Assembly: GCF_900116515.1 (NCBI RefSeq)
Contig: NZ_FPBA01000013.1
Coordinates: forward strand, 1 to 64,000
Direction: 5' to 3'
Length of the DNA: 64,000 nt
Source: Geodermatophilus amargosae
GTDB taxonomy: Bacteria; Actinomycetota; Actinomycetes; Mycobacteriales; Geodermatophilaceae
Below the pieces are notes generated by a model. It had not been told where the DNA came from, searched no databases, and worked only from the letters and a program-made list of their open reading frames with translations. The translations under genes and the position numbers were made by a program. Shown piece by piece: positions 1-64,000 of this stretch (the stretch's first letter is position 1; each line of letters opens with the position of its first letter).

Positions 1-1
1 C

Positions 2-403
2 GGCGCGCTGAACATCTACGCCCGCCGGGCCGACGCCTTCGACGAGGACGCCAGGGCTGCGGCCACCCGGTTCGGCCCGTACGCCGCGGTGGCAGCCGGC
101 AACCTGCACGCCTACCGGAGCGCCCGCGACATGGCCGACAACCTGCAGGCCGCGCTCGAGTACCGCGCGGTGATCGACCAGGCCAAGGGTGTGCTGATCG
201 AGCGCTACAAGATCACCCCCGACCAGGCGTTCCAGCTTCTCGCCCAGGCATCCATGCACGCCAACCGGAAGGTGCGCGACATCGCCGACGAGCTGGTGCA
301 CACCGGCGAGCTGCCCGTCGTCGTGCCACGCGGCGAGGGCGGGCGCCGCCGGCCGGGGCCGGCGTCCGGTCGCCCGGGGCCGGACGCGCCGCGACACTCC
401 TGA
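2..403 (+). CDS. GAF-ANTAR domain regulator (5' end outside window)
   Basis: The reading frame is open from base 2, so the gene begins before the window. The visible part starts with the end of a GAF-like sensor domain (GALNIYARRADAF..., then the FGPYAAVAAGN helix). It continues into an ANTAR RNA-binding domain: the AKGVLIERYKITPDQAFQLL segment and the ANRKVRDIADELV helix match the family pattern. ANTAR proteins bind paired hairpins in nascent RNA and prevent termination; the GAF part normally supplies the signal or dimerization. The tail after residue ~90 is low-complexity Gly/Arg/Pro. The target RNA cannot be seen here. Confidence 0.85.
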   Translation, partial: GALNIYARRADAFDEDARAAATRFGPYAAVAAGNLHAYRSARDMADNLQAALEYRAVIDQAKGVLIERYKITPDQAFQLLAQASMHANRKVRDIADELVHTGELPVVVPRGEGGRRRPGPASGRPGPDAPRHS

Positions 404-541
404 GCAGCCGCCGGAGTTCCCCGGGGGGCCCCCGGCGGTCAGGCCTCGTCGCTCCAGAACCCGGGCGACGGGGCCGCCCCTCGTCGTCCTGCCCGGTACC
501 GGGTCGGCCGGCCGGGAGCGGCTCGCCGGTGGTGCGCCGGG

Positions 542-1387
542 TCAGTCAGGGATGACGACGGCGGTGCCGCTGACCTCGATGCCGCCGGTCCCGGCCGGGA
601 CGTGCACCGACAGCGTGCTCGGCCGGCCCATGTCCGCGCCCTGCAGCACGGTTAGCCGGGCCGGAGCCTCGACGTGCCCGCTCTCGCGGAGGTAGCCGCC
701 CAGGGCGGCCGCCGCGGCGCCGGTGGCGGGGTCCTCCACCACGCCGCCGGGCGGGAACGGGTTGCGGGCGTGGAAGGTGGCCGCCTCCTGCCGCCACACC
801 AGCGCGACCGTCGTCCAGTCGCGCTCGGCCATCAGCCGCCTGAGCCCGGCCATGTCGTAGTCGAGGACGGCGAGCCGCTCGCGCGAGGCCAGCGCCAGCA
901 CCGGGTGCCAGGCGCCGGCGTAGGCGACGCGAGGTGGCAGGGCGGGGTCGAGGTCGTCCGCGGAGAGCCGCAGCAGCGCCAGGAGATCTCGCCGGTCGCC
1001 GTCGCCGAGCGCAACGGTCCGCGGCGGCACGCTCGTGAGCGTCGCCGTCCAGGCGCCGTCTGCCGTGCGCTCGGTGCGCACCGGCACGTCGCCCGCCCGG
1101 GTGCGCAGGTGCAGCGTCCCGGCGCCCTCGCGCTCGGCGTGGGCGACGGCGGTGGCGATCGTCGCGTGGCCGCAGAAGCTGACCTCGGCCAGCGGGCTGA
1201 AGTAGCGCGCGTCCAGCCCGTCGGGGCGGGGGAGCAGGAACGCCGTCTCGGAGAACCCGACGTCGGCGGCGATCGCCAGCATCTCGTCGTCGCGGAGGCC
1301 GGTCGCGTCCAGCACGACGCCGGCGGGGTTGCCGCCGGACGGGTCACCGCTGAACGCGACGTACCGCAGGACCTCGGGGTCGGGCAT
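542..1387 (-). CDS. PhzF family isomerase/epimerase-like protein
   Basis: The 281-residue protein has the normal length for the PhzF/DapF-fold family. The N-terminus reads RYVAFSGDPSGGNPAGVVLD. The family's catalytic-glutamate segment is VGFSETAFL, the FCGHATIATA loop follows, and the second half contains NPFPPGGVVEDPATGAAAAALGGYL. Substrates of most family members are unknown and none is implied here. The start at the ATG of MPDPEV is chosen because an AGGAGG lies 5 bases upstream; the open frame continues further but runs into the divergent TetR gene. It is divergent from that TetR gene and shares its palindromic operator, so it is the likely regulated target. Confidence 0.85.
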   Translation of the reverse strand: MPDPEVLRYVAFSGDPSGGNPAGVVLDATGLRDDEMLAIAADVGFSETAFLLPRPDGLDARYFSPLAEVSFCGHATIATAVAHAEREGAGTLHLRTRAGDVPVRTERTADGAWTATLTSVPPRTVALGDGDRRDLLALLRLSADDLDPALPPRVAYAGAWHPVLALASRERLAVLDYDMAGLRRLMAERDWTTVALVWRQEAATFHARNPFPPGGVVEDPATGAAAAALGGYLRESGHVEAPARLTVLQGADMGRPSTLSVHVPAGTGGIEVSGTAVVIPD

Positions 1388-1408
1388 CGGGCCTCCTGTC
1401 ACCATGTT

Positions 1409-1426
1409 GTACCTACTGGTATGTAC
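1409..1426. promoter_or_regulatory. TetR-type operator between phzF-like and tetR genes
   Basis: The 18-bp GTACCTACTGGTATGTAC has matched arms (GTAC-TAC / GTA-GTAC around a TG centre), one mismatched pair away from perfect. It lies in the 49-bp gap between two divergent starts, where a TetR repressor would control itself and the PhzF-like gene. Confidence 0.65.
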
Positions 1427-1436
1427 GCTAGCACCC

Positions 1437-2000
1437 GTGAACGCACGGGAGCGACTGGTCGAGGCCGCGCAGGACCTGCTCTGGGAGCGGGGGTACGTGG
1501 GCACGAGCCCCCGCGCCATCCAGGACCGCGCCGGCGCCGGCCAGGGCAGCATGTACCACCACTTCACCGGCAAGGCCGACCTCGCGCGCACCGCCCTGCA
1601 GCGCACCGCCGACCGCGAGCGCGCCGGCGCGGAAGCGCTGCTGAGCGGGGACGGCACGGCGCTGGAGCGGCTGACCGGCTACCTGCGCCGCGAGCGGCAG
1701 GTGCTGCGCGGGTGCCCGGTCGGCCGGCACGCGCAGGACCCCGACCTGGTCGCCGACCCCGAGCTGAGGGCGCCGCTGGAGACGACCTTCGCGTGGCTGC
1801 GCGCCCGCCTGGCCGAGGTCGTGGCGGAGGGGCAGGAGGCGGGGGAGCTGCGCGCCGACGTCGACCCGGCAGCCGTCGCGGCCGCCCTCGTCGCGACCGT
1901 CCAGGGCGGCTACGTCCTGGCCCGCGCGGCCGGCCGCCCCGAGCCGTTCGAGGAGGCGACCGAGGGCGCCGTCGCGCTGCTCGCCGCCCTGGCCCGCTGA
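1437..2000 (+). CDS. TetR/AcrR family transcriptional regulator
   Basis: This 187-residue protein has an N-terminal helix-turn-helix (RERLVEAAQDLLWERGYVG, then IQDRAGAGQGSMYHHFTGKADL) and a C-terminal ligand domain of TetR_C type (LRGCPVGRHAQDPDLVADPELR...). The GTG at 1437 is chosen because the alternative ATG at 1404 would place the palindromic operator at 1409-1426 inside the coding sequence. It probably represses itself and the divergent PhzF-like gene. The ligand is unknown. The DUF4865 gene starts 26 bases downstream and may be co-transcribed. Confidence 0.87.
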   Translation: MNARERLVEAAQDLLWERGYVGTSPRAIQDRAGAGQGSMYHHFTGKADLARTALQRTADRERAGAEALLSGDGTALERLTGYLRRERQVLRGCPVGRHAQDPDLVADPELRAPLETTFAWLRARLAEVVAEGQEAGELRADVDPAAVAAALVATVQGGYVLARAAGRPEPFEEATEGAVALLAALAR

Positions 2001-2026
2001 GTCCCACCCGACAGACAGGAGTCGAC

Positions 2027-2605
2027 GTGCACGTCATGCAGTACGAGATCGGCCTGCCGGCCGACTACGACATGGGGGTGATCGAGCACCGGGTGGCCAC
2101 CCGCGGCGCGGCCACCGACGACTTCCCGCACCTGGGCCTCAAGGCGTACGCGGTGCGCCGGAAGGGCCGGCACGGGTCGCCGGTCAACGCGTACGCGCCC
2201 TTCTACCTGTGGCGCGACCCCGCCGGCCTCGACGCCTTCCTCTACGGCCCCTTCCGCGCCATCACCGCGGACTTCGGCCGCCCGCCGGTCCGGCACTGGA
2301 TCGGTGCGGCGTTCGAGCCCGGCCCGGCGACCGGCGCCCCGGCCTTCGCCACCCGCGAGCTGGTCGCGCTGCCCGACGACGTCCCGCCGGGCGAGGCGGT
2401 GGCCGAGGCCCTGCAGACGCCCGCGCCGGAGGACGACGGCTGGCACAGCCGCGCCGTGGCCGTCGACCCCGCGCGGTGGGAGCTCGTCCGCTTCACGCTC
2501 TGGACCGCCGCTCCCGACCGGGTGCCGGCCGGTGCGACGGCGTTCGACGTCCTGCACGCGAGCACGCCCTGCCTGGAGCAGCTGACGAGGGGACGGCTCT
2601 GGTGA
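2027..2605 (+). CDS. DUF4865 family protein
   Basis: The N-terminus (MQYEIGLPADYDMGVIEHRV, HLGLKAYAVRRKG, SPVNAYAPFYLWRD) is the signature of DUF4865, a family of about 190 residues found in bacteria next to TetR regulators. The first half resembles a mono-oxygenase-like ferredoxin fold (ABM type); no activity is established. The GTG at 2027 has AGGAG 5 bases upstream and is preferred over the ATG at 2036. It sits 26 bases after the TetR gene and is probably in its operon. Confidence 0.8.
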   Translation: MHVMQYEIGLPADYDMGVIEHRVATRGAATDDFPHLGLKAYAVRRKGRHGSPVNAYAPFYLWRDPAGLDAFLYGPFRAITADFGRPPVRHWIGAAFEPGPATGAPAFATRELVALPDDVPPGEAVAEALQTPAPEDDGWHSRAVAVDPARWELVRFTLWTAAPDRVPAGATAFDVLHASTPCLEQLTRGRLW

Positions 2606-2689
2606 CGTGGGAGCGCTCCGTACCGACCGGTGTGCACGGAGGCACGGAGCCGCCGGGCTCGGCTGTCCGACGTCGCGGTCCGGACGCGG

Positions 2690-2725
2690 CACGGCCCGCC
2701 TCCCCGGGCGGGGAGGCGGGCCGTG
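2690..2725. terminator. Bidirectional hairpin terminator
   Basis: A perfect 16-bp stem (left arm CACGGCCCGCCTCCCC) closes a 4-base GGGC loop between the convergent DUF4865 and MMPL genes. There is no U-tract, as is common in high-GC actinobacteria. Confidence 0.8.
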
Positions 2726-2738
2726 GACCGTGTCGAGG

Positions 2739-4931
2739 TCAGTGCGGGTCGCCGACCAGCTCCGGCTCGCGGGTCGCGCCCGGGTCCTTGTCCAGCGCGG
2801 CGCCCTCGACGTCGACCGCGGGGAGCCAGCGCAGCCAGCGCGGCAGCCACCAGGCCCGCTCGCCGAGCAGTGCCAGCGCCGCGGGGACCAGCACCATCCG
2901 GACGACGAAGGCGTCGAACAGGATGCCGATGGCGAGTGCGAAGGCGATCGACTTGATCGTCGGCTCACCGGCCGGCACGAACCCGGCGAACACCGAGAAC
3001 ATGATCAGCGCGGCCGCCACGACGACCGGTGCGGCCTGCCGGAACCCGGTGCGGATCGAGTCCAGCGGCGAGGCGCCGTGGCTGTGCGCCTCGTGCATCC
3101 GCGAGACCAGGAACACCTGGTAGTCCATCGCCAGGCCGAACAGGATGCCGATCACCAGGATCGGCGTGAGGCTCAGCAGCGGGCCGGTGGTGTCGAGGTT
3201 GACCACGTCGGCCAGCCAGCCCCACTGGAACACCGCCACCGTGGCGCCGAGCGAGGCGCCGATGGTCAGCAGGAAGCCCAGGACGCCGACCAGCGGCACC
3301 AGCAGCGACCGGAAGACCAGCACCAGCAGGACCAGCGCCAGCCCGACGACGAGCAGCAGGTAAACCGGCAACGCCGCGTCCAGGCTCTGCGCGACGTCGA
3401 CGCTCACCGCCGTCTGACCGGTCACCGAGGCCTCGACGCCGTCGAGGTCGCCCAGCTGCGCGCGCAGGTCGGCGACCAGCTGCTCGGTGGCCGGGGTGGT
3501 CGGGCCGGACTCGGGGATGACGTTGAGCAGCGCGGCGGTGCCGTCGGCGTTCGGGACGGGCGGCGCCACCAGCGCGACGTCGTCGAGCCCGCTGACGGTG
3601 CCCGCGGCCTGACCGGCGGCCTCGACGGCCCGGTCGCCCTCGAACAGCACGGTGATCGGGCCGTTGAAGCCCTCGCCGAAGCCCTCGGCCAGCAGGGCGT
3701 CGGCACGCGCCTGGGTGGTGCCCTCGCCGGGGGTCTGGATCAGCGTCGTCTGCATCGAGGCGACCGGGACGGCGACGACGCCGAGCGCGACGATGGCCAG
3801 CAGCAGCGACACCACCCGGTGCCGGCTGACGGTGGCCGCCCAGCCGGTGAGGAAGCCCCGGCCGCGCGCCGGCACCGGGGCGTCGGCGGTGGCCGCGGCG
3901 GTCGCCGCCCGGAGCTTCCTCGGCAGCACGCGCAGCCCGAGGAGGGACAGCACCGCCGGCACGAGCGTGAGCGCCACCAGCACGGCGACGACGATCGTGG
4001 CGGCTGCGGCCAGGCCCATCTGGGTCAGGAACGGGATGCCGGCGACGAAGAGGCCGGCCAGCGCGATGACGACGGTGAGGCCCGCCGTCACCACGGCCGA
4101 GCCGGCGGTCCCGACGGCCAGCCCGATGGACCGGCGGACGTCGGTGCCGCGCGCCAGCTCCTGCCGGTGCCGCGTGACGATGAACAGCGTGTAGTCGATG
4201 CCGACGGCGAGGCCGAGCATCGCGGCCAGGATCGGCGTGGTCGAGGACAGGCCGGTGAAGCCGGTGGCGATGGTGATGCCGAGGACGCCGACGCCCACGC
4301 CGACGAGTGCGGTCAGCAGGTTCATGCCGGCCACGACGAGGGCGCCGTAGGTGACGGCGAGGACGACGAGGGCGACGACGACGCCGATGGCCTCCGACGG
4401 GCCGCCGACGGCCGGCACCTCCTCGATCGCCTGGCCGGTGACCTCGACGGTCAGCCCGGTGTCGCGGGCGTCGTCGACGGCCTCCAGCAGCGCCTCCTGC
4501 TGCTCGGGCGTCACCCCGCCGGCCTGGGCGTCGTAGGTGACGGTGCTGTAGCCGGTGGTGAGGTACTGGTTGACAGACGGGGCCGCCGGGTCCAGCGGGT
4601 TGGTGGCCGAGACGACGCCGGGGAGCTCGGCCAGCGTGCCGGCCAGCCCGGTCAGCGCGGCGGCGTTCTCCGGGGTGGTCAGCGTGCCGCCCTCGGGAGC
4701 GGCGACGACGACCCGCGCCGACACGCCGCCGGCGACCTGGCCGAACTCCTCACCGATCCGCTCGAGCGCGGTCGTGGACTCCTGGCCGGGGATGGAGAAG
4801 CTGGTCGACGTCTCCCCGGAGAGCGTGACCGCACCGACGCCGCCGGCCACGAGGACGAGGAGCCACACGGCGAGGACGGCGAACCGGTGCCGTGCGGAGG
4901 ATGTCCCGAGACGGGACAGCAGGACTGCCAT
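2739..4931 (-). CDS. MMPL/RND family membrane transporter
   Basis: The 730-residue protein begins with one membrane segment (FAVLAVWLLVLVAGGVGAVTL), followed by an extracytoplasmic domain (about residues 40-180) and a block of five helices. A second helix (VSLLLAIVALGVVAVPVA), a second outer domain and a last five-helix block (to about residue 700) follow. This is the two-fold MMPL layout, and GIDYTLFIVTRHRQEL and AMDYQVFLVSRMHEA are the family's conserved TM4/TM10 motifs. It exports lipids or drugs using the proton gradient. It lies 6 bp downstream of a TetR gene, which probably represses it. Confidence 0.92.
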   Translation of the reverse strand: MAVLLSRLGTSSARHRFAVLAVWLLVLVAGGVGAVTLSGETSTSFSIPGQESTTALERIGEEFGQVAGGVSARVVVAAPEGGTLTTPENAAALTGLAGTLAELPGVVSATNPLDPAAPSVNQYLTTGYSTVTYDAQAGGVTPEQQEALLEAVDDARDTGLTVEVTGQAIEEVPAVGGPSEAIGVVVALVVLAVTYGALVVAGMNLLTALVGVGVGVLGITIATGFTGLSSTTPILAAMLGLAVGIDYTLFIVTRHRQELARGTDVRRSIGLAVGTAGSAVVTAGLTVVIALAGLFVAGIPFLTQMGLAAAATIVVAVLVALTLVPAVLSLLGLRVLPRKLRAATAAATADAPVPARGRGFLTGWAATVSRHRVVSLLLAIVALGVVAVPVASMQTTLIQTPGEGTTQARADALLAEGFGEGFNGPITVLFEGDRAVEAAGQAAGTVSGLDDVALVAPPVPNADGTAALLNVIPESGPTTPATEQLVADLRAQLGDLDGVEASVTGQTAVSVDVAQSLDAALPVYLLLVVGLALVLLVLVFRSLLVPLVGVLGFLLTIGASLGATVAVFQWGWLADVVNLDTTGPLLSLTPILVIGILFGLAMDYQVFLVSRMHEAHSHGASPLDSIRTGFRQAAPVVVAAALIMFSVFAGFVPAGEPTIKSIAFALAIGILFDAFVVRMVLVPAALALLGERAWWLPRWLRWLPAVDVEGAALDKDPGATREPELVGDPH

Positions 4932-4937
4932 GGACGA

Positions 4938-5537
4938 TCAGGCCTCTGTCTGGGAGGGGTGGGATGGGGTCGCGCGCGGACGGCGGTGGCCGAGCGCGTC
5001 GAAGCACGTGCCGACGACGTAGGGCCGCCACGCGAGGGTCAGGTCCGCCTGCCGGGCGGCGAGGGTGAGGACGGCGAGCGCGCCGAGGGCACCGACGACC
5101 CGGACGCACCGCTCCGGGTCGGTGGTCTCCGGGTCGACGCCGAAGGCGGCCAGCGCCATGGCACCGGCCCCGTCGGTCAGCGACCCCTCGGCGCCGGGCT
5201 CGTCCCGGGTGGCCGGGGCGAGCAGGAACGCCACGACGCCGGGGTGGGCGAGGGCGACGTCGACCAGGACCTCGACGGCCCGGCGGTCGCGGGCCGCGCC
5301 CAGCGGCAGGTGCTCGACCTGGTCGAGCACCTGCCTGCCGAGCGTCTCCGCCTGGGCGAGCACGGCCTCGTGCAGGGCGTCCTTGCTGGGGTAGTGGTGC
5401 AGCAGTCCGGCCTTGGACAGCCCGACGGCGTCGGCAACGTCCTGCACCGAGGTCTTGGCGAAGCCGCGGCGGGCGAACAGGGCGGCGGCGCGGTCGAGGA
5501 TGCCCTCGTCGATCTGCTGCCGGAACGGTCGCGCCAC
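4938..5537 (-). CDS. TetR/AcrR family regulator of the MMPL exporter
   Basis: An N-terminal TetR helix-turn-helix (GILDRAAALFARRGFAKTSVQDVADAVGLSKAGLLHHY) is followed by an all-helical ligand domain; 199 residues from the chosen start. The frame is open up to an ATG at 5609, but that start would put a near-perfect 25-bp inverted repeat (5553-5577) inside the gene. The GTG at 5537 is therefore preferred, although no Shine-Dalgarno is visible (possibly leaderless). The stop is 6 bp from the MMPL start, so the two form an operon that is probably autorepressed. Confidence 0.82.
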   Translation of the reverse strand: MARPFRQQIDEGILDRAAALFARRGFAKTSVQDVADAVGLSKAGLLHHYPSKDALHEAVLAQAETLGRQVLDQVEHLPLGAARDRRAVEVLVDVALAHPGVVAFLLAPATRDEPGAEGSLTDGAGAMALAAFGVDPETTDPERCVRVVGALGALAVLTLAARQADLTLAWRPYVVGTCFDALGHRRPRATPSHPSQTEA

Positions 5538-5552
5538 GCGACCACGGTACGA

Positions 5553-5577
5553 CCGACCGACCGATCTGGTCGGTCGG
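5553..5577. promoter_or_regulatory. TetR operator (10-bp inverted repeat)
   Basis: CCGACCGACC and GGTCGGTCGG flank a 5-base centre (GATCT). The arms are perfect reverse complements. It lies between the tetR-MMPL operon and the divergent CitE-like gene, so both could be controlled. Confidence 0.7.
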
Positions 5578-5671
5578 CCACCCGAAGTGGTCGGCGTGCC
5601 GTCGCTCACAGCATGCCGCTGGCCGGGAGTCGTACCGCGGGACGCAGCGGGGCGCGGGCGAGGATGACGTC

Positions 5672-6508
5672 ATGACGACACGACGGAGGGTCGGGCCGGC
5701 GGACGCACGCTCGTGGCTGCTGGTGAACGGCGCGCGGCCCGAGCTGTTCGACGAGCGGTACGCCTCGCGCGCCGACCAGGTGGTCCTGGACATCGAGGAC
5801 GCCGTCGACCCGGCGCACAAGGACGAGGCCCGCGCCGGCGTCGTCGCCTGGCTCGCGGACGCCGCCCGCCCGGCCTGGGTGCGGATCAACGACCGCTCGA
5901 CGCAGTGGTGGGAGGACGACGTCGCCGCGCTCGCGGGCCTGCCCGGGCTGGCCGGCGTGATGCTGGCCAAGACCGAGGCGGGCGCGCACGTCACCGAGAC
6001 CTTCGACCGGCTCGGCGGCTCGACCCCGGTGCTCGCGCTTATGGAGTCGGCGCTCGGCATCGAGGAGGCGGTCACCGTCGCCCGGGCGCGCGGCGCGTTC
6101 CGGCTCGCGTTCGGCAGCGGCGACTACCGCCGGGACACCGGCACCAGCGCCGACGACCTGGCCATGGCCTACCCGCGCTCGCGGCTGGTCGTGGCCAGCC
6201 GGATCGGCGGCCTGCCCGGCCCGATCGACGGCCCGACCGTGAGCACCAGCCACCCGGTGCTGCGCGACCAGTCGGCGGTCACCGTCTCCCTCGGGCTCAC
6301 CGGCAAGCTCTGCCTGGACCCCGACCAGGCGCCGGTGATCAACGAGGTGATCAGCCCCGCGCCGTCCGACGTCGTGTGGGCGCGGTCGTTCCTCGCCGAC
6401 TTCGAGGCCCGCGGCCAGGTCATCCGCGACGGCAGCGACCTGCCCCGGCTGGGCCGCGCCCGCAAGATCGAGCGGCTGGCGGTCACCTTCGGCGTCGAAC
6501 CCGCCTGA
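5672..6508 (+). CDS. HpcH/HpaI aldolase / CitE-like CoA-ester lyase
   Basis: The 278 residues form a CitE-type TIM barrel: RSWLLVNGARPELFDE near the start, VLDIEDAVDPAHKDEAR (acidic Mg2+-binding and CoA region), WVRINDRST, GVMLAKTEAG, LALMESALGIEEA and LAFGSGDYRRDTG. Family members cleave or form acyl-CoA esters such as citryl-, citramalyl- or malyl-CoA. The exact substrate cannot be read from sequence. It is divergent from the tetR-MMPL operon and 89 bp upstream of the FAD oxidoreductase on the same strand. Confidence 0.82.
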   Translation: MTTRRRVGPADARSWLLVNGARPELFDERYASRADQVVLDIEDAVDPAHKDEARAGVVAWLADAARPAWVRINDRSTQWWEDDVAALAGLPGLAGVMLAKTEAGAHVTETFDRLGGSTPVLALMESALGIEEAVTVARARGAFRLAFGSGDYRRDTGTSADDLAMAYPRSRLVVASRIGGLPGPIDGPTVSTSHPVLRDQSAVTVSLGLTGKLCLDPDQAPVINEVISPAPSDVVWARSFLADFEARGQVIRDGSDLPRLGRARKIERLAVTFGVEPA

Positions 6509-6597
6509 TCTGCGGCGGGCCCGCGGCCGGACGTGGTGCCGCGGGCCCCGGAGGACGCAGGATGGGGGCCCGTCCCCGTCCGTGCAGGAGGTCCCCG

Positions 6598-7764
6598 GTG
6601 ACCGGATCGTCGCGCCAGGTGCCCGCCTCGGCGTCCGTCGTGGTGATCGGCGGCGGGGTGATGGGGCTGGCCACCGCCTACGAGCTGGCGACGGCCGGCG
6701 TGCCCGACGTCGTCCTGCTCGACCGGGACGCGTTCGGCGCCGGCTCGACCTGCAAGGCGGCCGGCGGCGTGCGGGCGATGTTCTCCGACCCGCTCAACGT
6801 CGCCCTCGGCGCGCGCAGCCTGGAGACCTTCCGCGACTTCCCCGCCCGCTTCGGCCAGGAGATCGACTTCGCGCCGGTCGGGTACCTGTTCCTGCTGTCG
6901 ACGCCGCAGGCGGTCGCCGACTTCGAGGCCGCCGTCGCGGTGCAGAACTCCCTCGGCGTGCCCAGCCGGATGGTCGACGTCGCCGAGGCGGTCCGGCTCT
7001 CCCCGCTGGTCGACGCCGACGGCCTGCTCGCCGCCGCGTTCTCACCCACCGACGGGCACTGCACGCCGGAATCGGTGGTGCTGGGTTACGCGTCGGCGGC
7101 CCGGCGCGCCGGGGCCACGCTGCTGCCGCAGTGCGCGGCCACCGGCATCGACGTCGACGGCGGGCGTATCACCGCGGTGCGCACCGCGGCCGGGACGATC
7201 CGCACGGACACGGTGGTCTGCGCCGCGGGCGCCTGGTCGGCCGAGGTCGGCGCCTGGACAGGGGTGGACCTGCCGGTGACCCCGCTGCGCCGCCAGGTGC
7301 TGGTGACCGAGCCGGTCCCGGGGCTGGACCCGCACACGCCGTTCACCATCGACTTCGAGACCTCCTTCTACTTCCACCGCGAGGGCCGGGGCCTGCTCAT
7401 GGGCATGTCCGACCCCGACGAGACCCCCGGCTTCCGGCTGACCCGCTCCGACGCGTGGCTGCCCCGGCTCGCCGCGGCGATCGAGCGGCGCGCACCCGCG
7501 GTGGCCGGCGTCGGCGTGGCCAGCGGCTGGGCCGGCCTGTACGAGATGACGCCGGACCACAACGCGCTGATCGGCCGCGCCACCGACGTCGAGGGGTTCC
7601 TCTACGCCACCGGCTTCTCCGGCCACGGGTTCCTCATGGGCCCGGCGGTCGGCGAGGTCGTGCGCGACCTGTACCTCGGCGAGCAGCCGTTCGTCGACGT
7701 CTCGGGGCTCGACGTCCGCCGGTTCGCCGGCGACGGCGTCCGCCCCGAGCTCAACGTGGTGTGA
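6598..7764 (+). CDS. FAD-dependent oxidoreductase (DAO / sarcosine oxidase-like)
   Basis: A dinucleotide-binding motif (VVVIGGGVMGLATAYELA) at residues ~12-30 and KAAGGVRAMF are followed by a C-terminal FAD-binding segment (GWAGLYEMTPDHNALIG, ATGFSGHGFLMGPAVGE). This is the DAO fold of sarcosine oxidase beta subunit, glycine oxidase and L-pipecolate oxidase. The 388-residue length fits. The GTG at 6598 has GGAGG 6 bases upstream. The next gene is an ALDH7-type dehydrogenase, so a pipecolate-like amine substrate is plausible (inference). Confidence 0.85.
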   Translation: MTGSSRQVPASASVVVIGGGVMGLATAYELATAGVPDVVLLDRDAFGAGSTCKAAGGVRAMFSDPLNVALGARSLETFRDFPARFGQEIDFAPVGYLFLLSTPQAVADFEAAVAVQNSLGVPSRMVDVAEAVRLSPLVDADGLLAAAFSPTDGHCTPESVVLGYASAARRAGATLLPQCAATGIDVDGGRITAVRTAAGTIRTDTVVCAAGAWSAEVGAWTGVDLPVTPLRRQVLVTEPVPGLDPHTPFTIDFETSFYFHREGRGLLMGMSDPDETPGFRLTRSDAWLPRLAAAIERRAPAVAGVGVASGWAGLYEMTPDHNALIGRATDVEGFLYATGFSGHGFLMGPAVGEVVRDLYLGEQPFVDVSGLDVRRFAGDGVRPELNVV

Positions 7765-7766
7765 GC

Positions 7767-7824
7767 AAGGACCACCCTGCCCCCGACCGCTCGCAGGCTC
7801 GCGGTGGGACCCTGCAGGGCGGCC
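7767..7824. repeat. Intergenic palindromic repeat, family A copy 1
   Basis: A 58-bp element, AAGGACC...GGCC, with an inner CCGC/GCGG stem and the loop TCGCAGGCTC. The same architecture recurs at 36973-37028 and 43251-43306. It lies between two co-directional genes, so it may act as an attenuator or processing site. Confidence 0.7.
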
Positions 7825-7852
7825 GCCGCATCCGAACTCGAGGAGCACGTCT

Positions 7853-9382
7853 GTGACCACCCTGCCCACCGCCGAGGACCTCGCCCGCCTGGCGGCCGAG
7901 GCCGCCACCCGCTGCGGTGTCGACCTCGACGCCGTCGCGGGCGACGACTCGGTCACCTCGCCGGTCAACGGCCGGCGGATCGCCTCGGTCCGCCGGGACA
8001 CCGCGGCCGACGTCGAGGCCGCCGTCGCGCGGGCCGGCGAGGCGTTCCGCACCTGGCGGACGGTCCCCGCGCCGGTCCGCGGTGCGCTGGTGCGCCGCCT
8101 CGGCGAGCTGCTGCGCGAGCACAAGGCCGACCTCGCCACCCTGGTGAGCACCGAGGTCGGCAAGATCACCTCCGAGGCGGCCGGTGAGGTCCAGGAGATG
8201 ATCGACATCTGCGAGTTCGCCGTCGGGCTCTCGCGGCAGCTCTACGGCCGGACGATCAGCTCCGAGCGCCCCGGTCACCGGCTGATGGAGACCTGGCACC
8301 CGCTCGGCGTCGTCGGCGTGATCAGCGCCTTCAACTTCCCGGTCGCCGTGTGGTCGTGGAACACCGCCATCGCCCTGGTCTGCGGCGACCCGGTCGTGTG
8401 GAAGCCCTCGGAGCTGGCGCCGCTGTCGGCGCTGGCCTCCGCCGCCCTGCTCGACCGGGCGATCGCCGAGACCGGCGCGCCCGAGGGGCTCAGCCAGGTG
8501 GTGCTCGGCGGCGCCGACGTCGGCGAGGCCCTGGTGGCGTCGCCCGGGGTGGCCCTGCTCAGCGCCACCGGCTCGACGCGGATGGGCCGGCTGGTCGGGC
8601 CGCGGGTGGCCGACCGCTTCGGCCGGTCGCTGCTCGAGCTCGGCGGCAACAACGCCGCGATCGTCACGCCGTCGGCCGACCTCGACCTGGCCACCCGCGG
8701 CATCGTCTTCTCCGCCGCCGGCACCGCCGGGCAGCGCTGCACCACGATGCGCCGGCTGATCGCGCACGTCGACGTCGTCGACGCCCTGACCGAGCGGGTC
8801 ACGGCCGCCTACCGCGCGCTGCCGATCGGCTCGCCGCTGGAGCCCGGCACGCTCGTCGGCCCGCTGATCCACGACGCCGCGTACAAGGCGATGCAGGACG
8901 CGCTCGAGGCGGCGCGGCAGCAGGGCGGGGAGGTGCTCGCCGGCGGCGGGCGGCGGCTGGCCGATGACGCACCGGACGCGTACTACGCCGAGCCGGCGCT
9001 GGTCCGGATGCCCGGGCAGACCGACATCGTCCGGCAGGAGACCTTCGCGCCGGTCCTGTACGTGCTGCCCTACCGGACGCTGGAGGAGGCCGTCGCGCTC
9101 AACAACGACGTGCCGCAGGGGCTGTCGTCGAGCATCTTCACCTCCGACCAGGCCGAGGCCGAGCGGTTCCTCGCCGCCGACGGCTCCGACTGCGGCATCG
9201 CCAACGTCAACATCGGCACCTCGGGCGCCGAGATCGGCGGCGCGTTCGGCGGGGAGAAGCACACCGGCGGCGGACGTGAGTCGGGGTCCGACGCGTGGAA
9301 GGGCTACATGCGCCGGGCCACCAACACGATCAACTTCTCCGGTGAGCTGCCGCTCGCGCAGGGGGTCGAGTTCCCCATCTGA
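7853..9382 (+). CDS. Aldehyde dehydrogenase, ALDH7 (aminoadipate-semialdehyde dehydrogenase) type
   Basis: At 509 residues it is a full ALDH. The cofactor-binding region includes GVVGVISAFNFPVAVWSWN and VVWKPSE. The general base glutamate is in LLELGGNNAA and the catalytic cysteine in GTAGQRCTTMRRL. ELGGNNA and GQRCTT are the variants typical of the ALDH7/antiquitin group, which oxidizes alpha-aminoadipic semialdehyde in lysine catabolism. Preceded by a DAO-type oxidase, it could form a pipecolate route (oxidase to piperideine-6-carboxylate, then aminoadipate). No lysine aminotransferase is present nearby, so the substrate remains an inference. Confidence 0.9.
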   Translation: MTTLPTAEDLARLAAEAATRCGVDLDAVAGDDSVTSPVNGRRIASVRRDTAADVEAAVARAGEAFRTWRTVPAPVRGALVRRLGELLREHKADLATLVSTEVGKITSEAAGEVQEMIDICEFAVGLSRQLYGRTISSERPGHRLMETWHPLGVVGVISAFNFPVAVWSWNTAIALVCGDPVVWKPSELAPLSALASAALLDRAIAETGAPEGLSQVVLGGADVGEALVASPGVALLSATGSTRMGRLVGPRVADRFGRSLLELGGNNAAIVTPSADLDLATRGIVFSAAGTAGQRCTTMRRLIAHVDVVDALTERVTAAYRALPIGSPLEPGTLVGPLIHDAAYKAMQDALEAARQQGGEVLAGGGRRLADDAPDAYYAEPALVRMPGQTDIVRQETFAPVLYVLPYRTLEEAVALNNDVPQGLSSSIFTSDQAEAERFLAADGSDCGIANVNIGTSGAEIGGAFGGEKHTGGGRESGSDAWKGYMRRATNTINFSGELPLAQGVEFPI

Positions 9383-9388
9383 CGCCGC

Positions 9389-9449
9389 GGACGGTGTGCG
9401 CTGACGCGGCATCCCACGGGCGGGAACGCGGCCGCGGCGCACACCGTCC
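9389..9449. terminator. Bidirectional terminator hairpin
   Basis: GGACGGTGTGCGC at 9389-9401 pairs perfectly over 13 bp with 9437-9449. The intervening bases form a secondary GC-rich structure. It separates the convergent ALDH and methyltransferase genes. Confidence 0.7.
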
Positions 9450-9455
9450 CCTCGG

Positions 9456-10163
9456 CTACACGGCGGTGGCGGTGAGGAAGGTGCAGACGCCGTCGCCGGA
9501 GGTCGCGCGCTGCCGGATGCCCAGCAGCCACAGCGCGGCCATCTCCACCCGGTACGCCGCGCGCATGGGCCCGCGGTAAAAGGTGTCGCCGGCGGTGGTG
9601 ACCTCGACGTCGTCGAACCCGGCCAGCCGCACGTGCTCGGTGAGCATCCAGTCCGGCAGCAGCGTGATGTGCCCGGGGGAGTGGTAGAGCCGCGGGCCGA
9701 AGACGTACGGCGCACCGCGCAGCAGCGTGAGCAGCCGCGAGTGGGGGTGGGTGACGTTGGGCGTGCTCACCAGCAGCCGGCCGCCGGGGCGCAGCAGCGC
9801 GCGGACGGAGCGCAGCACCTGCCGCGGGTTCTCCACGTGCTCCAGCGTCTCCACGCAGACCACCAGGTCGAACGGTCCGCGGGTGTCCTCGGTCCACTCG
9901 GGGTCGTCGAGGTCGAGGCGGGCGATCCAGTCGTGCGGCGGGTCCAGGTCGGTGGGGACGACGTCGACCCCCGCGTCCCGCAGCCGCAGCGCGAGGGCGC
10001 CGCACCCGGAGCCGACCTCGAGCACCCGGCCGCCGTCGGGCAGCAGCGACCGGGCGAGGTCCGCGGCGTACTCGTGCACGCCCGGGGCGGCGTGGATGCC
10101 GTGCCCCCGGTAGTCACGGACAGCGGGGGTACGACGCCCGTCCCGGCGCACGACGTCGGTCAC
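9456..10163 (-). CDS. Class I SAM-dependent methyltransferase
   Basis: In this 235-residue protein motif I is VLEVGSGCGALALRL (residues ~47-61), the acidic motif II is DVVPTDLDPP, and FDLVVCVETLEHVENP with LRPGGRLLVSTPN complete the SAM-binding Rossmann fold (Methyltransf_11/25 type). The C-terminal part (VFGPRLYHSPGHITLLPDWML) resembles methyltransferases acting on small molecules, quinones or sugars, but the substrate is not identifiable. It is downstream of the diguanylate cyclase gene on the same strand, 50 bp away. Confidence 0.85.
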   Translation of the reverse strand: MTDVVRRDGRRTPAVRDYRGHGIHAAPGVHEYAADLARSLLPDGGRVLEVGSGCGALALRLRDAGVDVVPTDLDPPHDWIARLDLDDPEWTEDTRGPFDLVVCVETLEHVENPRQVLRSVRALLRPGGRLLVSTPNVTHPHSRLLTLLRGAPYVFGPRLYHSPGHITLLPDWMLTEHVRLAGFDDVEVTTAGDTFYRGPMRAAYRVEMAALWLLGIRQRATSGDGVCTFLTATAV

Positions 10164-10213
10164 CCGTCCACCCTGTCACCCGTCCGGGCCCGGCGCCCGG
10201 GCGGGAGCAGAGG

Positions 10214-11710
10214 TCAGACGGGGACGCCGTGGTGCACGACGCGGCCCTTGCCGGCGCGCTTGGCCGTGTACATGGCGCCGTCGGCGCGGGCCATGAGCTC
10301 GTCGGCGCCCGCCGCGGCGTCGCCGGCGGACAGCGACACCACGCCGGTGCTGGCACCCACCGCGCGCAGGCTCCCGGCGACGGGGAAGGGCAGGTCCATC
10401 GCGGCCGCGATCCGGGCGGCGGCCTCCCGCGCGTCGCCGCCGTCCTCGAGCAGCGCGGCGAACTCGTCGCCGCCGAGCCGGGCCACCGTGTCGCCGCCGC
10501 GCAGCGCTCCGCGCAGCCGTCCCGCGACGTGCCGCAGCAGGTCGTCACCGGCGGCGTGGCCGAGGGTGTCGTTGACCGACTTGAAGTCGTCGAGGTCGAG
10601 GAACACGACGGCGATCGGCCGCCCGTCGCGGGCGTGCAGCGAGAGGGCGTGCTCGAGCCGGTCGAGGAACAGCGACCGGTTGGCCAGGCCGGTGAGCGGA
10701 TCGGAGAAGGCCAGCTGCCGCAGCTGCGCCTCGCGGACGGCGAGGTCGTCGGCCAGACGGACGTTCTCGCGCACGGTCCCGTACTGGCGGGCCAGCAGTG
10801 CGGCGATGACCAGGGCGACGACGAGCTCCTCGGCCTGCTGCAGCGTGGTCCCCGACAGCGAGCGCGTGAGGGCCACGCCGAGGGCGAGGGTGACCGGGAC
10901 GTAGGGCAGCAGGGAGGCCGCCGCGCTGGTGCGGCGGGCGACGCGGTCGCCGGCGCCTGCCGGCACGGTGGGGCGGCACAGACCGGCGACCGCGAGCAGC
11001 ACGAAGGCCGCCGTCCACCCCGTGTCCACGCTGCCGCCGTCGTACGTGCTCGTGGCGCCCAAGTAGGTGAACGTGCTGTCGGCCAGCGACAGCGCGGTGA
11101 GGCCCGCGGCGACGAGGTTGAGCGGCCGGCGGTCACCGGCCGTGCGGGTCACCAGCAGGATGGCCAGGACCACCAGGACGACGTCGGCGACCGGGTAGGC
11201 GGCCAGCAGCAGCCGGACGGCGACGCCGTGGCCGGTGTCCTCGCGCAGCACGGCGCCCAGCGCCGTCTGCCAGCTGACCAGACCGACCGCGCCGGCGGTC
11301 ATCACCGCGTCGAGGCAGCGCTGCCAGCGGCCGGTGCGTCCCCCGTCGGCGGGGTGGACGACGAGGGCGAGGACGGCCAGGACGGCGAAGCCGAGGAAGC
11401 CGACGTCGGCCAGCGAGGGGAAGGGCGCCTGCCCGCGGGCGGCGAGTACGGCCCAGTACGCCTGGCCGAGGCACCAGCACGCGCAGGCCGCCGCCAGCAG
11501 GCCCCACGCCGCCCGCATGCGCCGGCCCGTGGACCGCGACGCGTGCCGGAGGGTGCTCAGCGCGGCAGCGCCGGAGGCCAGGGTCTGCAGCAGGTCGGAC
11601 ACCGGGGTCGCGGCCGCGTCGGGCAGGAGGACGGTGGCGAGCACGCCGGCCGCGCCGACCCCCAGGAGCAGCGCGCCCAGGCGGCGGGCGTGGACGGCAG
11701 GCCGGGCCAC
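10214..11710 (-). CDS. Membrane-bound GGDEF diguanylate cyclase
   Basis: The N-terminal ~300 residues hold about nine hydrophobic segments (LGALLLGVGAAGVLATVLLP, ADVGFLGFAVLAVLALVV, AYPVADVVLVVLAILLV and others). The C-terminal ~170 residues are a GGDEF domain with the intact active-site motif RLGGDEF. RGGD lies five residues upstream and fits the RxxD inhibitory site for c-di-GMP feedback. The domain start (LRQLAFSDPLTGLANRSLF) is typical. There is no EAL domain, so it should synthesize c-di-GMP. The signal sensed by the membrane part is unknown. Confidence 0.9.
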   Translation of the reverse strand: MARPAVHARRLGALLLGVGAAGVLATVLLPDAAATPVSDLLQTLASGAAALSTLRHASRSTGRRMRAAWGLLAAACACWCLGQAYWAVLAARGQAPFPSLADVGFLGFAVLAVLALVVHPADGGRTGRWQRCLDAVMTAGAVGLVSWQTALGAVLREDTGHGVAVRLLLAAYPVADVVLVVLAILLVTRTAGDRRPLNLVAAGLTALSLADSTFTYLGATSTYDGGSVDTGWTAAFVLLAVAGLCRPTVPAGAGDRVARRTSAAASLLPYVPVTLALGVALTRSLSGTTLQQAEELVVALVIAALLARQYGTVRENVRLADDLAVREAQLRQLAFSDPLTGLANRSLFLDRLEHALSLHARDGRPIAVVFLDLDDFKSVNDTLGHAAGDDLLRHVAGRLRGALRGGDTVARLGGDEFAALLEDGGDAREAAARIAAAMDLPFPVAGSLRAVGASTGVVSLSAGDAAAGADELMARADGAMYTAKRAGKGRVVHHGVPV

Positions 11711-11803
11711 GGTGCGCTCCTCTCGTCGGCAGGCGTCTTTCGATGAGATCGGCGCACCGCGGCGGCGGCCACATGCCCCGTCGGGGTGAGGACCCCCGGC
11801 GGC

Positions 11804-12751
11804 TCAGGCTGCGAAGGCAGCCGACTGCTCGGCGCAGAGCTCGGCCAGGGCCTGCGGCGCCGAGCGGCACAGCCGCGGGAACGCGAGGAACCCGTGCGGC
11901 ATGCCGACGTACTCGGTCAGCCGGACCGGCACGCCGGCGTCGCGCAGCACCCCGGCGTAGCGCACGCCGTCGTCGCGGATCGGGTCGTGCTCGGCCACCT
12001 GCACCAGCGCGGGCGGCAGGCCGGAGTGGTCGGCGGCGAACAGCGGCGAGGCGTGCGGGTGGTGCGGGTCCTGGCCGCCGAGGTAGTGGTCGCGGAAGGC
12101 GAGGCAGTCGGCCCTGGTCAGGATCGGCGCGGAGGCGTTCTCGTCGATCGAGGGGCTGCTCATCGTGAGGTCGACCGACGGGTACACCAGCCCCTGGTGC
12201 ACGATCCGCGGGCCGGAGCGCTCACGGGCCAGCAGGGAGACGACCGCGGCCAGGTTCCCCCCGGCGCTGTCGCCCATCACCGCGACCCGGCTCGCGTCCG
12301 TGCCGAACTCCTCCGCCCGCGCCACCACGTCGGCCAGCGCGCAGTAGCAGTCCTCCGCCGCGGCCGGCCAGCGGTACCCGGGCGCCAGCCGGTAGTCCAC
12401 CGAGACCACGACGGCGCCGACCGTGGCCGCCACGTTGCTGCACAGCCAGTCGGCCGAGTCGAGGTTGCCGAGCGTCCACCCGCCGCCGTGGAAGTTCACG
12501 ACCAGCGGCAGCGGGCCGCGCGCGCCCTCGGGCCGGTAGGTGCGCACGGGCACGGGGCCCATCTCGCCGCGCGCCGTCCCGTCGGTGAGCCGGACGCCGC
12601 GGGCCACGCCGCCCAGCAGCAGGTCGGTGACCGGGTTGTGCGGGACCGACCGAGACTGGGCCCTGCGCAGCCGCTCGTCGTCCATCGACGAGATCGACAT
12701 CCGGCGGAGCAGCCGGCCGAGCAGCCGCACCCGCAGGTCCATCCGTGCCAC
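11804..12751 (-). CDS. Alpha/beta hydrolase, hormone-sensitive-lipase (HSL) type esterase
   Basis: The oxyanion motif is FHGGGWTLG, the nucleophile elbow GDSAGGN, the acid is in EHDPIRDDG and the histidine in MPHGFLAF. This order defines the HSL/family IV esterases, and 315 residues is the usual length. The GTG at 12751 has AGGAGG 4 bases upstream and is preferred to the ATG at 12742. It lies 20 bp after the amylosucrase-like gene in a TetR-led operon. Substrate unknown (short acyl esters in the family). Confidence 0.87.
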   Translation of the reverse strand: MARMDLRVRLLGRLLRRMSISSMDDERLRRAQSRSVPHNPVTDLLLGGVARGVRLTDGTARGEMGPVPVRTYRPEGARGPLPLVVNFHGGGWTLGNLDSADWLCSNVAATVGAVVVSVDYRLAPGYRWPAAAEDCYCALADVVARAEEFGTDASRVAVMGDSAGGNLAAVVSLLARERSGPRIVHQGLVYPSVDLTMSSPSIDENASAPILTRADCLAFRDHYLGGQDPHHPHASPLFAADHSGLPPALVQVAEHDPIRDDGVRYAGVLRDAGVPVRLTEYVGMPHGFLAFPRLCRSAPQALAELCAEQSAAFAA

Positions 12752-12771
12752 GTGTCCTCCTGTGGAGTGGG

Positions 12772-14703
12772 TCAGGGTTCGGCGTACCAGGCCCAGCCGA
12801 GCCCGGGGACGACGAGCCGGCCGTCCTCGACCGGCAGGGCGCCGTCGCTGCCGGCGACGCACGGGAAGGTGCCGAAGCCGGTGACGGTGTCGGCGTCCAC
12901 GGTCTGCGGCCGCGCGCTCACGTTGGCCAGCCCGACGAACGTGCCGCCGCGCGGGTGCCGGCGGCGCCAGACCAGGACGGCGTCGCTGCCGGCGTCGACC
13001 ACCTCGGACTCCGTGCCGCCGGCGAGCGCGGGCTGTCCCCGCCGGGCATCGGCGAGCCGGCGCACCAGCGCCGTCACCCGGCCCTCGAGGCTGCGCGGGT
13101 CGCCGGCGCGGGCGGTGGCGGCCCAGTCCAGCGGCGGGCGGTGCATCCACCGGTTGTCCGGGGCGAGCGCGGGGTCGGCGAGGTAACCGGCGTCGTTGCG
13201 CTGGGCCAGCTCGTCGCCGGAGTAGAGCAGCGGGATGCCGCCGAAGCCGTAGACCACCGCGTACAGCAGCCCGAGCCGGCGCAGGCCCGCCTCGAGCGCC
13301 GCGTCGTCGCCGCGGTCGAGGGCGTCCTCGATGCCGCACAGCGACGCCGTCGTCCCCGAGATCCGGGCGTCGCCGGTGGCCTCGTTCTCCTGGAACAGCG
13401 CGCCGCGGGCGACGAAGGAGCCCACGAAGCGGCCGGAGTAGAAGTCGTTGAGGAACCGGCGGTGGGCGAACCCGTCGAGACCGACCGCGGCGGCGTCGGC
13501 GTCGGTGACCGCCCAGCCGATGTCGTCGTGCCCGCGGACGTAGGTGCACCAGGTGGTCGCCGGCGGGATCGGCCGCATCCGGCCCAGCGCCTGGCGGGCC
13601 AGCCGGGCGTCGCCGGTGGCCAGGCTGCTCCACAGCAGCACCATGAGCTGGTTGTGGTAGGCCAGCTCGCACTCGGGCCGGTAGCGCTCGTGCGCGCCGA
13701 GGTACTGCACCAGGTCGTCGGGGGCGACGATCGCCTCGGCCTTGAACACCACCCCGGGAGCTGCCACCCGGGTCAGCGCGTGCAGCAGCTGCAACAGGAC
13801 GTGGGCCTCGGGCAGGTTCTGGCCAGTGGTGCCCAGCCGCTTCCACATGAACGGGACGGCGTCCATGCGGAAGACGTCGACGCCGCGGTTGGCCAGCCAG
13901 GTGATCTCGCCGAGCACCGCCAGCGTCACCTCGGGGTTGGTGTAGTCGAGGTCCCACTGGTACGGCCAGAACGTCGTCCACACCCAGCCGCCGGCGCCGC
14001 CGAGGGCCTCGGGCACCCAGCTGAACGAGCCCGGCGCCCGGTCGGGGAAGACCTCGGGGATCGTGGCGTCGTAGGCGTCGGGGAGCTGCCGGTCGGGGAA
14101 GGCGGTGTAGAAGCCCGCGTACGCCGGGTCGCCGGCCAGCCAGCCCCGCGCCCACCGGTGCTCGCGGGCGGTGTGGTTGAGGACCAGGTCGATGCACAGG
14201 CTCATGCCGCGCCCGTGCAGCGTCGCGGCCACCGCCTCGAGGTCGGCCATGGTGCCCAGCCGGGGGTCGACGGCGCGGTAGTCGGCCACCGCGTACCCGC
14301 CGTCGTTCTCGCCCTCGCGCGGGCGCAGCAGCGGCATGAGGTGCAGGTAGGTGGTGCCCAGCGCCTCGAGGTGGTCCAGCTTCCCGGGCAACTCGCGCAG
14401 GGTGCCGCAGAAGCGGTCGACGTAGCAGACGTAGCCCTGCACCCGCGGCGACTGGAACCACCCCGGGTCGATCTCGCGGCGGCGGTCCAGCCGGCGCAGC
14501 GCCGTGGGCCGCTCGGCGGCGGCCTGCAGGGCGGTGCGCAGCGCCCGGCCGAGCAGGTCGCCGGCCCGGTCGCCGTAGAGGCGCTCCAGAGCGGCGGCGA
14601 CGTCGGGCAGGACCAGGCCCGCCCGCGCCAGGAAGGCGTCGGCCTCGTCCTCCCCGAGTGCGGCGGCCGCCTCGTCGGCCAGCCCTGGCGGCATCCCCGT
14701 CAC
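12772..14703 (-). CDS. Amylosucrase-like GH13 glycoside hydrolase/transferase
   Basis: At 643 residues this has amylosucrase length, with an all-helical N-terminal domain (to about residue 90) before the (beta/alpha)8 barrel. GH13 motifs are in order: DLVLNHTAREH, GVDVFRMDAVPFMWKR (catalytic Asp nucleophile), VVFKAEAIVAPDD (Glu acid/base) and YVRGHDDIGW (transition-state Asp). QSPRVQGYVCYVDRFCGTL and the HDDIGW variant are those of amylosucrases, which build alpha-glucan from sucrose; sucrose hydrolysis is the alternative. The GTG start overlaps the stop of the upstream TetR gene by 4 bp. Confidence 0.88.
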   Translation of the reverse strand: MTGMPPGLADEAAAALGEDEADAFLARAGLVLPDVAAALERLYGDRAGDLLGRALRTALQAAAERPTALRRLDRRREIDPGWFQSPRVQGYVCYVDRFCGTLRELPGKLDHLEALGTTYLHLMPLLRPREGENDGGYAVADYRAVDPRLGTMADLEAVAATLHGRGMSLCIDLVLNHTAREHRWARGWLAGDPAYAGFYTAFPDRQLPDAYDATIPEVFPDRAPGSFSWVPEALGGAGGWVWTTFWPYQWDLDYTNPEVTLAVLGEITWLANRGVDVFRMDAVPFMWKRLGTTGQNLPEAHVLLQLLHALTRVAAPGVVFKAEAIVAPDDLVQYLGAHERYRPECELAYHNQLMVLLWSSLATGDARLARQALGRMRPIPPATTWCTYVRGHDDIGWAVTDADAAAVGLDGFAHRRFLNDFYSGRFVGSFVARGALFQENEATGDARISGTTASLCGIEDALDRGDDAALEAGLRRLGLLYAVVYGFGGIPLLYSGDELAQRNDAGYLADPALAPDNRWMHRPPLDWAATARAGDPRSLEGRVTALVRRLADARRGQPALAGGTESEVVDAGSDAVLVWRRRHPRGGTFVGLANVSARPQTVDADTVTGFGTFPCVAGSDGALPVEDGRLVVPGLGWAWYAEP

Positions 14704-15284
14704 GTCTCCTCCGTCCCCGGCCGGCGCACGGTCACCGCGGCCAGTGCCCGGTCGGTCAGGCGCACGAACTCCTCCGCCGGCGTGGCCGGGTCCCAGGTCA
14801 GGAACGCCACCCCGAGCGCCGCACCCGCCGTCGCGGACAGCAGGCGCGCACCCAGCGGGTCGTCAGGGAAGCGCCGGGACGCCCAGGCCTCCAGCGCGGT
14901 CTCCACGTGCCGGTGCACCTGCACCGGGTAGTCACGCAGCTCCCCGGACGCCGCCACGAGGCGGTAGACGACCAGCGTGTCCGGCGGACCCCACCGCACG
15001 AACGACGCGCAGATCCACCGCAGGTCCGCCCACGGGTCGCCGGTGACCGGTGCCTCCTCGGTGAGGCGCTCCAGCCGGCCGGCCAGCTCGGGATCGGGGT
15101 CGAACAGCGCCGCGGTCTTGGTGGGGAAGTAGTTGAAGAACGTCCGGCGGGAGGTGCCGGCGGCCGCGGCCACGTCGTCGACGGTGACCGCGGCGAAGCC
15201 GCGCTCCGTGACCAGCCGGACCGTCGCCTCGCGCAGCGCCCGCCAGGTGGCCAGGCGGGAGGCCTCCCGCGCGGACTGCGTCAC
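14700..15284 (-). CDS. TetR/AcrR family regulator
   Basis: The N-terminal HTH (WRALREATVRLVTERGFAAVTVDDVAAAAGTSRRTFFNYFPTK) is of the RRTFFNYF class, and the C-terminal domain is of the MftR type seen next to mycofactocin-linked genes; 194 residues. The GTG at 15284 lies 18 bp from a perfect TTGCAC-TGA-GTGCAA repeat. It heads the amylosucrase-esterase operon (4-bp overlap) and is divergent from the mycofactocin-type SDR, so it may control both sides. Confidence 0.87.
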   Translation of the reverse strand: MTQSAREASRLATWRALREATVRLVTERGFAAVTVDDVAAAAGTSRRTFFNYFPTKTAALFDPDPELAGRLERLTEEAPVTGDPWADLRWICASFVRWGPPDTLVVYRLVAASGELRDYPVQVHRHVETALEAWASRRFPDDPLGARLLSATAGAALGVAFLTWDPATPAEEFVRLTDRALAAVTVRRPGTEET

Positions 15285-15302
15285 GGCGTCGACCCTAGGA
15301 CC

Positions 15303-15317
15303 TTGCACTGAGTGCAA
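15303..15317. promoter_or_regulatory. TetR operator TTGCAC-N3-GTGCAA
   Basis: A perfect 6-bp inverted repeat with a 3-base spacer (TGA) in the gap between the divergent tetR and SDR genes. It fits a dimeric TetR regulator. Confidence 0.7.
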
Positions 15318-15365
15318 ACTACTCCTACCGTGACCCGCGTCATACAGCCGGTCGAGGAGGCAGCA

Positions 15366-16178
15366 GTGGCAGGACGGGTCGAGGGCAAGGTCGCGCTGGT
15401 CACGGGCGCGGCACGGGGGCAGGGCCGGGCGCACGCCGTCCGGCTGGCGGCGGAGGGCGCCGACGTCGTGGTGGTCGACGTCTGCGGGCAGCTGCCCGAC
15501 GTCACGTATCCGTCCGCGAGCGAGGAGGACCTCGACGAGACGGTGCGGCAGGTCGAGGCGCAGGACCGCCGCGCGGTGTCCGCCGTCGTCGACGTCCGCG
15601 ACCTCGCCGGGCTGAAGGAGGCCGCCGGCCGCGGCGTGGCCGAGCTGGGCCGTCTCGACGTCGTCGTCGCCAACGCCGGCATCTGCAGCCCGCGCCCCTG
15701 GGACCAGGTCGCGCCGGAGGTCTTCGCCAACACCCTCGACGTCAACGTGACCGGCGTGTGGAACACCGTCATGGCCACCGCGCCGCACCTGGCCTCGGCC
15801 GGCGGCTCGATCGTGCTGGTCAGCTCGGCGGCGGGGCTCAAGGTGCAGCCGTTCATGGTCCACTACACGACCAGCAAGTGGGCCGTGCGCGGCATGGCCA
15901 AGGCCTTCGCCACCGAGCTGGCCAAGCACTCGATCCGGGTCAACAGCCTGCACCCGACCGGCGTCGCGACGCCGATGGGCGAGGGCGACATGCAGGCCAC
16001 CCTGGGCGCGGCGATGGCCGGTGACCCGAGACTGGCGCCCATGTTCAGCAACCTGCTGCCCGTCCAGGTCACCCAGCCCGAGGACGTCGCCGACGTCGTC
16101 CTGTTCCTCGCCTCCGACGAGTCCCGCTACGTCACCGCGCACGAGATGGCCGTCGACGCCGGCGTCTCGGAGTTCTGA
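15366..16178 (+). CDS. Mycofactocin-type SDR family oxidoreductase
   Basis: The 270-residue short-chain dehydrogenase has the cofactor motif TGAARGQGRAHA, the NAG segment ANAGIC, a catalytic Ser in VLVSSAAG and YTTSKWA (Tyr and Lys). The GQGRAHA motif and the insertion between beta2 and alpha3 (YPSASEEDLDETVRQVEAQ) are hallmarks of the mycofactocin-coupled SDRs, which hold NAD tightly and pass electrons to mycofactocin. The GTG at 15366 follows a GAGGAGG. The patatin gene begins 1 base after the stop, so they are co-translated. Substrate unknown (alcohols in characterized relatives). Confidence 0.87.
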   Translation: MAGRVEGKVALVTGAARGQGRAHAVRLAAEGADVVVVDVCGQLPDVTYPSASEEDLDETVRQVEAQDRRAVSAVVDVRDLAGLKEAAGRGVAELGRLDVVVANAGICSPRPWDQVAPEVFANTLDVNVTGVWNTVMATAPHLASAGGSIVLVSSAAGLKVQPFMVHYTTSKWAVRGMAKAFATELAKHSIRVNSLHPTGVATPMGEGDMQATLGAAMAGDPRLAPMFSNLLPVQVTQPEDVADVVLFLASDESRYVTAHEMAVDAGVSEF

Positions 16179-16179
16179 G

Positions 16180-17022
16180 GTGGGTCGCGCACTCGTCCTC
16201 GGCGGCGGCGGCATCGCCGGGATCGCGTGGGAGATCGGCCTGCTGTCCGGGCTGGCCGCCTCCGGCGTGGACCTCCGCGACGCCGACCTCGTGGTGGGCA
16301 CCTCGGCCGGCTCGATCGTGGGCACCCTGCTGCGCACCGGCTCCGACCTCGAGGAGCTCTACGAGGCGCAGCTGGGCCCGGTGCCGGCCACCGAGCGGGC
16401 CGTGCCGTTCGACGGCGCGGCCTTCTTCGCCGGCGTCGCGGCCGCCCTGGCCGGCGCGACGGGGCAGCAGGACGCGCGGGCCCGGATCGGCGCGCTCGCG
16501 CTGCGGGCGCAGACGATGCCGGAGTCGGAGCGCCGGGCGGTCATCGGCGGGCGCATCGGGACGCCGGAGTGGCCCGCGCAGCGGCTCGTCCTGACCGTCG
16601 TCGACACCGCCGACGGGGAGTTCCTCGCCGTCGACCGCGACACCGGCTTCCCGCTGCTGGACGCCGTCGCCGCCTCGTGCGCGGTGCCCGCCGTCTACCC
16701 GCCGATCACCATCGGCGGACGGCGGTTCATGGACGGCGGCATGCGCTCGGCCACCAACGCCGACCTCGCCGCCGGCTGCGACACGGTGCTCGTCGTCGCG
16801 CCGATGGCCGGGATCGCCGGCAGCCCGCTCGGCCCCTCGCTGGACGACGAGATGGCCGCGCTGCGCCGCGACGGCGAGGCACACCTGGTGCTCGCCGACG
16901 GGACCGCGGTGCAGGCCTTCGGCACCAACCCGCTCGACCCCGCCACCCGCGAGCCAAGTGCCCGCGCCGGCCGCGCCCAGGCCGAGCGGGTGGCCGAGGA
17001 GATCCGCGCCTTCTGGGCCTGA
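16180..17022 (+). CDS. Patatin-like phospholipase
   Basis: The glycine-rich oxyanion loop LGGGGIAGIAWEIG is at residues ~7-20. The nucleophile elbow is VVGTSAGSIVG and the catalytic aspartate is in FMDGGMRS. This is a Ser-Asp dyad lipid acyl hydrolase of 280 residues with no signal peptide, so it is cytoplasmic. The GTG start is one base after the SDR stop, giving strong coupling with that gene. Confidence 0.88.
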   Translation: MGRALVLGGGGIAGIAWEIGLLSGLAASGVDLRDADLVVGTSAGSIVGTLLRTGSDLEELYEAQLGPVPATERAVPFDGAAFFAGVAAALAGATGQQDARARIGALALRAQTMPESERRAVIGGRIGTPEWPAQRLVLTVVDTADGEFLAVDRDTGFPLLDAVAASCAVPAVYPPITIGGRRFMDGGMRSATNADLAAGCDTVLVVAPMAGIAGSPLGPSLDDEMAALRRDGEAHLVLADGTAVQAFGTNPLDPATREPSARAGRAQAERVAEEIRAFWA

Positions 17023-17039
17023 GGGGTGCGGGCGCCCGT

Positions 17040-17095
17040 CGTCGACCTGCGGTCGTCCCCCGCGGCCTGAGACGGCCGCGGGTCGACACGCGGCG
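17040..17095. repeat. Convergent-gene palindromic repeat, family B copy 1
   Basis: CGTCGACCTGCGGTCGTCCC opens the element and GGTCGACACGCGGCG closes it. Its 19-base left arm is the exact reverse complement of the right arm of the copy at 27456-27509. It sits between convergent genes and probably acts as a bidirectional terminator. Confidence 0.65.
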
Positions 17096-17122
17096 AGTGC
17101 GTGCCGGACGGGGCGACGGGTG

Positions 17123-18421
17123 CTACGAGGGGAGGACGCGGACGGCGAGCACGGCGACGTCGTCGTCGGTGCGCTCGGGGAGCACGCGGGCCAGCAGCCG
17201 GTCGCACACCGCGTCGGCCGACAGTCCGGCGAGCCCGGACAGCGCCCGGGCGGCGGCCGCGAGTCCCTCGTCGATGCCCTGCCGGCCGACCTCGACCAGC
17301 CCGTCGGTGACCAGCACCAGCGTCTCGCCGGGGCAGAGGGCCGTCTCGTGGTCGCTGCGCACGGCGAACTCGTCGGCGCCCAGCAGCCGCTCGGGCCGGG
17401 TCGCGAGCAGCCGCACCCTGTCGTCCGCGCCGAGCACCAGCGGCGGCAGGTGACCGGCCGACGACCAGCGGAGCAGGTGACCCGGTGCGCCGTCCGGGGG
17501 CGGCAGCAGGTGGGCGATCAGCGCGGTGGCCAGCGTCCCGACGTGCAGGCCGGCGAGCACCCGGTCGACCCGGTCGAGCGTGCCGGCCGGGCCCTCGGGG
17601 GAGTCGTAGGCCAGCGTCCGGACGGCGCTGCGCAGCTGGGCCATCGCCGCGGCGGCCTCCACCCCGTGGCCGGCGACGTCGCCGATGACCAGGACGGTCG
17701 CGCCGTCGGGCCGGTCGAACGCGTCGTACCAGTCGCCGCCGACCAGGTCCTGGGAGACGGCGGGCCGGTAGCGGACGGCGACCTCGAGGCCCGCGGGCTG
17801 CGTCGGCGGGGTGAGCAGGCTGTGCTGCAGCGTCTCGGCGACGCGCTGCTGCCGGCCGTAGAGGCGGGCGTTGTCCAGCGCCAGCGCTCCGCGGCGGGCG
17901 ACGTCGACGGCGAACGCGACGTCGTCCGGCCCGGCCGGCGGCCGGTCCCCGCAGCGCACCAGCGACAGGACGCCGAACGCCGAGCCGCGGGCCTGCAGCG
18001 GGACGAACAGGCTCGACCGGGGGTCCAGCCGCTCCCACGCGCCGCGCACCGGGCCCTCCGGGAGCGACTCGGGCCCCAGGTCCGGCTCGACGGCGCGCAG
18101 GTGCACCGGCTCCCCGTCGCGCAGGACGGCGGCGAGGGCGTCGTGATCGCGCGGCGCGGTGATCCGGCCGGCGAGGTAGGTGTCGACGTCGGCGAGGCGG
18201 TCGGGGTCGCGGTGCGCGCGGGCGGAACTGCCCGGTGCGCCGTCGGCGGCGAGGACGGTCACGGTCGCCCAGTCGGCCAGGCGCGGGACCACCAGGCGGG
18301 CCAGTTGGTCGGCGGCGGTCCCGGCGTCGAGGCTGTGCGTCAGCGACTCGGTGACCTCGGCGAGGAAGCGGTAGCGGTCGCGCTCGGCGTCGACGGCCCC
18401 GTCCTCGCTGGGTCCACTCAC
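17123..18421 (-). CDS. GAF domain PP2C (SpoIIE-type) serine phosphatase
   Basis: The 432 residues comprise a GAF-like sensor (about 15-195) and a SpoIIE/RsbU phosphatase domain (about 215-432). Metal and active-site motifs are VGGDWYDAF, VLVIGDVAGHGVEAA, SSAGHLPPLVL, LVTDGLVEVG and DDDVAVLAV. Such proteins dephosphorylate anti-sigma-factor antagonists in partner-switching stress responses. No anti-sigma or antagonist gene is adjacent, so its partner must be elsewhere. The long gap to DUF5313 upstream (96 bp) suggests its own promoter. Confidence 0.9.
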   Translation of the reverse strand: MSGPSEDGAVDAERDRYRFLAEVTESLTHSLDAGTAADQLARLVVPRLADWATVTVLAADGAPGSSARAHRDPDRLADVDTYLAGRITAPRDHDALAAVLRDGEPVHLRAVEPDLGPESLPEGPVRGAWERLDPRSSLFVPLQARGSAFGVLSLVRCGDRPPAGPDDVAFAVDVARRGALALDNARLYGRQQRVAETLQHSLLTPPTQPAGLEVAVRYRPAVSQDLVGGDWYDAFDRPDGATVLVIGDVAGHGVEAAAAMAQLRSAVRTLAYDSPEGPAGTLDRVDRVLAGLHVGTLATALIAHLLPPPDGAPGHLLRWSSAGHLPPLVLGADDRVRLLATRPERLLGADEFAVRSDHETALCPGETLVLVTDGLVEVGRQGIDEGLAAAARALSGLAGLSADAVCDRLLARVLPERTDDDVAVLAVRVLPS

Positions 18422-18517
18422 TCCGGCTCCGTCCCGGCCCCCTCGTTCCGGGCGCCGGGTACGGAGGGTACGGCAGCGCTCACCCGCGGATCCGCAGGTC
18501 GGCGCGGGGCGTGTGCC

Positions 18518-18961
18518 TCAGCGGTTGCGGCGGTCGCGGTACCTGACCGCCCGCTTCGCGGCCGCGGCCCGCCGCCGTTCGGAGTCGAGGGCCTCGCGCT
18601 CCCGGCCGGCCAGGTCGCGCACCGCCTGCGCCGAGCCGGGGGCGTACCCGGCCTTCTTCACCCGGTTCTCCACCGCCTCGGTCATGTAGGCGAGGGAGAA
18701 GGCCATCCCGAGGATCAACCCGCCGAGTGCGGCCATCGCGCGGATCCAGAAGGCACCCGGGACCAGCAGCAGGACCAGCGCGATCGGGACGGCGAGCTGG
18801 ACGAACGTGCGCACCACGTGCCGCCACACCCACGTGCGCGTCGTCGTGTCGTACAGGACCCAGGTCCGGTGCCGCTCGGGCAACCCGGCGCCCATCGCGT
18901 AGGCGATCCACCGCAGGGGACCGGGGCGCACCCGCGGTGGGACTTCCTGGTCGGGCTGCAT
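18518..18961 (-). CDS. DUF5313 family membrane protein
   Basis: The 147-residue protein has the DUF5313 layout: PLRWIAYAMGAGLPERHRTWVLYDTT (a conserved head common in mycobacterial relatives), WRHVVRTFVQ, then two membrane helices (LAVPIALVLLLVPGAFW and MAALGGLILGMAFSLAYM) and a basic cytoplasmic tail. Function unknown. It lies 51 bp downstream of the OhrR-like MarR gene and could be co-transcribed. A small CCAAT-G-ATTGG palindrome is in the gap. Confidence 0.75.
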   Translation of the reverse strand: MQPDQEVPPRVRPGPLRWIAYAMGAGLPERHRTWVLYDTTTRTWVWRHVVRTFVQLAVPIALVLLLVPGAFWIRAMAALGGLILGMAFSLAYMTEAVENRVKKAGYAPGSAQAVRDLAGREREALDSERRRAAAAKRAVRYRDRRNR

Positions 18962-18993
18962 GGCTCCTGTCTACGCCAGTGATGCTGGGTACA

Positions 18994-19004
18994 CCAATGA
19001 TTGG
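18994..19004. promoter_or_regulatory. Small palindrome CCAAT-G-ATTGG
   Basis: A perfect 11-bp inverted repeat in the 51-bp gap upstream of the DUF5313 gene, with a second CACCAAT 15 bases away. It is unusually AT-rich for this DNA. A regulatory role is a guess. Confidence 0.35.
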
Positions 19005-19012
19005 GGCACCAA

Positions 19013-19507
19013 TCACGGTGTCGTGTCGGTCTCCATCGCGGACTGGGAGGCCTCGATGACCCGGGTCAGGGCGCCGTGCAGGGCCTGCAGTTCCTCGAGC
19101 GGCATCCCGAGGTTCTCCACGATCCCGGCCGGGATGGCCTCGGCCCGGGCGCGCAGCGCGCGTCCCCGGTCGGTCAGGGCGATGGCCAGCGCCCGCTCGT
19201 CCCGCGGGTCGCGGTCGCGGCGGACCAGGCCGGCCGACTCCAGCCGCTTGACCAGCGGCGAGAGGGTGCCGGGGTCCAGTTGCAGGAGCCGGGAGAGGTC
19301 CTTGACCGACCGCGGGCCGTGCTGCCACAGCGCCAGCATCACGAGGTACTGCGGGTGGGTCAGCCCCATCGGCTCCAGGAACCGCCGGTAGACGGCGACG
19401 ACGTTGCGCGCGGCGACCGACAGCGCGAAGCACACCTGGCGCTCGAGGGCCAGTGGATCGGGGACGTCCGGATCGGTGCCGGCCGGGAGGGCGTCGACGG
19501 ACTGCAT
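19013..19507 (-). CDS. MarR family regulator, OhrR-like
   Basis: The 164-residue winged-helix protein has LEPMGLTHPQYLVMLALWQHGPRSVKDLSRLLQLDPGTLSPLVKRLESAGLVRRDRDPRDERALAIALT, which covers the DNA-binding core. The N-terminal helix contains LERQVCFALSVAARNV; this single Cys occupies the position of the peroxide-sensing cysteine of OhrR. No ohr peroxidase gene is nearby, so the controlled gene may be itself or the downstream DUF5313 gene. Confidence 0.85.
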   Translation of the reverse strand: MQSVDALPAGTDPDVPDPLALERQVCFALSVAARNVVAVYRRFLEPMGLTHPQYLVMLALWQHGPRSVKDLSRLLQLDPGTLSPLVKRLESAGLVRRDRDPRDERALAIALTDRGRALRARAEAIPAGIVENLGMPLEELQALHGALTRVIEASQSAMETDTTP

Positions 19508-19552
19508 CCCCCGATGCTAGGTGCGTGGTGCCCCGACGATCCCCGGACCGGC

Positions 19553-20350
19553 TCAGGGTCCCCCGAGGCGGCGGGCGCGGGCCCGCGGGTGCTCGAGCAG
19601 GGCATCCACACGGCCGTGCAGGTCGGTGAGCCGGGTCGCGACGTCGTCGTGCACGAAGCCGGCCGAGTCGTCCCCGCCGAGGGCGACCGGGACGTGCGGC
19701 GGCAGCGTGGCGAGCAGGCCGGCGGCGTCGTCCCCGGCGGCGACCACCTGCCGGGCACTGAGCCGGACGTAGCCCAGCGCGTCGCCCAGGGCGTCGACGA
19801 CCGCCTCGACCCCGCCGGGCGTGCAGGACCCGACGGGGACGTCGAGCACGACGCCTCCGCCGCTCGGGGTGACGACTGCGACCGCGTCGTCGACGAGGTC
19901 GGGACGGTCGGCCGGGACCGGCGCGAGCAGCGGGACCAGCCGGTACGGGCGGGCCTGGTCGGCCAGCTGTCCGAAGACGTCGGCCCGCCGTGCCGGCGGG
20001 AGGTCCGCGGTCACGCGCGCGGTGACGTAGCGGGCGCCGAACCGGGCCCCGAGGTCGAGCACCCGCCCGTGGTGGGCGTGCACGTCGTCGCGGGGCAGCC
20101 CGGCACCCAGCTGCACCCGGCCGACGTCGAGCACGGTGACCCGCGTCTCGAGCAGCAGCGGCACCAGCCGGGCGAGGTTGTGCTCCCCCGCGCCGCCGTG
20201 CCACCACGGCTCGGCCTCCGCGGTGCCGCCGACGTGCAGCCCGACCGAGTGCCACCCGGTGCCCGGGAGCACGGCGGTGAGCTCGAGCACGTCGTGCGGG
20301 TGGACCAGCGACTGGTGGACCGCGAGCCGGTTGGGGGCGTGCACGGTCAC
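19553..20350 (-). CDS. TIM-barrel (sugar isomerase/epimerase-like) protein of quinate operon
   Basis: The sequence alternates hydrophobic strands and helices like an AP-endonuclease-2/xylose-isomerase barrel (HSVGLHVGGTAEAE, VTVLDVGRVQLGAG, ARYVTARVTAD, GGVVLDVPVG, YVRLSARQV, VPVALGGDD). Typical metal-binding residues are not clear. It is 265 residues, with a GTG start overlapping the stop of the dehydroshikimate dehydratase gene by 4 bp, so it belongs to the quinate/shikimate operon as its last gene. I do not recognise a specific function; a dehydroquinase role has no motif support. Confidence 0.6.
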   Translation of the reverse strand: MTVHAPNRLAVHQSLVHPHDVLELTAVLPGTGWHSVGLHVGGTAEAEPWWHGGAGEHNLARLVPLLLETRVTVLDVGRVQLGAGLPRDDVHAHHGRVLDLGARFGARYVTARVTADLPPARRADVFGQLADQARPYRLVPLLAPVPADRPDLVDDAVAVVTPSGGGVVLDVPVGSCTPGGVEAVVDALGDALGYVRLSARQVVAAGDDAAGLLATLPPHVPVALGGDDSAGFVHDDVATRLTDLHGRVDALLEHPRARARRLGGP

Positions 20351-22209
20351 CGCCCCCCGGTGGACAGCGCCTGGCGCCGGCGGCGGTGGGCTGCCATGCG
20401 CACCGGTGCGTCGGTGGTGCCGTAGCCGTCGTAGCCGCCGAGGCGCTGCACGACCTCGAGGAAGACGCGGTCCCCGAGGACGTCGGTGGCGAGGTGCAGG
20501 TAGCCGCCGTGGGCGTCCTCCTCGTACATCAGCCCGTGCTCGCGGACGGCGGCCAGCAGGTCGTCGGGCAGGTCGACCCGCGCTGCCAGGTCGTCGGCGT
20601 AGTTGGCCGGGATCGAGAGCAGTGGCGCACCGGCCGCGCGCAGTGCCCGGGCGGTGGCCACCAGGTCGTCGGTGGCCAGGGCGACGTGCTGCGGCTCGGG
20701 GACGCCGGGGGCCCACCCGCCACGGCGCAGCGCCGACACCGACAGCGTGAGCCGAACGGCCCGGTCCGGACCGGTCACCGCCCGGGTGCGCACCAGGCCG
20801 AAGGGCGCGGCCAGCTCGGTGACCTCCTGCGGGTCCAGCCCCAGCACCGCCCGGTAGAACAGCCCCGCCTCGTCGAAGGCGTCGAAGGGCTGGGTGAGCC
20901 CGACGTGGTCGATCCCGGTGATGCCGGTGCCCGGTCCGGGGGGGCGCCCGGTGGGCAGGAAGTCGGCCGGCCAGCCGTCGGGTCCGGTACGGGTGAAGAA
21001 GACCTGGGTGTCGTCGGGGGCGGCGACGGCCGACAGCTCGGCCTCGGCGGCGCCGCGGGTCCGGGGGAGGACCGGCGCGCTCATCGCCTCGGCGCGCGCG
21101 GCCGAGCGCTGCGGGTCGGCGCTCTCCAGGCCCAGCGCCGCGACCGAGGCCACGCCGGGTCCCGCGGGGCGGACCACCGACGCGTTGAGCAGCACCCGCG
21201 CGCGGCCCTGCTCCCAGAGCTGCACCGGCTTCGAGCGGTGCTGGCCGGTGTGCGCGAACCCGAGCGCGTCCAGGACGCCGGCGAGCTGCGGCCCGGAGAC
21301 CCCGTCGACGGCGAGCTCGGTGAACGACCACCCGGTCAACGCCGGCGCGGCCGGCGGCAGCGGGAGCCCGGCGTCCGGACGGCGCAGCGCGAGGGCCTCC
21401 TCGAGCCACTGCAGCGACCGCATCGCGTCGACCGCGGTCCGGGCCGGGTCGGCCTGCCGGTAGACGTCGTTGAAGACCTCCAGCGACAGCGGACCGGTGT
21501 ACCCGGCGGCGAGCACGCACCCGACGAAGCGCGGCAGGTCGAAGGCGCCCTGGCCGGGGAAGAGGCGGTGGTGGCGGCTCCACTGCAGCACGTCCATCTG
21601 CAGGTGCGGCGCGTCGGCCAGCTGCAGGAAGAACAGCTTCTCGCCGGGGACGGCGGCGAAGCCGGCCGGGTCCCCACCGCGGGAGAGCACGTGGAAGCTG
21701 TCCAGGCACAGCCCCAGGGCAGGGGAGTCGGCCCGGCGGACGGCGTCCCACGACCGCTCCCAGGTCGACACGTGCCGGCCCCAGGCGAGCGCCTCGTAGG
21801 CGATCCGCAGCCCGCGCTCGCCGGCGCGGGCCGCCGCGGTCGCCAGCTGCTCGGCCAGCAGGTCGGCGTCGTCGACGGCGTCGGGCGCGACCGACGAGCA
21901 GACGAGGACGGTGTCGACACCGAGCGCGGCCATGACGTCGAACTTCGCCTCGGCACGGCGCAGGTTGCGGTCGAACCGGGCGGGGTCGGTGGAGTCGAGG
22001 TCGCGGAAGGGCTGGTACAGGTCGATCGACAGCCCGAGGTCCGCACACCGGGCGGCCAGCTCGGCCGGCGACCACGGCGAGGCGACCAGGTCGGGTTCGA
22101 AGACCTCGATCCCGCCGAAGCCGGCGGCCGAGGCCGCGGCGAGCTTGTCCTCGAGGGTCCCGGACAGGCAGACGGTGGCGACCGCCCGCCGGAGCGGCTC
22201 AGCCGACAC
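20347..22209 (-). CDS. qsuB: 3-dehydroshikimate dehydratase fused to HPPD-like VOC domain
   Basis: Residues 1-~280 are a sugar-isomerase-like TIM barrel of 3-dehydroshikimate dehydratases (GGIEVFEPDL, VLVCSSV, RIAYEALAWGRHVSTW, GLCLDSFHVLSRG, KLFFLQLADAP, LSLEVFNDVYR). Residues ~290-620 are a two-module vicinal-oxygen-chelate domain like 4-hydroxyphenylpyruvate dioxygenase (ITGIDHVGLTQP, PQHVALATDDL, DRVFLEVVQRLGGYDGYG). This fusion is the QsuB/QuiC1 architecture converting dehydroshikimate to protocatechuate; the VOC part is usually considered non-dioxygenase. At 620 residues it is full length. The GTG at 22209 overlaps the shikimate dehydrogenase gene by 11 bp. Confidence 0.88.
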   Translation of the reverse strand: MSAEPLRRAVATVCLSGTLEDKLAAASAAGFGGIEVFEPDLVASPWSPAELAARCADLGLSIDLYQPFRDLDSTDPARFDRNLRRAEAKFDVMAALGVDTVLVCSSVAPDAVDDADLLAEQLATAAARAGERGLRIAYEALAWGRHVSTWERSWDAVRRADSPALGLCLDSFHVLSRGGDPAGFAAVPGEKLFFLQLADAPHLQMDVLQWSRHHRLFPGQGAFDLPRFVGCVLAAGYTGPLSLEVFNDVYRQADPARTAVDAMRSLQWLEEALALRRPDAGLPLPPAAPALTGWSFTELAVDGVSGPQLAGVLDALGFAHTGQHRSKPVQLWEQGRARVLLNASVVRPAGPGVASVAALGLESADPQRSAARAEAMSAPVLPRTRGAAEAELSAVAAPDDTQVFFTRTGPDGWPADFLPTGRPPGPGTGITGIDHVGLTQPFDAFDEAGLFYRAVLGLDPQEVTELAAPFGLVRTRAVTGPDRAVRLTLSVSALRRGGWAPGVPEPQHVALATDDLVATARALRAAGAPLLSIPANYADDLAARVDLPDDLLAAVREHGLMYEEDAHGGYLHLATDVLGDRVFLEVVQRLGGYDGYGTTDAPVRMAAHRRRRQALSTGGR

Positions 22210-23089
22210 GGACGTCGGGTCCCGGGCCGGCCACCAGCTCGGCGAAGTGCGCGAGCACCCGCCCGGCGTCGGGCTCCACGCCGGTGAACAGCCGGAACGC
22301 GTCGACGGCCTGGAAGACGGCCATGCCGCCGCCGTCGAGGACGCGGCAACCGCGCGCCCGGGCGGTCCGGACCAGCTCGGTCTCCAGCGGGCGGTAGACG
22401 ATGTCGGCCACCCACTGCTCCGGCCGCAGCAGGTCGGCCGGCAGGGGGAGTCCCGGGTGCGCGGCCATGCCGGTCGGGGTGGCGTGCGCCAGCCCGTCGG
22501 CACCCGCCAGTGCCTCCTCCAGGCCGCTCAGGTCGCCGCCGCCGGCGCGGGTCGGGCCGAAGCGTCCACGGAGCGCGCCGGCCAGGTCGTCCGCGCGGCG
22601 TGCGTCGACGTCGAGGACGGTGAGCCGGCCGGCGCCGAGGCTCAGCAGCGCGTGGGCGACGGCGGCCCCCGCGCCTCCGGCGCCCAGCAGGACGACGTCC
22701 TCGATGCCCGCGTCGGGCAGCCCGCGGTCGAAGGCGCGGGCGAACCCCGACCAGTCGGTGTTGTGCCCGACGGCGCGCCCGTCCCGCAGGACCACGGTGT
22801 TGACCGCCCCGAGCGCCTCGGCGTCAGGGGAGAGGTTGTCGAGGTGCGGGATGACCAGCTGCTTGCACGGGTGCGTGACGTTGAGTCCGTCGAAACCGGT
22901 CAGTCGCGCGGCGGCCAGGACCTCACCGATCGCCGTCCCCGGGCGCTGCAGCAGGTCGAGGTCCAGCCGCCGGTAGAGGTAGCGCAGACCCAGCGCGTCG
23001 GCCTCGCGCTCGTGCATCGGCGGGGTCAGCGACGGGCCGATCCCGGTGCCGACGAGGCCGACGAGGAAGCTCTGCGCGTCGGACGCCAT
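22199..23089 (-). CDS. Quinate/shikimate dehydrogenase (AroE/QsuD family)
   Basis: This family oxidizes quinate or shikimate. The N-terminal substrate domain has GLVGTGIGPSLTPPMHE and GFDGLNVTHPCKQLVIPHLD (catalytic Lys). Next is AVNTVVLRDGRAVGHNTDWSGF (Asp). The nucleotide loop is GAGGAGAAVAHAL, followed by a strand ending in VLDVDARRA; an acidic residue there favours NAD over NADP, as in catabolic enzymes. The ATG at 23089 is chosen (296 residues) because the earlier ATG at 23107 overlaps the operator-like motif at 23106-23119. Confidence 0.88.
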   Translation of the reverse strand: MASDAQSFLVGLVGTGIGPSLTPPMHEREADALGLRYLYRRLDLDLLQRPGTAIGEVLAAARLTGFDGLNVTHPCKQLVIPHLDNLSPDAEALGAVNTVVLRDGRAVGHNTDWSGFARAFDRGLPDAGIEDVVLLGAGGAGAAVAHALLSLGAGRLTVLDVDARRADDLAGALRGRFGPTRAGGGDLSGLEEALAGADGLAHATPTGMAAHPGLPLPADLLRPEQWVADIVYRPLETELVRTARARGCRVLDGGGMAVFQAVDAFRLFTGVEPDAGRVLAHFAELVAGPGPDVRVG

Positions 23090-23105
23090 CGCCCGCCCCC
23101 GATCC

Positions 23106-23119
23106 ATGTACCAACTGGT
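23106..23119. promoter_or_regulatory. Shared 14-bp motif (site A) of the quinate regulon
   Basis: ATGTACCAACTGGT contains the dyad ACCA-N2-TGGT. The identical 14-mer occurs inverted at 23958-23971, so the TetR gene encoded between them is the likely binder. It precedes the shikimate dehydrogenase operon. Confidence 0.7.
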
Positions 23120-23225
23120 GAGTTGTCCCAGGGGACCACATCCGGCGGCGGTCCGCCAGCCTCGGGCGGAAGCACGGCCACCACGTCCCCGCAGGGGAGC
23201 ACGGTAGGCGACCTAGGCTCCCGGT

Positions 23226-23897
23226 GTGGCCGCGCAGCAGTCCGGGGACGACGCCGGGGGTGTCCGCGCGGTGCCCGAGCGGACGCGCGACGCGGACCGG
23301 ACCCGCGCCGAGATCCTCGCCGTGGCCACCGCCGAGTTCGCCGACCGCGGCTACGCCGGGGCCCGCATCAACGAGATCGCCGACAAGCTGAGCACGACGA
23401 AGCGGATGATCTACTACTACTTCGGCGGCAAGGAGCAGCTCTACGTCGCGGTCCTCGAGCAGGCCTACAGCCGGATCCGCGGTCTCGAGCAGCAGGTCGA
23501 CGTCGAGCACCTCGACCCGGTCGAGGCGATCCGGGAGCTGGCCGGCCTGACCTTCGACCACCACGAGGCGCACCCGGACTTCATCCGGCTGGTGAGCATC
23601 GAGAACATCCACCGCGCCGAGCACATCGCCCGCTCCGAGGCGCTGTCCGGGCTGGCCAACCCGGCCCTGGACGTGCTGGGGCGGATCCTCGAGCGCGGCT
23701 GGGACGCCGGGCTCTTCCGCGACGACGTCGACGCCCTCGACGTGCACCAGGTGATCAGCGCGTTCTGCGTCTTCCGCACGGCAAACCGGCACACGTTCGG
23801 CGCCATCTTCGGCCGCGACATGCTCGACCCTGCCCGGCGCGAGCACCAGCGGCGGCTGCTCGGCGACCTCGTCGTCGCCCACCTCACCGCGCACTGA
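23226..23897 (+). CDS. TetR/AcrR regulator of quinate/shikimate genes
   Basis: The HTH (RAEILAVATAEFADRGYAGARINEIADKLSTTKRMIYYYFGGKEQL) and a long C-terminal domain (FDHHEAHPDFIRLVSIENIHRAEHI, NPALDVLGRILERGWDAGLFRDDVDALDVHQVISAF) give 223 residues, typical of TetR regulators of aromatic-acid and hydroaromatic pathways. It is flanked by the divergent quinate operon and the transporter, each with the same 14-bp motif upstream. The ligand is probably quinate, shikimate or a product (inference). Confidence 0.85.
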   Translation: MAAQQSGDDAGGVRAVPERTRDADRTRAEILAVATAEFADRGYAGARINEIADKLSTTKRMIYYYFGGKEQLYVAVLEQAYSRIRGLEQQVDVEHLDPVEAIRELAGLTFDHHEAHPDFIRLVSIENIHRAEHIARSEALSGLANPALDVLGRILERGWDAGLFRDDVDALDVHQVISAFCVFRTANRHTFGAIFGRDMLDPARREHQRRLLGDLVVAHLTAH

Positions 23898-23917
23898 ACC
23901 GGCTCCCACCTGCCCGC

Positions 23918-23947
23918 TTGACACGGTGACGCCGATCACCTCACCAT
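23918..23947 (+). promoter_or_regulatory. Candidate promoter of the MHS transporter
   Basis: TTGACA at 23918-23923 and CACCAT at 23942-23947, spaced 18 bp; the -10 is weak. The operator cluster at 23948-23971 follows immediately, in position to block initiation. The rest of the 250-bp gap before the gene shows no other clear signal. Confidence 0.45.
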
Positions 23948-23971
23948 CTGGTACGTAACCAGTTGGTACAT
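23948..23971. promoter_or_regulatory. Operator cluster (site B) upstream of transporter
   Basis: CTGGTACGTAACCAG (arms CTGGT/ACCAG) overlaps the 14-mer ACCAGTTGGTACAT, the reverse complement of the motif at 23106-23119. The overlapping half sites suggest more than one TetR dimer. Confidence 0.7.
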
Positions 23972-24147
23972 AAGCCGCCACTGGGAAGCCGGACCGGCCC
24001 GCACAGGGAGCCGGTCAGGCGTCCGGACGCAGACCCGGCCGGGCGCCACCAGCACCGCACCGACGCACCGCTGACCACCCCGGGCCCCGCCCGGCCGATC
24101 ACCGGCACGACGAGATCGATGCCGCCGCGCCTCCCCAGGAGACCGAC

Positions 24148-25500
24148 ATGAGCCCGACCCCCGCGCCCGGCGCGCACACGCACCAGCGCACACCGCGCAA
24201 GGCCGCCATCGCCAGCTTCGTCGGCAGCATGCTCGAGTACTACGACTTCTTCATCTACGGCGCCGCCGCCGGCCTGGTCTTCCCGAAGGTGTTCTTCCCC
24301 GACACCGACCCCACCACGGGCACGCTGCTGTCCCTGGCGACCTTCGGTGTCGCCTACGTCGCCCGGCCGCTGGGTGCCGTCGTCATCGGCCACTTCGGGG
24401 ACAAGGTCGGCCGCAAGAGGATGCTCGTGCTCACCCTGCTCCTGATGGGGGTCTCGACCTTCCTCATCGGCGCGCTGCCGTCCTACGCCGCCATCGGGGT
24501 CACCGCGCCGATCCTGCTGGTGATCCTGCGGGTCGCGCAGGGGCTCTCCGCCGCCGGCGAGCAGGCCGGGGCGAACTCCATGACGCTGGAGCACTCGCCC
24601 GAGGGCCGCCGCGGCTTCTTCACCAGCTTCACGCTCGTGGGCACCCAGGCGGGCCTGATCCTCGCCAACCTGGTCTTCATCCCCTTCGCGCTGCTGCCGG
24701 AGGACCAGTTCCTCAGCTGGGGCTGGCGGATCCCCTTCTTCCTCTCCGCGGCCGTCGTCGCGGTCGGCTACTGGGTCCGCCGCTCGCTGCCCGAGACGCC
24801 CGAGTTCGAGCGGGCCAGCGAGGAGCACGAGGTCGCGAAGCTGCCGGTCGCCGTCCTGTTCCGCGACCACTGGGCCTCGGTGCTGCGCGTCGTCCTGTGC
24901 GCGCTGGTCTCGGTGGTCAGCACCATCGTCGGCACCTGGGCCCTGGCCCACGGCACGAGCGACGCCATCGGCATGGAGCGCTCGACCCTGCTGTGGATGG
25001 TCGTCCTGGCCAACCTGATCGCGCTCGGCACGCTGGTGCTCTGGGCCCGGCTGTCGGACCGGATCGGCCGCCGTCCGGTGTTCGCCTTCGGTGCCATCGG
25101 CTCCGCCGTGGCGATCTTCCCCTTCCTGTGGGCCCTCCAGCAGGGCAACGTGGCGCTGGTCTTCGTGTTCGGCATCCTCCTGTCCGGCGTCTTCTACTCG
25201 GCCGCCAACGGCATCTGGCCCTCGCTCTACGGCGAGATGTTCGACACCCGGGTCCGCTACTCCGGCATGGCGATCGGCACCCAGGTCGGGTTCGCCCTCG
25301 GCGGCTTCTCGCCGGTGATCGCCACCGCGATCGTGGGTGAGGGACCGAACGGCTGGCTGCCGGTCGCGTTCCTGACCGCCGGCGCCGCTCTCGTCGCCGG
25401 GCTGTGCGCCCTCACCGCCCGCGAGACCGCGCACGTGCCGCTGGAGCAGCTCGGGAGCAGGGACGCCCTCCCGCGGGACCGGTCCCTGGTCGACGCCTGA
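24148..25500 (+). CDS. MFS transporter, metabolite:H+ symporter (MHS) family, likely shikimate/quinate uptake
   Basis: The 450-residue, 12-helix protein starts with the MHS signature ASFVGSMLEYYDFFIYGAAAGLVF. The intracellular loop motif is GHFGDKVGRKRMLVLTLLLMG, RVAQGLSAAGEQAGANSM is in TM4, and RRSLPETPEFE is in the central loop. The closest characterized types are ShiA (shikimate) and KgtP. An operator motif shared with the quinate/shikimate operon supports hydroaromatic uptake. A strong hairpin terminator follows 10 bp after the stop. Confidence 0.9.
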   Translation: MSPTPAPGAHTHQRTPRKAAIASFVGSMLEYYDFFIYGAAAGLVFPKVFFPDTDPTTGTLLSLATFGVAYVARPLGAVVIGHFGDKVGRKRMLVLTLLLMGVSTFLIGALPSYAAIGVTAPILLVILRVAQGLSAAGEQAGANSMTLEHSPEGRRGFFTSFTLVGTQAGLILANLVFIPFALLPEDQFLSWGWRIPFFLSAAVVAVGYWVRRSLPETPEFERASEEHEVAKLPVAVLFRDHWASVLRVVLCALVSVVSTIVGTWALAHGTSDAIGMERSTLLWMVVLANLIALGTLVLWARLSDRIGRRPVFAFGAIGSAVAIFPFLWALQQGNVALVFVFGILLSGVFYSAANGIWPSLYGEMFDTRVRYSGMAIGTQVGFALGGFSPVIATAIVGEGPNGWLPVAFLTAGAALVAGLCALTARETAHVPLEQLGSRDALPRDRSLVDA

Positions 25501-25510
25501 CCCACCCGTC

Positions 25511-25543
25511 CAGCGGGCCCCGGCCGACGGCCGGGGCCCGCTG
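25511..25543. terminator. Strong hairpin terminator after MHS transporter
   Basis: A perfect 15-bp stem (left arm CAGCGGGCCCCGGCC, loop GAC) begins 11 bases after the stop codon, without a U-tract. Confidence 0.85.
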
Positions 25544-25565
25544 CCGTCCCACCCGGAGGAGCCGC

Positions 25566-27011
25566 ATGGCCCGCACCCTCGTCGTGACCGGATCCGGCCC
25601 GGTCGCCGGCCGGCTGGAGGACGGCGTCCGCAGCTGGCGCGGCGTCCCCTACGCCCGCGCCGAGCGCTTCGGCGGTGCCGGAGCCGCGCCGTCCTGGCGG
25701 GATCCCCTCGACGGCACGCGTCCGGGCCCGGTGGGGGTCCAGTACCTGCCGGACGGCACCCGGGTGGGCGTCGAGGACTGCCTGACCCTCGACGTGTACG
25801 CCCCCGCGGAGGCCGACGGCCCGCTGCCGGTGCTGTTCTGGGTGCACGGCGGGGCCTTCCGGACCGGCGCGGCGGCCGACTACGACGGCTCGGTGCTCGC
25901 CGCGGCCGGCCCGGTCGTCGTCGTCGCGGTCTCCTACCGGCTCGGCCCGCTCGGTTTCCTCCAGCTCGGCACCGCGGACGACCCCGAGCCCAGCCCGGCG
26001 ATGACCGACCTGCTCGCCGCGCTCGACTGGGTGCAGCGGGAGGTCGCCGGCTTCGGCGGGGACCCGGACCGGCTGACGCTCGTGGGTCAGTCGGCCGGGG
26101 CGAGCCTCGTCTGTGCGCTGCTGGCCACGCCGGCCGGGCGCCGCGCCCGCGCCGCGATCGCCTTCTCGATCGGCGGACCGCCGCAGGAGCCGGCCGAGAG
26201 CGCCGAGGTCGCCGGCCGGGTGCTCACGCGGCTCGGCGTGCCGCGGACCGACCGGGCGCGGCTGCGCGACCTGCCGGCCGAGGCCGTGCTGGCCGCCGCG
26301 CGGGAGGCGGCCGCCGCCAGCCGGCGCGACCACCTCGGTGGCGTCTTCTGGGGACCCGTCGTGGACGGCGCCGTCCTGCCCGGGCGGCCGGTCGACGTGG
26401 CGGCCCGGGGCGACCTGCGGGGGACCGCCCTGTGGCTGGGCTCCTGCCGCGACGAGATGACGGTGTTCCTGCAGAGCGGAGCCGAGGAGGCGGCGGCCGT
26501 GGCACGGGGGCACGTCGGGGACGAGGCCTTCGACCGGCTGCTCGGCGTCTACGGCGCGACGGCGCGGCCCGGGGAGGACCCGCTGCAGGCGCTGCTCACC
26601 GACGAGATGTGGCTGCGGCCGGCGTGGCGGCTGGCCGAGGCGCAGGCGGCCGCGGGCGGCCGGGCGTGGCTGAGCCGCTGGGACCACGCGCCGTCCCTGC
26701 CGCCGTTCGACCGGCTCGGCCCGACCCACGGGGCGGACAACGCCTCCCTGTGGGCGCACCCGCCGCGGTTCGTCGAGCGGCCGCTGCTCGGTCGCCCGGC
26801 GGCTCCGATGGGCCCGGCCGACCTCGCGGTCACCGCGGCGCTGCACGACTCGGTGCTCTCGCTGGTCCGCGGCGGGACGCCGGCCGTCGGCGTCCTCGAG
26901 GGGTGGCCGCCGTACGAGCCGGCCACCCGGTGCACCGCGCTGTTCGACGCGACGACCCGCGTGGTGGCCGACCCCGACGCCGGACGCCGGAGCGCCTGGA
27001 CCGGCGGCTGA
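25566..27011 (+). CDS. Type-B carboxylesterase (COesterase family)
   Basis: The 481-residue alpha/beta hydrolase has GVRSWRGVPYARAERFGG at the start, EDCLTLDVYAP, the oxyanion HGGAFRTGAAADYDG and VVVAVSYRLGPLGFL. The nucleophile elbow is TLVGQSAGASLVCALLATP, and the likely catalytic His is in GPTHGADNASLW. Para-nitrobenzyl-esterase-like enzymes act on diverse esters and there is no signal peptide. It follows the terminator of the transporter and has its own GGAGG, so it is probably a separate unit. Confidence 0.88.
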   Translation: MARTLVVTGSGPVAGRLEDGVRSWRGVPYARAERFGGAGAAPSWRDPLDGTRPGPVGVQYLPDGTRVGVEDCLTLDVYAPAEADGPLPVLFWVHGGAFRTGAAADYDGSVLAAAGPVVVVAVSYRLGPLGFLQLGTADDPEPSPAMTDLLAALDWVQREVAGFGGDPDRLTLVGQSAGASLVCALLATPAGRRARAAIAFSIGGPPQEPAESAEVAGRVLTRLGVPRTDRARLRDLPAEAVLAAAREAAAASRRDHLGGVFWGPVVDGAVLPGRPVDVAARGDLRGTALWLGSCRDEMTVFLQSGAEEAAAVARGHVGDEAFDRLLGVYGATARPGEDPLQALLTDEMWLRPAWRLAEAQAAAGGRAWLSRWDHAPSLPPFDRLGPTHGADNASLWAHPPRFVERPLLGRPAAPMGPADLAVTAALHDSVLSLVRGGTPAVGVLEGWPPYEPATRCTALFDATTRVVADPDAGRRSAWTGG

Positions 27012-27089
27012 CCCGTGGTGGGCGCCGTCCGCGACACCCCGCGGTGTACCGGCGTCGGGTCCACACTGGCCGGGGACGGGAGGTGTCTC

Positions 27090-27443
27090 GTGAGGATCCT
27101 GACCGCGGCCGACTTCGCCGGGGTGGTGTCGGCCCCGGGCATCGTGGTGGTCGACTTCCGCTCGTCGGCCTCGGGCTCGAGCCGCGCGTTCACCGCGCTG
27201 CTGGACGCCGCTGCGGCGCGGCACCCGGACCTGGTGTTCACCGCCGTCGACACCCGGGCCGAGGAGGCGCTGGCCGCCGAGCTCGGGGTGCGCTCGGCGC
27301 CCACGCTGAGGGTCTACCGCGACGGTGTGCTCGTGTTCGCCGAGCCCGGCTGGATGCCGGCGGACTCGGTCGACCTGCTCATCGCCACCGTCCGGGCGCT
27401 CGACATGCCCGCGGTGATCGCGCAGTACCCCGAGCCCCTCTGA
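27090..27443 (+). CDS. Thioredoxin-fold protein lacking the CXXC motif
   Basis: The 117-residue domain follows the thioredoxin pattern: ADFAGVVSAPGIVVVDFRSSASGSSRAFTALLDAAAARHPDLVFTAVDT, LAAELGVRSAPTLRVYRDGVLVFAEPGWM, with a cis-proline at SAPTL. At the active-site position the sequence is SSASGSSR and no Cys is present, so redox catalysis is not expected. It may act as a chaperone-like or binding module. The GTG at 27090 has GGGAGG 6 bases upstream. It is convergent with the lut operon. Confidence 0.8.
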   Translation: MRILTAADFAGVVSAPGIVVVDFRSSASGSSRAFTALLDAAAARHPDLVFTAVDTRAEEALAAELGVRSAPTLRVYRDGVLVFAEPGWMPADSVDLLIATVRALDMPAVIAQYPEPL

Positions 27444-27455
27444 GCGGCCGCCGCA

Positions 27456-27509
27456 CGTCGACCTGTTGCTGTCTCCAGGCGCGGGACGACCGCAGGTCGA
27501 CACGCGGCG
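27456..27509. repeat. Convergent-gene palindromic repeat, family B copy 2
   Basis: CGTCGACCTG...GGGACGACCGCAGGTCGAC followed by ACGCGGCG. It shares both ends with 17040-17095 and likewise lies between convergent genes. Confidence 0.65.
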
Positions 27510-27528
27510 CACCACCCCCGCCGGGGGC

Positions 27529-28149
27529 TCAGCCGGCGAGGACGACGACCAGGGTCCGGGGGCCGTGCACGCCCTCGACGCGCTGCAGCTCGATGTCCGA
27601 CGTCGCCGAGGGGCCGCTCACCATCGTCAGCGGGGCGAGCGGGTCGAGCCGGCCCAGCGCGTCGGGCACGTCGGGGACCACCTGGGCGGCCTCGACGACG
27701 CACACCAGCACGTCGGGCAGCAACGACAGCGCCCGCCGTCCCGACAGCGGCGAGCCGTCGAGGACGAGGGTGCCCGTCTCGGCCACCGCCGTCGCCACGC
27801 CGGTCAGCGTCGCGGCGAAGGCGGCCAGCTGCACGGCCGGCCGGCCGTCGTCCTCCGGGGCGCCGGAGGGCCGCCAGGCGGCCGGGACCCCGGGGGCGAC
27901 GACGACGTCGGCGGGCTCCCAGCCCGCGCCCAGCGCCAGGTCCAGCCCGCGCACGACGGTCGCCGGGACCTCGTCGGGCGTGCAGCGCAGCACCGTGGCG
28001 CGGTAGTCCTCCACCCGCTCGGCGAGCAGGTGGAGCAGCTCGGCGGGGGCGAGCGAGCGCGGGCCCGGGACCGGCGGGACGGCGACCTGCGGGCGCTGCT
28101 CGCCGAGCGCCGTCCGGATCCGGCCGAGCACCTCGTCACGGGCGCTCAC
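27529..28149 (-). CDS. lutC: Lactate utilization protein C (LUD domain)
   Basis: The 206-residue LUD-domain protein of the LutC/YkgG family contains VVVAPGVPAAW, TLTGVATAVAETGTLVLDGSPLSGRRALSLLPDVLVCVVEAAQVVPDVPDAL and TMVSGPSATSDIELQRVEGVHGPRTLVVV, the conserved C-terminal block. LutC works with the iron-sulfur proteins LutA and LutB to oxidize L-lactate to pyruvate. It is the last gene of lacI-lutA-lutB-lutC. The GTG start has AGGAGG 4 bases upstream. A 73-bp gap with a palindrome separates it from lutB. Confidence 0.9.
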   Translation of the reverse strand: MSARDEVLGRIRTALGEQRPQVAVPPVPGPRSLAPAELLHLLAERVEDYRATVLRCTPDEVPATVVRGLDLALGAGWEPADVVVAPGVPAAWRPSGAPEDDGRPAVQLAAFAATLTGVATAVAETGTLVLDGSPLSGRRALSLLPDVLVCVVEAAQVVPDVPDALGRLDPLAPLTMVSGPSATSDIELQRVEGVHGPRTLVVVLAG

Positions 28150-28203
28150 GTGACCTCCTCGCTGGAGCTCGTCGGCCGCGTTCGCGGCGCTGTTGTGTCC
28201 ATG

Positions 28204-28227
28204 GGTGAGCTCGCGAGCTCGCTCACC
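28204..28227. other. Inverted repeat at lutB/lutC junction
   Basis: GGTGAGC and GCTCACC flank 10 bases; a perfect 14-bp palindrome GAGCTCGCGAGCTC (28207-28220) lies inside. It overlaps the lutB stop codon and could reduce read-through into lutC. Confidence 0.45.
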
Positions 28228-29746
28228 TCCGGTGCTCCTCGGTCCACTGCTGCACGAACGACTTCCCCGGCGGGGTGGGCAGGTCGCGGGTGCGGGTCCA
28301 GGCGCTGACCGGCGGTGGCAGCACCGCGGGCAGCGTCGGCCTCCCGCGGGACAGGAAGCGGCCGAGCCCGGCGGCGCGCTGGGCGAGGTGCCACAGCCGC
28401 GGGTTGCTCATCACCCGGGACAGGCCGCGGAAGGCGACCGACTCGGCGGTGGGCCGCGTCTGCGCCTCGACGTGCTCGGCGCGCAGGTGCACCAGGATCG
28501 ACGGGATGTCGATGGCCACCGGGCAGACGTCGTAGCAGGCGCCGCACAGCGACGACGCGTACGGCAGCGAGGCGTTGTCCTCGACGCCGGTGAGCTGCGG
28601 TGACAGCACCGCGCCGATCGGGCCGGGGTAGACCGAGCCGTAGGCGTGCCCGCCGGCGCGCTCGTACACCGGGCAGACGTTGAGGCAGGCCGAGCACCGG
28701 ATGCAGTGCAGCGCCTCGCGGCCCACCTCGTCGGCGAGCACCGCCGTCCGGCCGTTGTCGAGCAGCACGAGGTGGAACTCCTGCGGCCCGTCGCCGGGGG
28801 TCACGCCGGCCCACGTCGACGTGTAGGGGTTCATCCGCTCACCGGTGGAGGAGCGGGGGAGCAGCTGCAGGAAGACGCCGAGGTCCTCCCAGCGCGGCAC
28901 GACCTTCTCGATGCCCATGACGGTGATCAGCGTCTGGGGCAGCGTCAGGCACATCCGGCCGTTGCCCTCGCTCTCGACGACGGCGAGCGTGCCGGTCTCG
29001 GCGACGGCGAAGTTCGCCCCGCTGACGGCGACCCGGGCCCGCAGGAACCGCTCGCGCAGGTGCGTCCGGGCGGCCATGGCCAGCTGCCGCGGCTCGTCGG
29101 TCAGGCCGGGGTCGACGCCGGGGATGGTGCGGCGGAAGATCTCGCGGATCTCCGAGCGGTTCTTGTGGATGGCCGGCACGAGGATGTGGCTGGGGGAGTC
29201 CTCGCCCAGCTGCACGATCAGCTCGGCCAGGTCGGTCTCGATCGCCTCGATGCCGGCGGCCTCGAGCGCCTCGTTCAGGCCGATCTCCTGGGTGGCCATC
29301 GACTTGACCTTGACCACCTCGTCGCTGCCGGTGGCCCGCACCAGCTCGGTGACGATGCGGTTGGCCTCGGTGGCGTCGCGCGCCCAGTGCACGGTCCCGC
29401 CGCGCGCGGTGACCTGCCGCTCGAGCTCCTCGAGGTGCTCGTCGAGGTGGGCCATGGTGGCGGCCTTGAGCGCCTTGCCGGCCTGGCGCAGCTGTTCCCA
29501 GTGCGGCACCTCGGCGACGACGGCGGCGCGCTTGCCGCGGATCGTCGTCGTGGCGCGGCCGAGGTTGGCGCGCAGCTGCCCGTCGCGCAGCGCCGTGCGG
29601 GCGGCGTCGGGGAAGGACTGCGTCCCGCGCAGGTGGCCCACGCCCCGGGGTGCGGTCGGCAGGCCGAGGAACGTCGTCCCGGAACGGGGGGCGCCGGGCG
29701 CGAGCGGCGTCGGCTCGGCGCGGGCGTCCTGCGGCGTCGTCGTCAC
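28223..29746 (-). CDS. lutB: Lactate utilization iron-sulfur protein B
   Basis: At 507 residues it is slightly longer than the usual ~475 owing to the N-terminal extension. The LUD domain (KVKSMATQEIGLNEALEAAGIEAIETDLAELIVQL, SHILVPAIHKNR, VAVSGANFAVAETGTLAVVESEGNGRM) is followed by two cysteine clusters, CIRCSACLNVCPVY and SLCGACYDVCPVAIDIP, which bind two [4Fe-4S] clusters. It is an electron-transfer subunit of L-lactate dehydrogenase LutABC. The GTG start overlaps the lutA stop by 4 bp. Confidence 0.93.
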   Translation of the reverse strand: MTTTPQDARAEPTPLAPGAPRSGTTFLGLPTAPRGVGHLRGTQSFPDAARTALRDGQLRANLGRATTTIRGKRAAVVAEVPHWEQLRQAGKALKAATMAHLDEHLEELERQVTARGGTVHWARDATEANRIVTELVRATGSDEVVKVKSMATQEIGLNEALEAAGIEAIETDLAELIVQLGEDSPSHILVPAIHKNRSEIREIFRRTIPGVDPGLTDEPRQLAMAARTHLRERFLRARVAVSGANFAVAETGTLAVVESEGNGRMCLTLPQTLITVMGIEKVVPRWEDLGVFLQLLPRSSTGERMNPYTSTWAGVTPGDGPQEFHLVLLDNGRTAVLADEVGREALHCIRCSACLNVCPVYERAGGHAYGSVYPGPIGAVLSPQLTGVEDNASLPYASSLCGACYDVCPVAIDIPSILVHLRAEHVEAQTRPTAESVAFRGLSRVMSNPRLWHLAQRAAGLGRFLSRGRPTLPAVLPPPVSAWTRTRDLPTPPGKSFVQQWTEEHRR

Positions 29747-30516
29747 GCGGGGACCGCGGGGGCGGTGGTCTGGGTGGGGGACACGTTCTCCTCCGTCGAG
29801 GCGAGGATCTCGGCCAGGTGGACCGTGCGCGTGCCCGAGCGCAGTCGCGACAGCCCGCCGCCGATGTGCATCAGGCACGAGGAGTCGCCGGCGGTGCAGA
29901 CCTCGGCGTGCGTGGACAGCACGTTCGCCATCTTGTCGGTCAGCATCGCCGTCGAGGTGTCGGCGTTCTTGACCGCGAAGGTGCCGCCGAAGCCGCAGCA
30001 GGACTCCGCGCCCGGCAGCTCCACCAGGTCCAGGCCGCGGACGGCGCGCAGCAGCTGCAGCGGCCGGTCGCCGACGCGCAGCAGGCGCAGCGAGTGGCAG
30101 GTCGGGTGGTAGGTGACCCGGTGCGGGTAGTACGCGCCGACGTCGGTGACACCGAGGACGTCGACCAGGAACTGCGACAGCTCGTGGGTGCGCGCGGCCA
30201 GCGCCTCGGCCTCGTCGGCCAGCGCGTGCTCCCCGGCACGGCGGGCGACCATCGCCTGCTGGTGTTGGATCGACGCGACGCACGACCCCGACGGCGCCAC
30301 GACGGCCTCCGCACCGGTGAAGGCGCGCACGTGATTGGCCACGATCGGCACCGCCTCGCGCCGGTAGCCGGTGTTGACGTGCATCTGCCCGCAGCAGGCC
30401 TGCGTGGGCGGCACGACCACCTCGTGGCCGAGCCGTTCCAGCAGCGTCGCCGTCGCGCGGGCGACCTGCGGCACCATCGTGTCCACCAGGCAGGTGGCGA
30501 ACAGGGCGACCCTCAC
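29743..30516 (-). CDS. lutA: Lactate utilization protein A (CCG-domain)
   Basis: In these 257 residues two cysteine-rich CCG modules are visible: ACCGQMHVNTGYRREA preceded by FATCLVDTM, and HPTCHSLRLL...ESCCGFGGTFAVKN. These are the GlpC/HdrB-type heterodisulfide-reductase-like motifs of LutA. Final residues SSCLMHIGG and HLAEIL are also conserved. The GTG start overlaps the lacI stop by 4 bp, so expression is tied to the regulator. Confidence 0.93.
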   Translation of the reverse strand: MRVALFATCLVDTMVPQVARATATLLERLGHEVVVPPTQACCGQMHVNTGYRREAVPIVANHVRAFTGAEAVVAPSGSCVASIQHQQAMVARRAGEHALADEAEALAARTHELSQFLVDVLGVTDVGAYYPHRVTYHPTCHSLRLLRVGDRPLQLLRAVRGLDLVELPGAESCCGFGGTFAVKNADTSTAMLTDKMANVLSTHAEVCTAGDSSCLMHIGGGLSRLRSGTRTVHLAEILASTEENVSPTQTTAPAVPA

Positions 30517-31547
30517 GGGGCGGCTCCCTCCCGGTCCCGGAAGACCATGCTCGACTCGCGGACCACCAGCGTGGGCTCGAAGACCTCCTGCACGTGCGCG
30601 TGCCCCTCGCCGCGCGCCTCGTCCAGCAGCAGCTCGGCGGCCCGCGACCCCAGGGCCGCGCGCGGCTTGCGCACCGAGGTCAGCGGCACCGCGGCGGCCG
30701 CGGCGAAGTCGATGTCGTCGTAGCCCACGATGGCGAAGTCGTCGGGCACCCGCACGCCCTGGCGGACCATCTCCTGCAGCACGCCGAGGGCCAGCAGGTC
30801 GTTGGCGCAGACCGCGGCGGTGGGCCGGCGGGCCGCGGGCAGGCCGACGATGCGGGCCGCGGCCTCGCGGCCGCCGGCGACGGTGAGGTGCTCGGGAGAG
30901 AGGACCAGCAGGGCGTCCTCGTCCCCGGTGGCCTCCCGGACGGCGGCGACGACGCCCGCGTGCCGCTCCTGCACCTGCGGCAGGCCCGACGCACCGCCGA
31001 TGAAGGCGATCCTCCGGTGCCCCCGCTCGAGCAGGTGCTCGGCGGCCAGCCGGCCTCCGAGGACGTCGTCGACGGCGACGGAGCACTGGTCGGGCGTGGG
31101 TGCGCGCCGGTCGACCAGCACGACCGGGATCCCGCGACGGCGCAGCGAGTCCAGGTGCGGGGACAGCTCCGCGGTCGGGGTGATGAGCACGCCCTGCACC
31201 CGCTGCTCGGCGAGCACGTCGAGGTGGGCGGACTCCTTCTCCGGGCGGTCGTCGGAGTTGCACAGGATCACCGCGAGGCCGGCCGGGTCGACGACGTCGT
31301 CCACGCCGCGGGCGACGTCGGTGAAGAACGGGTTGGCGATGTCGAGGACGACCAGGCCGATCGTGCGGCTGTGCCCGGCGCGCAGGTGGCGGGCCGACTC
31401 GTTGCGCACGAAGCCGAGCGCGGCGATGGCGTCGAGCACGCGCTCGCGGGTGTGGTCGCTGACCAGCTCGGGGCGGTTGAGGACGTTGCTCACCGTCCCG
31501 ACCGAGACGCCGGCGTGCTCGGCGACGTCGCGGATGCTCGCGGGCAC
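30513..31547 (-). CDS. LacI family regulator controlling rhamnose/lactate genes
   Basis: The LacI HTH with hinge is SIRDVAEHAGVSVGTVSNVLNRPELVSDHTRERVLDAIAALGFVRNESARHLRAG. The periplasmic-binding-like core follows (IGLVVLDIANPFFTDVARG, GRRAAEHLLERGHRRIAFIGG-like segment, DDFAIVGYDDIDFAAAAAVPLTSVRKP). It has 344 residues and a GTG start with GAGGAGG. It overlaps lutA by 4 bp and is divergent from the sugar ABC transporter. Palindromes matching LacI operators overlap its own -35 box and the transporter promoter, so it probably represses both and responds to L-rhamnose or rhamnulose (inference). Confidence 0.9.
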   Translation of the reverse strand: MPASIRDVAEHAGVSVGTVSNVLNRPELVSDHTRERVLDAIAALGFVRNESARHLRAGHSRTIGLVVLDIANPFFTDVARGVDDVVDPAGLAVILCNSDDRPEKESAHLDVLAEQRVQGVLITPTAELSPHLDSLRRRGIPVVLVDRRAPTPDQCSVAVDDVLGGRLAAEHLLERGHRRIAFIGGASGLPQVQERHAGVVAAVREATGDEDALLVLSPEHLTVAGGREAAARIVGLPAARRPTAAVCANDLLALGVLQEMVRQGVRVPDDFAIVGYDDIDFAAAAAVPLTSVRKPRAALGSRAAELLLDEARGEGHAHVQEVFEPTLVVRESSMVFRDREGAAP

Positions 31548-31596
31548 GGCGTCCTCCTCGCGCAGGTGTGGTGCCGGGGGACACCGTCCGGGACCG

Positions 31597-31625
31597 ATGG
31601 TCGCCGGAAGACTGAAACGTGTCAA
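31597..31625 (-). promoter_or_regulatory. Candidate lacI-lutABC promoter
   Basis: On the minus strand, TTGACA (31625-31620), 17 bp, GACCAT (31602-31597). The palindrome at 31613-31624 covers the -35 box, giving autorepression. Confidence 0.55.
31613..31624. promoter_or_regulatory. LacI-type operator O1
   Basis: TGAAACGTGTCA, one base from the perfect palindrome TGAAACGTTTCA, with the central CG typical of LacI-family sites. Confidence 0.72.
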
Positions 31626-31652
31626 ACACGCGCATAGCGGCGGATCCGGGCG

Positions 31653-31682
31653 TTGACACGTCTCGGAACGCCGCCCTATGGT
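31653..31682 (+). promoter_or_regulatory. Candidate promoter of the rhamnose ABC operon
   Basis: TTGACA (31653-31658), 18 bp, TATGGT (31677-31682). Initiation near 31689 would place operator O2 (31700-31711) just downstream. Confidence 0.6.
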
Positions 31683-31699
31683 CTGCGCCACAGGTCGTC

Positions 31700-31711
31700 T
31701 GAATCGTTTCA
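31700..31711. promoter_or_regulatory. LacI-type operator O2
   Basis: TGAATCGTTTCA differs from TGAAACGTTTCA by one base. It lies between the presumed transcription start and the ribosome binding site of the first ABC gene, 89 bp centre-to-centre from O1 (about 8 turns). Confidence 0.72.
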
Positions 31712-31728
31712 CAACGGAGGTGGTCGTC

Positions 31729-33291
31729 GTGGACCACGCCCCGGTGCCATCGGCGCCGCCGGCGGCCGGCAGTGGGGACGGCACCGTGGTGCTGGCCCTC
31801 GAGGACGTCGGGAAGAGCTTCGGCGCGGTCGCCGCGCTGCGCGGCGCACAGCTCGAGCTGCGCGCGGGGGAGGCCCACGCGCTGGTCGGCGAGAACGGTG
31901 CCGGCAAGTCCACGCTCGTGAAGGTCCTCGCCGGCGTGCACGGCCCCGACACCGGCCGCGTGCTGCTCGACGGACAGCCGGTGACGCTGGCCGACCCCGC
32001 CGCCGCGCGGGCCGCCGGCATCGCGGTCATCTACCAGGAGCCCACGCTGTTCCCCGACCTGTCGGTCGCGGAGAACATCTTCATGGGCCGCCAGCCGCTG
32101 CTGTCCGGTCGCCGCATCGACCGCCGCGGGCTGGCCGAGCGCTGCCGGGCGCTGTTCGAGCGGCTCGGCGTCGCGCTCGACCCCGACCGCCCCGCACGCG
32201 GCCTGTCGATCGCCGACCAGCAGATGGTCGAGATCGCCAAGGCCCTGTCCTTCGACGCGCGGGTCCTGGTGATGGACGAGCCCACCGCCGCGCTGTCCGG
32301 CGTCGAGGTGGAGCGGCTGTTCGCCGTCGCCCGGTCGCTGCGCGCCTCCGGTGCCGCCGTGCTGTTCATCTCCCACCGGTTCGACGAGGTGTTCGACCTC
32401 TGCGACCGGATCACCGTCATGCGCGACGGGCAGTGGGTCTCCACCGACCTCGCCCGCGACCTCACCGTCGACCAGGTGGTCCGCCGCATGGTCGGCCGCG
32501 AGGTCTCTTCGCTGTTCCCCAAGACCGAGGTCGAGCCCGGCGAGGTCGTGCTCGAGGTGCGCGGCCTGACCCGCCGCGGCGTCTTCTCCGACGTCTCCTT
32601 CGACGTGCGGGCCGGCGAGATCGTGGCGCTGGCCGGGCTGGTCGGCGCCGGCCGCAGCGAGATCGTCCGCGCGGTCTTCGGCATCGACCCCTACGACGCC
32701 GGCTCCGTCCGCGTGTCCGGCAAGGCGCTCAAGAAGGGCGACCCGGCCGCGGCCATGGCCGCCGGCATCGCGCTGGTCCCCGAGGACCGCCGCCAGCAGG
32801 GCCTGGTCATGGAGCTCTCCGTCGAGCGGAACGCCACGCTCACCCGGCGCTGGGAGCTCGCCAAGGGCGGGCTGCTCAGCTCCCGCACCGAGCGGGCGGA
32901 GGCGGCCGAGTGGTCGAAGCGGCTGCAGGTCAAGGCCGGGAAGCTCTCCGACCCGGTGTCCACGCTCTCCGGCGGCAACCAGCAGAAGGTCGTCCTGGCC
33001 AAGTGGTTGTCGACCGAGCCCACGGTGCTGATCGTCGACGAGCCCACCCGCGGCATCGACGTCGGCACCAAGTCCGAGGTGCACCGGCTGCTGTCGCAGC
33101 TCGCGGCCGAGGGCCTCGCCGTCGTCATGGTGTCCAGCGAGCTGCCGGAGGTCCTCGGCATGGCCGACCGCGTCCTCGTCGTCTCCGAGGGCCGCCTCGT
33201 CGACGACATCCCCCGTGCCCGCGCCGACGAGGACAGCGTGATGCTGGCCGCGACCGGCCAGGGCAGCTCGATCGCGGAGGTGGCCCGGTGA
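31729..33291 (+). CDS. Sugar ABC transporter ATP-binding protein (two NBDs), rhamnose type
   Basis: The 520 residues carry two ABC cassettes. The first has Walker [23 protein letters not shown], signature [15 protein letters not shown] and Walker [12 protein letters not shown]. The second has a degenerate Walker A (GLVGAGRSE), [31 protein letters not shown] and [14 protein letters not shown]. This tandem is the RbsA/MglA/RhaT class of carbohydrate importers. The GTG at 31729 is 8 bases after GGAGG. It is the first gene of the rhamnose operon, overlapping the permease by 4 bp. Confidence 0.92.
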
Positions 33292-34364
33292 GCGCGCCGC
33301 TGACGGAGCAGCCGGCGGCGCCGCTGCCCGAGGAGCTCGCCGGCCCCGAGCGCAGCGGCCGCCGCGGCGGGGCGCTGGTGCAGCGCCTGGTCGTCGTACG
33401 CGAGCTCGGCATCCTCGCCGCGCTGGTGCTGCTGGTCGTGGCCACGGTGATCGCCAACCCGCGCTTCTTGTCCGGACAGAACGTCCGTGACCTGCTGCTG
33501 TCGGCCGCGATCCTCACCGTGCTCGCCGCCGGGCAGACGATGGTGATCATCACCCGCAACGTCGACCTCTCGGTCGGCTCGGTGCTCGGCCTGTCGGCCT
33601 ACGCCTCGGGCACGCTGATGGTGGTCGCGCCCGGTACCCCGGTGGTCGTCGTGGTGCTCGCCGGCATGGCGGTCGGCGCGGTGTGCGGCCTGCTCAACGG
33701 TGCGATCGTCGCCGTCGCCGGGGTGCCCTCCCTGGTGGTCACCCTCGGCACGCTGTACGCCTTCCGCGGGCTGGACTCGCTGTGGGCCTCCAGCTCCGAC
33801 CGGCTGCAGATCAACGCCGCCGACCTGCCCAGCGGGTTCAAGTCCCTCGGCGGCGCCCGGCTGCTCGGCGTCCCGGTGCTGTTCCTCGTCGCCGTCGTCG
33901 TCGTGGTGCTGGTCGGCTACTACCTGCGCACGTTCCGCAGCGGCCGCGAGCTCTACGGCATCGGCTCGGCACCGGAGGCCGCGCGGCTCTCGGGCATCCC
34001 CGTCGGCAAGCGCGTGCTCACCGCCTTCGTCGTCAACGGCGCCCTCGCGGGGCTGGCCGGCGTCCTCTACGCCGCCCGGTTCCAGACGCTGGACACCACC
34101 GCCGGCACCGGGCAGGAGCTGTTCGTCGTGGCCGCCGCGGTCGTCGGCGGGGTCGCCATCTTCGGCGGCAGCGGCTCGGTCTACGGCGCCGCGCTCGGCG
34201 CGCTGCTGCTCACCACGATCGGCACCGCGCTCCCGCAGCTGGGCCTGGACCCGTTCTGGCGGGACGCCGCCGTCGGTGCGCTGATCCTCGCCGCCATCGC
34301 ACTGGACCGGGCGCTGCAGCTGCGCCTGGCCGCCCGTCTCCGGGGGAGGAGCGCACGACGATGA
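33288..34364 (+). CDS. Sugar ABC transporter permease 1 (rhamnose type)
   Basis: This BPD_transp_2 (RbsC-type) permease has 358 residues, with a hydrophilic N-terminus and about nine or ten membrane helices ([101 protein letters not shown]). NVDLSVGS and [14 protein letters not shown] are the conserved EAA-like and C-terminal motifs. It pairs with the next permease to make a heterodimeric channel, and overlaps both neighbours by 4 bp. Confidence 0.92.
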
Positions 34365-35380
34365 CCGTCGACACCGCACCCGCACCGGCCGCCCCGGCGG
34401 CCGCCGCGCCCGCCCGCCGCGGGCTGACCCTGCCCTCGGGCAGTGTCATCACCACGTTCCTCGTCCTCTTCCTCGTCATCGCGGCGTTCTCGGTCGACGG
34501 CTTCGCGTCGACCCGCAACGCCGGCTTCCTGCTCCTCGACGTCGTCGTCATCGCGCTCATCGCCCTGCCGCTGACGCTGGTGGTGGTCACCGGCGAGATC
34601 GACCTGTCGGTGGCCAGCACCGTGGGCCTGTCCAGCGCGGTCATGGGCCAGCTGTGGATCGTGGGCCTGCCGCTGGAGGCGATCGTCCCGCTGGTGCTCG
34701 TCCTCGGCGCGGTGCTGGGCGCGGTCAACGGGTTCCTGGTGACCCGCCTCGGACTGCCCTCGCTGGCGGTCACCATCGGCACGCTGGCGCTCTACCGCGG
34801 CCTGGCCTTCGTCGTCCTCGGCGACCAGGCGGTGGCGGACTTCCCGCGCGCCTGGACCACGTGGGCGATCAGCTCGATCGGCTCCACCGGCATCCCGACC
34901 GTGGTGGTCCCGCTGCTGGTGCTCATGGCGATCACCGGCGTGGTCCTGCACGCCACCCCCGTCGGCCGCTCGCTCTACGCGATGGGCAACAGCGAGGACG
35001 CCGCGCGCTTCAGCGGCATCGACGTCGGCCGCACCAAGCTCTGGCTGTTCGTCGTCACCGGCGTGGTCAGCGCGCTCGGCGGCCTCTACTGGACGCTGCG
35101 CTACGGCAGTGCCCGCGCCGACAACGCGACGGGTCTGGAACTGCAGGTCATCGCGGCGATCCTGCTCGGCGGGGTGTCGATCTTCGGCGGCTCCGGCGGC
35201 CTGCTCGGCGTCATCGCCGGCGCCCTGCTGCTGGCCTCGGTGCGCAACGCCCTGCAGCTGGTCAACGTGCCCTCCGACGTCCTCAACATCGTGACCGGCG
35301 TGCTGCTGATCACCGCCGTCGTCGCGCCGCAGGTCGCCGCCCGGGTCAAGGGCCGGCGACGCCGCCCCGCCCCGACCTGA
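34361..35380 (+). CDS. Sugar ABC transporter permease 2 (rhamnose type)
   Basis: This second RbsC-type permease has 339 residues, with GEIDLSVASTVGLSSAVMG, GLPSLAVTIGTLALYRGLAFVVLG and LLGGVSIFGGSGGLLGVIAGALLLA. The start ATG overlaps the previous stop (ATGA). Two non-identical permeases with one double ATPase are the arrangement of rhamnose importers of the RhaSTPQ type. The spacer to the next gene (35381-35463) is a C/A-rich tract with a repeated CACCGCACCAC pattern. Confidence 0.92.
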   Translation: MTVDTAPAPAAPAAAAPARRGLTLPSGSVITTFLVLFLVIAAFSVDGFASTRNAGFLLLDVVVIALIALPLTLVVVTGEIDLSVASTVGLSSAVMGQLWIVGLPLEAIVPLVLVLGAVLGAVNGFLVTRLGLPSLAVTIGTLALYRGLAFVVLGDQAVADFPRAWTTWAISSIGSTGIPTVVVPLLVLMAITGVVLHATPVGRSLYAMGNSEDAARFSGIDVGRTKLWLFVVTGVVSALGGLYWTLRYGSARADNATGLELQVIAAILLGGVSIFGGSGGLLGVIAGALLLASVRNALQLVNVPSDVLNIVTGVLLITAVVAPQVAARVKGRRRRPAPT

Positions 35381-35463
35381 CCTCCCCGGACCGCACCACC
35401 GCACCACCGCACCACCTCAGCTCCACCGCACCACCACTCCACCCACCCGAAGAGAGGGACCCG

Positions 35464-36552
35464 ATGTCGCTGTTCCTGACCAGTCGCCGCCTGCGCGGCG
35501 GCCTGACCGGCGTGGCGGTGGCCGCCATGGTGCTGACCACCGCCGCCTGCGGTGGCACCACCCGTGGCGAGGACGAGGGGAGCGGCTCCGGCGGCGACTC
35601 GGCCGGAGCCTCCGCCGACCCCGACGCCGAGATCCCCGCGGACCTCGCGATCGCCTTCCTGCCCAAGCAGCTCAACAACCCCTACTTCGACGTTGCCGCC
35701 ACCGGCTCCGAGCGGGCCGCCGGTGAGATCGAGGGCGAGTTCACCCAGGTCGGCCCGTCCGAGGCCAGCGCCTCCTCGCAGGTCAGCTACATCAACACGC
35801 TGACCCAGCAGGGCGCCGACGTCATCCTCACCTCGGCCAACGACCCCAACGCCATCTGCAGCGCCCTGGACCAGGCGCGCAGCGGCGGCGCCAGCGTCGT
35901 CACCTTCGACTCCGACACCTCGCCCGAGTGCCGCGACGTCTTCATCAACCAGGCGACCCCCGAGGGCATCGCGGAGGCGCAGATCGACCTCATGGCCGAG
36001 CAGATCGGCGGCGCAGGCCAGGTCGCGATCCTCTCGGCGACGGCCAACGCCACGAACCAGAACGCCTGGATCGAGCTCATGACCGAGTACGCCGCCTCGG
36101 AGTACCCGGACATGGAGATCGTGGCGACGGTGTACGGCGACGACGAGGACGAGAAGTCCTTCCAGGAGACCCAGGGTCTGCTGCAGACCTACCCGGACCT
36201 CAAGGGCATCATCTCGCCGACCACCGTGGGCATCTCGGCCGCGGCGCGTTACCTGTCCGGCTCGGAGTACAAGGGCCAGGTCGCACTGACCGGTCTGGGC
36301 ACCCCGAACCAGATGCGCGAGTTCGTGCAGGACGGCACCGTCACCGCCTTCGCCCTCTGGAACCCCGAGGACCTCGGGTACCTCGCCGCCTACACCGGTG
36401 CCGCGCTGGCCGCCGGCCAGATCACCGGTGCCGAGGGCGAGACCTTCACCGCCGGTGACCTCGGCGAGTACGAGATCGGCGCCGACGGCGAGGTCGTGTT
36501 GGGCGAGCCGACGGTGTTCAACGCCGACAACATCGACGACTTCGACTTCTGA
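35464..36552 (+). CDS. Rhamnose ABC transporter substrate-binding lipoprotein
   Basis: The signal peptide (GVAVAAMVLTTAAC) ends in a lipobox with the acylated Cys at residue 29, then a Ser/Gly/Asp linker. The mature part is a type I periplasmic-binding protein (IAFLPKQLNNPYFDVAATGSERAAGEI, QVAILSATANATNQNAWIELM, GIISPTTVGISAAARYL, ALTGLGTPNQMREFVQDGTVTAFALWNPEDLGYLA), close to RhaS of rhamnose importers. It has 362 residues. A strong hairpin follows the stop, probably protecting this highly needed transcript. Confidence 0.92.
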   Translation: MSLFLTSRRLRGGLTGVAVAAMVLTTAACGGTTRGEDEGSGSGGDSAGASADPDAEIPADLAIAFLPKQLNNPYFDVAATGSERAAGEIEGEFTQVGPSEASASSQVSYINTLTQQGADVILTSANDPNAICSALDQARSGGASVVTFDSDTSPECRDVFINQATPEGIAEAQIDLMAEQIGGAGQVAILSATANATNQNAWIELMTEYAASEYPDMEIVATVYGDDEDEKSFQETQGLLQTYPDLKGIISPTTVGISAAARYLSGSEYKGQVALTGLGTPNQMREFVQDGTVTAFALWNPEDLGYLAAYTGAALAAGQITGAEGETFTAGDLGEYEIGADGEVVLGEPTVFNADNIDDFDF

Positions 36553-36558
36553 GTCGCC

Positions 36559-36595
36559 GCCCGGTCCCGCCACCGCACCGGCGGCGGGACCGGGC
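36559..36595. terminator. Hairpin after substrate-binding protein gene
   Basis: GCCCGGTCCCGCC pairs perfectly over 13 bp with 36583-36595 (11-base loop). Placed 7 bp after the stop and inside the operon, it probably gives partial termination and stabilizes the upstream mRNA. Confidence 0.7.
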
Positions 36596-36643
36596 ACCCC
36601 CCGCTACACCGTCCCCGCCCACCCCGCCGCTGAGGACCCCCTC

Positions 36644-36973
36644 GTGCCCCGCGCCTGCTTCACCCTCCAGGTCCGCCCCGACCGCCTGGCCGAGTACCGC
36701 GAGCGGCACGCCGCCGTCTGGCCGGAGATGCTGCGCGCCCTGCGCGACGCAGGCTGGCGGGACTACCAGCTCTACCTCCGCGACGACGGCCTGCTCGTCG
36801 GCGTCGTGGAGACCGACGACCTCGCCGCCGCCCAGGCCGCCGTGGACGCCACCGACGTGAGCGCCCGCTGGGAGGCCTCCATGGCGCCCTTCTTCGTCTC
36901 CGGCGACGGCTCCGGCAAATCCGAACTGCCGCTCGTCTTCGACCTCGACGCCCAGCTCACGGCGCTCGGATGA
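36644..36973 (+). CDS. rhaM: L-rhamnose mutarotase
   Basis: The 109-residue dimeric alpha/beta-barrel protein of the RhaM family has ACFTLQVRPDRLAEYRERHAAVWPEMLRALRDAGWRDYQLYLRDDGLLVGVVE. The conserved His of the ERH motif, the Tyr of DYQLYL and WEASMAPFF match the active-site pattern. It interconverts the anomers of L-rhamnose. The GTG at 36644 has GAGGA 7 bases upstream. It lies between the transporter and isomerase genes. Confidence 0.92.
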   Translation: MPRACFTLQVRPDRLAEYRERHAAVWPEMLRALRDAGWRDYQLYLRDDGLLVGVVETDDLAAAQAAVDATDVSARWEASMAPFFVSGDGSGKSELPLVFDLDAQLTALG

Positions 36974-37028
36974 AGGACCCCCGTGCCCCACCGCTCGCAG
37001 GCTCGCGGTGGGCCCCTGCACGGGGGCC
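36973..37028. repeat. Intergenic palindromic repeat, family A copy 2
   Basis: Outer stem CCCCCGTGC/GCACGGGGG, inner stem CCCACCGC/GCGGTGGG and loop TCGCAGGCTC. It fills the gap between rhaM and rhaI and begins at the last base of the rhaM stop codon. Confidence 0.75.
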
Positions 37029-37059
37029 GTCCCAGCACCTCACCGACAGGAGACCGACC

Positions 37060-38229
37060 GTGACCGACCTCCGCGCCCGTGCCCTCGCCGCGCTGGCCGA
37101 GCAGACCATCGAGCTGCCCTCGTGGGCGTTCGGCAACTCCGGCACCCGCTTCAAGGTCTTCGGCCAGCCCGGTGTCGCCCGCGACCCGTTCGAGAAGATC
37201 GAGGACGCCGCCCAGGTGCACCGCTACACCGGCGCCGCGCCGCGGGTGTCGCTGCACATCCCGTGGGACCTCGTCGACGACTTCTCCAAGCTGGCGGCGC
37301 GCGCCGCCGACCTCGGCGTCTCCATCGGCGCGATCAACTCCAACCTGTTCCAGGACGACGACTACCGGCTCGGGTCCCTGACCCACCCGGACGAGTCGGT
37401 CCGGGACAAGGCGATCGCCCACCACGCGCAGTGCGTCGACGTCATGCGCGCCACCGGCTCCACCGACCTGAAGCTGTGGCTGCCCGACGGCACGAACTAC
37501 GCCGGCCAGGACGACCTGCGCGCCCGGCAGGACCGGCTCGCGGACTCGCTGCAGCAGGTCTACGCGATGCTCGAGCCGGGCATGCGGCTGCTGCTCGAGT
37601 ACAAGTTCTACGAGCCGTACTTCTACGCGATGGACATCCCCGACTGGGGCACCTCGCTGCTGCACTGCCTGGCTCTCGGCGACCAGGCGACGGTCGTGCT
37701 CGACACCGGCCACCACGCGCCGGGCACCAACATCGAGTTCATCGTCATGCAGCTGCTGCGGGTCGGCCGGCTCGGCGCGTTCGACTTCAACTCGCGCTAC
37801 TACGGCGACGACGACCTGATCGTCGGCTCGGCCGACCCGTTCCAGCTGTTCCGGATCATGAACGAGATAGTCGCCGCCGACGCGCTGCGGCCCGATTCCG
37901 GCGTCAACTTCATGCTCGACCAGTGCCACAACATCGAGCCGAAGATCCCCGGCCAGATCCGCTCGGTGCTGAACGTGCAGGAGGCGACGGCGAAGGCGCT
38001 GCTGGTCGACCGCGAGGCACTGGCCGCCGCGCAGGCCGGCGGTGACGTGCTCGCCGCGCACGGTGCACTGACCGACGCCTTCTCCACCGACGTCCGCCCG
38101 CTGCTCGCCGAGCTCCGGGAGTCGAAGGGCCTGGACGCCGACCCGTACGCCGCCTACGCCCGCTCGGGCCACCAGGAGCGCATCGCCCGCGAGCGCATCG
38201 GCGGCACCCAGGCGAGCTGGGGCGCCTAG
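37060..38229 (+). CDS. rhaI: L-rhamnose isomerase (RhaI type)
   Basis: This 389-residue TIM barrel converts L-rhamnose to L-rhamnulose. Recognisable segments are LPSWAFGNSGTRFKVFGQPG, SLHIPWD, GAINSNLFQDDDYRLGSLTHPD, LKLWLPDGTNYAGQDDL, LLEYKFYEPYFYAMDIPDWGTS, VVLDTGHHAPGTNIEFIV, FDFNSRYYGDDDLIVGSADPF and LDQCHNIEPKIPGQIRSV. The Glu, Asp and His of the EYKFYEP, DTGHH and DFNSR motifs are the metal ligands of the Pseudomonas stutzeri-type enzyme rather than E. coli RhaA. The GTG at 37060 has AGGAG 7 bases upstream. Confidence 0.95.
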   Translation: MTDLRARALAALAEQTIELPSWAFGNSGTRFKVFGQPGVARDPFEKIEDAAQVHRYTGAAPRVSLHIPWDLVDDFSKLAARAADLGVSIGAINSNLFQDDDYRLGSLTHPDESVRDKAIAHHAQCVDVMRATGSTDLKLWLPDGTNYAGQDDLRARQDRLADSLQQVYAMLEPGMRLLLEYKFYEPYFYAMDIPDWGTSLLHCLALGDQATVVLDTGHHAPGTNIEFIVMQLLRVGRLGAFDFNSRYYGDDDLIVGSADPFQLFRIMNEIVAADALRPDSGVNFMLDQCHNIEPKIPGQIRSVLNVQEATAKALLVDREALAAAQAGGDVLAAHGALTDAFSTDVRPLLAELRESKGLDADPYAAYARSGHQERIARERIGGTQASWGA

Positions 38230-38279
38230 TCCTCCCGAACCTCCCGTGCACTCCCGCGCAGGTGCACACCCTCCCCTCC

Positions 38280-38301
38280 GGCAGAAATGGCCATTTCTGC
38301 C
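38280..38301. promoter_or_regulatory. Perfect 22-bp palindrome upstream of rhaEW
   Basis: GGCAGAAATGG followed directly by its exact reverse complement, no spacer, in the 95-bp gap between rhaI and the aldolase-dehydrogenase gene. Its AT-rich core is conspicuous here. It could be an operator or a very stable hairpin; no other copy was seen in the window. Confidence 0.6.
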
Positions 38302-38324
38302 ACCACCGGAAGGAACCACCCCCC

Positions 38325-40361
38325 GTGACGAACCCCGTGGTCAGTGAGCTGCTGAGCCGGAGCAACCGGCTGGGCGCCGACCCGCGCAACACCAACTACG
38401 CCGGCGGCAACACCTCCGCCAAGGGCACCGAGACCGACCCGGTCACCGGGCGGCCCGTCGAGCTGCTCTGGGTCAAGGGTTCCGGCGGCGACCTCGGCAC
38501 GCTCGCGGAGGCGGGCCTGGCCGTGCTGCGGCTGGACCGGCTGCGCTCGCTGGTCGACGTCTACCCGGGCGTCGAGCGCGAGGACGAGATGGTCGCCGCG
38601 TTCGACTTCTGCCTGCACGGCCGCGGCGGCGCTGCGCCGTCGATCGACACCGCGATGCACGGCCTGGTCGACGCCGCGCACGTGGACCACCTGCACCCCG
38701 ACTCCGGCATCGCCCTGGCGACGGCGGCCGACGGCGAGGCGCTGACCCGCGAGTGCTTCGGCGACCGCGTCGTGTGGGTGCCGTGGCGCCGTCCGGGCTT
38801 CCAGCTGGGCCTCGACATCGCCGCGATCAAGGAGAAGAACCCGCAGGCCGTCGGCTGCATCCTCGGCGGCCACGGCATCACCGCGTGGGGCGCCACCAGC
38901 GAGGAGGCCGAGGCCAACTCTCTCGAGATCATCCGCACCGCCGAGCGTTTCCTCGCGGAGAAGGGGAAGGCCGAGCCGTTCGGCGCCGTCGTCCCCGGCT
39001 TCGAGGCGCTGCCGCCGGCCGAGCGCCGGCACCGGGCCGCCGTCCTGGCGCCGGTCATCCGCGGCCTGGCGTCGACGGACCGGCCGCAGGTCGGGCACCT
39101 CACCGACTCCGACGTCGTCCTGGAGTTCCTGTCCCGCGAGGAGCTGCAGCGCCTCGCCGCGCTGGGCACCTCCTGCCCCGACCACTTCCTGCGCACCAAG
39201 GTCCGCCCGATGGTCGTCGACCTGCCGGCGTCGGCGCCGGTCGAGGACGTCGTCGCGCGGCTGAAGGAGCTCCACGAGGAGTACCGCGCCGAGTACGCGG
39301 CCTACTACGAGCGGCACGCCACGCCCGACTCGCCCGCGATGCGCGGCGCGGACCCGGCGATCGTGCTGGTGCCCGGTGTGGGCATGTTCAGCTTCGGCGC
39401 CAACAAGCAGACCGCGCGCGTGGCCGGCGAGTTCTACGTCAACGCCGTCAACGTCATGCGCGGCGCCGAGTCGGTGAGCACCTACGCGCCGATCGACGAG
39501 AGCGAGAAGTTCCGCATCGAGTACTGGGCGCTGGAGGAGGCCAAGCTCCAGCGGATGCCCGAGCCCAAGCCGCTGGCATCGCGGGTGGCCCTGGTGACCG
39601 GCGCGGCGAGCGGGATCGGCAAGGCCATCGCCGAGCGGCTGGCGAGCGAGGGCGCCTGCGTCGTCGTCGCCGACCTCGACCTGGCCAAGGCGACCGACGC
39701 CGCGGCGGGCATCGGCAACGCCGACGTCGCGATCGGCGTGGCCGCCGACGTCTCCGACGCCGAGGCGGTGGCCGAGGCCTTCCGCGCGGCCGTGCTGGCC
39801 TTCGGCGGCGTCGACCTGGTGGTCAACAACGCCGGCCTGTCGATCTCCAAGCCGCTGCTGGAGACCACCGAGCAGGACTGGGACCTGCAGCACGACGTCA
39901 TGGCCAAGGGCAGCTTCCTCGTCTCCCGCGAGGCGGCCCGGATCATGATCGAGCAGGGGATGGGGGGCGACGTCGTCTACATCTCCTCGAAGAACGCGGT
40001 CTTCGCCGGCCCGAGCAACATCGCGTACTCCTCGACCAAGGCGGACCAGGCGCACCAGGTCCGCCTGCTGGCCGCCGAACTGGGCGAGCACCAGATCCGG
40101 GTCAACGGCATCAACCCCGACGGCGTCGTCCGCGGGTCGGGCATCTTCGCCGGCGGCTGGGGCGCCAAGCGCGCCGCGGTCTACGGGGTGCCGGAGGAGG
40201 AGCTGGGCCAGTTCTACGCCCAGCGGACGCTGCTCAAGCGCGAGGTGCTGCCCGAGCACGTCGCCGACGCCGTCTTCGCCCTCACCGGCGGGGAGCTGTC
40301 GCGCACCACCGGCCTGCACGTCCCGGTCGACTCCGGCGTCGCGGCCGCCTTCCTGCGATGA
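38325..40361 (+). CDS. rhaEW: Bifunctional rhamnulose-1-phosphate aldolase / lactaldehyde dehydrogenase
   Basis: Residues 1-~415 are a class II aldolase/adducin domain (NTNYAGGNTSAKG, VKGSGGDLGTLAEAG, HVDHLHPDSGIALA with zinc-ligand His, GCILGGHGITAWG). Residues ~420-678 are a short-chain dehydrogenase (VALVTGAASGIGKAIAERL, NNAGLSISKPL, catalytic YSSTK). The aldolase yields DHAP and L-lactaldehyde; the dehydrogenase oxidizes the latter to L-lactate. This is the RhaEW fusion known from Bacillus and actinobacteria. GTG start. It overlaps rhaB by 4 bp. Confidence 0.93.
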   Translation: MTNPVVSELLSRSNRLGADPRNTNYAGGNTSAKGTETDPVTGRPVELLWVKGSGGDLGTLAEAGLAVLRLDRLRSLVDVYPGVEREDEMVAAFDFCLHGRGGAAPSIDTAMHGLVDAAHVDHLHPDSGIALATAADGEALTRECFGDRVVWVPWRRPGFQLGLDIAAIKEKNPQAVGCILGGHGITAWGATSEEAEANSLEIIRTAERFLAEKGKAEPFGAVVPGFEALPPAERRHRAAVLAPVIRGLASTDRPQVGHLTDSDVVLEFLSREELQRLAALGTSCPDHFLRTKVRPMVVDLPASAPVEDVVARLKELHEEYRAEYAAYYERHATPDSPAMRGADPAIVLVPGVGMFSFGANKQTARVAGEFYVNAVNVMRGAESVSTYAPIDESEKFRIEYWALEEAKLQRMPEPKPLASRVALVTGAASGIGKAIAERLASEGACVVVADLDLAKATDAAAGIGNADVAIGVAADVSDAEAVAEAFRAAVLAFGGVDLVVNNAGLSISKPLLETTEQDWDLQHDVMAKGSFLVSREAARIMIEQGMGGDVVYISSKNAVFAGPSNIAYSSTKADQAHQVRLLAAELGEHQIRVNGINPDGVVRGSGIFAGGWGAKRAAVYGVPEEELGQFYAQRTLLKREVLPEHVADAVFALTGGELSRTTGLHVPVDSGVAAAFLR

Positions 40362-41836
40362 GCCGGGAGCTGGCCCTCGCGGCGGTCGACCTGGGCGCCT
40401 CCAGCGGCCGGGTGATGGTCGCGAGGGTCGGCCCCGGGCGGCTGGACCTCACCGAGGTCCACCGCTTCCCCAACCGGCCGGTGCGGACGGCGGGGACGCT
40501 GCACTGGGACGTCCTCGGCCTCTATGCCGGGGTGCTCGACGGGCTGCGCGCCGCCGGCCACGAGGCCGACGGCCGGGGCATCGACGGCATCGGCATCGAC
40601 AGCTGGGCGGTCGACGTCGGCCTGCTCGACGCCGACGGCGCGCTGCTGGGCAACCCGGTGCACTACCGCGACGCCCGGCACGAGACGGCGGTGCCGCAGG
40701 TGCACGCGCTCGTCCCGCCCGACGAGCTGTACCGCGTCAACGGCCTGCAGCACCTGCCGTTCAACACGGTGTTCCAGCTGGCCGCCATGCGGGGGACCGC
40801 GCGGTTCACCGCGGCGTGCCAGGCGCTGCTCGTCCCCGACCTGCTGGCGTACTGGCTGACCGGGGCGCGGGTCGCGGAGGTCACCAACGCCTCCACCACC
40901 GGCCTGCTCGACGCGACGACGCGGCAGTGGGCGACCGGACTGCTCGACCGGCTGGACCTGCCGCGCGACCTGCTCCCGGCGCTCGTGCAGCCCGGTGACG
41001 AGATCGGCCGGCTCACCGCCGACGTCCGCGCCGAGACCGGCCTGGGCGACGTGCGGGTGATCGCGGTCGGGTCGCACGACACCGCGTCGGCGGTCGTCGG
41101 CGTCCCGGCGCGCGGGGACCGGTTCGCCTACATCTCCTGCGGCACGTGGTCGCTGGTCGGCGTCGAGATGGAGGAGCCGGTGCTCGGTGAGGCCGGGCGG
41201 GCCGCCGGCTTCACCAACGAGCTCGGCGTCGACGGCACCGTGCGCTACCTGCACAACGTCATGGGCCTGTGGCTGCTGCAGGAGTCGCTGCGCACCTGGG
41301 CCGCGCACGGGCTGCCGGCCGACCTCCCCGACCTGCTCGCCGCCGCCGCGCGGGTGCCGGCCTTCACGGCGGTGGTCGACGTCGACGACGCGCGCTTCCT
41401 CCCGCCCGGCGACGTGCCCGCCCGCATCGCGCAGGTGTGTGCCGAGACGGGGCAGACGCCGCCGCAGAGCCAGGCCGAGACGGTGCGCTGCATCGTCGAC
41501 AGCCTCGCGCTGGCCTACCGGCGCACGGTGCGGACGGCGGAGGAGCTCTCGGGCCGCGAGGTCGACGTCGTCCACCTGGTCGGCGGGGGAGCGCGCAACG
41601 CGCTGCTGTGCCAGCTCACCGCGGACGCCTGCGGGCGGCCGGTGCTGGCCGGGCCGGTGGAGGCCGCGGCGCTGGGCAACGCGCTGGTTCAGGCCCGGGC
41701 CCTCGGCGCGCTCGAGGGCGGACTGGGGGAGATGCGCCGGCTGCTGCGCACCACCCAGCAGCCGGTCGAGTACCGGCCCACGGGGTCGGCCGCCGCCTGG
41801 GACGCCGCCGAGGCGCGGGCGTACCGGGACCGGTGA
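40358..41836 (+). CDS. rhaB: L-rhamnulokinase
   Basis: This 492-residue FGGY kinase phosphorylates L-rhamnulose. The phosphate loop is AAVDLGASSGRVMVA. Next come HRFPNRPVRTAGTLHWDVLGLYAGVLDGL, GIDSWAVDVGLLD, YRDARH and LPFNTVFQLAA, all typical of RhaB. The C-terminal domain has VIAVGSHDTASAVVGVPA, FAYISCGTWSLVGVEM and VHLVGGGARNALLCQLTADACGRPVLAGPVEAAALGNAL. The ATG overlaps the rhaEW stop (ATGA). Although last in order, it acts between RhaI and RhaE. Confidence 0.94.
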   Translation: MSRELALAAVDLGASSGRVMVARVGPGRLDLTEVHRFPNRPVRTAGTLHWDVLGLYAGVLDGLRAAGHEADGRGIDGIGIDSWAVDVGLLDADGALLGNPVHYRDARHETAVPQVHALVPPDELYRVNGLQHLPFNTVFQLAAMRGTARFTAACQALLVPDLLAYWLTGARVAEVTNASTTGLLDATTRQWATGLLDRLDLPRDLLPALVQPGDEIGRLTADVRAETGLGDVRVIAVGSHDTASAVVGVPARGDRFAYISCGTWSLVGVEMEEPVLGEAGRAAGFTNELGVDGTVRYLHNVMGLWLLQESLRTWAAHGLPADLPDLLAAAARVPAFTAVVDVDDARFLPPGDVPARIAQVCAETGQTPPQSQAETVRCIVDSLALAYRRTVRTAEELSGREVDVVHLVGGGARNALLCQLTADACGRPVLAGPVEAAALGNALVQARALGALEGGLGEMRRLLRTTQQPVEYRPTGSAAAWDAAEARAYRDR

Positions 41837-41868
41837 GTCACCGGCGGCCGCGCGGGTAGGTACCGCCC

Positions 41869-43248
41869 GTGCGCCTGCCCGGTCCCTCGGACCTCCTCGA
41901 CCTGCCCTGGACGCTCGCCGAGTCCGTCCGCACCCTGGGCGCGGCGCTGCCCCGCGCCGAGGGCCTGCTGCCACTCGCCGACGACGTGCTCCGCCGGACC
42001 CGTGCCCTGCTCGACGGCGCCGGTCCCGCGGTGGCCCGAGTGGTCGCGGTGGGCCCGGAGGCCGTGGAGGCGGCCTCGGACGTCATGCGGCGCTTCGCCG
42101 CCGTCATGACCCCGGAGCGGATCGCGGCCCTGGGCACCCTCGTCGACCGGATCGGCACCGCGCTGTCGCCGGAGCGGGTCGAGGCGGTCACCCGGACCGT
42201 GGACACCCTGCGGTCGCGGGCCGACGTCGTGCCGCGGGCCCTCGACGCCGTCGACGGCCTGCTGTCCTCCGGCCTGCTGACCCCGGGCCGGCTGGACGGG
42301 ATCGCGGACGGTCTCGACCGGCTGCTGTCGACCGACCTGCTGACCCGGGTCGAGCGGGTGCTCGACCACCTGGCCGACGAGCGCGTCGAGCGCGCCCTCG
42401 ACCTCGCGGGGGACGACCGGGTCGTGCGGGCCCTCGAGCTCGTCACCGGCGACCGGGTCGACCGCACCCTCGACGTCCTGACCGACGAGCGGGTCGACCG
42501 GACCCTGGACCTCCTGACCGGCGACCGGGTCGACCGGACCCTGGACCTCCTGACCGGCGACCGCGTGGAGCAGGCCCTCGACCTGGCCGCCGACGAGCGG
42601 GTGCGCACGCTGCTCGACCTGGCCGCCGACGAGCGGGTGCAGCGACTGCTCGTCCGGCTCGACGACCTGCTCGCCGACGAGCGTGTCCCGCGGCTGGTGG
42701 AGCGCGGTGTCGGGCTGCTCGACGACGAGCGCCTGGCCCGTGTCGGCGCCCGGGTCGACCGACTGCTGTCCGACGAGCGCCTCGACCGCCTCGAGGAGGC
42801 GCTCGGCGAGGAGCAGGTGGACGCCGTCCTCGGGCTGCTCACCCGGCTGGGCCGCGAGCTCGACGACGACGCGACCCGCGCGCTGGGCACGCTGCTCGGC
42901 CGCCTGCCCGCGCTGCTCACCGAGCAGCGGGCCGCCGACCTCGCGGCGCTCACCGACCAGATCCCGCGGCTGCTGCGCGGGCTCGACTCGGGTCACCTGC
43001 CGACCACCGCCGACCTGGGGCGGGTGCCGACGGACCTGCACGCGCTGCTCGAGCTGATGGACGACCTGCACCAGGTGGTGTCGGGCCTGCCCGGGGCCGG
43101 TCGCGCACGCGACCGCGGCGACGACCCGCACCCGCAGGTGGAGAACCCCCGGCCGCCGGACGACGAGCCCCGTTCGGAGACGGACGCCCTCCCGTCCGGA
43201 GACGGACACCCGCGCGTGCAGACGGACGCCCCCCAGTCCGAGGGCTGA
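41869..43248 (+). CDS. Uncharacterized tandem-repeat protein (12- and 16-residue repeats)
   Basis: I do not recognise this 459-residue protein. Residues 169-252 are seven consecutive 12-residue units of the pattern [A/T][D/G][E/D]RVxxxLDL[A/L]. Residues 253-316 are four 16-residue units starting ADERV or DDERL. Similar PERI/PERV segments occur near residue 80-105. The repeats predict charged amphipathic helices. The C-terminal 50 residues are acidic, Pro-rich and probably disordered. There is no signal peptide or membrane helix. The GTG start is 32 bp after rhaB, so co-transcription with the rhamnose genes is possible but a shared role is not evident. Confidence 0.75.
   Translation: MRLPGPSDLLDLPWTLAESVRTLGAALPRAEGLLPLADDVLRRTRALLDGAGPAVARVVAVGPEAVEAASDVMRRFAAVMTPERIAALGTLVDRIGTALSPERVEAVTRTVDTLRSRADVVPRALDAVDGLLSSGLLTPGRLDGIADGLDRLLSTDLLTRVERVLDHLADERVERALDLAGDDRVVRALELVTGDRVDRTLDVLTDERVDRTLDLLTGDRVDRTLDLLTGDRVEQALDLAADERVRTLLDLAADERVQRLLVRLDDLLADERVPRLVERGVGLLDDERLARVGARVDRLLSDERLDRLEEALGEEQVDAVLGLLTRLGRELDDDATRALGTLLGRLPALLTEQRAADLAALTDQIPRLLRGLDSGHLPTTADLGRVPTDLHALLELMDDLHQVVSGLPGAGRARDRGDDPHPQVENPRPPDDEPRSETDALPSGDGHPRVQTDAPQSEG
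42490..42561 (+). repeat. Exact 36-bp tandem duplication inside repeat gene
   Basis: Two identical 36-base units (42490-42525 and 42526-42561), encoding RVDRTLDLLTGD twice. Neighbouring units are similar but diverged, indicating recent in-frame duplication. Confidence 0.9.
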
Positions 43249-43250
43249 AG

Positions 43251-43306
43251 AAGGGCCCCGTCCTCTCCGCCCCTCGCACGCTCAGGGCGGGACCCGGGAC
43301 GGGGCC
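43251..43306. repeat. Intergenic palindromic repeat, family A copy 3
   Basis: Outer stem GGCCCCGTCC/GGACGGGGCC (perfect 10 bp), inner stem CCGCCC/GGGCGG, loop CTCGCACGCTCA. It begins 3 bases after the repeat-protein stop; here it can serve as a terminator. Confidence 0.75.
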
Positions 43307-43320
43307 GCTCACCGGAGTGC

Positions 43321-43373
43321 GTCCTGGCTCGCCGCCGACGGTGAGCCGGGACACGGCACGATCAGCTCACCTG
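43321..43373. repeat. Palindromic repeat, family C copy 1
   Basis: A 53-bp element, 48/53 identical to 53778-53830. The hairpin is GTCCTGGCTCGCC-GCCGAC-GGTGAGCCGGGAC; both departures from perfect pairing are G-U wobbles on one strand. Confidence 0.75.
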
Positions 43374-43460
43374 GTCGTCCGTGCGCTGCTGCGCGTCCTC
43401 GTCCGGGTGCGCGGCGTCCACCTCCTCCGCCTCGAGGGCCAGGGCGCCACGCCAGTCGGC

Positions 43461-43474
43461 TGAGAACGTTAACA
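43461..43474. promoter_or_regulatory. LacI/AraR-type operator candidate 1
   Basis: TGAGAACGTTAACA has the central AACGTT and outer TG/CA of LacI-family palindromes and differs at two positions from TGTGAACGTTCACA. It lies upstream of the arabinose-type ABC operon. Confidence 0.55.
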
Positions 43475-43547
43475 GGCTGTGATCCGGCGCATCAGGCGAC
43501 GACCACCCACGCATGGATGACTGGCGCCCCATTCGCTGCGGAGCCAC

Positions 43548-43577
43548 TTGACGCGACCATATGTTTGCGTTCACAGT
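43548..43577 (+). promoter_or_regulatory. Candidate promoter of the arabinose ABC operon
   Basis: TTGACG (43548-43553), 18 bp, CACAGT (43572-43577), in a locally AT-rich stretch. The second operator candidate covers the -10. Confidence 0.4.
43562..43575. promoter_or_regulatory. LacI/AraR-type operator candidate 2
   Basis: TGTTTGCGTTCACA carries one exact half site (CGTTCACA) of the TGTGAACGTTCACA-type palindrome. It overlaps the candidate -10 box. Confidence 0.45.
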
Positions 43578-43721
43578 GTCCCGCATCACGCCCAGCAGCG
43601 TCGCCGGGCCCACAGGACGAGCCGCCCGAGAGCGCGTCCGGGGACCAGTCAGCGGTGGTCGCCCTGGGAGCACCACGACACCGGCCAGGACGGGCCGGCA
43701 GGAACTCACAGGAGGCAGACG

Positions 43722-44711
43722 TTGATCAGGAACAAGCTCCTCGCCGCCGTCACGGCGTCGGTCGCGGCCCTGGGCCTGGCGGCCTGCGGCGGCTCCGGTG
43801 ACGGCGGCAGCGGTGGCGGTGGCGGCGGGGACGACACGATCACCATGGGCTTCGCCCAGGTCGGCGCCGAGAGCGGCTGGCGCACCGCCAACACCGAGTC
43901 CATCCAGAGCTCGGCCGAGGCGGCGGGCATCGACCTGCAGTTCTCCGACGCCCAGGGCGAGCAGGAGAACCAGATCTCGGCGATCCGCTCCTTCATCCAG
44001 CAGCGGGTCGACATCATCGCCTTCAGCCCCGTGGTCGAGACCGGCTGGGACGCCGTCCTGCTCGAGGCCAAGCGCGCGAACATCCCGGTGATCCTCACCG
44101 ACCGCTCGGTGGAGACCGAGCAGGAGGACCTCTTCGTCACCTTCCTCGGGTCGGACTTCATCGAGGAGGGCAGGAAGGCCGGCGAGTGGGCCGTGGAGAA
44201 CTGGGCCTCGACCGGCGCGCAGTGGAACATCGCCGAGCTGCAGGGCACCACCGGCGCCGCGCCGGCCATCGACCGCCAGGAGGGCTTCGCCGAGGCCATC
44301 GCCGGCAGCCCCAACCTGACCGTCGTGGCCTCGCAGTCCGGTGACTTCACCCGCACCGGCGGGCGCGAGGTCATGGAGGCGATGCTCAACTCCAACCCGG
44401 AGATCAACGCCGTGTACGCGCACAACGACGACATGGGGCTCGGCGCGATCGAGGCGATCGAGGCGGCCGGCAAGGTCCCCGGTCAGGACATCCAGATCAT
44501 CACGGTGGACGCGGTCCGCGACGGCATGCAGGCGCTGGCCGACGGGAAGATCAACTTCATCGTCGAGTGCAACCCGCTGCTGGGTGACCAGCTGATGGAC
44601 CTCGCCCAGCAGGTGCTCGACGGCGAGGAGGTCCCCGAGCGGGTGGTCACCGAGGAGACCACCTTCACGCAGGAGCAGGCCGCCGAGGTCCTCCCGGACC
44701 GGAAGTACTGA
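43722..44711 (+). CDS. Sugar ABC transporter substrate-binding lipoprotein (YtfQ-like)
   Basis: The lipoprotein signal (KLLAAVTASVAALGLAAC) gives an acylated Cys at residue 22, then a long Gly/Ser linker. The core is YtfQ-like: MGFAQVGAESGWRTANTESIQSSAEAAGIDLQFSDAQGEQENQISAIRSFIQQRVDIIAFSPVVETGWDAVL, VYAHNDDMGLGAIEAI, IITVDAVRDGMQALADGKINFIVECNPLLGDQLMDL. E. coli YtfQ binds galactofuranose; relatives bind L-arabinose. The nearby araBDA genes favour arabinose. The start is a TTG at 43722 with AGGAGG 6 bases upstream; 329 residues. Confidence 0.9.
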   Translation: MIRNKLLAAVTASVAALGLAACGGSGDGGSGGGGGGDDTITMGFAQVGAESGWRTANTESIQSSAEAAGIDLQFSDAQGEQENQISAIRSFIQQRVDIIAFSPVVETGWDAVLLEAKRANIPVILTDRSVETEQEDLFVTFLGSDFIEEGRKAGEWAVENWASTGAQWNIAELQGTTGAAPAIDRQEGFAEAIAGSPNLTVVASQSGDFTRTGGREVMEAMLNSNPEINAVYAHNDDMGLGAIEAIEAAGKVPGQDIQIITVDAVRDGMQALADGKINFIVECNPLLGDQLMDLAQQVLDGEEVPERVVTEETTFTQEQAAEVLPDRKY

Positions 44712-44747
44712 TCCGCACGCGGGAGCCGGCCGCGGCTTCCGTCCCCT

Positions 44748-44799
44748 CCGCCCGTCCCGGGTGCTCCGTCCCCAGGTGCGCCGTCCCCGGGACGGGCGG
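44748..44799. terminator. Hairpin after YtfQ-like gene
   Basis: CCGCCCGTCCCGGG pairs perfectly over 14 bp with 44786-44799 around a 24-base loop. It lies in the same operon position as the hairpin at 36559-36595, 3' of the binding-protein gene. Confidence 0.65.
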
Positions 44800-44826
44800 T
44801 GGGTCCTCCCTCCCGAGAGGCCTCCC

Positions 44827-46395
44827 GTGTCCCCAGCTCCCAGCACCGCGGTGCCGGCCGACCCGGCCGCTGCACCGCCCCCCTCGGACCCGGTCGTCGC
44901 GATGACCGGCATCACCATCCAGTTCCCGGGCGTCAAGGCGCTCGACGACGTCTCCCTGCGCCTGTTCCCCGGTGAGGTGCACGCCCTCATGGGCGAGAAC
45001 GGGGCCGGCAAGTCGACGCTCATCAAGGCGCTGACGGGGGTCTACGCCTACGACGCCGGCACGGTGACCCTCGGCGGCGCCGAGCAGCGGTTCACGACCC
45101 CCGCCGACGCCCAGGCGGCCGGGATCAGCACCGTGTACCAGGAGGTCAACCTCTGCCCGAACCTCACGGTCACCGAGAACATCGTCCTCGGCCGTGAGCC
45201 CCGGCGCGCCGGGCAGATCGACAAGCGCGCCTCGCGCCGGCGGGCCCAGCGGGTCCTGCAGGAGCTGCACCTCGACATCGACCCGCGGTCGGTCCTCGAC
45301 TCGCACCCGATCGCCGTCCAGCAGCTCGTCGCCATCGCCCGCGCCGTCGACATCGACGCCCGGGTGCTCGTCCTCGACGAGCCCACCTCGAGCCTCGACG
45401 CCGGCGAGGTCGCCGAGCTGTTCCGCGTCGTGCGGTCGCTGCGGGACCGCGGCGTGGCGATCCTCTTCGTCTCGCACTTCCTCGAGCAGGTCTACGAGAT
45501 CAGCGACCGGATGACCGTGCTGCGCAACGGCCGGCTGGTGGGGGAGTACCGCACCGCGGAGCTCCCGCGCACCCAGCTGGTGCGCGCCATGATCGGCCGC
45601 GAGCTGGCGACGCTGGAGGACCTCGAGCGCGCCGGGACCCGGCCCGTCGAGGCCGGGGCAGTGCCGCGGCTGGCGGCGTCGGGTCTCGGCCGCAAGGGCG
45701 CCATCGAGCCCGCCGACGTCGAGGTGCACGCCGGGCGGGTGGTCGGCCTGGCCGGGCTGCTCGGCTCGGGCCGCACCGAGCTCACCCGGCTGCTCTTCGG
45801 CGCGGACCGGGCCACGAGCGGGCGGGTGGAGGTGGACGGGAAGCCGGTGCGCCTGCGCACCCCGCGTACCGCCATCGCCCGGGGCATCGCGTTCCTGTCC
45901 GAGGACCGCAAGGGCGAGGGCGTGGTCGGGGACCTCACCGTCCGCGACAACGTGCTCCTCGCGCTGCAGGCCCGGCGCGGCTGGCTCCGGCCCATCCCGC
46001 GGCGGGCCGGCGACGAGATGGTCGCCCGGTACGTCAAGGCCCTCGACATCCGGCCGGCCGACCCCGGTGCGCTGCTGCGCAACCTCTCCGGCGGCAACCA
46101 GCAGAAGGTGCTGCTCGCGCGCTGGCTGCTCACCGAGCCGCGGCTGCTGCTGCTCGACGAGCCGACCCGCGGGATCGACATCGGCGCCAAGGCGCAGATC
46201 CAGGAGCTCGTCGCCCGGCTCGCGAGCGAGGGCATGTCGGTGCTCTTCGTGTCCGCGGAGCTGGAGGAGGTCCTGCGCATCTGCGACTCCGTCGTGGTGC
46301 TGCGCGACCACCACAAGGTGGCCGACCTCGACGCCTCCGACGCCACGCTCGACGGCGTCGTCGACCTCATCGCCCGGGGGAACGCCCGTGACTGA
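44827..46395 (+). CDS. Sugar ABC transporter ATP-binding protein (YtfR-like)
   Basis: The 522 residues hold two ABC cassettes. The first has [44 protein letters not shown] and VLVLDEPTSSLD. The second has [49 protein letters not shown] and [20 protein letters not shown]. The EVNLCPNLTV variant is characteristic of YtfR/AraG-like proteins. GTG start at 44827. The permease gene overlaps its end by 8 bp. Confidence 0.92.
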   Translation: MSPAPSTAVPADPAAAPPPSDPVVAMTGITIQFPGVKALDDVSLRLFPGEVHALMGENGAGKSTLIKALTGVYAYDAGTVTLGGAEQRFTTPADAQAAGISTVYQEVNLCPNLTVTENIVLGREPRRAGQIDKRASRRRAQRVLQELHLDIDPRSVLDSHPIAVQQLVAIARAVDIDARVLVLDEPTSSLDAGEVAELFRVVRSLRDRGVAILFVSHFLEQVYEISDRMTVLRNGRLVGEYRTAELPRTQLVRAMIGRELATLEDLERAGTRPVEAGAVPRLAASGLGRKGAIEPADVEVHAGRVVGLAGLLGSGRTELTRLLFGADRATSGRVEVDGKPVRLRTPRTAIARGIAFLSEDRKGEGVVGDLTVRDNVLLALQARRGWLRPIPRRAGDEMVARYVKALDIRPADPGALLRNLSGGNQQKVLLARWLLTEPRLLLLDEPTRGIDIGAKAQIQELVARLASEGMSVLFVSAELEEVLRICDSVVVLRDHHKVADLDASDATLDGVVDLIARGNARD

Positions 46396-47584
46396 CCGAC
46401 CCGCCTCCGATCCCGCCGCGCGGCGACCGGCCGACGGCCTCGTCGCCCGTGCCCGCCGCTCACCGGTCCTGTGGGCGGTCGCCGCCCTCGCCGTGCTGCT
46501 GCTGTTCAACCTGGTCGCCAACCCCGGCTTCTTCGCCCTGCGCTTCCAGGACGGCCACCTGTTCGGCAACCTGGTGAACGTCGTCAAGAACGTCGCGCCG
46601 GTGCTGCTCATCGCGGTCGGCATGACGCTCGTGATCGCCACCCGCGGCATCGACCTCTCGGTGGGCGCGGTCCTCGCCATCTCCGGCTCGGTCGCCTTCA
46701 CGATCGTCGAGGGCGCCGACGACCCGTCCTCGGGCGGCACGGCCGCACTCGCCATCGGGGTCGCCCTCGCCGCGGGCCTGGTGCTCGGGGCGTGGAACGG
46801 CTTCCTCGTCTCGGTGGTCGGGATCCAGCCGATCATCGCGACGCTGGTGCTGATGACCGCCGGCCGCGGCATCGCCATGCTGATCACCGACGGCAACATC
46901 GTCACCGCCGAGAACCCGGTGTTCGACTGGCTCGGCGGCGGCTACCTCGCGGGGGTACCGGTCCAGATCGTGATCACGGGGCTGGTGCTGCTGCTCGTCG
47001 CCGTGCTCACCCGGCGCACCGCGCTCGGCGTGCTCATCGAGGCCGTCGGCGTCAACCCGGCCGCGGCCCGGCTGGCCGGCGTCCGGGCGCGCAGCATCAC
47101 CTTCACCGTCTACGTCTTCATCGCCCTCGTGGCGGCGGTGGCCGGCCTGATGGTGACCGCCAACGTCAGCGCCGCCGACGCGAACCGGGCCGGGCTGTTC
47201 ATCGAGCTCGACGCGATCCTCGCCGTCGTCATCGGCGGCACCTCCCTGGCCGGCGGGCGCTACTCGCTGACCGGCACGGTCATCGGCGCGCTGATCCTGC
47301 AGACGCTGACGACGACGGTGCTCACGATGGGCCTGCCCGACGAGTACATCCGGCTGTTCAAGGCCGTGGTCATCATCATGGTGTTCCTGCTGCAGGCGCC
47401 GCGGGTGCGCGCGGCGCTGGGCCGCAGGCGCCGCAGGGACCCGGCCCCGCCCGCCGCCGCCCCGGACGGCGGTCCCGGCCCGGTCGCCGCGTCCGCCCCG
47501 CCCGACGAGGCTCCCGCCGCCTCACCGGCCACGGTCCCCGGCACCGTCCCCGGCCGGTCGCCCCAGCAGGAGGTCCTCCGATGA
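46388..47584 (+). CDS. Sugar ABC transporter permease (YtfT-like)
   Basis: The 398-residue RbsC-type permease has VLWAVAALAVLLLFNLVANPGFFALRFQDGHLFGNLVNVVKNVAPVLLIAVGMTLVIATRGIDLSVGAVLAISGSVAF, which closely fits YtfT. VVIGGTSLAGGRYSLTGTVIGALIL is the C-terminal motif. An added 70-residue Pro/Ala-rich cytoplasmic tail (DPAPPAAAPDGG... to EVLR) is unusual for the family. The GTG start lies within the end of the ATPase gene. Confidence 0.92.
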   Translation: MTDRPASDPAARRPADGLVARARRSPVLWAVAALAVLLLFNLVANPGFFALRFQDGHLFGNLVNVVKNVAPVLLIAVGMTLVIATRGIDLSVGAVLAISGSVAFTIVEGADDPSSGGTAALAIGVALAAGLVLGAWNGFLVSVVGIQPIIATLVLMTAGRGIAMLITDGNIVTAENPVFDWLGGGYLAGVPVQIVITGLVLLLVAVLTRRTALGVLIEAVGVNPAAARLAGVRARSITFTVYVFIALVAAVAGLMVTANVSAADANRAGLFIELDAILAVVIGGTSLAGGRYSLTGTVIGALILQTLTTTVLTMGLPDEYIRLFKAVVIIMVFLLQAPRVRAALGRRRRRDPAPPAAAPDGGPGPVAASAPPDEAPAASPATVPGTVPGRSPQQEVLR

Positions 47585-48663
47585 CCGTCTCCGACACCCG
47601 GCCCCCCGAGGAGCAGGTACCCGCCCCGCCGGGCGGGACGCCGCGGTCCGCGGCGTCCCGCGCGGGGTGGCAGGGCGCCGTCCGCGGCTGGCTGCGCAGC
47701 ACCAGCACGGGCTCGAGCACCTTCTCCGTGCTCGTGACCGCCGTGCTGCTCGTGGTCCTCTTCGGCGCAGGCAGCATCCGCTACGAGAACTTCGGCTACC
47801 CGCAGGTGGCGCTCAACCTGCTCGTCGACAACGCCTACCTGATCGTGCTGGCGGTCGGGATGACCTTCGTGATCCTCACCGGCGGCATCGACCTGTCCTC
47901 CGGCGCGGTGGTCGCCCTGGGCACGGTGATGGCGGCGAGGCTGCTGCAGGCCGGCTGGCCGGCGCCGGTAGTCATCGCCGTCGTGCTGGCGACCGGCGCG
48001 CTGCTCGGCTGGCTGATGGGCCTGGCCATCCACGGGCTCCAGCTGCAGCCGTTCATCGTCACCCTCGCCGGCATGTTCCTCGCCCGCGGCATCTGCTTCG
48101 CCATCAGCGGGCCGTCGATCCCCATCCAGGACGACTGGTTCACCGCCGTGGCCATCAACGTCGTCGAGCTGCCCGGCGGGACGTTCCTGTCCTACGGCGC
48201 GGTCCTCGCCCTCGTCGTGGTCGCGGTGGCCGCCTACGTCCTGCACCGGACCCGGTTCGGGCGCACGGTCTACGCGATCGGGGGCAGCGAGTCCTCCGCC
48301 GCCCTCATGGGACTGGCCGTCGGCCGGACGAAGGTCGGCGTCTACGTGATCAGCGGCTTCTGCTCCGCCCTGGGCGGCCTGCTGTTCAGCGTCTACATCC
48401 TCTCCGGCTGGAGCCTGCACGGCATCGGGCTGGAGCTGGACGCCATCGCCGCGGTCGTCATCGGCGGCACGGTGCTCGTCGGCGGGCGCGGACTGGTCCT
48501 CGGCTCGCTGCTGGGGGTGCTGGTCCTCGGCACGATCAAGGCGCTCATCGACTTCGACGGCGGGCTGAACTCCTGGTGGACCAAGATCACGGTCGGCGTC
48601 CTGCTGCTCGTGTTCGTCGTCCTCCAGCGGGTCACCGGGCGGCGCAGCGGGACGGCGTCGTGA
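47581..48663 (+). CDS. Sugar ABC transporter permease (YjfF-like)
   Basis: This 360-residue partner permease contains RYENFGYPQVALNLLVDNAYLIVLAVGMTFVILTGGIDLSSGAVVALGTVMAARLL, HGLQLQPFIVTLAGMFLARGICFAISGPSIPI and VVIGGTVLVGGRGLVLGSLLGVLVLGTIKALIDFDGGLNSWWTKI, the YjfF signature. The ATG overlaps the preceding stop (ATGA). With YtfQ, YtfR and YtfT homologs it completes the importer. Confidence 0.93.
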   Translation: MTVSDTRPPEEQVPAPPGGTPRSAASRAGWQGAVRGWLRSTSTGSSTFSVLVTAVLLVVLFGAGSIRYENFGYPQVALNLLVDNAYLIVLAVGMTFVILTGGIDLSSGAVVALGTVMAARLLQAGWPAPVVIAVVLATGALLGWLMGLAIHGLQLQPFIVTLAGMFLARGICFAISGPSIPIQDDWFTAVAINVVELPGGTFLSYGAVLALVVVAVAAYVLHRTRFGRTVYAIGGSESSAALMGLAVGRTKVGVYVISGFCSALGGLLFSVYILSGWSLHGIGLELDAIAAVVIGGTVLVGGRGLVLGSLLGVLVLGTIKALIDFDGGLNSWWTKITVGVLLLVFVVLQRVTGRRSGTAS

Positions 48664-48734
48664 CGGCCCTGGGGTCCCCGCCCCTCGACGGCACGGGCCG
48701 CGGGACGCACCGCGGCCTGACAGGATCGGCGGCC

Positions 48735-49784
48735 GTGAGCGGGCGGCCGAGGAGCCAAGCGGGCAACCGCCCGGCCGTCATGGCCGACGTCGCCCGGCTG
48801 GCCGGGGTGTCGGCGCAGACCGTCTCCCGGGTCCTCAACGACCACCCGCACGTGGCCGAGGAGACCCGCACCCGGGTGCACGCGGCCATGGAGAAGCTGG
48901 GCTACCGCCGCAACCTCACCGTTCGGGCGCTGGTCACCCGCCGCACCGACACGATCGGCGTCGTCGCCTTCGACACCGGCCTCTACGGACCGGCCAGCAC
49001 CCTGTTCAGCCTGGAGCAGGCGGCCCGCGAGCGCGGCTACCACGTGCACGTGGCCACCGTCCCCGACCTGTCGGAGCAGGGGTTCAGCGACGCCGTCGAG
49101 CGGCTCCGGGAGCACTCGGTGTCCGGGGTCGTCGTCCTGGCGCCGCAGCGCTCGGCCGTCCGGGTGATGGCCGGCCTCCCCACCGACCTGCCCGCGGTCG
49201 CCGTCGAGGGCGGTGCCGCGCCGGGCATCACCTCCGTGGTCATCGACCAGGTGGGGGGCGCGGTGCAGGCCACCCGGCACCTCGTCGACCTCGGCCACCG
49301 CCGCATCGGGCACGTGTCCGGCCGCGAGGACTGGATCGAGGCCGCCGCCCGGCTGCAGGGCTGGCAGCAGACCCTCGCGGCCGCCGGGCTGCCCGCCGAC
49401 ACGGTCCTGCCCGGTGACTGGAGCGCCCGCTCGGGCTACGAGGCCGGCCTGTCCCTCCTGGCCGCGGGCGTGCCGGTGACCGGCGTCTTCGTCGGCAACG
49501 ACCACATGGCGCTGGGCATGATCCGTGCGCTGGCCGAGGGCGGGGTCCGGATCCCCGAGGACGTCAGCGTGGTGGGCTTCGACGACATCGCCGAGGCGGA
49601 GTACCTGCGTCCTCCGCTCACCACCGTGCGGCAGGACTTCGCCGAGGTGGGACGGCGCTGCGTGGACCTGCTGCTGCGCCGCATCGAGGACCCGGCGGGG
49701 ACGTCGGGCGACGACGCCGTCGTCGTCCCGGCGGCCCTGGTGGTTCGCGCCTCGACCGCCCCGCCGCCCGGCTCCCGGCCCTAG
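48735..49784 (+). CDS. LacI family regulator, AraR-like
   Basis: The HTH (AVMADVARLAGVSAQTVSRVLNDHPHVAEETRTRVHAAMEKLGYRRNLTVRALVTRR) is followed by a ligand core (IGVVAFDTGLYGPASTLFSLEQAARERGYHV, VPVTGVFVGNDHMALGMIRALAEGGVRIPEDVSVVGFDDIAEAEYLRPPLTTVRQ). It has 349 residues from the GTG at 48735; an earlier GTG at 48660 overlaps the permease stop and is an alternative. It sits between the transporter and araBDA, matching the LacI-type AraR of corynebacteria in family and context. Likely ligand L-arabinose (inference). Confidence 0.88.
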   Translation: MSGRPRSQAGNRPAVMADVARLAGVSAQTVSRVLNDHPHVAEETRTRVHAAMEKLGYRRNLTVRALVTRRTDTIGVVAFDTGLYGPASTLFSLEQAARERGYHVHVATVPDLSEQGFSDAVERLREHSVSGVVVLAPQRSAVRVMAGLPTDLPAVAVEGGAAPGITSVVIDQVGGAVQATRHLVDLGHRRIGHVSGREDWIEAAARLQGWQQTLAAAGLPADTVLPGDWSARSGYEAGLSLLAAGVPVTGVFVGNDHMALGMIRALAEGGVRIPEDVSVVGFDDIAEAEYLRPPLTTVRQDFAEVGRRCVDLLLRRIEDPAGTSGDDAVVVPAALVVRASTAPPPGSRP

Positions 49785-49826
49785 AGCCCTCCGCCGACAC
49801 CTCGCCGCACCGGCCGGGTGTTCCTC

Positions 49827-49845
49827 CCGCCGCGTCCCGCGGCGG
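49827..49845. terminator. Short hairpin after LacI gene
   Basis: CCGCCGCG-TCC-CGCGGCGG, a perfect 8-bp stem with a 3-base loop, 43 bp after the regulator stop. The rest of the gap to the kinase (49846-49936) shows only the ribosome binding site (AGGAGG). Confidence 0.55.
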
Positions 49846-49936
49846 ACCGACCCGCATCTCCGAGACCCACCGGGCGCGGCACCCGCGACCCGCACACGGC
49901 GGCGGCCCGACCGGCCACCGCAGAGCAGGAGGACCG

Positions 49937-51559
49937 ATGTCGGAGAACGCCGGCGCAGCGATCACCGGCGGTCGCACGGCCCTGGGGATCGAGCTCGGGT
50001 CGACACGGATCAAGGCGGTGTTGATCGGGCCGGACCACGCTCCGCTCGGGGTCGGCAGCCACGACTGGGAGAACCAGCTCGTGGACCGGCTCTGGACGTA
50101 TGCGCTGGACGACGTCTGGACCGGGGTGCAGCAGAGCTTCGCGGCTCTGGCCGAGGACGTGCAGCGGCGTCATGGGGTCGACCTGTCCACGGTCGGGGCC
50201 CTGGGCGTGTCGGCGATGATGCACGGTTACCTCGCATTCGACGCCGACGGTGAGTTGCTCACGCCGTTCCGCACGTGGCGCAACACGAGCACGGGACGGT
50301 CGGCAGAGCGGCTCAGTGCCGAGTTCGGCATCAACATCCCGCACCGGTGGAGCGTCGCGCACCTCTATCAAGCGATGTTGGACGGCGAGGAGCACGTCGG
50401 TCGCCTGGACCACCTGACGACCCTGGCCGGCTACGTGCACTGGAAGCTCACCGGCGAGAAGGTCCTCGGCATCGGTGATGCCAGCGGCATGTTCCCCATC
50501 GACGACGGCACCCGCGGGTACGACGCCGTGATGCTGGCCCGGTTCGACCAGCTGGCTGCCGAGGCGGGGGTGGACCTGACCCTCGCCGATCTGCTCCCCA
50601 GGATCGAGTTCGCCGGCCATCAGGGCGGCGAGCTCACCGATGCCGGCGCGAAGCTGCTCGACCCGACCGGGCGGTTGCGCCCCGGCATCCCGCTCTGCCC
50701 GCCCGAGGGTGACGCGGGCACCGGGATGGTCGCCACCAACTCGGTCGCTCCGCGCACCGGCAACGTCTCCGCCGGTACCAGCATCTTCGCCATGGTCGTG
50801 CTGGAGCACGAGCTCGCCGGGGTGCACCGCGAACTGGACCTGGTCACCACACCGGCTGGCGACCCGGTGGCCATGGTGCACTGCAACAACGGGGCCAGCG
50901 AGCTGGAGGCCTGGGCCGGGCTGTTCACCGAGTTCGCCCGGGCTCTGGGGTCCCAGGCGGACCCGTCGGCGATCTTCGAGATCCTGTTCACCGGGGCTCT
51001 CGGTGGTGCCAGTGACGGCGGCGGGATGCTGGCCTACAACTACCTCTCCGGCGAGCCGATCACCGGGCTCGAGGAGGGCCGGCCACTCTTCCTGCGGTCC
51101 CCGTACAGCCGGCTGGAACTCGGCACCTTCGTACGGACCCTCCTGTACTCGTCCCTGGCCACGCTCCGGATCGGCATGGACGTCCTGCAGCAAGCCGAGG
51201 GCGTGCGGCTCGACCGCATGTTCGCTCACGGCGGCCTCTTCAAGACCGAGGGCGTCGCGCAACGCTTCTTGGCCGCCGCCATCGACACCCCGGTCTCCGT
51301 CGGTGACGTCGCCGGCGAGGGAGGCGCCTGGGGCATCGCCGTCCTGGCTGCCTTCGCCGGCAGTCGCTCTCCGGAACGGAGCCTGGCGGACTACCTGGAG
51401 ACCACGGTCTTCACCGGCGCGGACGTGCGGACAGTCGAGCCGGACCCGGTCGACGTCGCCGGATTCGACGCGTTCATGCAGCGCTACGTCGCCGCGCTCC
51501 CGGTCGAGCGGGCCGCCGTCGACCACGTCAGCCCCGCCCAGCGAGGAGAACTCCGATGA
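49937..51559 (+). CDS. araB: FGGY carbohydrate kinase, ribulokinase by context
   Basis: The 540-residue FGGY-type kinase has the N-terminal loop [17 protein letters not shown], then [62 protein letters not shown] and [45 protein letters not shown] in the C-terminal domain. It is the actinobacterial kinase type found with araD and araA and differs clearly from E. coli AraB; xylulokinase annotation is the alternative. The codons use noticeably more A/T at third positions (TAT, TTG, GCT, CGT) than neighbouring genes. The stop overlaps araD by 4 bp. Confidence 0.82.
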
Positions 51560-52230
51560 CCGCCACCCTGACCGAGCGCGGCACGCACCGCGAGCAGCGC
51601 GGCCACGTGGCCCGCCTGCACGCCGAGCTGACCCGCTACGGGCTGGTGACCTGGACGTCGGGCAACGTCTCCGAGCGGGTCCCCGGCGAAGACCTGTTCC
51701 TCATCAAGGGCAGCGGCGTCTCCTACGACGAGCTGTCCTGGGAGGGCGTCACCGTCTGCGACCTCGACGGCGGCGTCGTAGACGGGGCGTGCAAGCCCTC
51801 CAGCGACACCGACGCGCACGCCTTCGTCTACCGGTCCATGCCCGAGGTCGCCGGCCAGGTGCACACGCACAGCCCGTACGCGACGGCGTGGGCGGCGCGC
51901 GCCGAGGAGATCCCCTGCGTGCTGACCGCGATGGCCGACGAGTTCGGCGGGCCGATCCCGGTCGGGCCGTTCGCGCTGATCGGCGACGACTCGATCGGGC
52001 GGGGGATCGTCGCCACGCTCCGCGGGTCCCGCTCGCCGGCGGTGCTCATGCGCAACCACGGCGTCTTCACCGTCGGCCCGTCGGCCCGGGCCGCGGTCAA
52101 GGCCGCCGTCATGGCCGAGGACGTGGCGCGGACGGTGCACCTGTCCCGCCAGCTCGGCGAGCCCGTCCCGATCGCCCAGGAACACGTCGACGCGCTGTAC
52201 GCGCGCTACCAGAACGTCTACGGACAGTGA
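51556..52230 (+). CDS. araD: L-ribulose-5-phosphate 4-epimerase
   Basis: This 224-residue class II aldolase/epimerase has [65 protein letters not shown] (zinc-ligand His pair), [10 protein letters not shown] and RNHGVFTVG (third His). It converts L-ribulose-5-phosphate to D-xylulose-5-phosphate. The ATG overlaps the kinase stop by 4 bp; araA follows 14 bp on. Confidence 0.94.
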
Positions 52231-52244
52231 GGAGGGGCAGCCCC

Positions 52245-53753
52245 GTGGTCGCAGACCCGTACGCCCAGCACGAGGTGTGGTTCCTGACCGGCAGCCAGGG
52301 GCTGTACGGCGAGGACACGCTGCTGCAGGTCGCCGAGCAGTCGCAGCGGGTGGCCGAGGCGCTCGACGAGGCCGGCGAGGTCCCGGTGCGAGTGGTCTGG
52401 AAGCCCGTGCTGACCGACGCCGGGGCGATCCGCCGGACGATGGGCGAGGCCAACGAGGACCCGTCCTGCGTCGGCGTCGTCACCTGGATGCACACCTTCA
52501 GCCCGGCGAAGATGTGGATCTCCGGACTCGACGCGCTGCGCAAGCCGCTGCTGCACCTGCACACCCAGGCCGACGCCGCCCTGCCGTGGGCGACGATCGA
52601 CATGGACTTCATGAACCTCAACCAGGCCGCGCACGGCGACCGCGAGTACGGGTTCGTCCTCACCCGGCTGCGCATGCCGCGGACGACGGTGGCCGGGCAC
52701 GTGTCCGACCCGCGGGTGCGGGGCCGCGTCGGCTCGTGGGCGCGGGCGGCGGCGGCGGCCACCGCCGTGCGGTCGCTGAAGCTCGCCCGCTTCGGCGACA
52801 ACATGCGCGACGTGGCCGTGACCGAGGGCGACAAGGTCGAGGCGGAGATCCGCTTCGGCGTCTCGGTGAACACCTGGGGCGTCAACGACCTCGTCGCCGT
52901 CGTCGAGGCGGTGGAGGACAAGGCCGTCGACGCCCTCGTGGAGGAGTACGGCGACCTCTACGACCTCTCCGACGGCGCCCGCCCGGACGGGCCGCAGCAC
53001 GAGTCCGTCCGCTACCAGGCGCGCCTCGAGGCCGCCCTGCGCACGTTCCTGGAGGACGGCGGCTTCGGCGCGTTCACCACCAACTTCGAGGACCTCGGCG
53101 GGCTGCGCCAGCTCCCCGGCCTGGCCGTCCAGCGGCTGATGGCCGACGGCTACGGCTTCGGCGGCGAGGGGGACTGGAAGACGTCGGTCCTGCTGCGCAC
53201 GCTCAAGGTGGCCGGTGCCGGGCTGCCGGGCGGGACGTCGTTCATGGAGGACTACACCTACGACCTCACCGGGACACCGCGCGTGCTCGGCGCCCACATG
53301 CTCGAGGTCTGCCCGACGATCGCCGGCGGGCGCCCCCGGGTGGAGGTGCACCCGCTGTCGATCGGCGGCCGCGAGGACCCCGCGCGGCTGGTGTTCACCG
53401 CCGCACCCGGCGAGGGCGTCGTCGTCGGGTGGTGCGACCTCGGGGACCGGTTCCGCTGGGTGGCCAACGAGATCGACCTCGTCGAGCCTGACGAGGAGCT
53501 GCCCAACCTGCCGGTGGCCCGGGCGGTGTGGCAGCCGCGGCCGGACTTCCCGACGGCGACCGAGGGCTGGCTGACCGCCGGCGGCCCGCACCACACGGTG
53601 CTGTCCACCCAGCTCGGCGCCGACGAGCTCACCGACCTCGCCGAGGTGTTCGGCACCGAGCTCGTGCTCATCGACGCCGACACCACCCGCCGGTCGCTGA
53701 CCAAGGAGCTGCGCTGGAGCGCGGCCTACCACCGGCTGGCGCAGGGCCTCTAG
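52245..53753 (+). CDS. araA: L-arabinose isomerase
   Basis: At 502 residues this has the family length. Recognisable segments are [159 protein letters not shown] and MLEVCP, including the Glu and His Mn-binding residues. It converts L-arabinose to L-ribulose. The GTG at 52245 follows GGAGG. It is the last gene of the arabinose cluster; repeat C copy 2 follows its stop. Confidence 0.96.
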
Positions 53754-53777
53754 CAGCGTCCTGGCTCACCGCGGCGC

Positions 53778-53830
53778 GTCCTGGCTCACCACCGACGGTG
53801 AGCCAGGACGCGGCACGATCGGCTCACCTG
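53778..53830. repeat. Palindromic repeat, family C copy 2
   Basis: A perfect 13-bp stem (GTCCTGGCTCACC, loop ACCGAC) followed by CGGCACGATCGGCTCACCTG. A partial extra copy, GCGTCCTGGCTCACC at 53756-53770, precedes it with a 20-bp period. It lies between the convergent araA and DUF3500 genes. Confidence 0.78.
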
Positions 53831-53831
53831 A

Positions 53832-55079
53832 TCACGCGTGGCGAGACTGCCACTCCCTGACCCAGGCGCGGCCGTAGTCGTTGCCGTGCGGGGTGCGCAG
53901 CACCGTGTGCACGTGGAAGGGCTTGGGGGTGTCGTAGTCGAGGAAGACGCCGCAGTGGTGGTCGAGCTCGGCGATCACCACCGGCGACTGCACGCGGTAG
54001 TAGAAGACGTCGCCGGGCGCGTGCCCGCCGATCCAGGAGAACCACGTCTCGTCCAGGTGCGCCTCGACCTCGCGCATCCGCGCCGCGCGCGGCCCCTCCG
54101 GCAGCAGCCGGACGAACGTCGCGACGACGTCGAGCACGCGGGCCCGCGCCTCCGCCGACACCTCCGACAGGCGCACGCCCTCGACCGGGATCACGCGGTT
54201 GTCCTGGAACGCGCCGGCCAGGTGCCGCTCGTCGCCGGGGTGCACGCGGCCGGGCGGCATCGCCGGGTCGACCACCTGGGCGTACACGGTGGCCACGGCG
54301 CGCTGCTCGCCGGTCAGCGCGGCCATCACGGCGAGACCGGCCTCGATGCGGTCGGCGAAGAGGTCGGCGACGCCGGCGTGCGGGCCCTCGTCGATCTCGT
54401 CGGGCTCGGCGCCCACGAACACCGGCGAGACGACCATGCGGCCCTCGACCACCAGCACGTTGACCGCGCAGTGGTGGCCGTAGAGCTGCCAGCCCCACGG
54501 GGCGCGCAGGTCGGGGGTGCCGTAGACCGCGACGTTGTAGCTCCAGTCGCCGAGCACGGTGGGCAGGTCGACGACGTCGCCGAGGAAGCCGTTGACCAGC
54601 ATCGCGGCGTGCACCAGGCCGGCGCCCTCGGGCGACAGCGACGCGCGCACCAGCGACAGCGCCGCCTCCCGCACCTCCGGCGGCTGGAACTCCAGGCGCA
54701 GCCCGGTGTCGAACTGCATGAACTCGGGGTTGGCCCAGGTCTGCCACTCGGGCGCGTCGACGGGGAAGCAGACCCGCGCGCGGTCCTCGGGCGTCAGCAG
54801 GCCGAGCAGCGCCTCGGCGGCGGCCACCATCGCGGCGACCGGCGCCTCCTCGCCGGGCCCGGCCGGCGTCAGCGGGTGCAGCCCCTCGCGGAGGGTGCCG
54901 TCCTCGGTGACCCCGCGGAACGGCGCGAGGTACAGCGGCGTCCAGCCCTCGACCAGGCCGCCGGTGAACGTCCCCGGCGTCCGGGCGTGCTCGCGGTAGG
55001 CGTAGGGGTCCATCCCGCGGACCCCGGCCAGCCGCGGGTGGTCGTGCGGGAAGAGGTAGTGCCGGAACTCACCGGCCAC
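53832..55079 (-). CDS. DUF3500 family protein
   Basis: The 415 residues carry the DUF3500 motifs WANPEFMQFDTGLRLEFQ, SLSPEGAGLVHAAMLVNGFLGDVV, WSYNVAVYGTPDLRAPWGWQLYGHHCAVNVLVVEGRMVVSPVFVGAEPDEIDEGPHAG, and the end motif DETWFSWIGGHAPGDVFYYRVQSPVVIAELDHH with several conserved His residues. The function of the family is unknown; the His/Asp-rich motifs suggest a metalloenzyme. It overlaps the FAH-family gene by 11 bp and ends a seven-gene minus-strand set devoted to glycoside and aromatic breakdown. Confidence 0.82.
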   Translation of the reverse strand: MAGEFRHYLFPHDHPRLAGVRGMDPYAYREHARTPGTFTGGLVEGWTPLYLAPFRGVTEDGTLREGLHPLTPAGPGEEAPVAAMVAAAEALLGLLTPEDRARVCFPVDAPEWQTWANPEFMQFDTGLRLEFQPPEVREAALSLVRASLSPEGAGLVHAAMLVNGFLGDVVDLPTVLGDWSYNVAVYGTPDLRAPWGWQLYGHHCAVNVLVVEGRMVVSPVFVGAEPDEIDEGPHAGVADLFADRIEAGLAVMAALTGEQRAVATVYAQVVDPAMPPGRVHPGDERHLAGAFQDNRVIPVEGVRLSEVSAEARARVLDVVATFVRLLPEGPRAARMREVEAHLDETWFSWIGGHAPGDVFYYRVQSPVVIAELDHHCGVFLDYDTPKPFHVHTVLRTPHGNDYGRAWVREWQSRHA

Positions 55080-55923
55080 GGCGCGCCTCGTTCCCGACGA
55101 CCGTGTTGCGCAGCACCCCGAGCCGCTCGACCTCCACCTCGACGACGTCGCCGGGCTGCAGGAGCCACGGGGGCGTGCGGGCGTAGCCGACGCCGGACGG
55201 CGTGCCGGTGGCCAGCAGGTCGCCCGGCCGCAGCGTGAAGGTGCGGCTGATCAGCGAGAGCGTCTCGCCGACGGGATAGACCATCTCGTCGGTCCGGCCG
55301 TCCTGGACGGTCTCGCCGTTGACCCGGGTCCGCACCCGCAGGCCGTCGCGCAGGTCGCCGACCTCCCCGGCCGGGACCAGCGGCCCGAGCGGGCCGGAGC
55401 GGTCGCCGTTCTTGCCGAGGATCCACTGCGACGTGAGCTTCTGCGCCCGCCGCGAGGTCACGTCGTTGAACGTGGAGTACCCGACGACGGCGGTCAGCGC
55501 CTCGTCCGGTGTGGCGTCGACCAGCGGCGAGCCGACGTAGGCCACCACCTCGCCCTCCCAGTCGAGGCCGTCCTCGTCGGCGGGCACCGGGATCTCCGCG
55601 CCGTCCACGGTCAGCGACTGTGTCCAGCGGGCGAACAGCGTCGGGTACGGCGGCACGCCCTCGCCGGCGAAGGAGCCCTCGGCCACGTGCCTGAGGTAGT
55701 TCAGCCCGATGCACACCACCCGGGCGCCGGGCAGCACCGGCGGGACGAGCTCGACGTCGCCGACGGGCACGGGGTCCCCGTCGGCCGGACGCCCCAGGTG
55801 CGTGGCGGCGTCGGCCCAGAACTCCTCCAGCGGCGCCAGCACCGTCACCGTCGCGCCGTCGTCGGACAGCGCGGCGACCTCGACGCCGGCCGCACCCGGC
55901 CGGCGGATCCCCACGACCCGCAT
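55069..55923 (-). CDS. Fumarylacetoacetate hydrolase (FAH) family protein
   Basis: In these 284 residues an N-terminal small domain precedes the FAH barrel: VVCIGLNYLRHVAEG (His), PTLFARWTQSLTV, LDWEGEVVAYVG (Glu metal ligand), GYSTFNDVTSRRAQ (Asp), SQWILGKNGDRSGPLGP (Lys), MVYPVGETLSLISRTFTLRPGDLLATGTPSGVGYAR. Members hydrolyse or decarboxylate ring-cleavage products of aromatics. The ATG overlaps the GH1 stop (ATGA). Context suggests a late step in aromatic ring breakdown. Confidence 0.9.
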   Translation of the reverse strand: MRVVGIRRPGAAGVEVAALSDDGATVTVLAPLEEFWADAATHLGRPADGDPVPVGDVELVPPVLPGARVVCIGLNYLRHVAEGSFAGEGVPPYPTLFARWTQSLTVDGAEIPVPADEDGLDWEGEVVAYVGSPLVDATPDEALTAVVGYSTFNDVTSRRAQKLTSQWILGKNGDRSGPLGPLVPAGEVGDLRDGLRVRTRVNGETVQDGRTDEMVYPVGETLSLISRTFTLRPGDLLATGTPSGVGYARTPPWLLQPGDVVEVEVERLGVLRNTVVGNEARRGR

Positions 55924-57095
55924 CAGGCGAGCCCGTTCCGGCGGGCCACCTCGCCGAGCCACGCGAGGCTCGGCTTGGGCGTGCGGGTGAAGGTCTGCCG
56001 GTCGACGGCGACCAGGCCGAAGGTGGGCAGGTAGCCGAGCATCCACTCGAAGTTGTCCAGCAGCGACCAGTGCAGGTAGCCGCGGACGTCGGCGCCGCCC
56101 GCGATCGCGGCGGCCAGGGACGTCAGCGCGTCCGTGGTGAAGCGGATGCGGTCGTCGTCGTCGGCGGTCGCGATGCCGTTCTCGGTGACGAACAGCGGCA
56201 TGCCGGGCAGCACCTCCGCGGCGCGCGAGACGGCAGCACCGAGGGCCTGCGGCCGGCGCTCCATGCCGTGCGCGAGCGTCTGCACCTCCGGCGCCGGCGC
56301 GACCAGCCCGTCGGGGCCGAAGCGTGCGGCGGTGTAGACCTGCAGGCCGACGAAGTCGTCGCCGCGGGCGGCCTCGAGGAACTGGTCCTCGAAGGCGGCG
56401 CGCTCGGCCTGCATGAGCTGCTCACCGCCCTCCTCGGCGATGTGCTCCCGGCCGACCAGCGTCATGCCGGCGTTGCGGACGTTCCCGCGGAGCACCTCCA
56501 TCGACCGGGCGTGCAGGCCGAGCAGCGCCTCGGCGACCTCCTGGTCGGGGCGGGGGAGGCCCGTGATCTCCTCGCCGCGCATCGCCATCGCGCCCATCAC
56601 CGGCTGCGCGGCCATGAGGTTGGGCTCGTTGAGCGTGGCCACGTACTCGGCGTCGGCGAGCACCGGCAGCACGGTCTCGGTGTAGCGGGCGATCCGGTCG
56701 CCGGTCTTCGCCCCGGTCCAGCCGCCGTCGTGCACCAGCCAGCGCGGCATCGTGAAGTGCACGAGCGTGACCACCGGGGTCAGCCCGCGGTCGCGGCAGC
56801 CGTCGACGATCCGGCGGTAGTGGTCGAGCCCGGCGCGGGAGACCTCGCCCTCCTCCGGCTCGATGCGGCTCCACTCGAGGCTGAACCGGTAGGCGTTCAG
56901 GCCGGCGCCGGCCACGAGGTCGAGGTCCTCGGGCCAGCGGTGGAAGGAGTCGCAGGCGTCGCCGCTGGGCTCGCGGAACGGCGAGTGCTCGGCGTGCTCC
57001 ATCTCCCAGTGGTCGTTGTTCACGTTGCCGCCCTCGACCTGGTGGGCGGCGGTGGCGGAGCCCCAGAGGAAGCCCTCCGGGAAGGTGGTGGTCAT
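55923..57095 (-). CDS. GH1 beta-glucosidase
   Basis: This 390-residue TIM barrel begins FPEGFLWGSATAAHQVEGGNVNNDHWEME. RFSLEWSRIEPEEG, VTLVHFTMPRWL, the acid/base Glu in VATLNEPN and the nucleophile Glu in LFVTENGIAT follow, with DDDRIRF and GYLHWSLLDNFEWMLGY at the end. It is shorter than typical 440-residue GH1 enzymes and has no signal peptide, so it acts on imported glycosides. The ATG overlaps the Gfo/Idh stop by 4 bp. Flavonoid or aryl glucosides are likely given the neighbours (inference). Confidence 0.92.
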   Translation of the reverse strand: MTTTFPEGFLWGSATAAHQVEGGNVNNDHWEMEHAEHSPFREPSGDACDSFHRWPEDLDLVAGAGLNAYRFSLEWSRIEPEEGEVSRAGLDHYRRIVDGCRDRGLTPVVTLVHFTMPRWLVHDGGWTGAKTGDRIARYTETVLPVLADAEYVATLNEPNLMAAQPVMGAMAMRGEEITGLPRPDQEVAEALLGLHARSMEVLRGNVRNAGMTLVGREHIAEEGGEQLMQAERAAFEDQFLEAARGDDFVGLQVYTAARFGPDGLVAPAPEVQTLAHGMERRPQALGAAVSRAAEVLPGMPLFVTENGIATADDDDRIRFTTDALTSLAAAIAGGADVRGYLHWSLLDNFEWMLGYLPTFGLVAVDRQTFTRTPKPSLAWLGEVARRNGLA

Positions 57096-58015
57096 CGGGT
57101 CTCCTGGGAGGTCGGGACGGGCACGGCGGTGCCCTCGGACAGGGACTGCGCGACGGCGGCGAGCAGGCGCTGCAGCCGGACGCCGGAGTGGACGTCGAGG
57201 GCCGGGGGGACGCCGGCGGCGACGGCCGCGGCGAAGTCGGCCACCATGCGGCCGCCCACGACGTCGGGGCGCTCGGCGGAGGGATCGGTCAGCACGAGAC
57301 GGCCGGCGTCGGTGAGCACCTCGGCCCGCAACGGGCCGCGGGCGCCGGGGGTCGTCGTGGACAGCAGCACCGAGCCGGCCACGCCGCCCGCGTGCCGGGT
57401 GGTGACCAGGACGGCGCCGGCGGGCCCGATCGCGGCGCTCACGCGCTCGACCGGCCCGGCCAGCGCGACCAGCAGGTCGAGGGCGTGCGGGCCGACGTCG
57501 AGCAGGGCGCTGTCGGCGGTGCGCCAGGGAGTCGCGAACGGTGAGCCGGGCAGGGCCGCGCCGCTGACGAACTGCGTCGTCGCTGCGTCCACGGTCGTGC
57601 CGGCGACCTCCTCGAGGAGGGTCCGCACCGCCGTCGACCAGCGGTTGGTCAGGCACAGCTGGGAGACGACGCCGGCCGCGTCCACGGCGCCGGCCAGCGC
57701 CTCGGCGGCGGCTCCGGTGGTCGCGAGCGGCTTCTCCAGCAGCAGGTGCCGGCCGGCCCGGGCGGCACCGACGGCGAGGTCGGCCTGCACGTCCGGCGGG
57801 ACGGCGAAGGCGACCGCGTCGCAGCGCTCGAGCAGTTCCTCGAACGAGCCGGCGGCGACCGCGCCGTGCCGCCCGGCCAGCCCGGCGGCGGCGTCGGGAC
57901 GCCGCGCCCACACCGCGGTGAGCGTGGTCGCGGGTCCGGCCGCGAGCAGCGGGGCGGTCGCCATGCCCGCCCACGGGCCGGCGCCGACGAGGCCGACGCG
58001 CAGCGGGGTGCTCAC
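57092..58015 (-). CDS. Gfo/Idh/MocA family oxidoreductase
   Basis: The 307-residue protein has the N-terminal Rossmann motif VGLVGAGPWAGMATAPLL, FEELLERCDAVAFAVPPDVQADLA and the EKP motif (HLLLEKPLATT). The C-terminal domain contains LLDVGPHALDLLVALAG, where GPHALD holds the usual His. Such enzymes oxidize or reduce sugars at C1 or C3; some Gfo/Idh enzymes oxidize the sugar of C- or O-glycosides to permit deglycosylation. The GTG overlaps the monooxygenase stop (GTGA). Confidence 0.88.
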   Translation of the reverse strand: MSTPLRVGLVGAGPWAGMATAPLLAAGPATTLTAVWARRPDAAAGLAGRHGAVAAGSFEELLERCDAVAFAVPPDVQADLAVGAARAGRHLLLEKPLATTGAAAEALAGAVDAAGVVSQLCLTNRWSTAVRTLLEEVAGTTVDAATTQFVSGAALPGSPFATPWRTADSALLDVGPHALDLLVALAGPVERVSAAIGPAGAVLVTTRHAGGVAGSVLLSTTTPGARGPLRAEVLTDAGRLVLTDPSAERPDVVGGRMVADFAAAVAAGVPPALDVHSGVRLQRLLAAVAQSLSEGTAVPVPTSQETR

Positions 58016-59664
58016 CGGGACGCCGGTGCGCCGACGGTCGCCGTCCCGAGGACGCGGTCGAACAGCGCGGCGGGATCGGCGACGGCCGGGCCGCGCCAGG
58101 CCACGTGCTGGTCGGGCCGCACGAGCACCAGGTCCTCGCCGAGCAGCTCGCGCAGTCCCGGGACGTCGGGCAGGTCGACCACGGTCAGGGGCACGCCCCG
58201 CCGCTGCGCCTCGGCGGCCAGCGGCGCGGGGTCGGCGTCGCGGTCCAGCCGCAGCAGGGTGAGCTCGGGGCCGAGCCGGTCGAACAGCGAGTCGCCATCG
58301 GCCAGCCAGGCGTGCGGCAGCCGGGCGCCGGGGTGGGCCGACGGGGTGAAGGTGGCCAGCGCCGGCTCGGGCACCGGGCGGCCGTCCGGGACGACGACGG
58401 GGGAGTCGGGGTAGTCGTAGCCGAGCACCAGGCCCAGGCTGTGGAACTCGGGGTCCTTGACCTGCAGCGCCTCGGCCAGCGCCGCGCGCAGCTCCCAGCC
58501 GGTCGGACCGTCGTCGTCGAGGTCGCGGCCGGTGAAGGCGGGGGCGAGGAAGGCCTCCTGGCTGCCGGCCGCCTCGATGGTCCGCTGCGCCACCGGGCGC
58601 CGCTCGGGCTGGTAGCTGTCCAGCAGCGCGGCCGGCGCCCAGCCCCGCAGGACGGCGGCGAGCTTCCAGCCGACGTTCACGGCGTCGCCGACACAGGTGT
58701 TGAACCCGTGCCCGCCCCACGGCGGGTTGAGGTGCGCCGAGTCGCCCACGAGGAACACCCGTTCGCCGCGGTAGCGGTCGATCAGCAGCATCCGCGCCTG
58801 CCACGGGTCGGTGGCCAGCACCTCGACGTCGATGTCGTCGCCGTTCGCGTCTGTGCCGACCATCGCCCGTACCAGCGCCACCGGGTCGGCGTCCTCGGAC
58901 ACCGTGTCGACGCCCTGGACGATCGCCCACCAGGTGCCGTCGAGGTCGAGGCGGCCCATGAGCCCGCCGCGCTCGGTGCCGATCACCCAGTAGTGGACGC
59001 CGAGCGCGCACAGCGGCCGCTCCTCCAGCGCCCGGGAGCGGAAGGTGACGCTGAGGTTGGGCAGCGCTCCGGAGGAGCCCTCGTAGCGTGCGCCGATCGC
59101 GCGGCGCGAGATCCCGCCGCTGCCGTCGCAGCCGAGCAGGTAGTCGGCGGCGACGTCGGTGGTCGCGCCGTCCGGGCCCTCGACGGTGGCGCGCACCTCG
59201 TCCGGGCCGTCGACGACGGCGGTGACCCGCGAGCCGACCAGCAGCGTGACCGACGGCAGCTCGGCGGCGGCCGCCCGCAGCAGGACCTCGACGTCGGGCT
59301 GCGGCGCCTGCTGACCGGCCTCCGCGGCGATCTGGCGCGGCTCGGTCCACAGGCCGAACGCCTCGGGGAAGCGGGTGATCTCGTGGCCGAACAGGCCGGT
59401 GCAGAAGACGACGTCCTGGGCGTGCGCGACGGGCAGCGGCGCCGCGGCGCGCAGCCGGTCGGCCAGGCCCCACCGGCGCAGGTGCTCCATCGTGCGGACG
59501 CTGGTCGTCTTGGCGCGCGGGCGCAGCGGGTCGAGGACCGTGCGGGGCTCGACGACGAGCACCTCGACGCCCCGCCGGCCCAGCTCGATGGCGGCGGCGA
59601 GCCCGCTGGGGCCGCCGCCGGCGACGAGGGCCGGGACCCGGGAGGGAACGTGCGCTTCGGTCAC
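58012..59664 (-). CDS. FAD-dependent aromatic monooxygenase (phenol hydroxylase-like)
   Basis: This 550-residue group A flavoprotein hydroxylase has the FAD motif ALVAGGGPSGLAAAIELGRRGVEVLVVE, a TSVRTMEHLRRWGL motif, the DG fingerprint YLLGCDGSGGISRRAIGA, and VFLVGDSAHLNPPWGGHGFNTCVGDAVNVGWKLAAVLRG. A thioredoxin-like C-terminal domain (about residues 420-550) is present as in PheA/MhpA/TfdB. It hydroxylates phenolic rings using NAD(P)H. The GTG at 59664 has AGGAG 6 bases upstream. It heads the tight sub-operon 59664-53832. Confidence 0.92.
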   Translation of the reverse strand: MTEAHVPSRVPALVAGGGPSGLAAAIELGRRGVEVLVVEPRTVLDPLRPRAKTTSVRTMEHLRRWGLADRLRAAAPLPVAHAQDVVFCTGLFGHEITRFPEAFGLWTEPRQIAAEAGQQAPQPDVEVLLRAAAAELPSVTLLVGSRVTAVVDGPDEVRATVEGPDGATTDVAADYLLGCDGSGGISRRAIGARYEGSSGALPNLSVTFRSRALEERPLCALGVHYWVIGTERGGLMGRLDLDGTWWAIVQGVDTVSEDADPVALVRAMVGTDANGDDIDVEVLATDPWQARMLLIDRYRGERVFLVGDSAHLNPPWGGHGFNTCVGDAVNVGWKLAAVLRGWAPAALLDSYQPERRPVAQRTIEAAGSQEAFLAPAFTGRDLDDDGPTGWELRAALAEALQVKDPEFHSLGLVLGYDYPDSPVVVPDGRPVPEPALATFTPSAHPGARLPHAWLADGDSLFDRLGPELTLLRLDRDADPAPLAAEAQRRGVPLTVVDLPDVPGLRELLGEDLVLVRPDQHVAWRGPAVADPAALFDRVLGTATVGAPASR

Positions 59665-59696
59665 GGGGAACTCCTGTCGGACTGCGGTGCCGGAGG

Positions 59697-59718
59697 AGCC
59701 TCCATCGCGGTGGAGGCT
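59697..59718. other. Hairpin in the leader of the monooxygenase gene
   Basis: AGCCTCCA-TCGCGG-TGGAGGCT, a perfect 8-bp stem and 6-base loop. It lies 33 bases before the monooxygenase start and 116 after the esterase stop, so it may be a terminator or an attenuator. Confidence 0.5.
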
Positions 59719-59796
59719 GGACGGGCCGGTGGGCTTCTGGGGCCGCTTCCGGACACGTCGAGCATCGGTGGCGCAGGTCACCCCGCCCCACCCCGT

Positions 59797-59811
59797 TGCC
59801 ATTGACCGGCA
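59797..59811. promoter_or_regulatory. Shared 15-bp motif TGCCATTGAnCGGCA, copy 1
   Basis: TGCCATTGACCGGCA, arms TGCC/GGCA with a conserved centre, upstream of the monooxygenase operon. It matches 14 of 15 bases with 61440-61454. Confidence 0.65.
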
Positions 59812-59833
59812 GACGGCCCCGGACGGTTCCGGA

Positions 59834-60739
59834 TCAGCCCGCGCGCAGGTGAGCCCGCAGGAACGCGACGGTCCGGTCGTGGGCGTCGGCGGCCGCCTCG
59901 GGCGCGCCCAGCCACATGTGGTCGGCGCCGTCGTAGGTGTGCAGCTCGACGTCGGCCCCGGCGTCGCTCAGGGCGGCGGACAGCCGCTCGCTCTGCACGC
60001 ACGGGACGAACCGGTCGGCCCGCCCGTGCAGCAGCAGGAACGGCGGGACGTCCCCGCGCACGTGGCCGACCGGGCTGGCCTGCGCCGCGACGTCGGGGAC
60101 CGTCGCCGGCGCCGCCCCGAGCAGCTGGGCCTCGCGGGTGGTCGCGTCGGCCGGGTCGGCGCCGGTGTCGGTCGCGACCGCCGCGACGTCGCTGGGCGCG
60201 TACCAGGCGGCCACGGCCACGACGGCGCTCGACGGGCCGGTCACGCCGACGTCGCCCTCCAGCGCCGGGTCGGCGACCAGGCCGAGCAGCTCGGCGAGGT
60301 GCCCGCCGGCCGACTCTCCCCAGGCGGCAATCCGGTCGCCGTCGACCCCGAGCTCGCCCGCCCGCGCGCGCAGCCAGCGGACGGCGGCCTTGGTGTCGTG
60401 CAGTTGCGCGGGCCAGACCGCCTCGCCGGAGAGCCGGTAGTCGGCGCTGGCGACGGCGATCCCGGCCTGCGCGACCCGCTCGAAGAGGCTGCGGCCGGGG
60501 AACGCGGGGCCGCCGGAGCGCCGGCTGCCCAGGCGCCAGCCGCCGCCGTGCAGGAAGAGCGCGACCGGGTGGGGGCCCCCGCCGGCCGGCAGGTACAGGT
60601 CCAGCTCCAGCGGGCGCACACCCGGGATCGCCGCGTACGGGACGCCGGTCAGGAGCCGGGTGCCGTCGGGGCCGGAGGTGGCCGGCGGCAGGGGAGCGGC
60701 GTGGGCCGGCGGCGGGAGCGGCAGGGCGGGGGTGGGCAC
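59834..60739 (-). CDS. Alpha/beta hydrolase (HSL/BD-FAE-like esterase)
   Basis: In these 301 residues the oxyanion loop is LFLHGGGWRLGSRR, the nucleophile elbow AAWGESAGGHLAELLG, the acid is in LLHGRADRFVP and the His in YDGADHMWLG. This is the BD-FAE/HSL pattern shared by bacterial feruloyl-type and acyl esterases. The N-terminus is Pro/Ala-rich without a clear signal peptide. The GTG at 60739 has GGAGG 6 bases upstream. It sits between the quercetinase gene and the monooxygenase operon and may remove acyl groups from phenolic substrates. Confidence 0.87.
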   Translation of the reverse strand: MPTPALPLPPPAHAAPLPPATSGPDGTRLLTGVPYAAIPGVRPLELDLYLPAGGGPHPVALFLHGGGWRLGSRRSGGPAFPGRSLFERVAQAGIAVASADYRLSGEAVWPAQLHDTKAAVRWLRARAGELGVDGDRIAAWGESAGGHLAELLGLVADPALEGDVGVTGPSSAVVAVAAWYAPSDVAAVATDTGADPADATTREAQLLGAAPATVPDVAAQASPVGHVRGDVPPFLLLHGRADRFVPCVQSERLSAALSDAGADVELHTYDGADHMWLGAPEAAADAHDRTVAFLRAHLRAG

Positions 60740-60762
60740 GCGGGACCTCCTCGGGACGCGCG

Positions 60763-60794
60763 CCGGGCGCGGCTCCACGAGGAGCCGCGCCCGG
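60763..60794. terminator. Hairpin terminator after quercetinase gene
   Basis: A perfect 14-bp stem (left arm CCGGGCGCGGCTCC, loop ACGA) between the cupin stop and the esterase start, both minus strand. It suggests partial or full termination after the cupin gene. Confidence 0.75.
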
Positions 60795-60810
60795 TCGGGG
60801 AGCGCGGGAC

Positions 60811-61368
60811 TCAGGCCTGCTCGGGCCACTCGAAGTCGCGCATGAACTGCATGTTGTGCTGCTGCGCGGCCGCCTGCATGCGCGGGAAGTCGGGGATGAA
60901 GGGGGGCTGGTCCTTCGTCGGGTGGTCGGTCGGCTGGCCCATGTGCTGGAAGAACCGCTCGAAGCCGCCGGAGAGGGTGCCCATCATCCGGGCGTCCTCG
61001 ACGATCTGGTAGGCGTGAGCGAACCCGGCCGGCACGTAGCCGAAGTCCCCGGGCGTGAGCAGCCGGGACTGCCTGGCGCCCTCGGCGTCCTCGAAGAAGA
61101 GCCGCACCTTCCCGTCGAGGACGAAGAACGTCTCGTGGGTCTCGTTGTGCGAGTGCGTCGGGATGACGTCGCCGGCGGGGGAGTCGCTGACGATGATCCC
61201 GAACTGGTTCTGCGTCTCGTCGCCGGAGAGCAGCACGGTGAACAGGTCGCCGAAGAGCATCGCGTGCTCGCCCTCGCCGCGCTCGAGCACGTAGGGGACC
61301 GGCTTGCCCGGCAGGACGCCCTGCCACTGCGGGCCCTTCTCCGGGTCGATCAGGTACTCGAAGCTCAT
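60811..61368 (-). CDS. queD: Monocupin quercetin 2,3-dioxygenase (QueD-like)
   Basis: The 185-residue single cupin cleaves the central ring of flavonols, releasing CO and a depside. Motif 1 is PTHSHNETHETFFVLDG with His72, His74 and Glu79, and His118 is in GFAHAYQI. These spacings (2, 5 and 39 residues) equal those of the metal ligands of Streptomyces QueD (recalled as H69, H71, E76, H115), which is also about 186 residues. GKPVPYVLERGEGEHAMLFGDL and LLTPGDFGYVP are also shared. Other monocupins are possible but fit less well. The operator-like motif is 72 bp upstream. Confidence 0.87.
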   Translation of the reverse strand: MSFEYLIDPEKGPQWQGVLPGKPVPYVLERGEGEHAMLFGDLFTVLLSGDETQNQFGIIVSDSPAGDVIPTHSHNETHETFFVLDGKVRLFFEDAEGARQSRLLTPGDFGYVPAGFAHAYQIVEDARMMGTLSGGFERFFQHMGQPTDHPTKDQPPFIPDFPRMQAAAQQHNMQFMRDFEWPEQA

Positions 61369-61410
61369 CTGCACTCCCGGGTCGGGTCGACGGTGACCGT
61401 CCGAGCATGG

Positions 61411-61424
61411 GTGACCCGGGTCAC
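61411..61424. promoter_or_regulatory. Perfect 14-bp palindrome
   Basis: GTGACCCGGGTCAC lies in the divergent gap between the quercetinase and DHDPS-family genes, 16 bp from the shared motif at 61440-61454. It could be an operator or a CRP-like site. Confidence 0.5.
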
Positions 61425-61439
61425 GCACTCCCAGCGCCC

Positions 61440-61454
61440 TGCCATTGAGCGGCA
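61440..61454. promoter_or_regulatory. Shared 15-bp motif TGCCATTGAnCGGCA, copy 2
   Basis: TGCCATTGAGCGGCA, in the same orientation relative to the minus-strand genes as the copy at 59797-59811. It precedes the quercetinase gene and also the divergent aldolase gene. Confidence 0.65.
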
Positions 61455-61506
61455 ACCATCCTCCTGCGGTGGCCGAGCCGGGCCCGAGGGCGCCCGCAGG
61501 AGCAGG

Positions 61507-62277
61507 ATGCGGGGCATGCCCCTGTTCACCGGCGTCGGTGTCGCCCTGGTCACCCTCTTCTCCGAGGACGGGACGTTGGACGCGCCCGCCACCGCCGACC
61601 TGGCGGCGCAGCTGGTCGGCCTCGGCGTGCGGTGCGTGCTCGTCGCCGGGACGACGGGGGAGGCGGCCGCCCTGACCGCCGAGGAGCGGGACGCTCTCGT
61701 CGGCGCGGTGCGGGCGGCGGTGCCGGCAGAGGTGCCCGTGCTCGCCGGTACCGGCGCGCCCACCGGCCGGCAGGCGGCGGAGCTGACCGAGCGCGCCTTC
61801 GCCGCGGGCGCGGACGCCGTCCTGGTGCTCTCGCCGGCCGGCGTCCCCGATCCGCGGCCGTACTACGACGCGGTCGCGAAGGCGGCTCCCGGGCCGCTGC
61901 TGGCGTACCACTTCCCGGGTGCCTCCGCGCCCGGGATCCCCGTCGACCTGCTGCCCGACCTGCCGGTGTCCGGGCTCAAGGACTCCTCGGGGGACGCCGG
62001 CCGACTGCTCCACGAGCGCGACGTCTTCGCCGGCGACCTCTACACCGGCGCGACCAGCCTGGTCGGTCTGTGCGGTGCGGTGGGGAGCGCGGGCGCGCTG
62101 GTCGCGGTCGCCAACCTCGCGCCCGAGGACGCCGCCGCAGCCTTCGCCGGCGACGCGGAGGCCCAGGTGCGGCTGGCCGCCGTGGACCGCACGGCGTCCG
62201 CCGACTTCCCGGCGGGCTACAAGCGGGCCGCCGCGGAGCGCTTCGGCACCTCGGTGGTCACCCGGGTGGGCGGCTGA
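61507..62277 (+). CDS. DHDPS/NAL family aldolase or lyase
   Basis: This TIM-barrel protein has GVGVALVTLFSEDGTLD, VLVAGTTGEAAALTAEER (phosphate/pyruvate-binding loop), VLAGTGAPTGRQAAELTERA, the catalytic Tyr in LLAYHFPG, the Schiff-base Lys in SGLKDSSGD and YTGATSLVGLCGAVGS. At 256 residues it is short for the family (about 290), lacking part of the C-terminal helices. The ATG at 61507 has AGGAG 4 bases upstream; ATG 61516 is the alternative. Facing an arabinonate-dehydratase-like gene, it may cleave or dehydrate a 2-keto-3-deoxy sugar acid. Confidence 0.82.
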   Translation: MRGMPLFTGVGVALVTLFSEDGTLDAPATADLAAQLVGLGVRCVLVAGTTGEAAALTAEERDALVGAVRAAVPAEVPVLAGTGAPTGRQAAELTERAFAAGADAVLVLSPAGVPDPRPYYDAVAKAAPGPLLAYHFPGASAPGIPVDLLPDLPVSGLKDSSGDAGRLLHERDVFAGDLYTGATSLVGLCGAVGSAGALVAVANLAPEDAAAAFAGDAEAQVRLAAVDRTASADFPAGYKRAAAERFGTSVVTRVGG

Positions 62278-62283
62278 CCGCGC

Positions 62284-63993
62284 TCAGTGGGACTCGCGGC
62301 TCACCGCCGATCCGCTCGAGCCGACGAGGAAGTCCAGGTCCGCGCCGGTGTCGGCCTGCAGCACGTGGTCGACGTAGAGCCGCTCCCAGCCGCGCCGGGG
62401 GTCGGCGAAGGCGGCGACGGTCGCCTCGCTCGGCCGGCGCCGGGCCAGTTCGTCGTCCGGGACCTCGACGTCGATCCGCCGGGCCGCGACGTCCAGCGTG
62501 ACGACGTCGCCGGTGCGCACGAGGGCCAGCGGGCCGCCGGCCGCCGCCTCCGGCGCCACGTGCAGGACGACGGTGCCGTAGGCGGTGCCGCTCATCCGCC
62601 CGTCGCACACCCGCACCATGTCGCGCACCCCCTGCTCCAGCAGCTTCCTCGGCAGCGGCATGTTCGAGACCTCGGGCATGCCGGGGTAGCCCTTCGGGCC
62701 ACAGCCCCGCAGGACGAGCACCGAGTCGGCGTCGACGTCGAGGTCGGGGTCGTCCAGCCGGGCGTGGAGGTCCTCGATGGAGTCGAAGACCACCGCCCGG
62801 CCGCGGTGCCGCATGAGGTGTGGCGACGCCGCGGCCGGCTTGACGACCGCGCCGGACGGCGCGAGGTTCCCGCGCAGGACGGCGATGCCCCCGTGCTCGA
62901 CCAGCGGCTCCCCGCGAGGCCGGATCACCTGCGGGTCCCAGATCGGGGCGTCGTCGAGGGTGTCGACCAGCGGTCTGCCAGTGACGGTGATCGCGGTCGG
63001 GTCGAGCAGGTCGCGGACCTGGGCCAGCACGGCGAGCAGGCCGCCGGCGCGGTGGAGGTCCTCCATGAGGAACCGCCCCGCCGGGAGCAGGTCGACGAGC
63101 ACCGGCACGCCCGAGCCGATGCGGTCGAAGTCGTCGAGCGTCAGGTCGATCCCCAGCCGGCCGGCGATGGCCAGCAGGTGGACGACGGCGTTCGTCGACC
63201 CGCCGATGGCGGCCAGCGCCACGATGGCGTTGGCGAAGGACCCCTCGGTGAGGAACGTCGAGGGCCGGCGGTCGGCGGCCACCATCTCCACCACCAGCCG
63301 ACCCGTTCCGTGCGCGGCCTCCAGCAGGCGGCTGTCCGCGGCGGGGGTGCCGGCGACCCCGGGGACGACGGTGCCCAGCGCCTCGGCGACGAGCGCCATG
63401 GTCGAGGCGGTGCCCATCGTGTTGCAGTGCCCGCGGCTGCGGATCATCGCCGACTCGGACCGCGTGAACTCCTCCGCCGACAACGTGCCCGCGCGGACCT
63501 CCTCGGAGAGCCGGAACACGTCGGTGCCGCAGCCCAGCGGCACCCCGCGGAAGGTGCCGGTCAGCATGGGCCCGCCCGGGACGACGACAGCGGGCAGGTC
63601 GACCGAGGCGGCGGCCATGAGGAGCGACGGGATCGTCTTGTCGCACCCGCCGAGCAGCACCAGCCCGTCGACCGGGTTGGCCCTGAACATCTCCTCCATC
63701 TGCATCGCGGCCAGGTTGCGCCAGAGCATCGCCGTGGGCCGGACCTGCGTCTCGCCCAGACCGAGCACGGGCAGTTCCAGCGGGGTGCCGCCGGCGGCGT
63801 GGACGCCGTCGCGCACGGCGGCCGCGACCTCGGAGAGGTGGCGGTTGCAGGGCACGAGGTCGGAGGCGGTGTTCGCGATGGCGATCTGTGGGCGGCCGAA
63901 CGCGTCGTCCGGGACGCCGCGGCGCATCCACGCCCGGTGGATGTAGGCGTTGCGGACGTCGCCGGAGTACCACTGCGCGCTGCGGAGGGTCAC
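62284..63993 (-). CDS. IlvD/Edd family dehydratase, L-arabinonate dehydratase-like
   Basis: The 569 residues begin TLRSAQWYSGDVRNAYIHRAW, the head typical of [2Fe-2S] pentonate dehydratases rather than IlvD. Cysteines 49 (DLVPCN), 117 (GGCDKT) and 190 (GHCNTMG) are spaced 68 and 73 apart, the same as the cluster ligands recalled for Rhizobium L-arabinonate dehydratase (59, 127, 200). VCDGRMSGTAYGTVVLHVAPEAAAGGPLALVRTGD is the C-terminal motif. It dehydrates a sugar acid to a 2-keto-3-deoxy acid. The GTG at 63993 is near the window edge and the true start could be further upstream. Confidence 0.88.
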   Translation of the reverse strand: MTLRSAQWYSGDVRNAYIHRAWMRRGVPDDAFGRPQIAIANTASDLVPCNRHLSEVAAAVRDGVHAAGGTPLELPVLGLGETQVRPTAMLWRNLAAMQMEEMFRANPVDGLVLLGGCDKTIPSLLMAAASVDLPAVVVPGGPMLTGTFRGVPLGCGTDVFRLSEEVRAGTLSAEEFTRSESAMIRSRGHCNTMGTASTMALVAEALGTVVPGVAGTPAADSRLLEAAHGTGRLVVEMVAADRRPSTFLTEGSFANAIVALAAIGGSTNAVVHLLAIAGRLGIDLTLDDFDRIGSGVPVLVDLLPAGRFLMEDLHRAGGLLAVLAQVRDLLDPTAITVTGRPLVDTLDDAPIWDPQVIRPRGEPLVEHGGIAVLRGNLAPSGAVVKPAAASPHLMRHRGRAVVFDSIEDLHARLDDPDLDVDADSVLVLRGCGPKGYPGMPEVSNMPLPRKLLEQGVRDMVRVCDGRMSGTAYGTVVLHVAPEAAAGGPLALVRTGDVVTLDVAARRIDVEVPDDELARRRPSEATVAAFADPRRGWERLYVDHVLQADTGADLDFLVGSSGSAVSRESH

Positions 63994-64000
63994 GGCCGCC

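Follow-up and report, generated by a model that had tools for sequence, protein, structure and literature searches.

A protein of 12- and 16-residue repeats downstream of rhaB in Geodermatophilus amargosae: a diverged paralogue with a candidate general-stress promoter

Introduction

The stretch of Geodermatophilus amargosae DNA analysed here (the window, 64,000 nucleotides) carries an open frame on the + strand, 41869 to 43248, which begins with GTG and encodes a protein of 459 amino acids with a tandem repeat array. A gap of 32 bp separates it from rhaB, which lies upstream in the same orientation, and a sugar ABC transporter follows. Is it a part of the rhamnose operon, or an independent gene, and what might be the use of an array whose repeat length changes along its course? 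The first-pass annotation, which called the product an unknown protein of unusual repeats, put forward both placements.

The gene and its repeat array

The following features, all on the + strand, are distinguished in the frame:

41869 to 43248, +: coding sequence, 459 aa; the GTG lies near the predicted transcription start (leaderless)
41869 to 42372, +: N-terminal segment, residues 1-168, starting VRLPGPSDLLDLP; its outline is common to the canonical paralogues described below
42373 to 42624, +: seven 12-residue repeat units, residues 169-252
42490 to 42563, +: a 36-bp unit duplicated exactly in tandem (period-36 matches at 38 consecutive positions)
42625 to 42816, +: 16-residue repeat units, residues 253-316, three good and the fourth degenerate
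42829 to 43137, +: C-terminal helical domain of about 105 residues, assigned by homology to an order-wide uncharacterised family
43138 to 43245, +: Pro/Asp-rich variable C-terminal tail, the fastest-evolving part

Third codon positions of the frame are 96% G+C. In comparisons with six relatives, the N- and C-terminal parts have Ka/Ks values of 0.14-0.54, the 12-residue units of 0.13-0.69 and the 16-residue units of 0.33-0.81; the C-terminal tail, at 0.48-1.49, is the one part that exceeds 1 in some comparisons. Such values show that the frame is protein-coding and under selection: it is a genuine gene, carried by actinobacteria of soil and rock.

Both periods claimed for the array are present. 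Residues 169-252 show 45 identities out of 72 at lag 12, where shuffled sequences average 9.8 (maximum 21, 5000 shuffles); for residues 253-316 at lag 16, the count is 22 out of 48, with a shuffled average of 6.3 (maximum 16). Tandem Repeats Finder (TRF) scores the DNA of the array at 249, with period 36. The seven 12-residue units and the change of period therefore stand as first described, while the count of four 16-residue units holds for three: the fourth, SDERLDRLEEALGEEQ, keeps the head (DERL) alone. Units of both lengths carry a common DERV-type helix cap. As had also been noticed, two units are identical in their DNA (42490-42527 equals 42526-42563), which points to the recent duplication of one 36-bp unit.

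The frame is open in each of 15 further genomes, namely those of twelve other Geodermatophilus, one Modestobacter and two Blastococcus, so that the frameshifted orthologues that would have spoken against a maintained frame are absent. The orthologues have between 1 and 10 of the 12-residue steps and between 0 and 4 of the 16-residue ones. Since the unit counts vary, both parts of the array do expand and shrink, in agreement with the earlier view that the array is still changing length. Near-identical units are also found in relatives: the 16-residue units of one (G007) match in 46-47 of 48 bases, and another (G010) has two identical 12-residue units. The plasmid records searched contained no relative of the repeat protein.

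A conserved promoter-like motif

Two boxes precede the gene:

41835 to 41838, +: −35-like box, GAGT (GNNT), which shares bases with the stop codon of rhaB; identified by conservation of GNNT
41854 to 41859, +: −10-like box GGGTAG of SigB/SigF type; identified by conservation of GGGTA and by the SigB consensus (PMC8346170)

The GGGTA sequence stands 10-11 nt before the start codon in 16 of 16 genes, with differing upstream neighbours, and reads GGGTAG in all 14 genes from Geodermatophilus and Modestobacter. GNNT lies 15 nt before GGGTA in 14 of the 16 and 16 nt before it in G007; it was not seen in the upstream region of G028. The spacer is less conserved than the boxes. Some of the similarity upstream is accounted for by common descent, and this counts to some extent against reading it as a promoter of the gene's own.

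In Streptomyces coelicolor, SigB promoters have the form GNNT/GGGTAx (PMC8346170), and the mycobacterial SigF promoter element is GGGTAY (PMC7693655). The GNNT-N15-GGGTAG shape is thus common to the repeat gene and the SigB/SigF general-stress regulon of actinobacteria (PMC8346170, PMC7693655), and the gene agrees with the consensus GNNT/GGGTAx at the proper spacing, as judged by the motif alone. The genome has sigma genes of the SigB/F/G family, one of which, at G000:C64:296339-297010, scores above the TIGR02980 cut-off. Given the position of the GGGTA boxes, the transcript would start at or next to the GTG. While the motif itself is plainly conserved, we infer from it both the identity of the sigma factor and induction by stress. 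A generic scan for sigma-70 promoters and terminators across 41700-43700 gave nothing.

The whole motif with a start codon occurs 12 times in the window's genome, against 2 for the reversed control, and 89 times in 13 relatives, against 9 for the control. A GC3-rich open reading frame starts at 11 of the 12 sites; the genes led by the motif include two hemerythrins, enzymes of the short-chain dehydrogenase, epimerase and aldo-keto reductase kinds, a GNAT protein and a PNPOx-like protein. When the stress promoter is sought in its strict GTTT form, the genome has a single instance. As a class, GNNT-N15-GGGTAG-N9-RTG, with its fixed distance to the start codon (sites in the whole genome, e.g., L119-L130), is enriched about tenfold across the Geodermatophilaceae, and its genes are candidates for a leaderless general-stress regulon. 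No regulon paper naming the product of the repeat gene was found in the literature.

Independence from the rhamnose genes

Could the gene nevertheless belong to the rhamnose operon, with a role in sugar catabolism or uptake? Its close placement after rhaB, in the same orientation and ahead of the sugar transporter, speaks for this, as does the finding that 8 of 16 genomes have the gene and rhaB in one wider neighbourhood, with a rhaB fragment adjoining the gene in a ninth (G008). However, it lies within 40 bp of rhaB in only two of the 16, the window and G007; it is away from the rha genes in seven, and in several genomes an NmrA-type oxidoreductase gene precedes it and intervenes. Elsewhere its neighbours are lactate-utilisation or unrelated genes. 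The promoter motif accompanies it in every context, gene and promoter stand isolated in Modestobacter, and the near-universal canonical relatives occur in other contexts. Neither a steady placement with rha genes nor the want of an own promoter was thus found, the latter judged by the motif. Because the gene appears to carry its own general-stress-type promoter, membership in the rhamnose operon is very improbable, and the other proposal, an independent gene, is the one that we retain.

The Modestobacter case deserves description. A 1.4-kb block of 96% identity is shared by G. sabuli (L048:8165-9572) and Modestobacter excelsi (L049:5880-7292). Besides the gene, it takes in some 78 bp on the upstream side and some 30 bp on the downstream side; the flanks are unrelated, and the sole other similarity between the loci is a stretch of about 200 bp at 77%, lying elsewhere. 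The block is best read as a recent transfer between two genera, in which gene and promoter seem to have moved together. In G. sabuli, the block has an integrase-like ORF as its immediate neighbour (L048, 9640-10176).

Relation to a family with 14-residue repeats

Searches of Pfam, NCBIfam, PHROGs and PDB sequences gave no match to the protein above a curated cut-off, and hence no known repeat family, and no paper on it was found in the literature. Weak profile hits were discounted, as they look like composition or coiled-coil bias. The helical repeats of MgtE_N and DUF445 (Pfam; E 0.97 and 0.034) are alike in having short capped helices in tandem, but the scores are far below the curated cut-offs (10.4 vs 25.9 and 14.5 vs 33.8 bits) and the repeat protein is without a channel or membrane part; membership was rejected.

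The label of unknown protein is nonetheless correct only in part, since the C-terminal domain belongs to an order-wide family. A single-sequence search finds a relative of 333 aa in the same genome (G000:C29, E 1.4e-8), whose own repeats give 74/96 identities at lag 14. Of 298 genomes from the order, 156 have a match to the profile of the C-terminal domain, a profile that includes the repeat gene, whose own score is therefore not independent; it matches in 6 of 396 genomes sampled phylum-wide, where few candidates were scored per genome. The repeat protein and this 14-residue-repeat family share the start LPxPGPSD(V/L), the C-terminal domain of about 105 residues ending GxPG..R.RG, in which the invariant residues align (identity 32-41%), and expandable repeats between the two ends. 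They differ in the repeats, units of 12 and 16 residues as against two-heptad repeats of 14, and in the sequence before the start codon, GGGTAG as against TAGCGT (TANNNT-type) in the canonical paralogues. The repeat lengths therefore indicate a diverged paralogue rather than a typical family member, and on these comparisons the gene is a Geodermatophilus-centred one, set apart by its spacer and by its promoter-like box. The stress promoter would then be the derived state.

The canonical paralogues (L002:910-1911, L015-L045) have 14-residue repeats such as ITAVGATNQKADEA, in copy numbers that vary widely between species, and the TAGCGT box upstream of them is highly conserved. Among their neighbours in other actinobacterial families, no common partner came to light.

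Structure and possible function

Single units are amphipathic, with moments mostly of 0.45-0.64, while the whole arrays, taken at 100 degrees, have moments of 0.07 and 0.12. A continuous amphipathic helix of the 11-mer or heptad kind was rejected, as its hydrophobic face is lost over the array. The four residues by which the units differ amount to roughly one helical turn. With amphipathic units and no continuous face, this would suit a chain of short capped helices with turns between them. AlphaFold, the structure prediction suggested earlier, gave helix throughout, but with an inconsistent topology and low confidence: pLDDT 44 and pTM 0.25 for the full length, and pLDDT 66 and pTM 0.24 for the array alone, where the 12-mers form one long helix and not separate short ones. 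The protein is thus predicted to be all-helical, with a fold that is more conjectural.

We propose, at a probability of about 0.5, that the gene is a transcription unit in itself, with its own SigB/SigF-type general-stress promoter, from which a leaderless or near-leaderless mRNA would begin at the GTG, and that the product is a probably cytosolic, all-helical, diverged paralogue, likely acting as a scaffold or tether that stress induces. Its conserved N- and C-terminal parts would attach to a partner or surface, with the spacing set by the array between them, whose length drifts by duplication and loss of units; the 16-residue unit would be the 12-residue unit, with the same DERV-type cap, lengthened by about one α-helical turn. 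This proposal builds on the repeats, the family link, the conserved motif and the independence from the rhamnose genes, all of them read from sequence; the scaffold or tether role goes a step further. Against it stand the low AlphaFold confidence and the long helix modelled for the 12-mers, and the genomic neighbourhoods revealed no binding partner.

The apparent stress promoter would also suit two other functions. The protein might coat lipid or polymer surfaces under stress, as a membrane- or granule-surface protein of the phasin or perilipin kind, and every unit is indeed amphipathic and leucine-rich; yet units of 12 and 16 residues give no continuous α-helix face, no phasin model matched above its cut-off, and the protein is net negative, so we consider this doubtful. 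Slightly less probable again is a LEA-like, stress-induced protein, disordered in the hydrated state, that protects cell components during drying. Repeats with amphipathic units, the low AlphaFold confidence and the habitat would agree with it, Geodermatophilus being a dry-habitat genus. On the other hand, the composition (GRAVY −0.23, 19% Leu) is too hydrophobic for a hydrophilin, and the conserved C-terminal domain, being under purifying selection, suggests a specific fold.

Returning to the scaffold or tether, it is tempting, though this is a tentative extension that we think less probable than its alternatives taken together, to regard the whole family as helical rulers with homologous ends and interchangeable, unlike spacers, either a 14-residue coiled coil or capped helices of 12 and then 16 residues, one helical turn apart. 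One paralogue would have exchanged a housekeeping promoter for a general-stress one and passed from genus to genus as a cassette of gene plus promoter. In any case, the analysis links an anonymous repeat protein with a predicted stress regulon and with a large actinobacterial family that is itself uncharacterised. Its host organisms are known for dry, irradiated habitats, and these links give a direct test of function. Moreover, the orthologues, in which repeat number and period vary while the ends are fixed, form a natural series useful for learning how helical arrays change period.

Other elements around the gene

Two further elements lie downstream. A palindrome-like sequence, AACGTTAAC, at 43462-43480, upstream of the sugar ABC transporter genes, resembles a LacI-family operator, and a LacI-type regulator gene ends the transporter cluster (about 48700-49784). 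A small inverted repeat, GCGTCCTGGCTCACCG...CGGTGAGCC(A/G)GGAC, is present at 43315-43360 and again at 53756-53811; its exact 16-mer was counted 8 times in the genome and never in the control. It is probably a REP-like or terminator element, and related hairpins follow the repeat gene in several orthologues.
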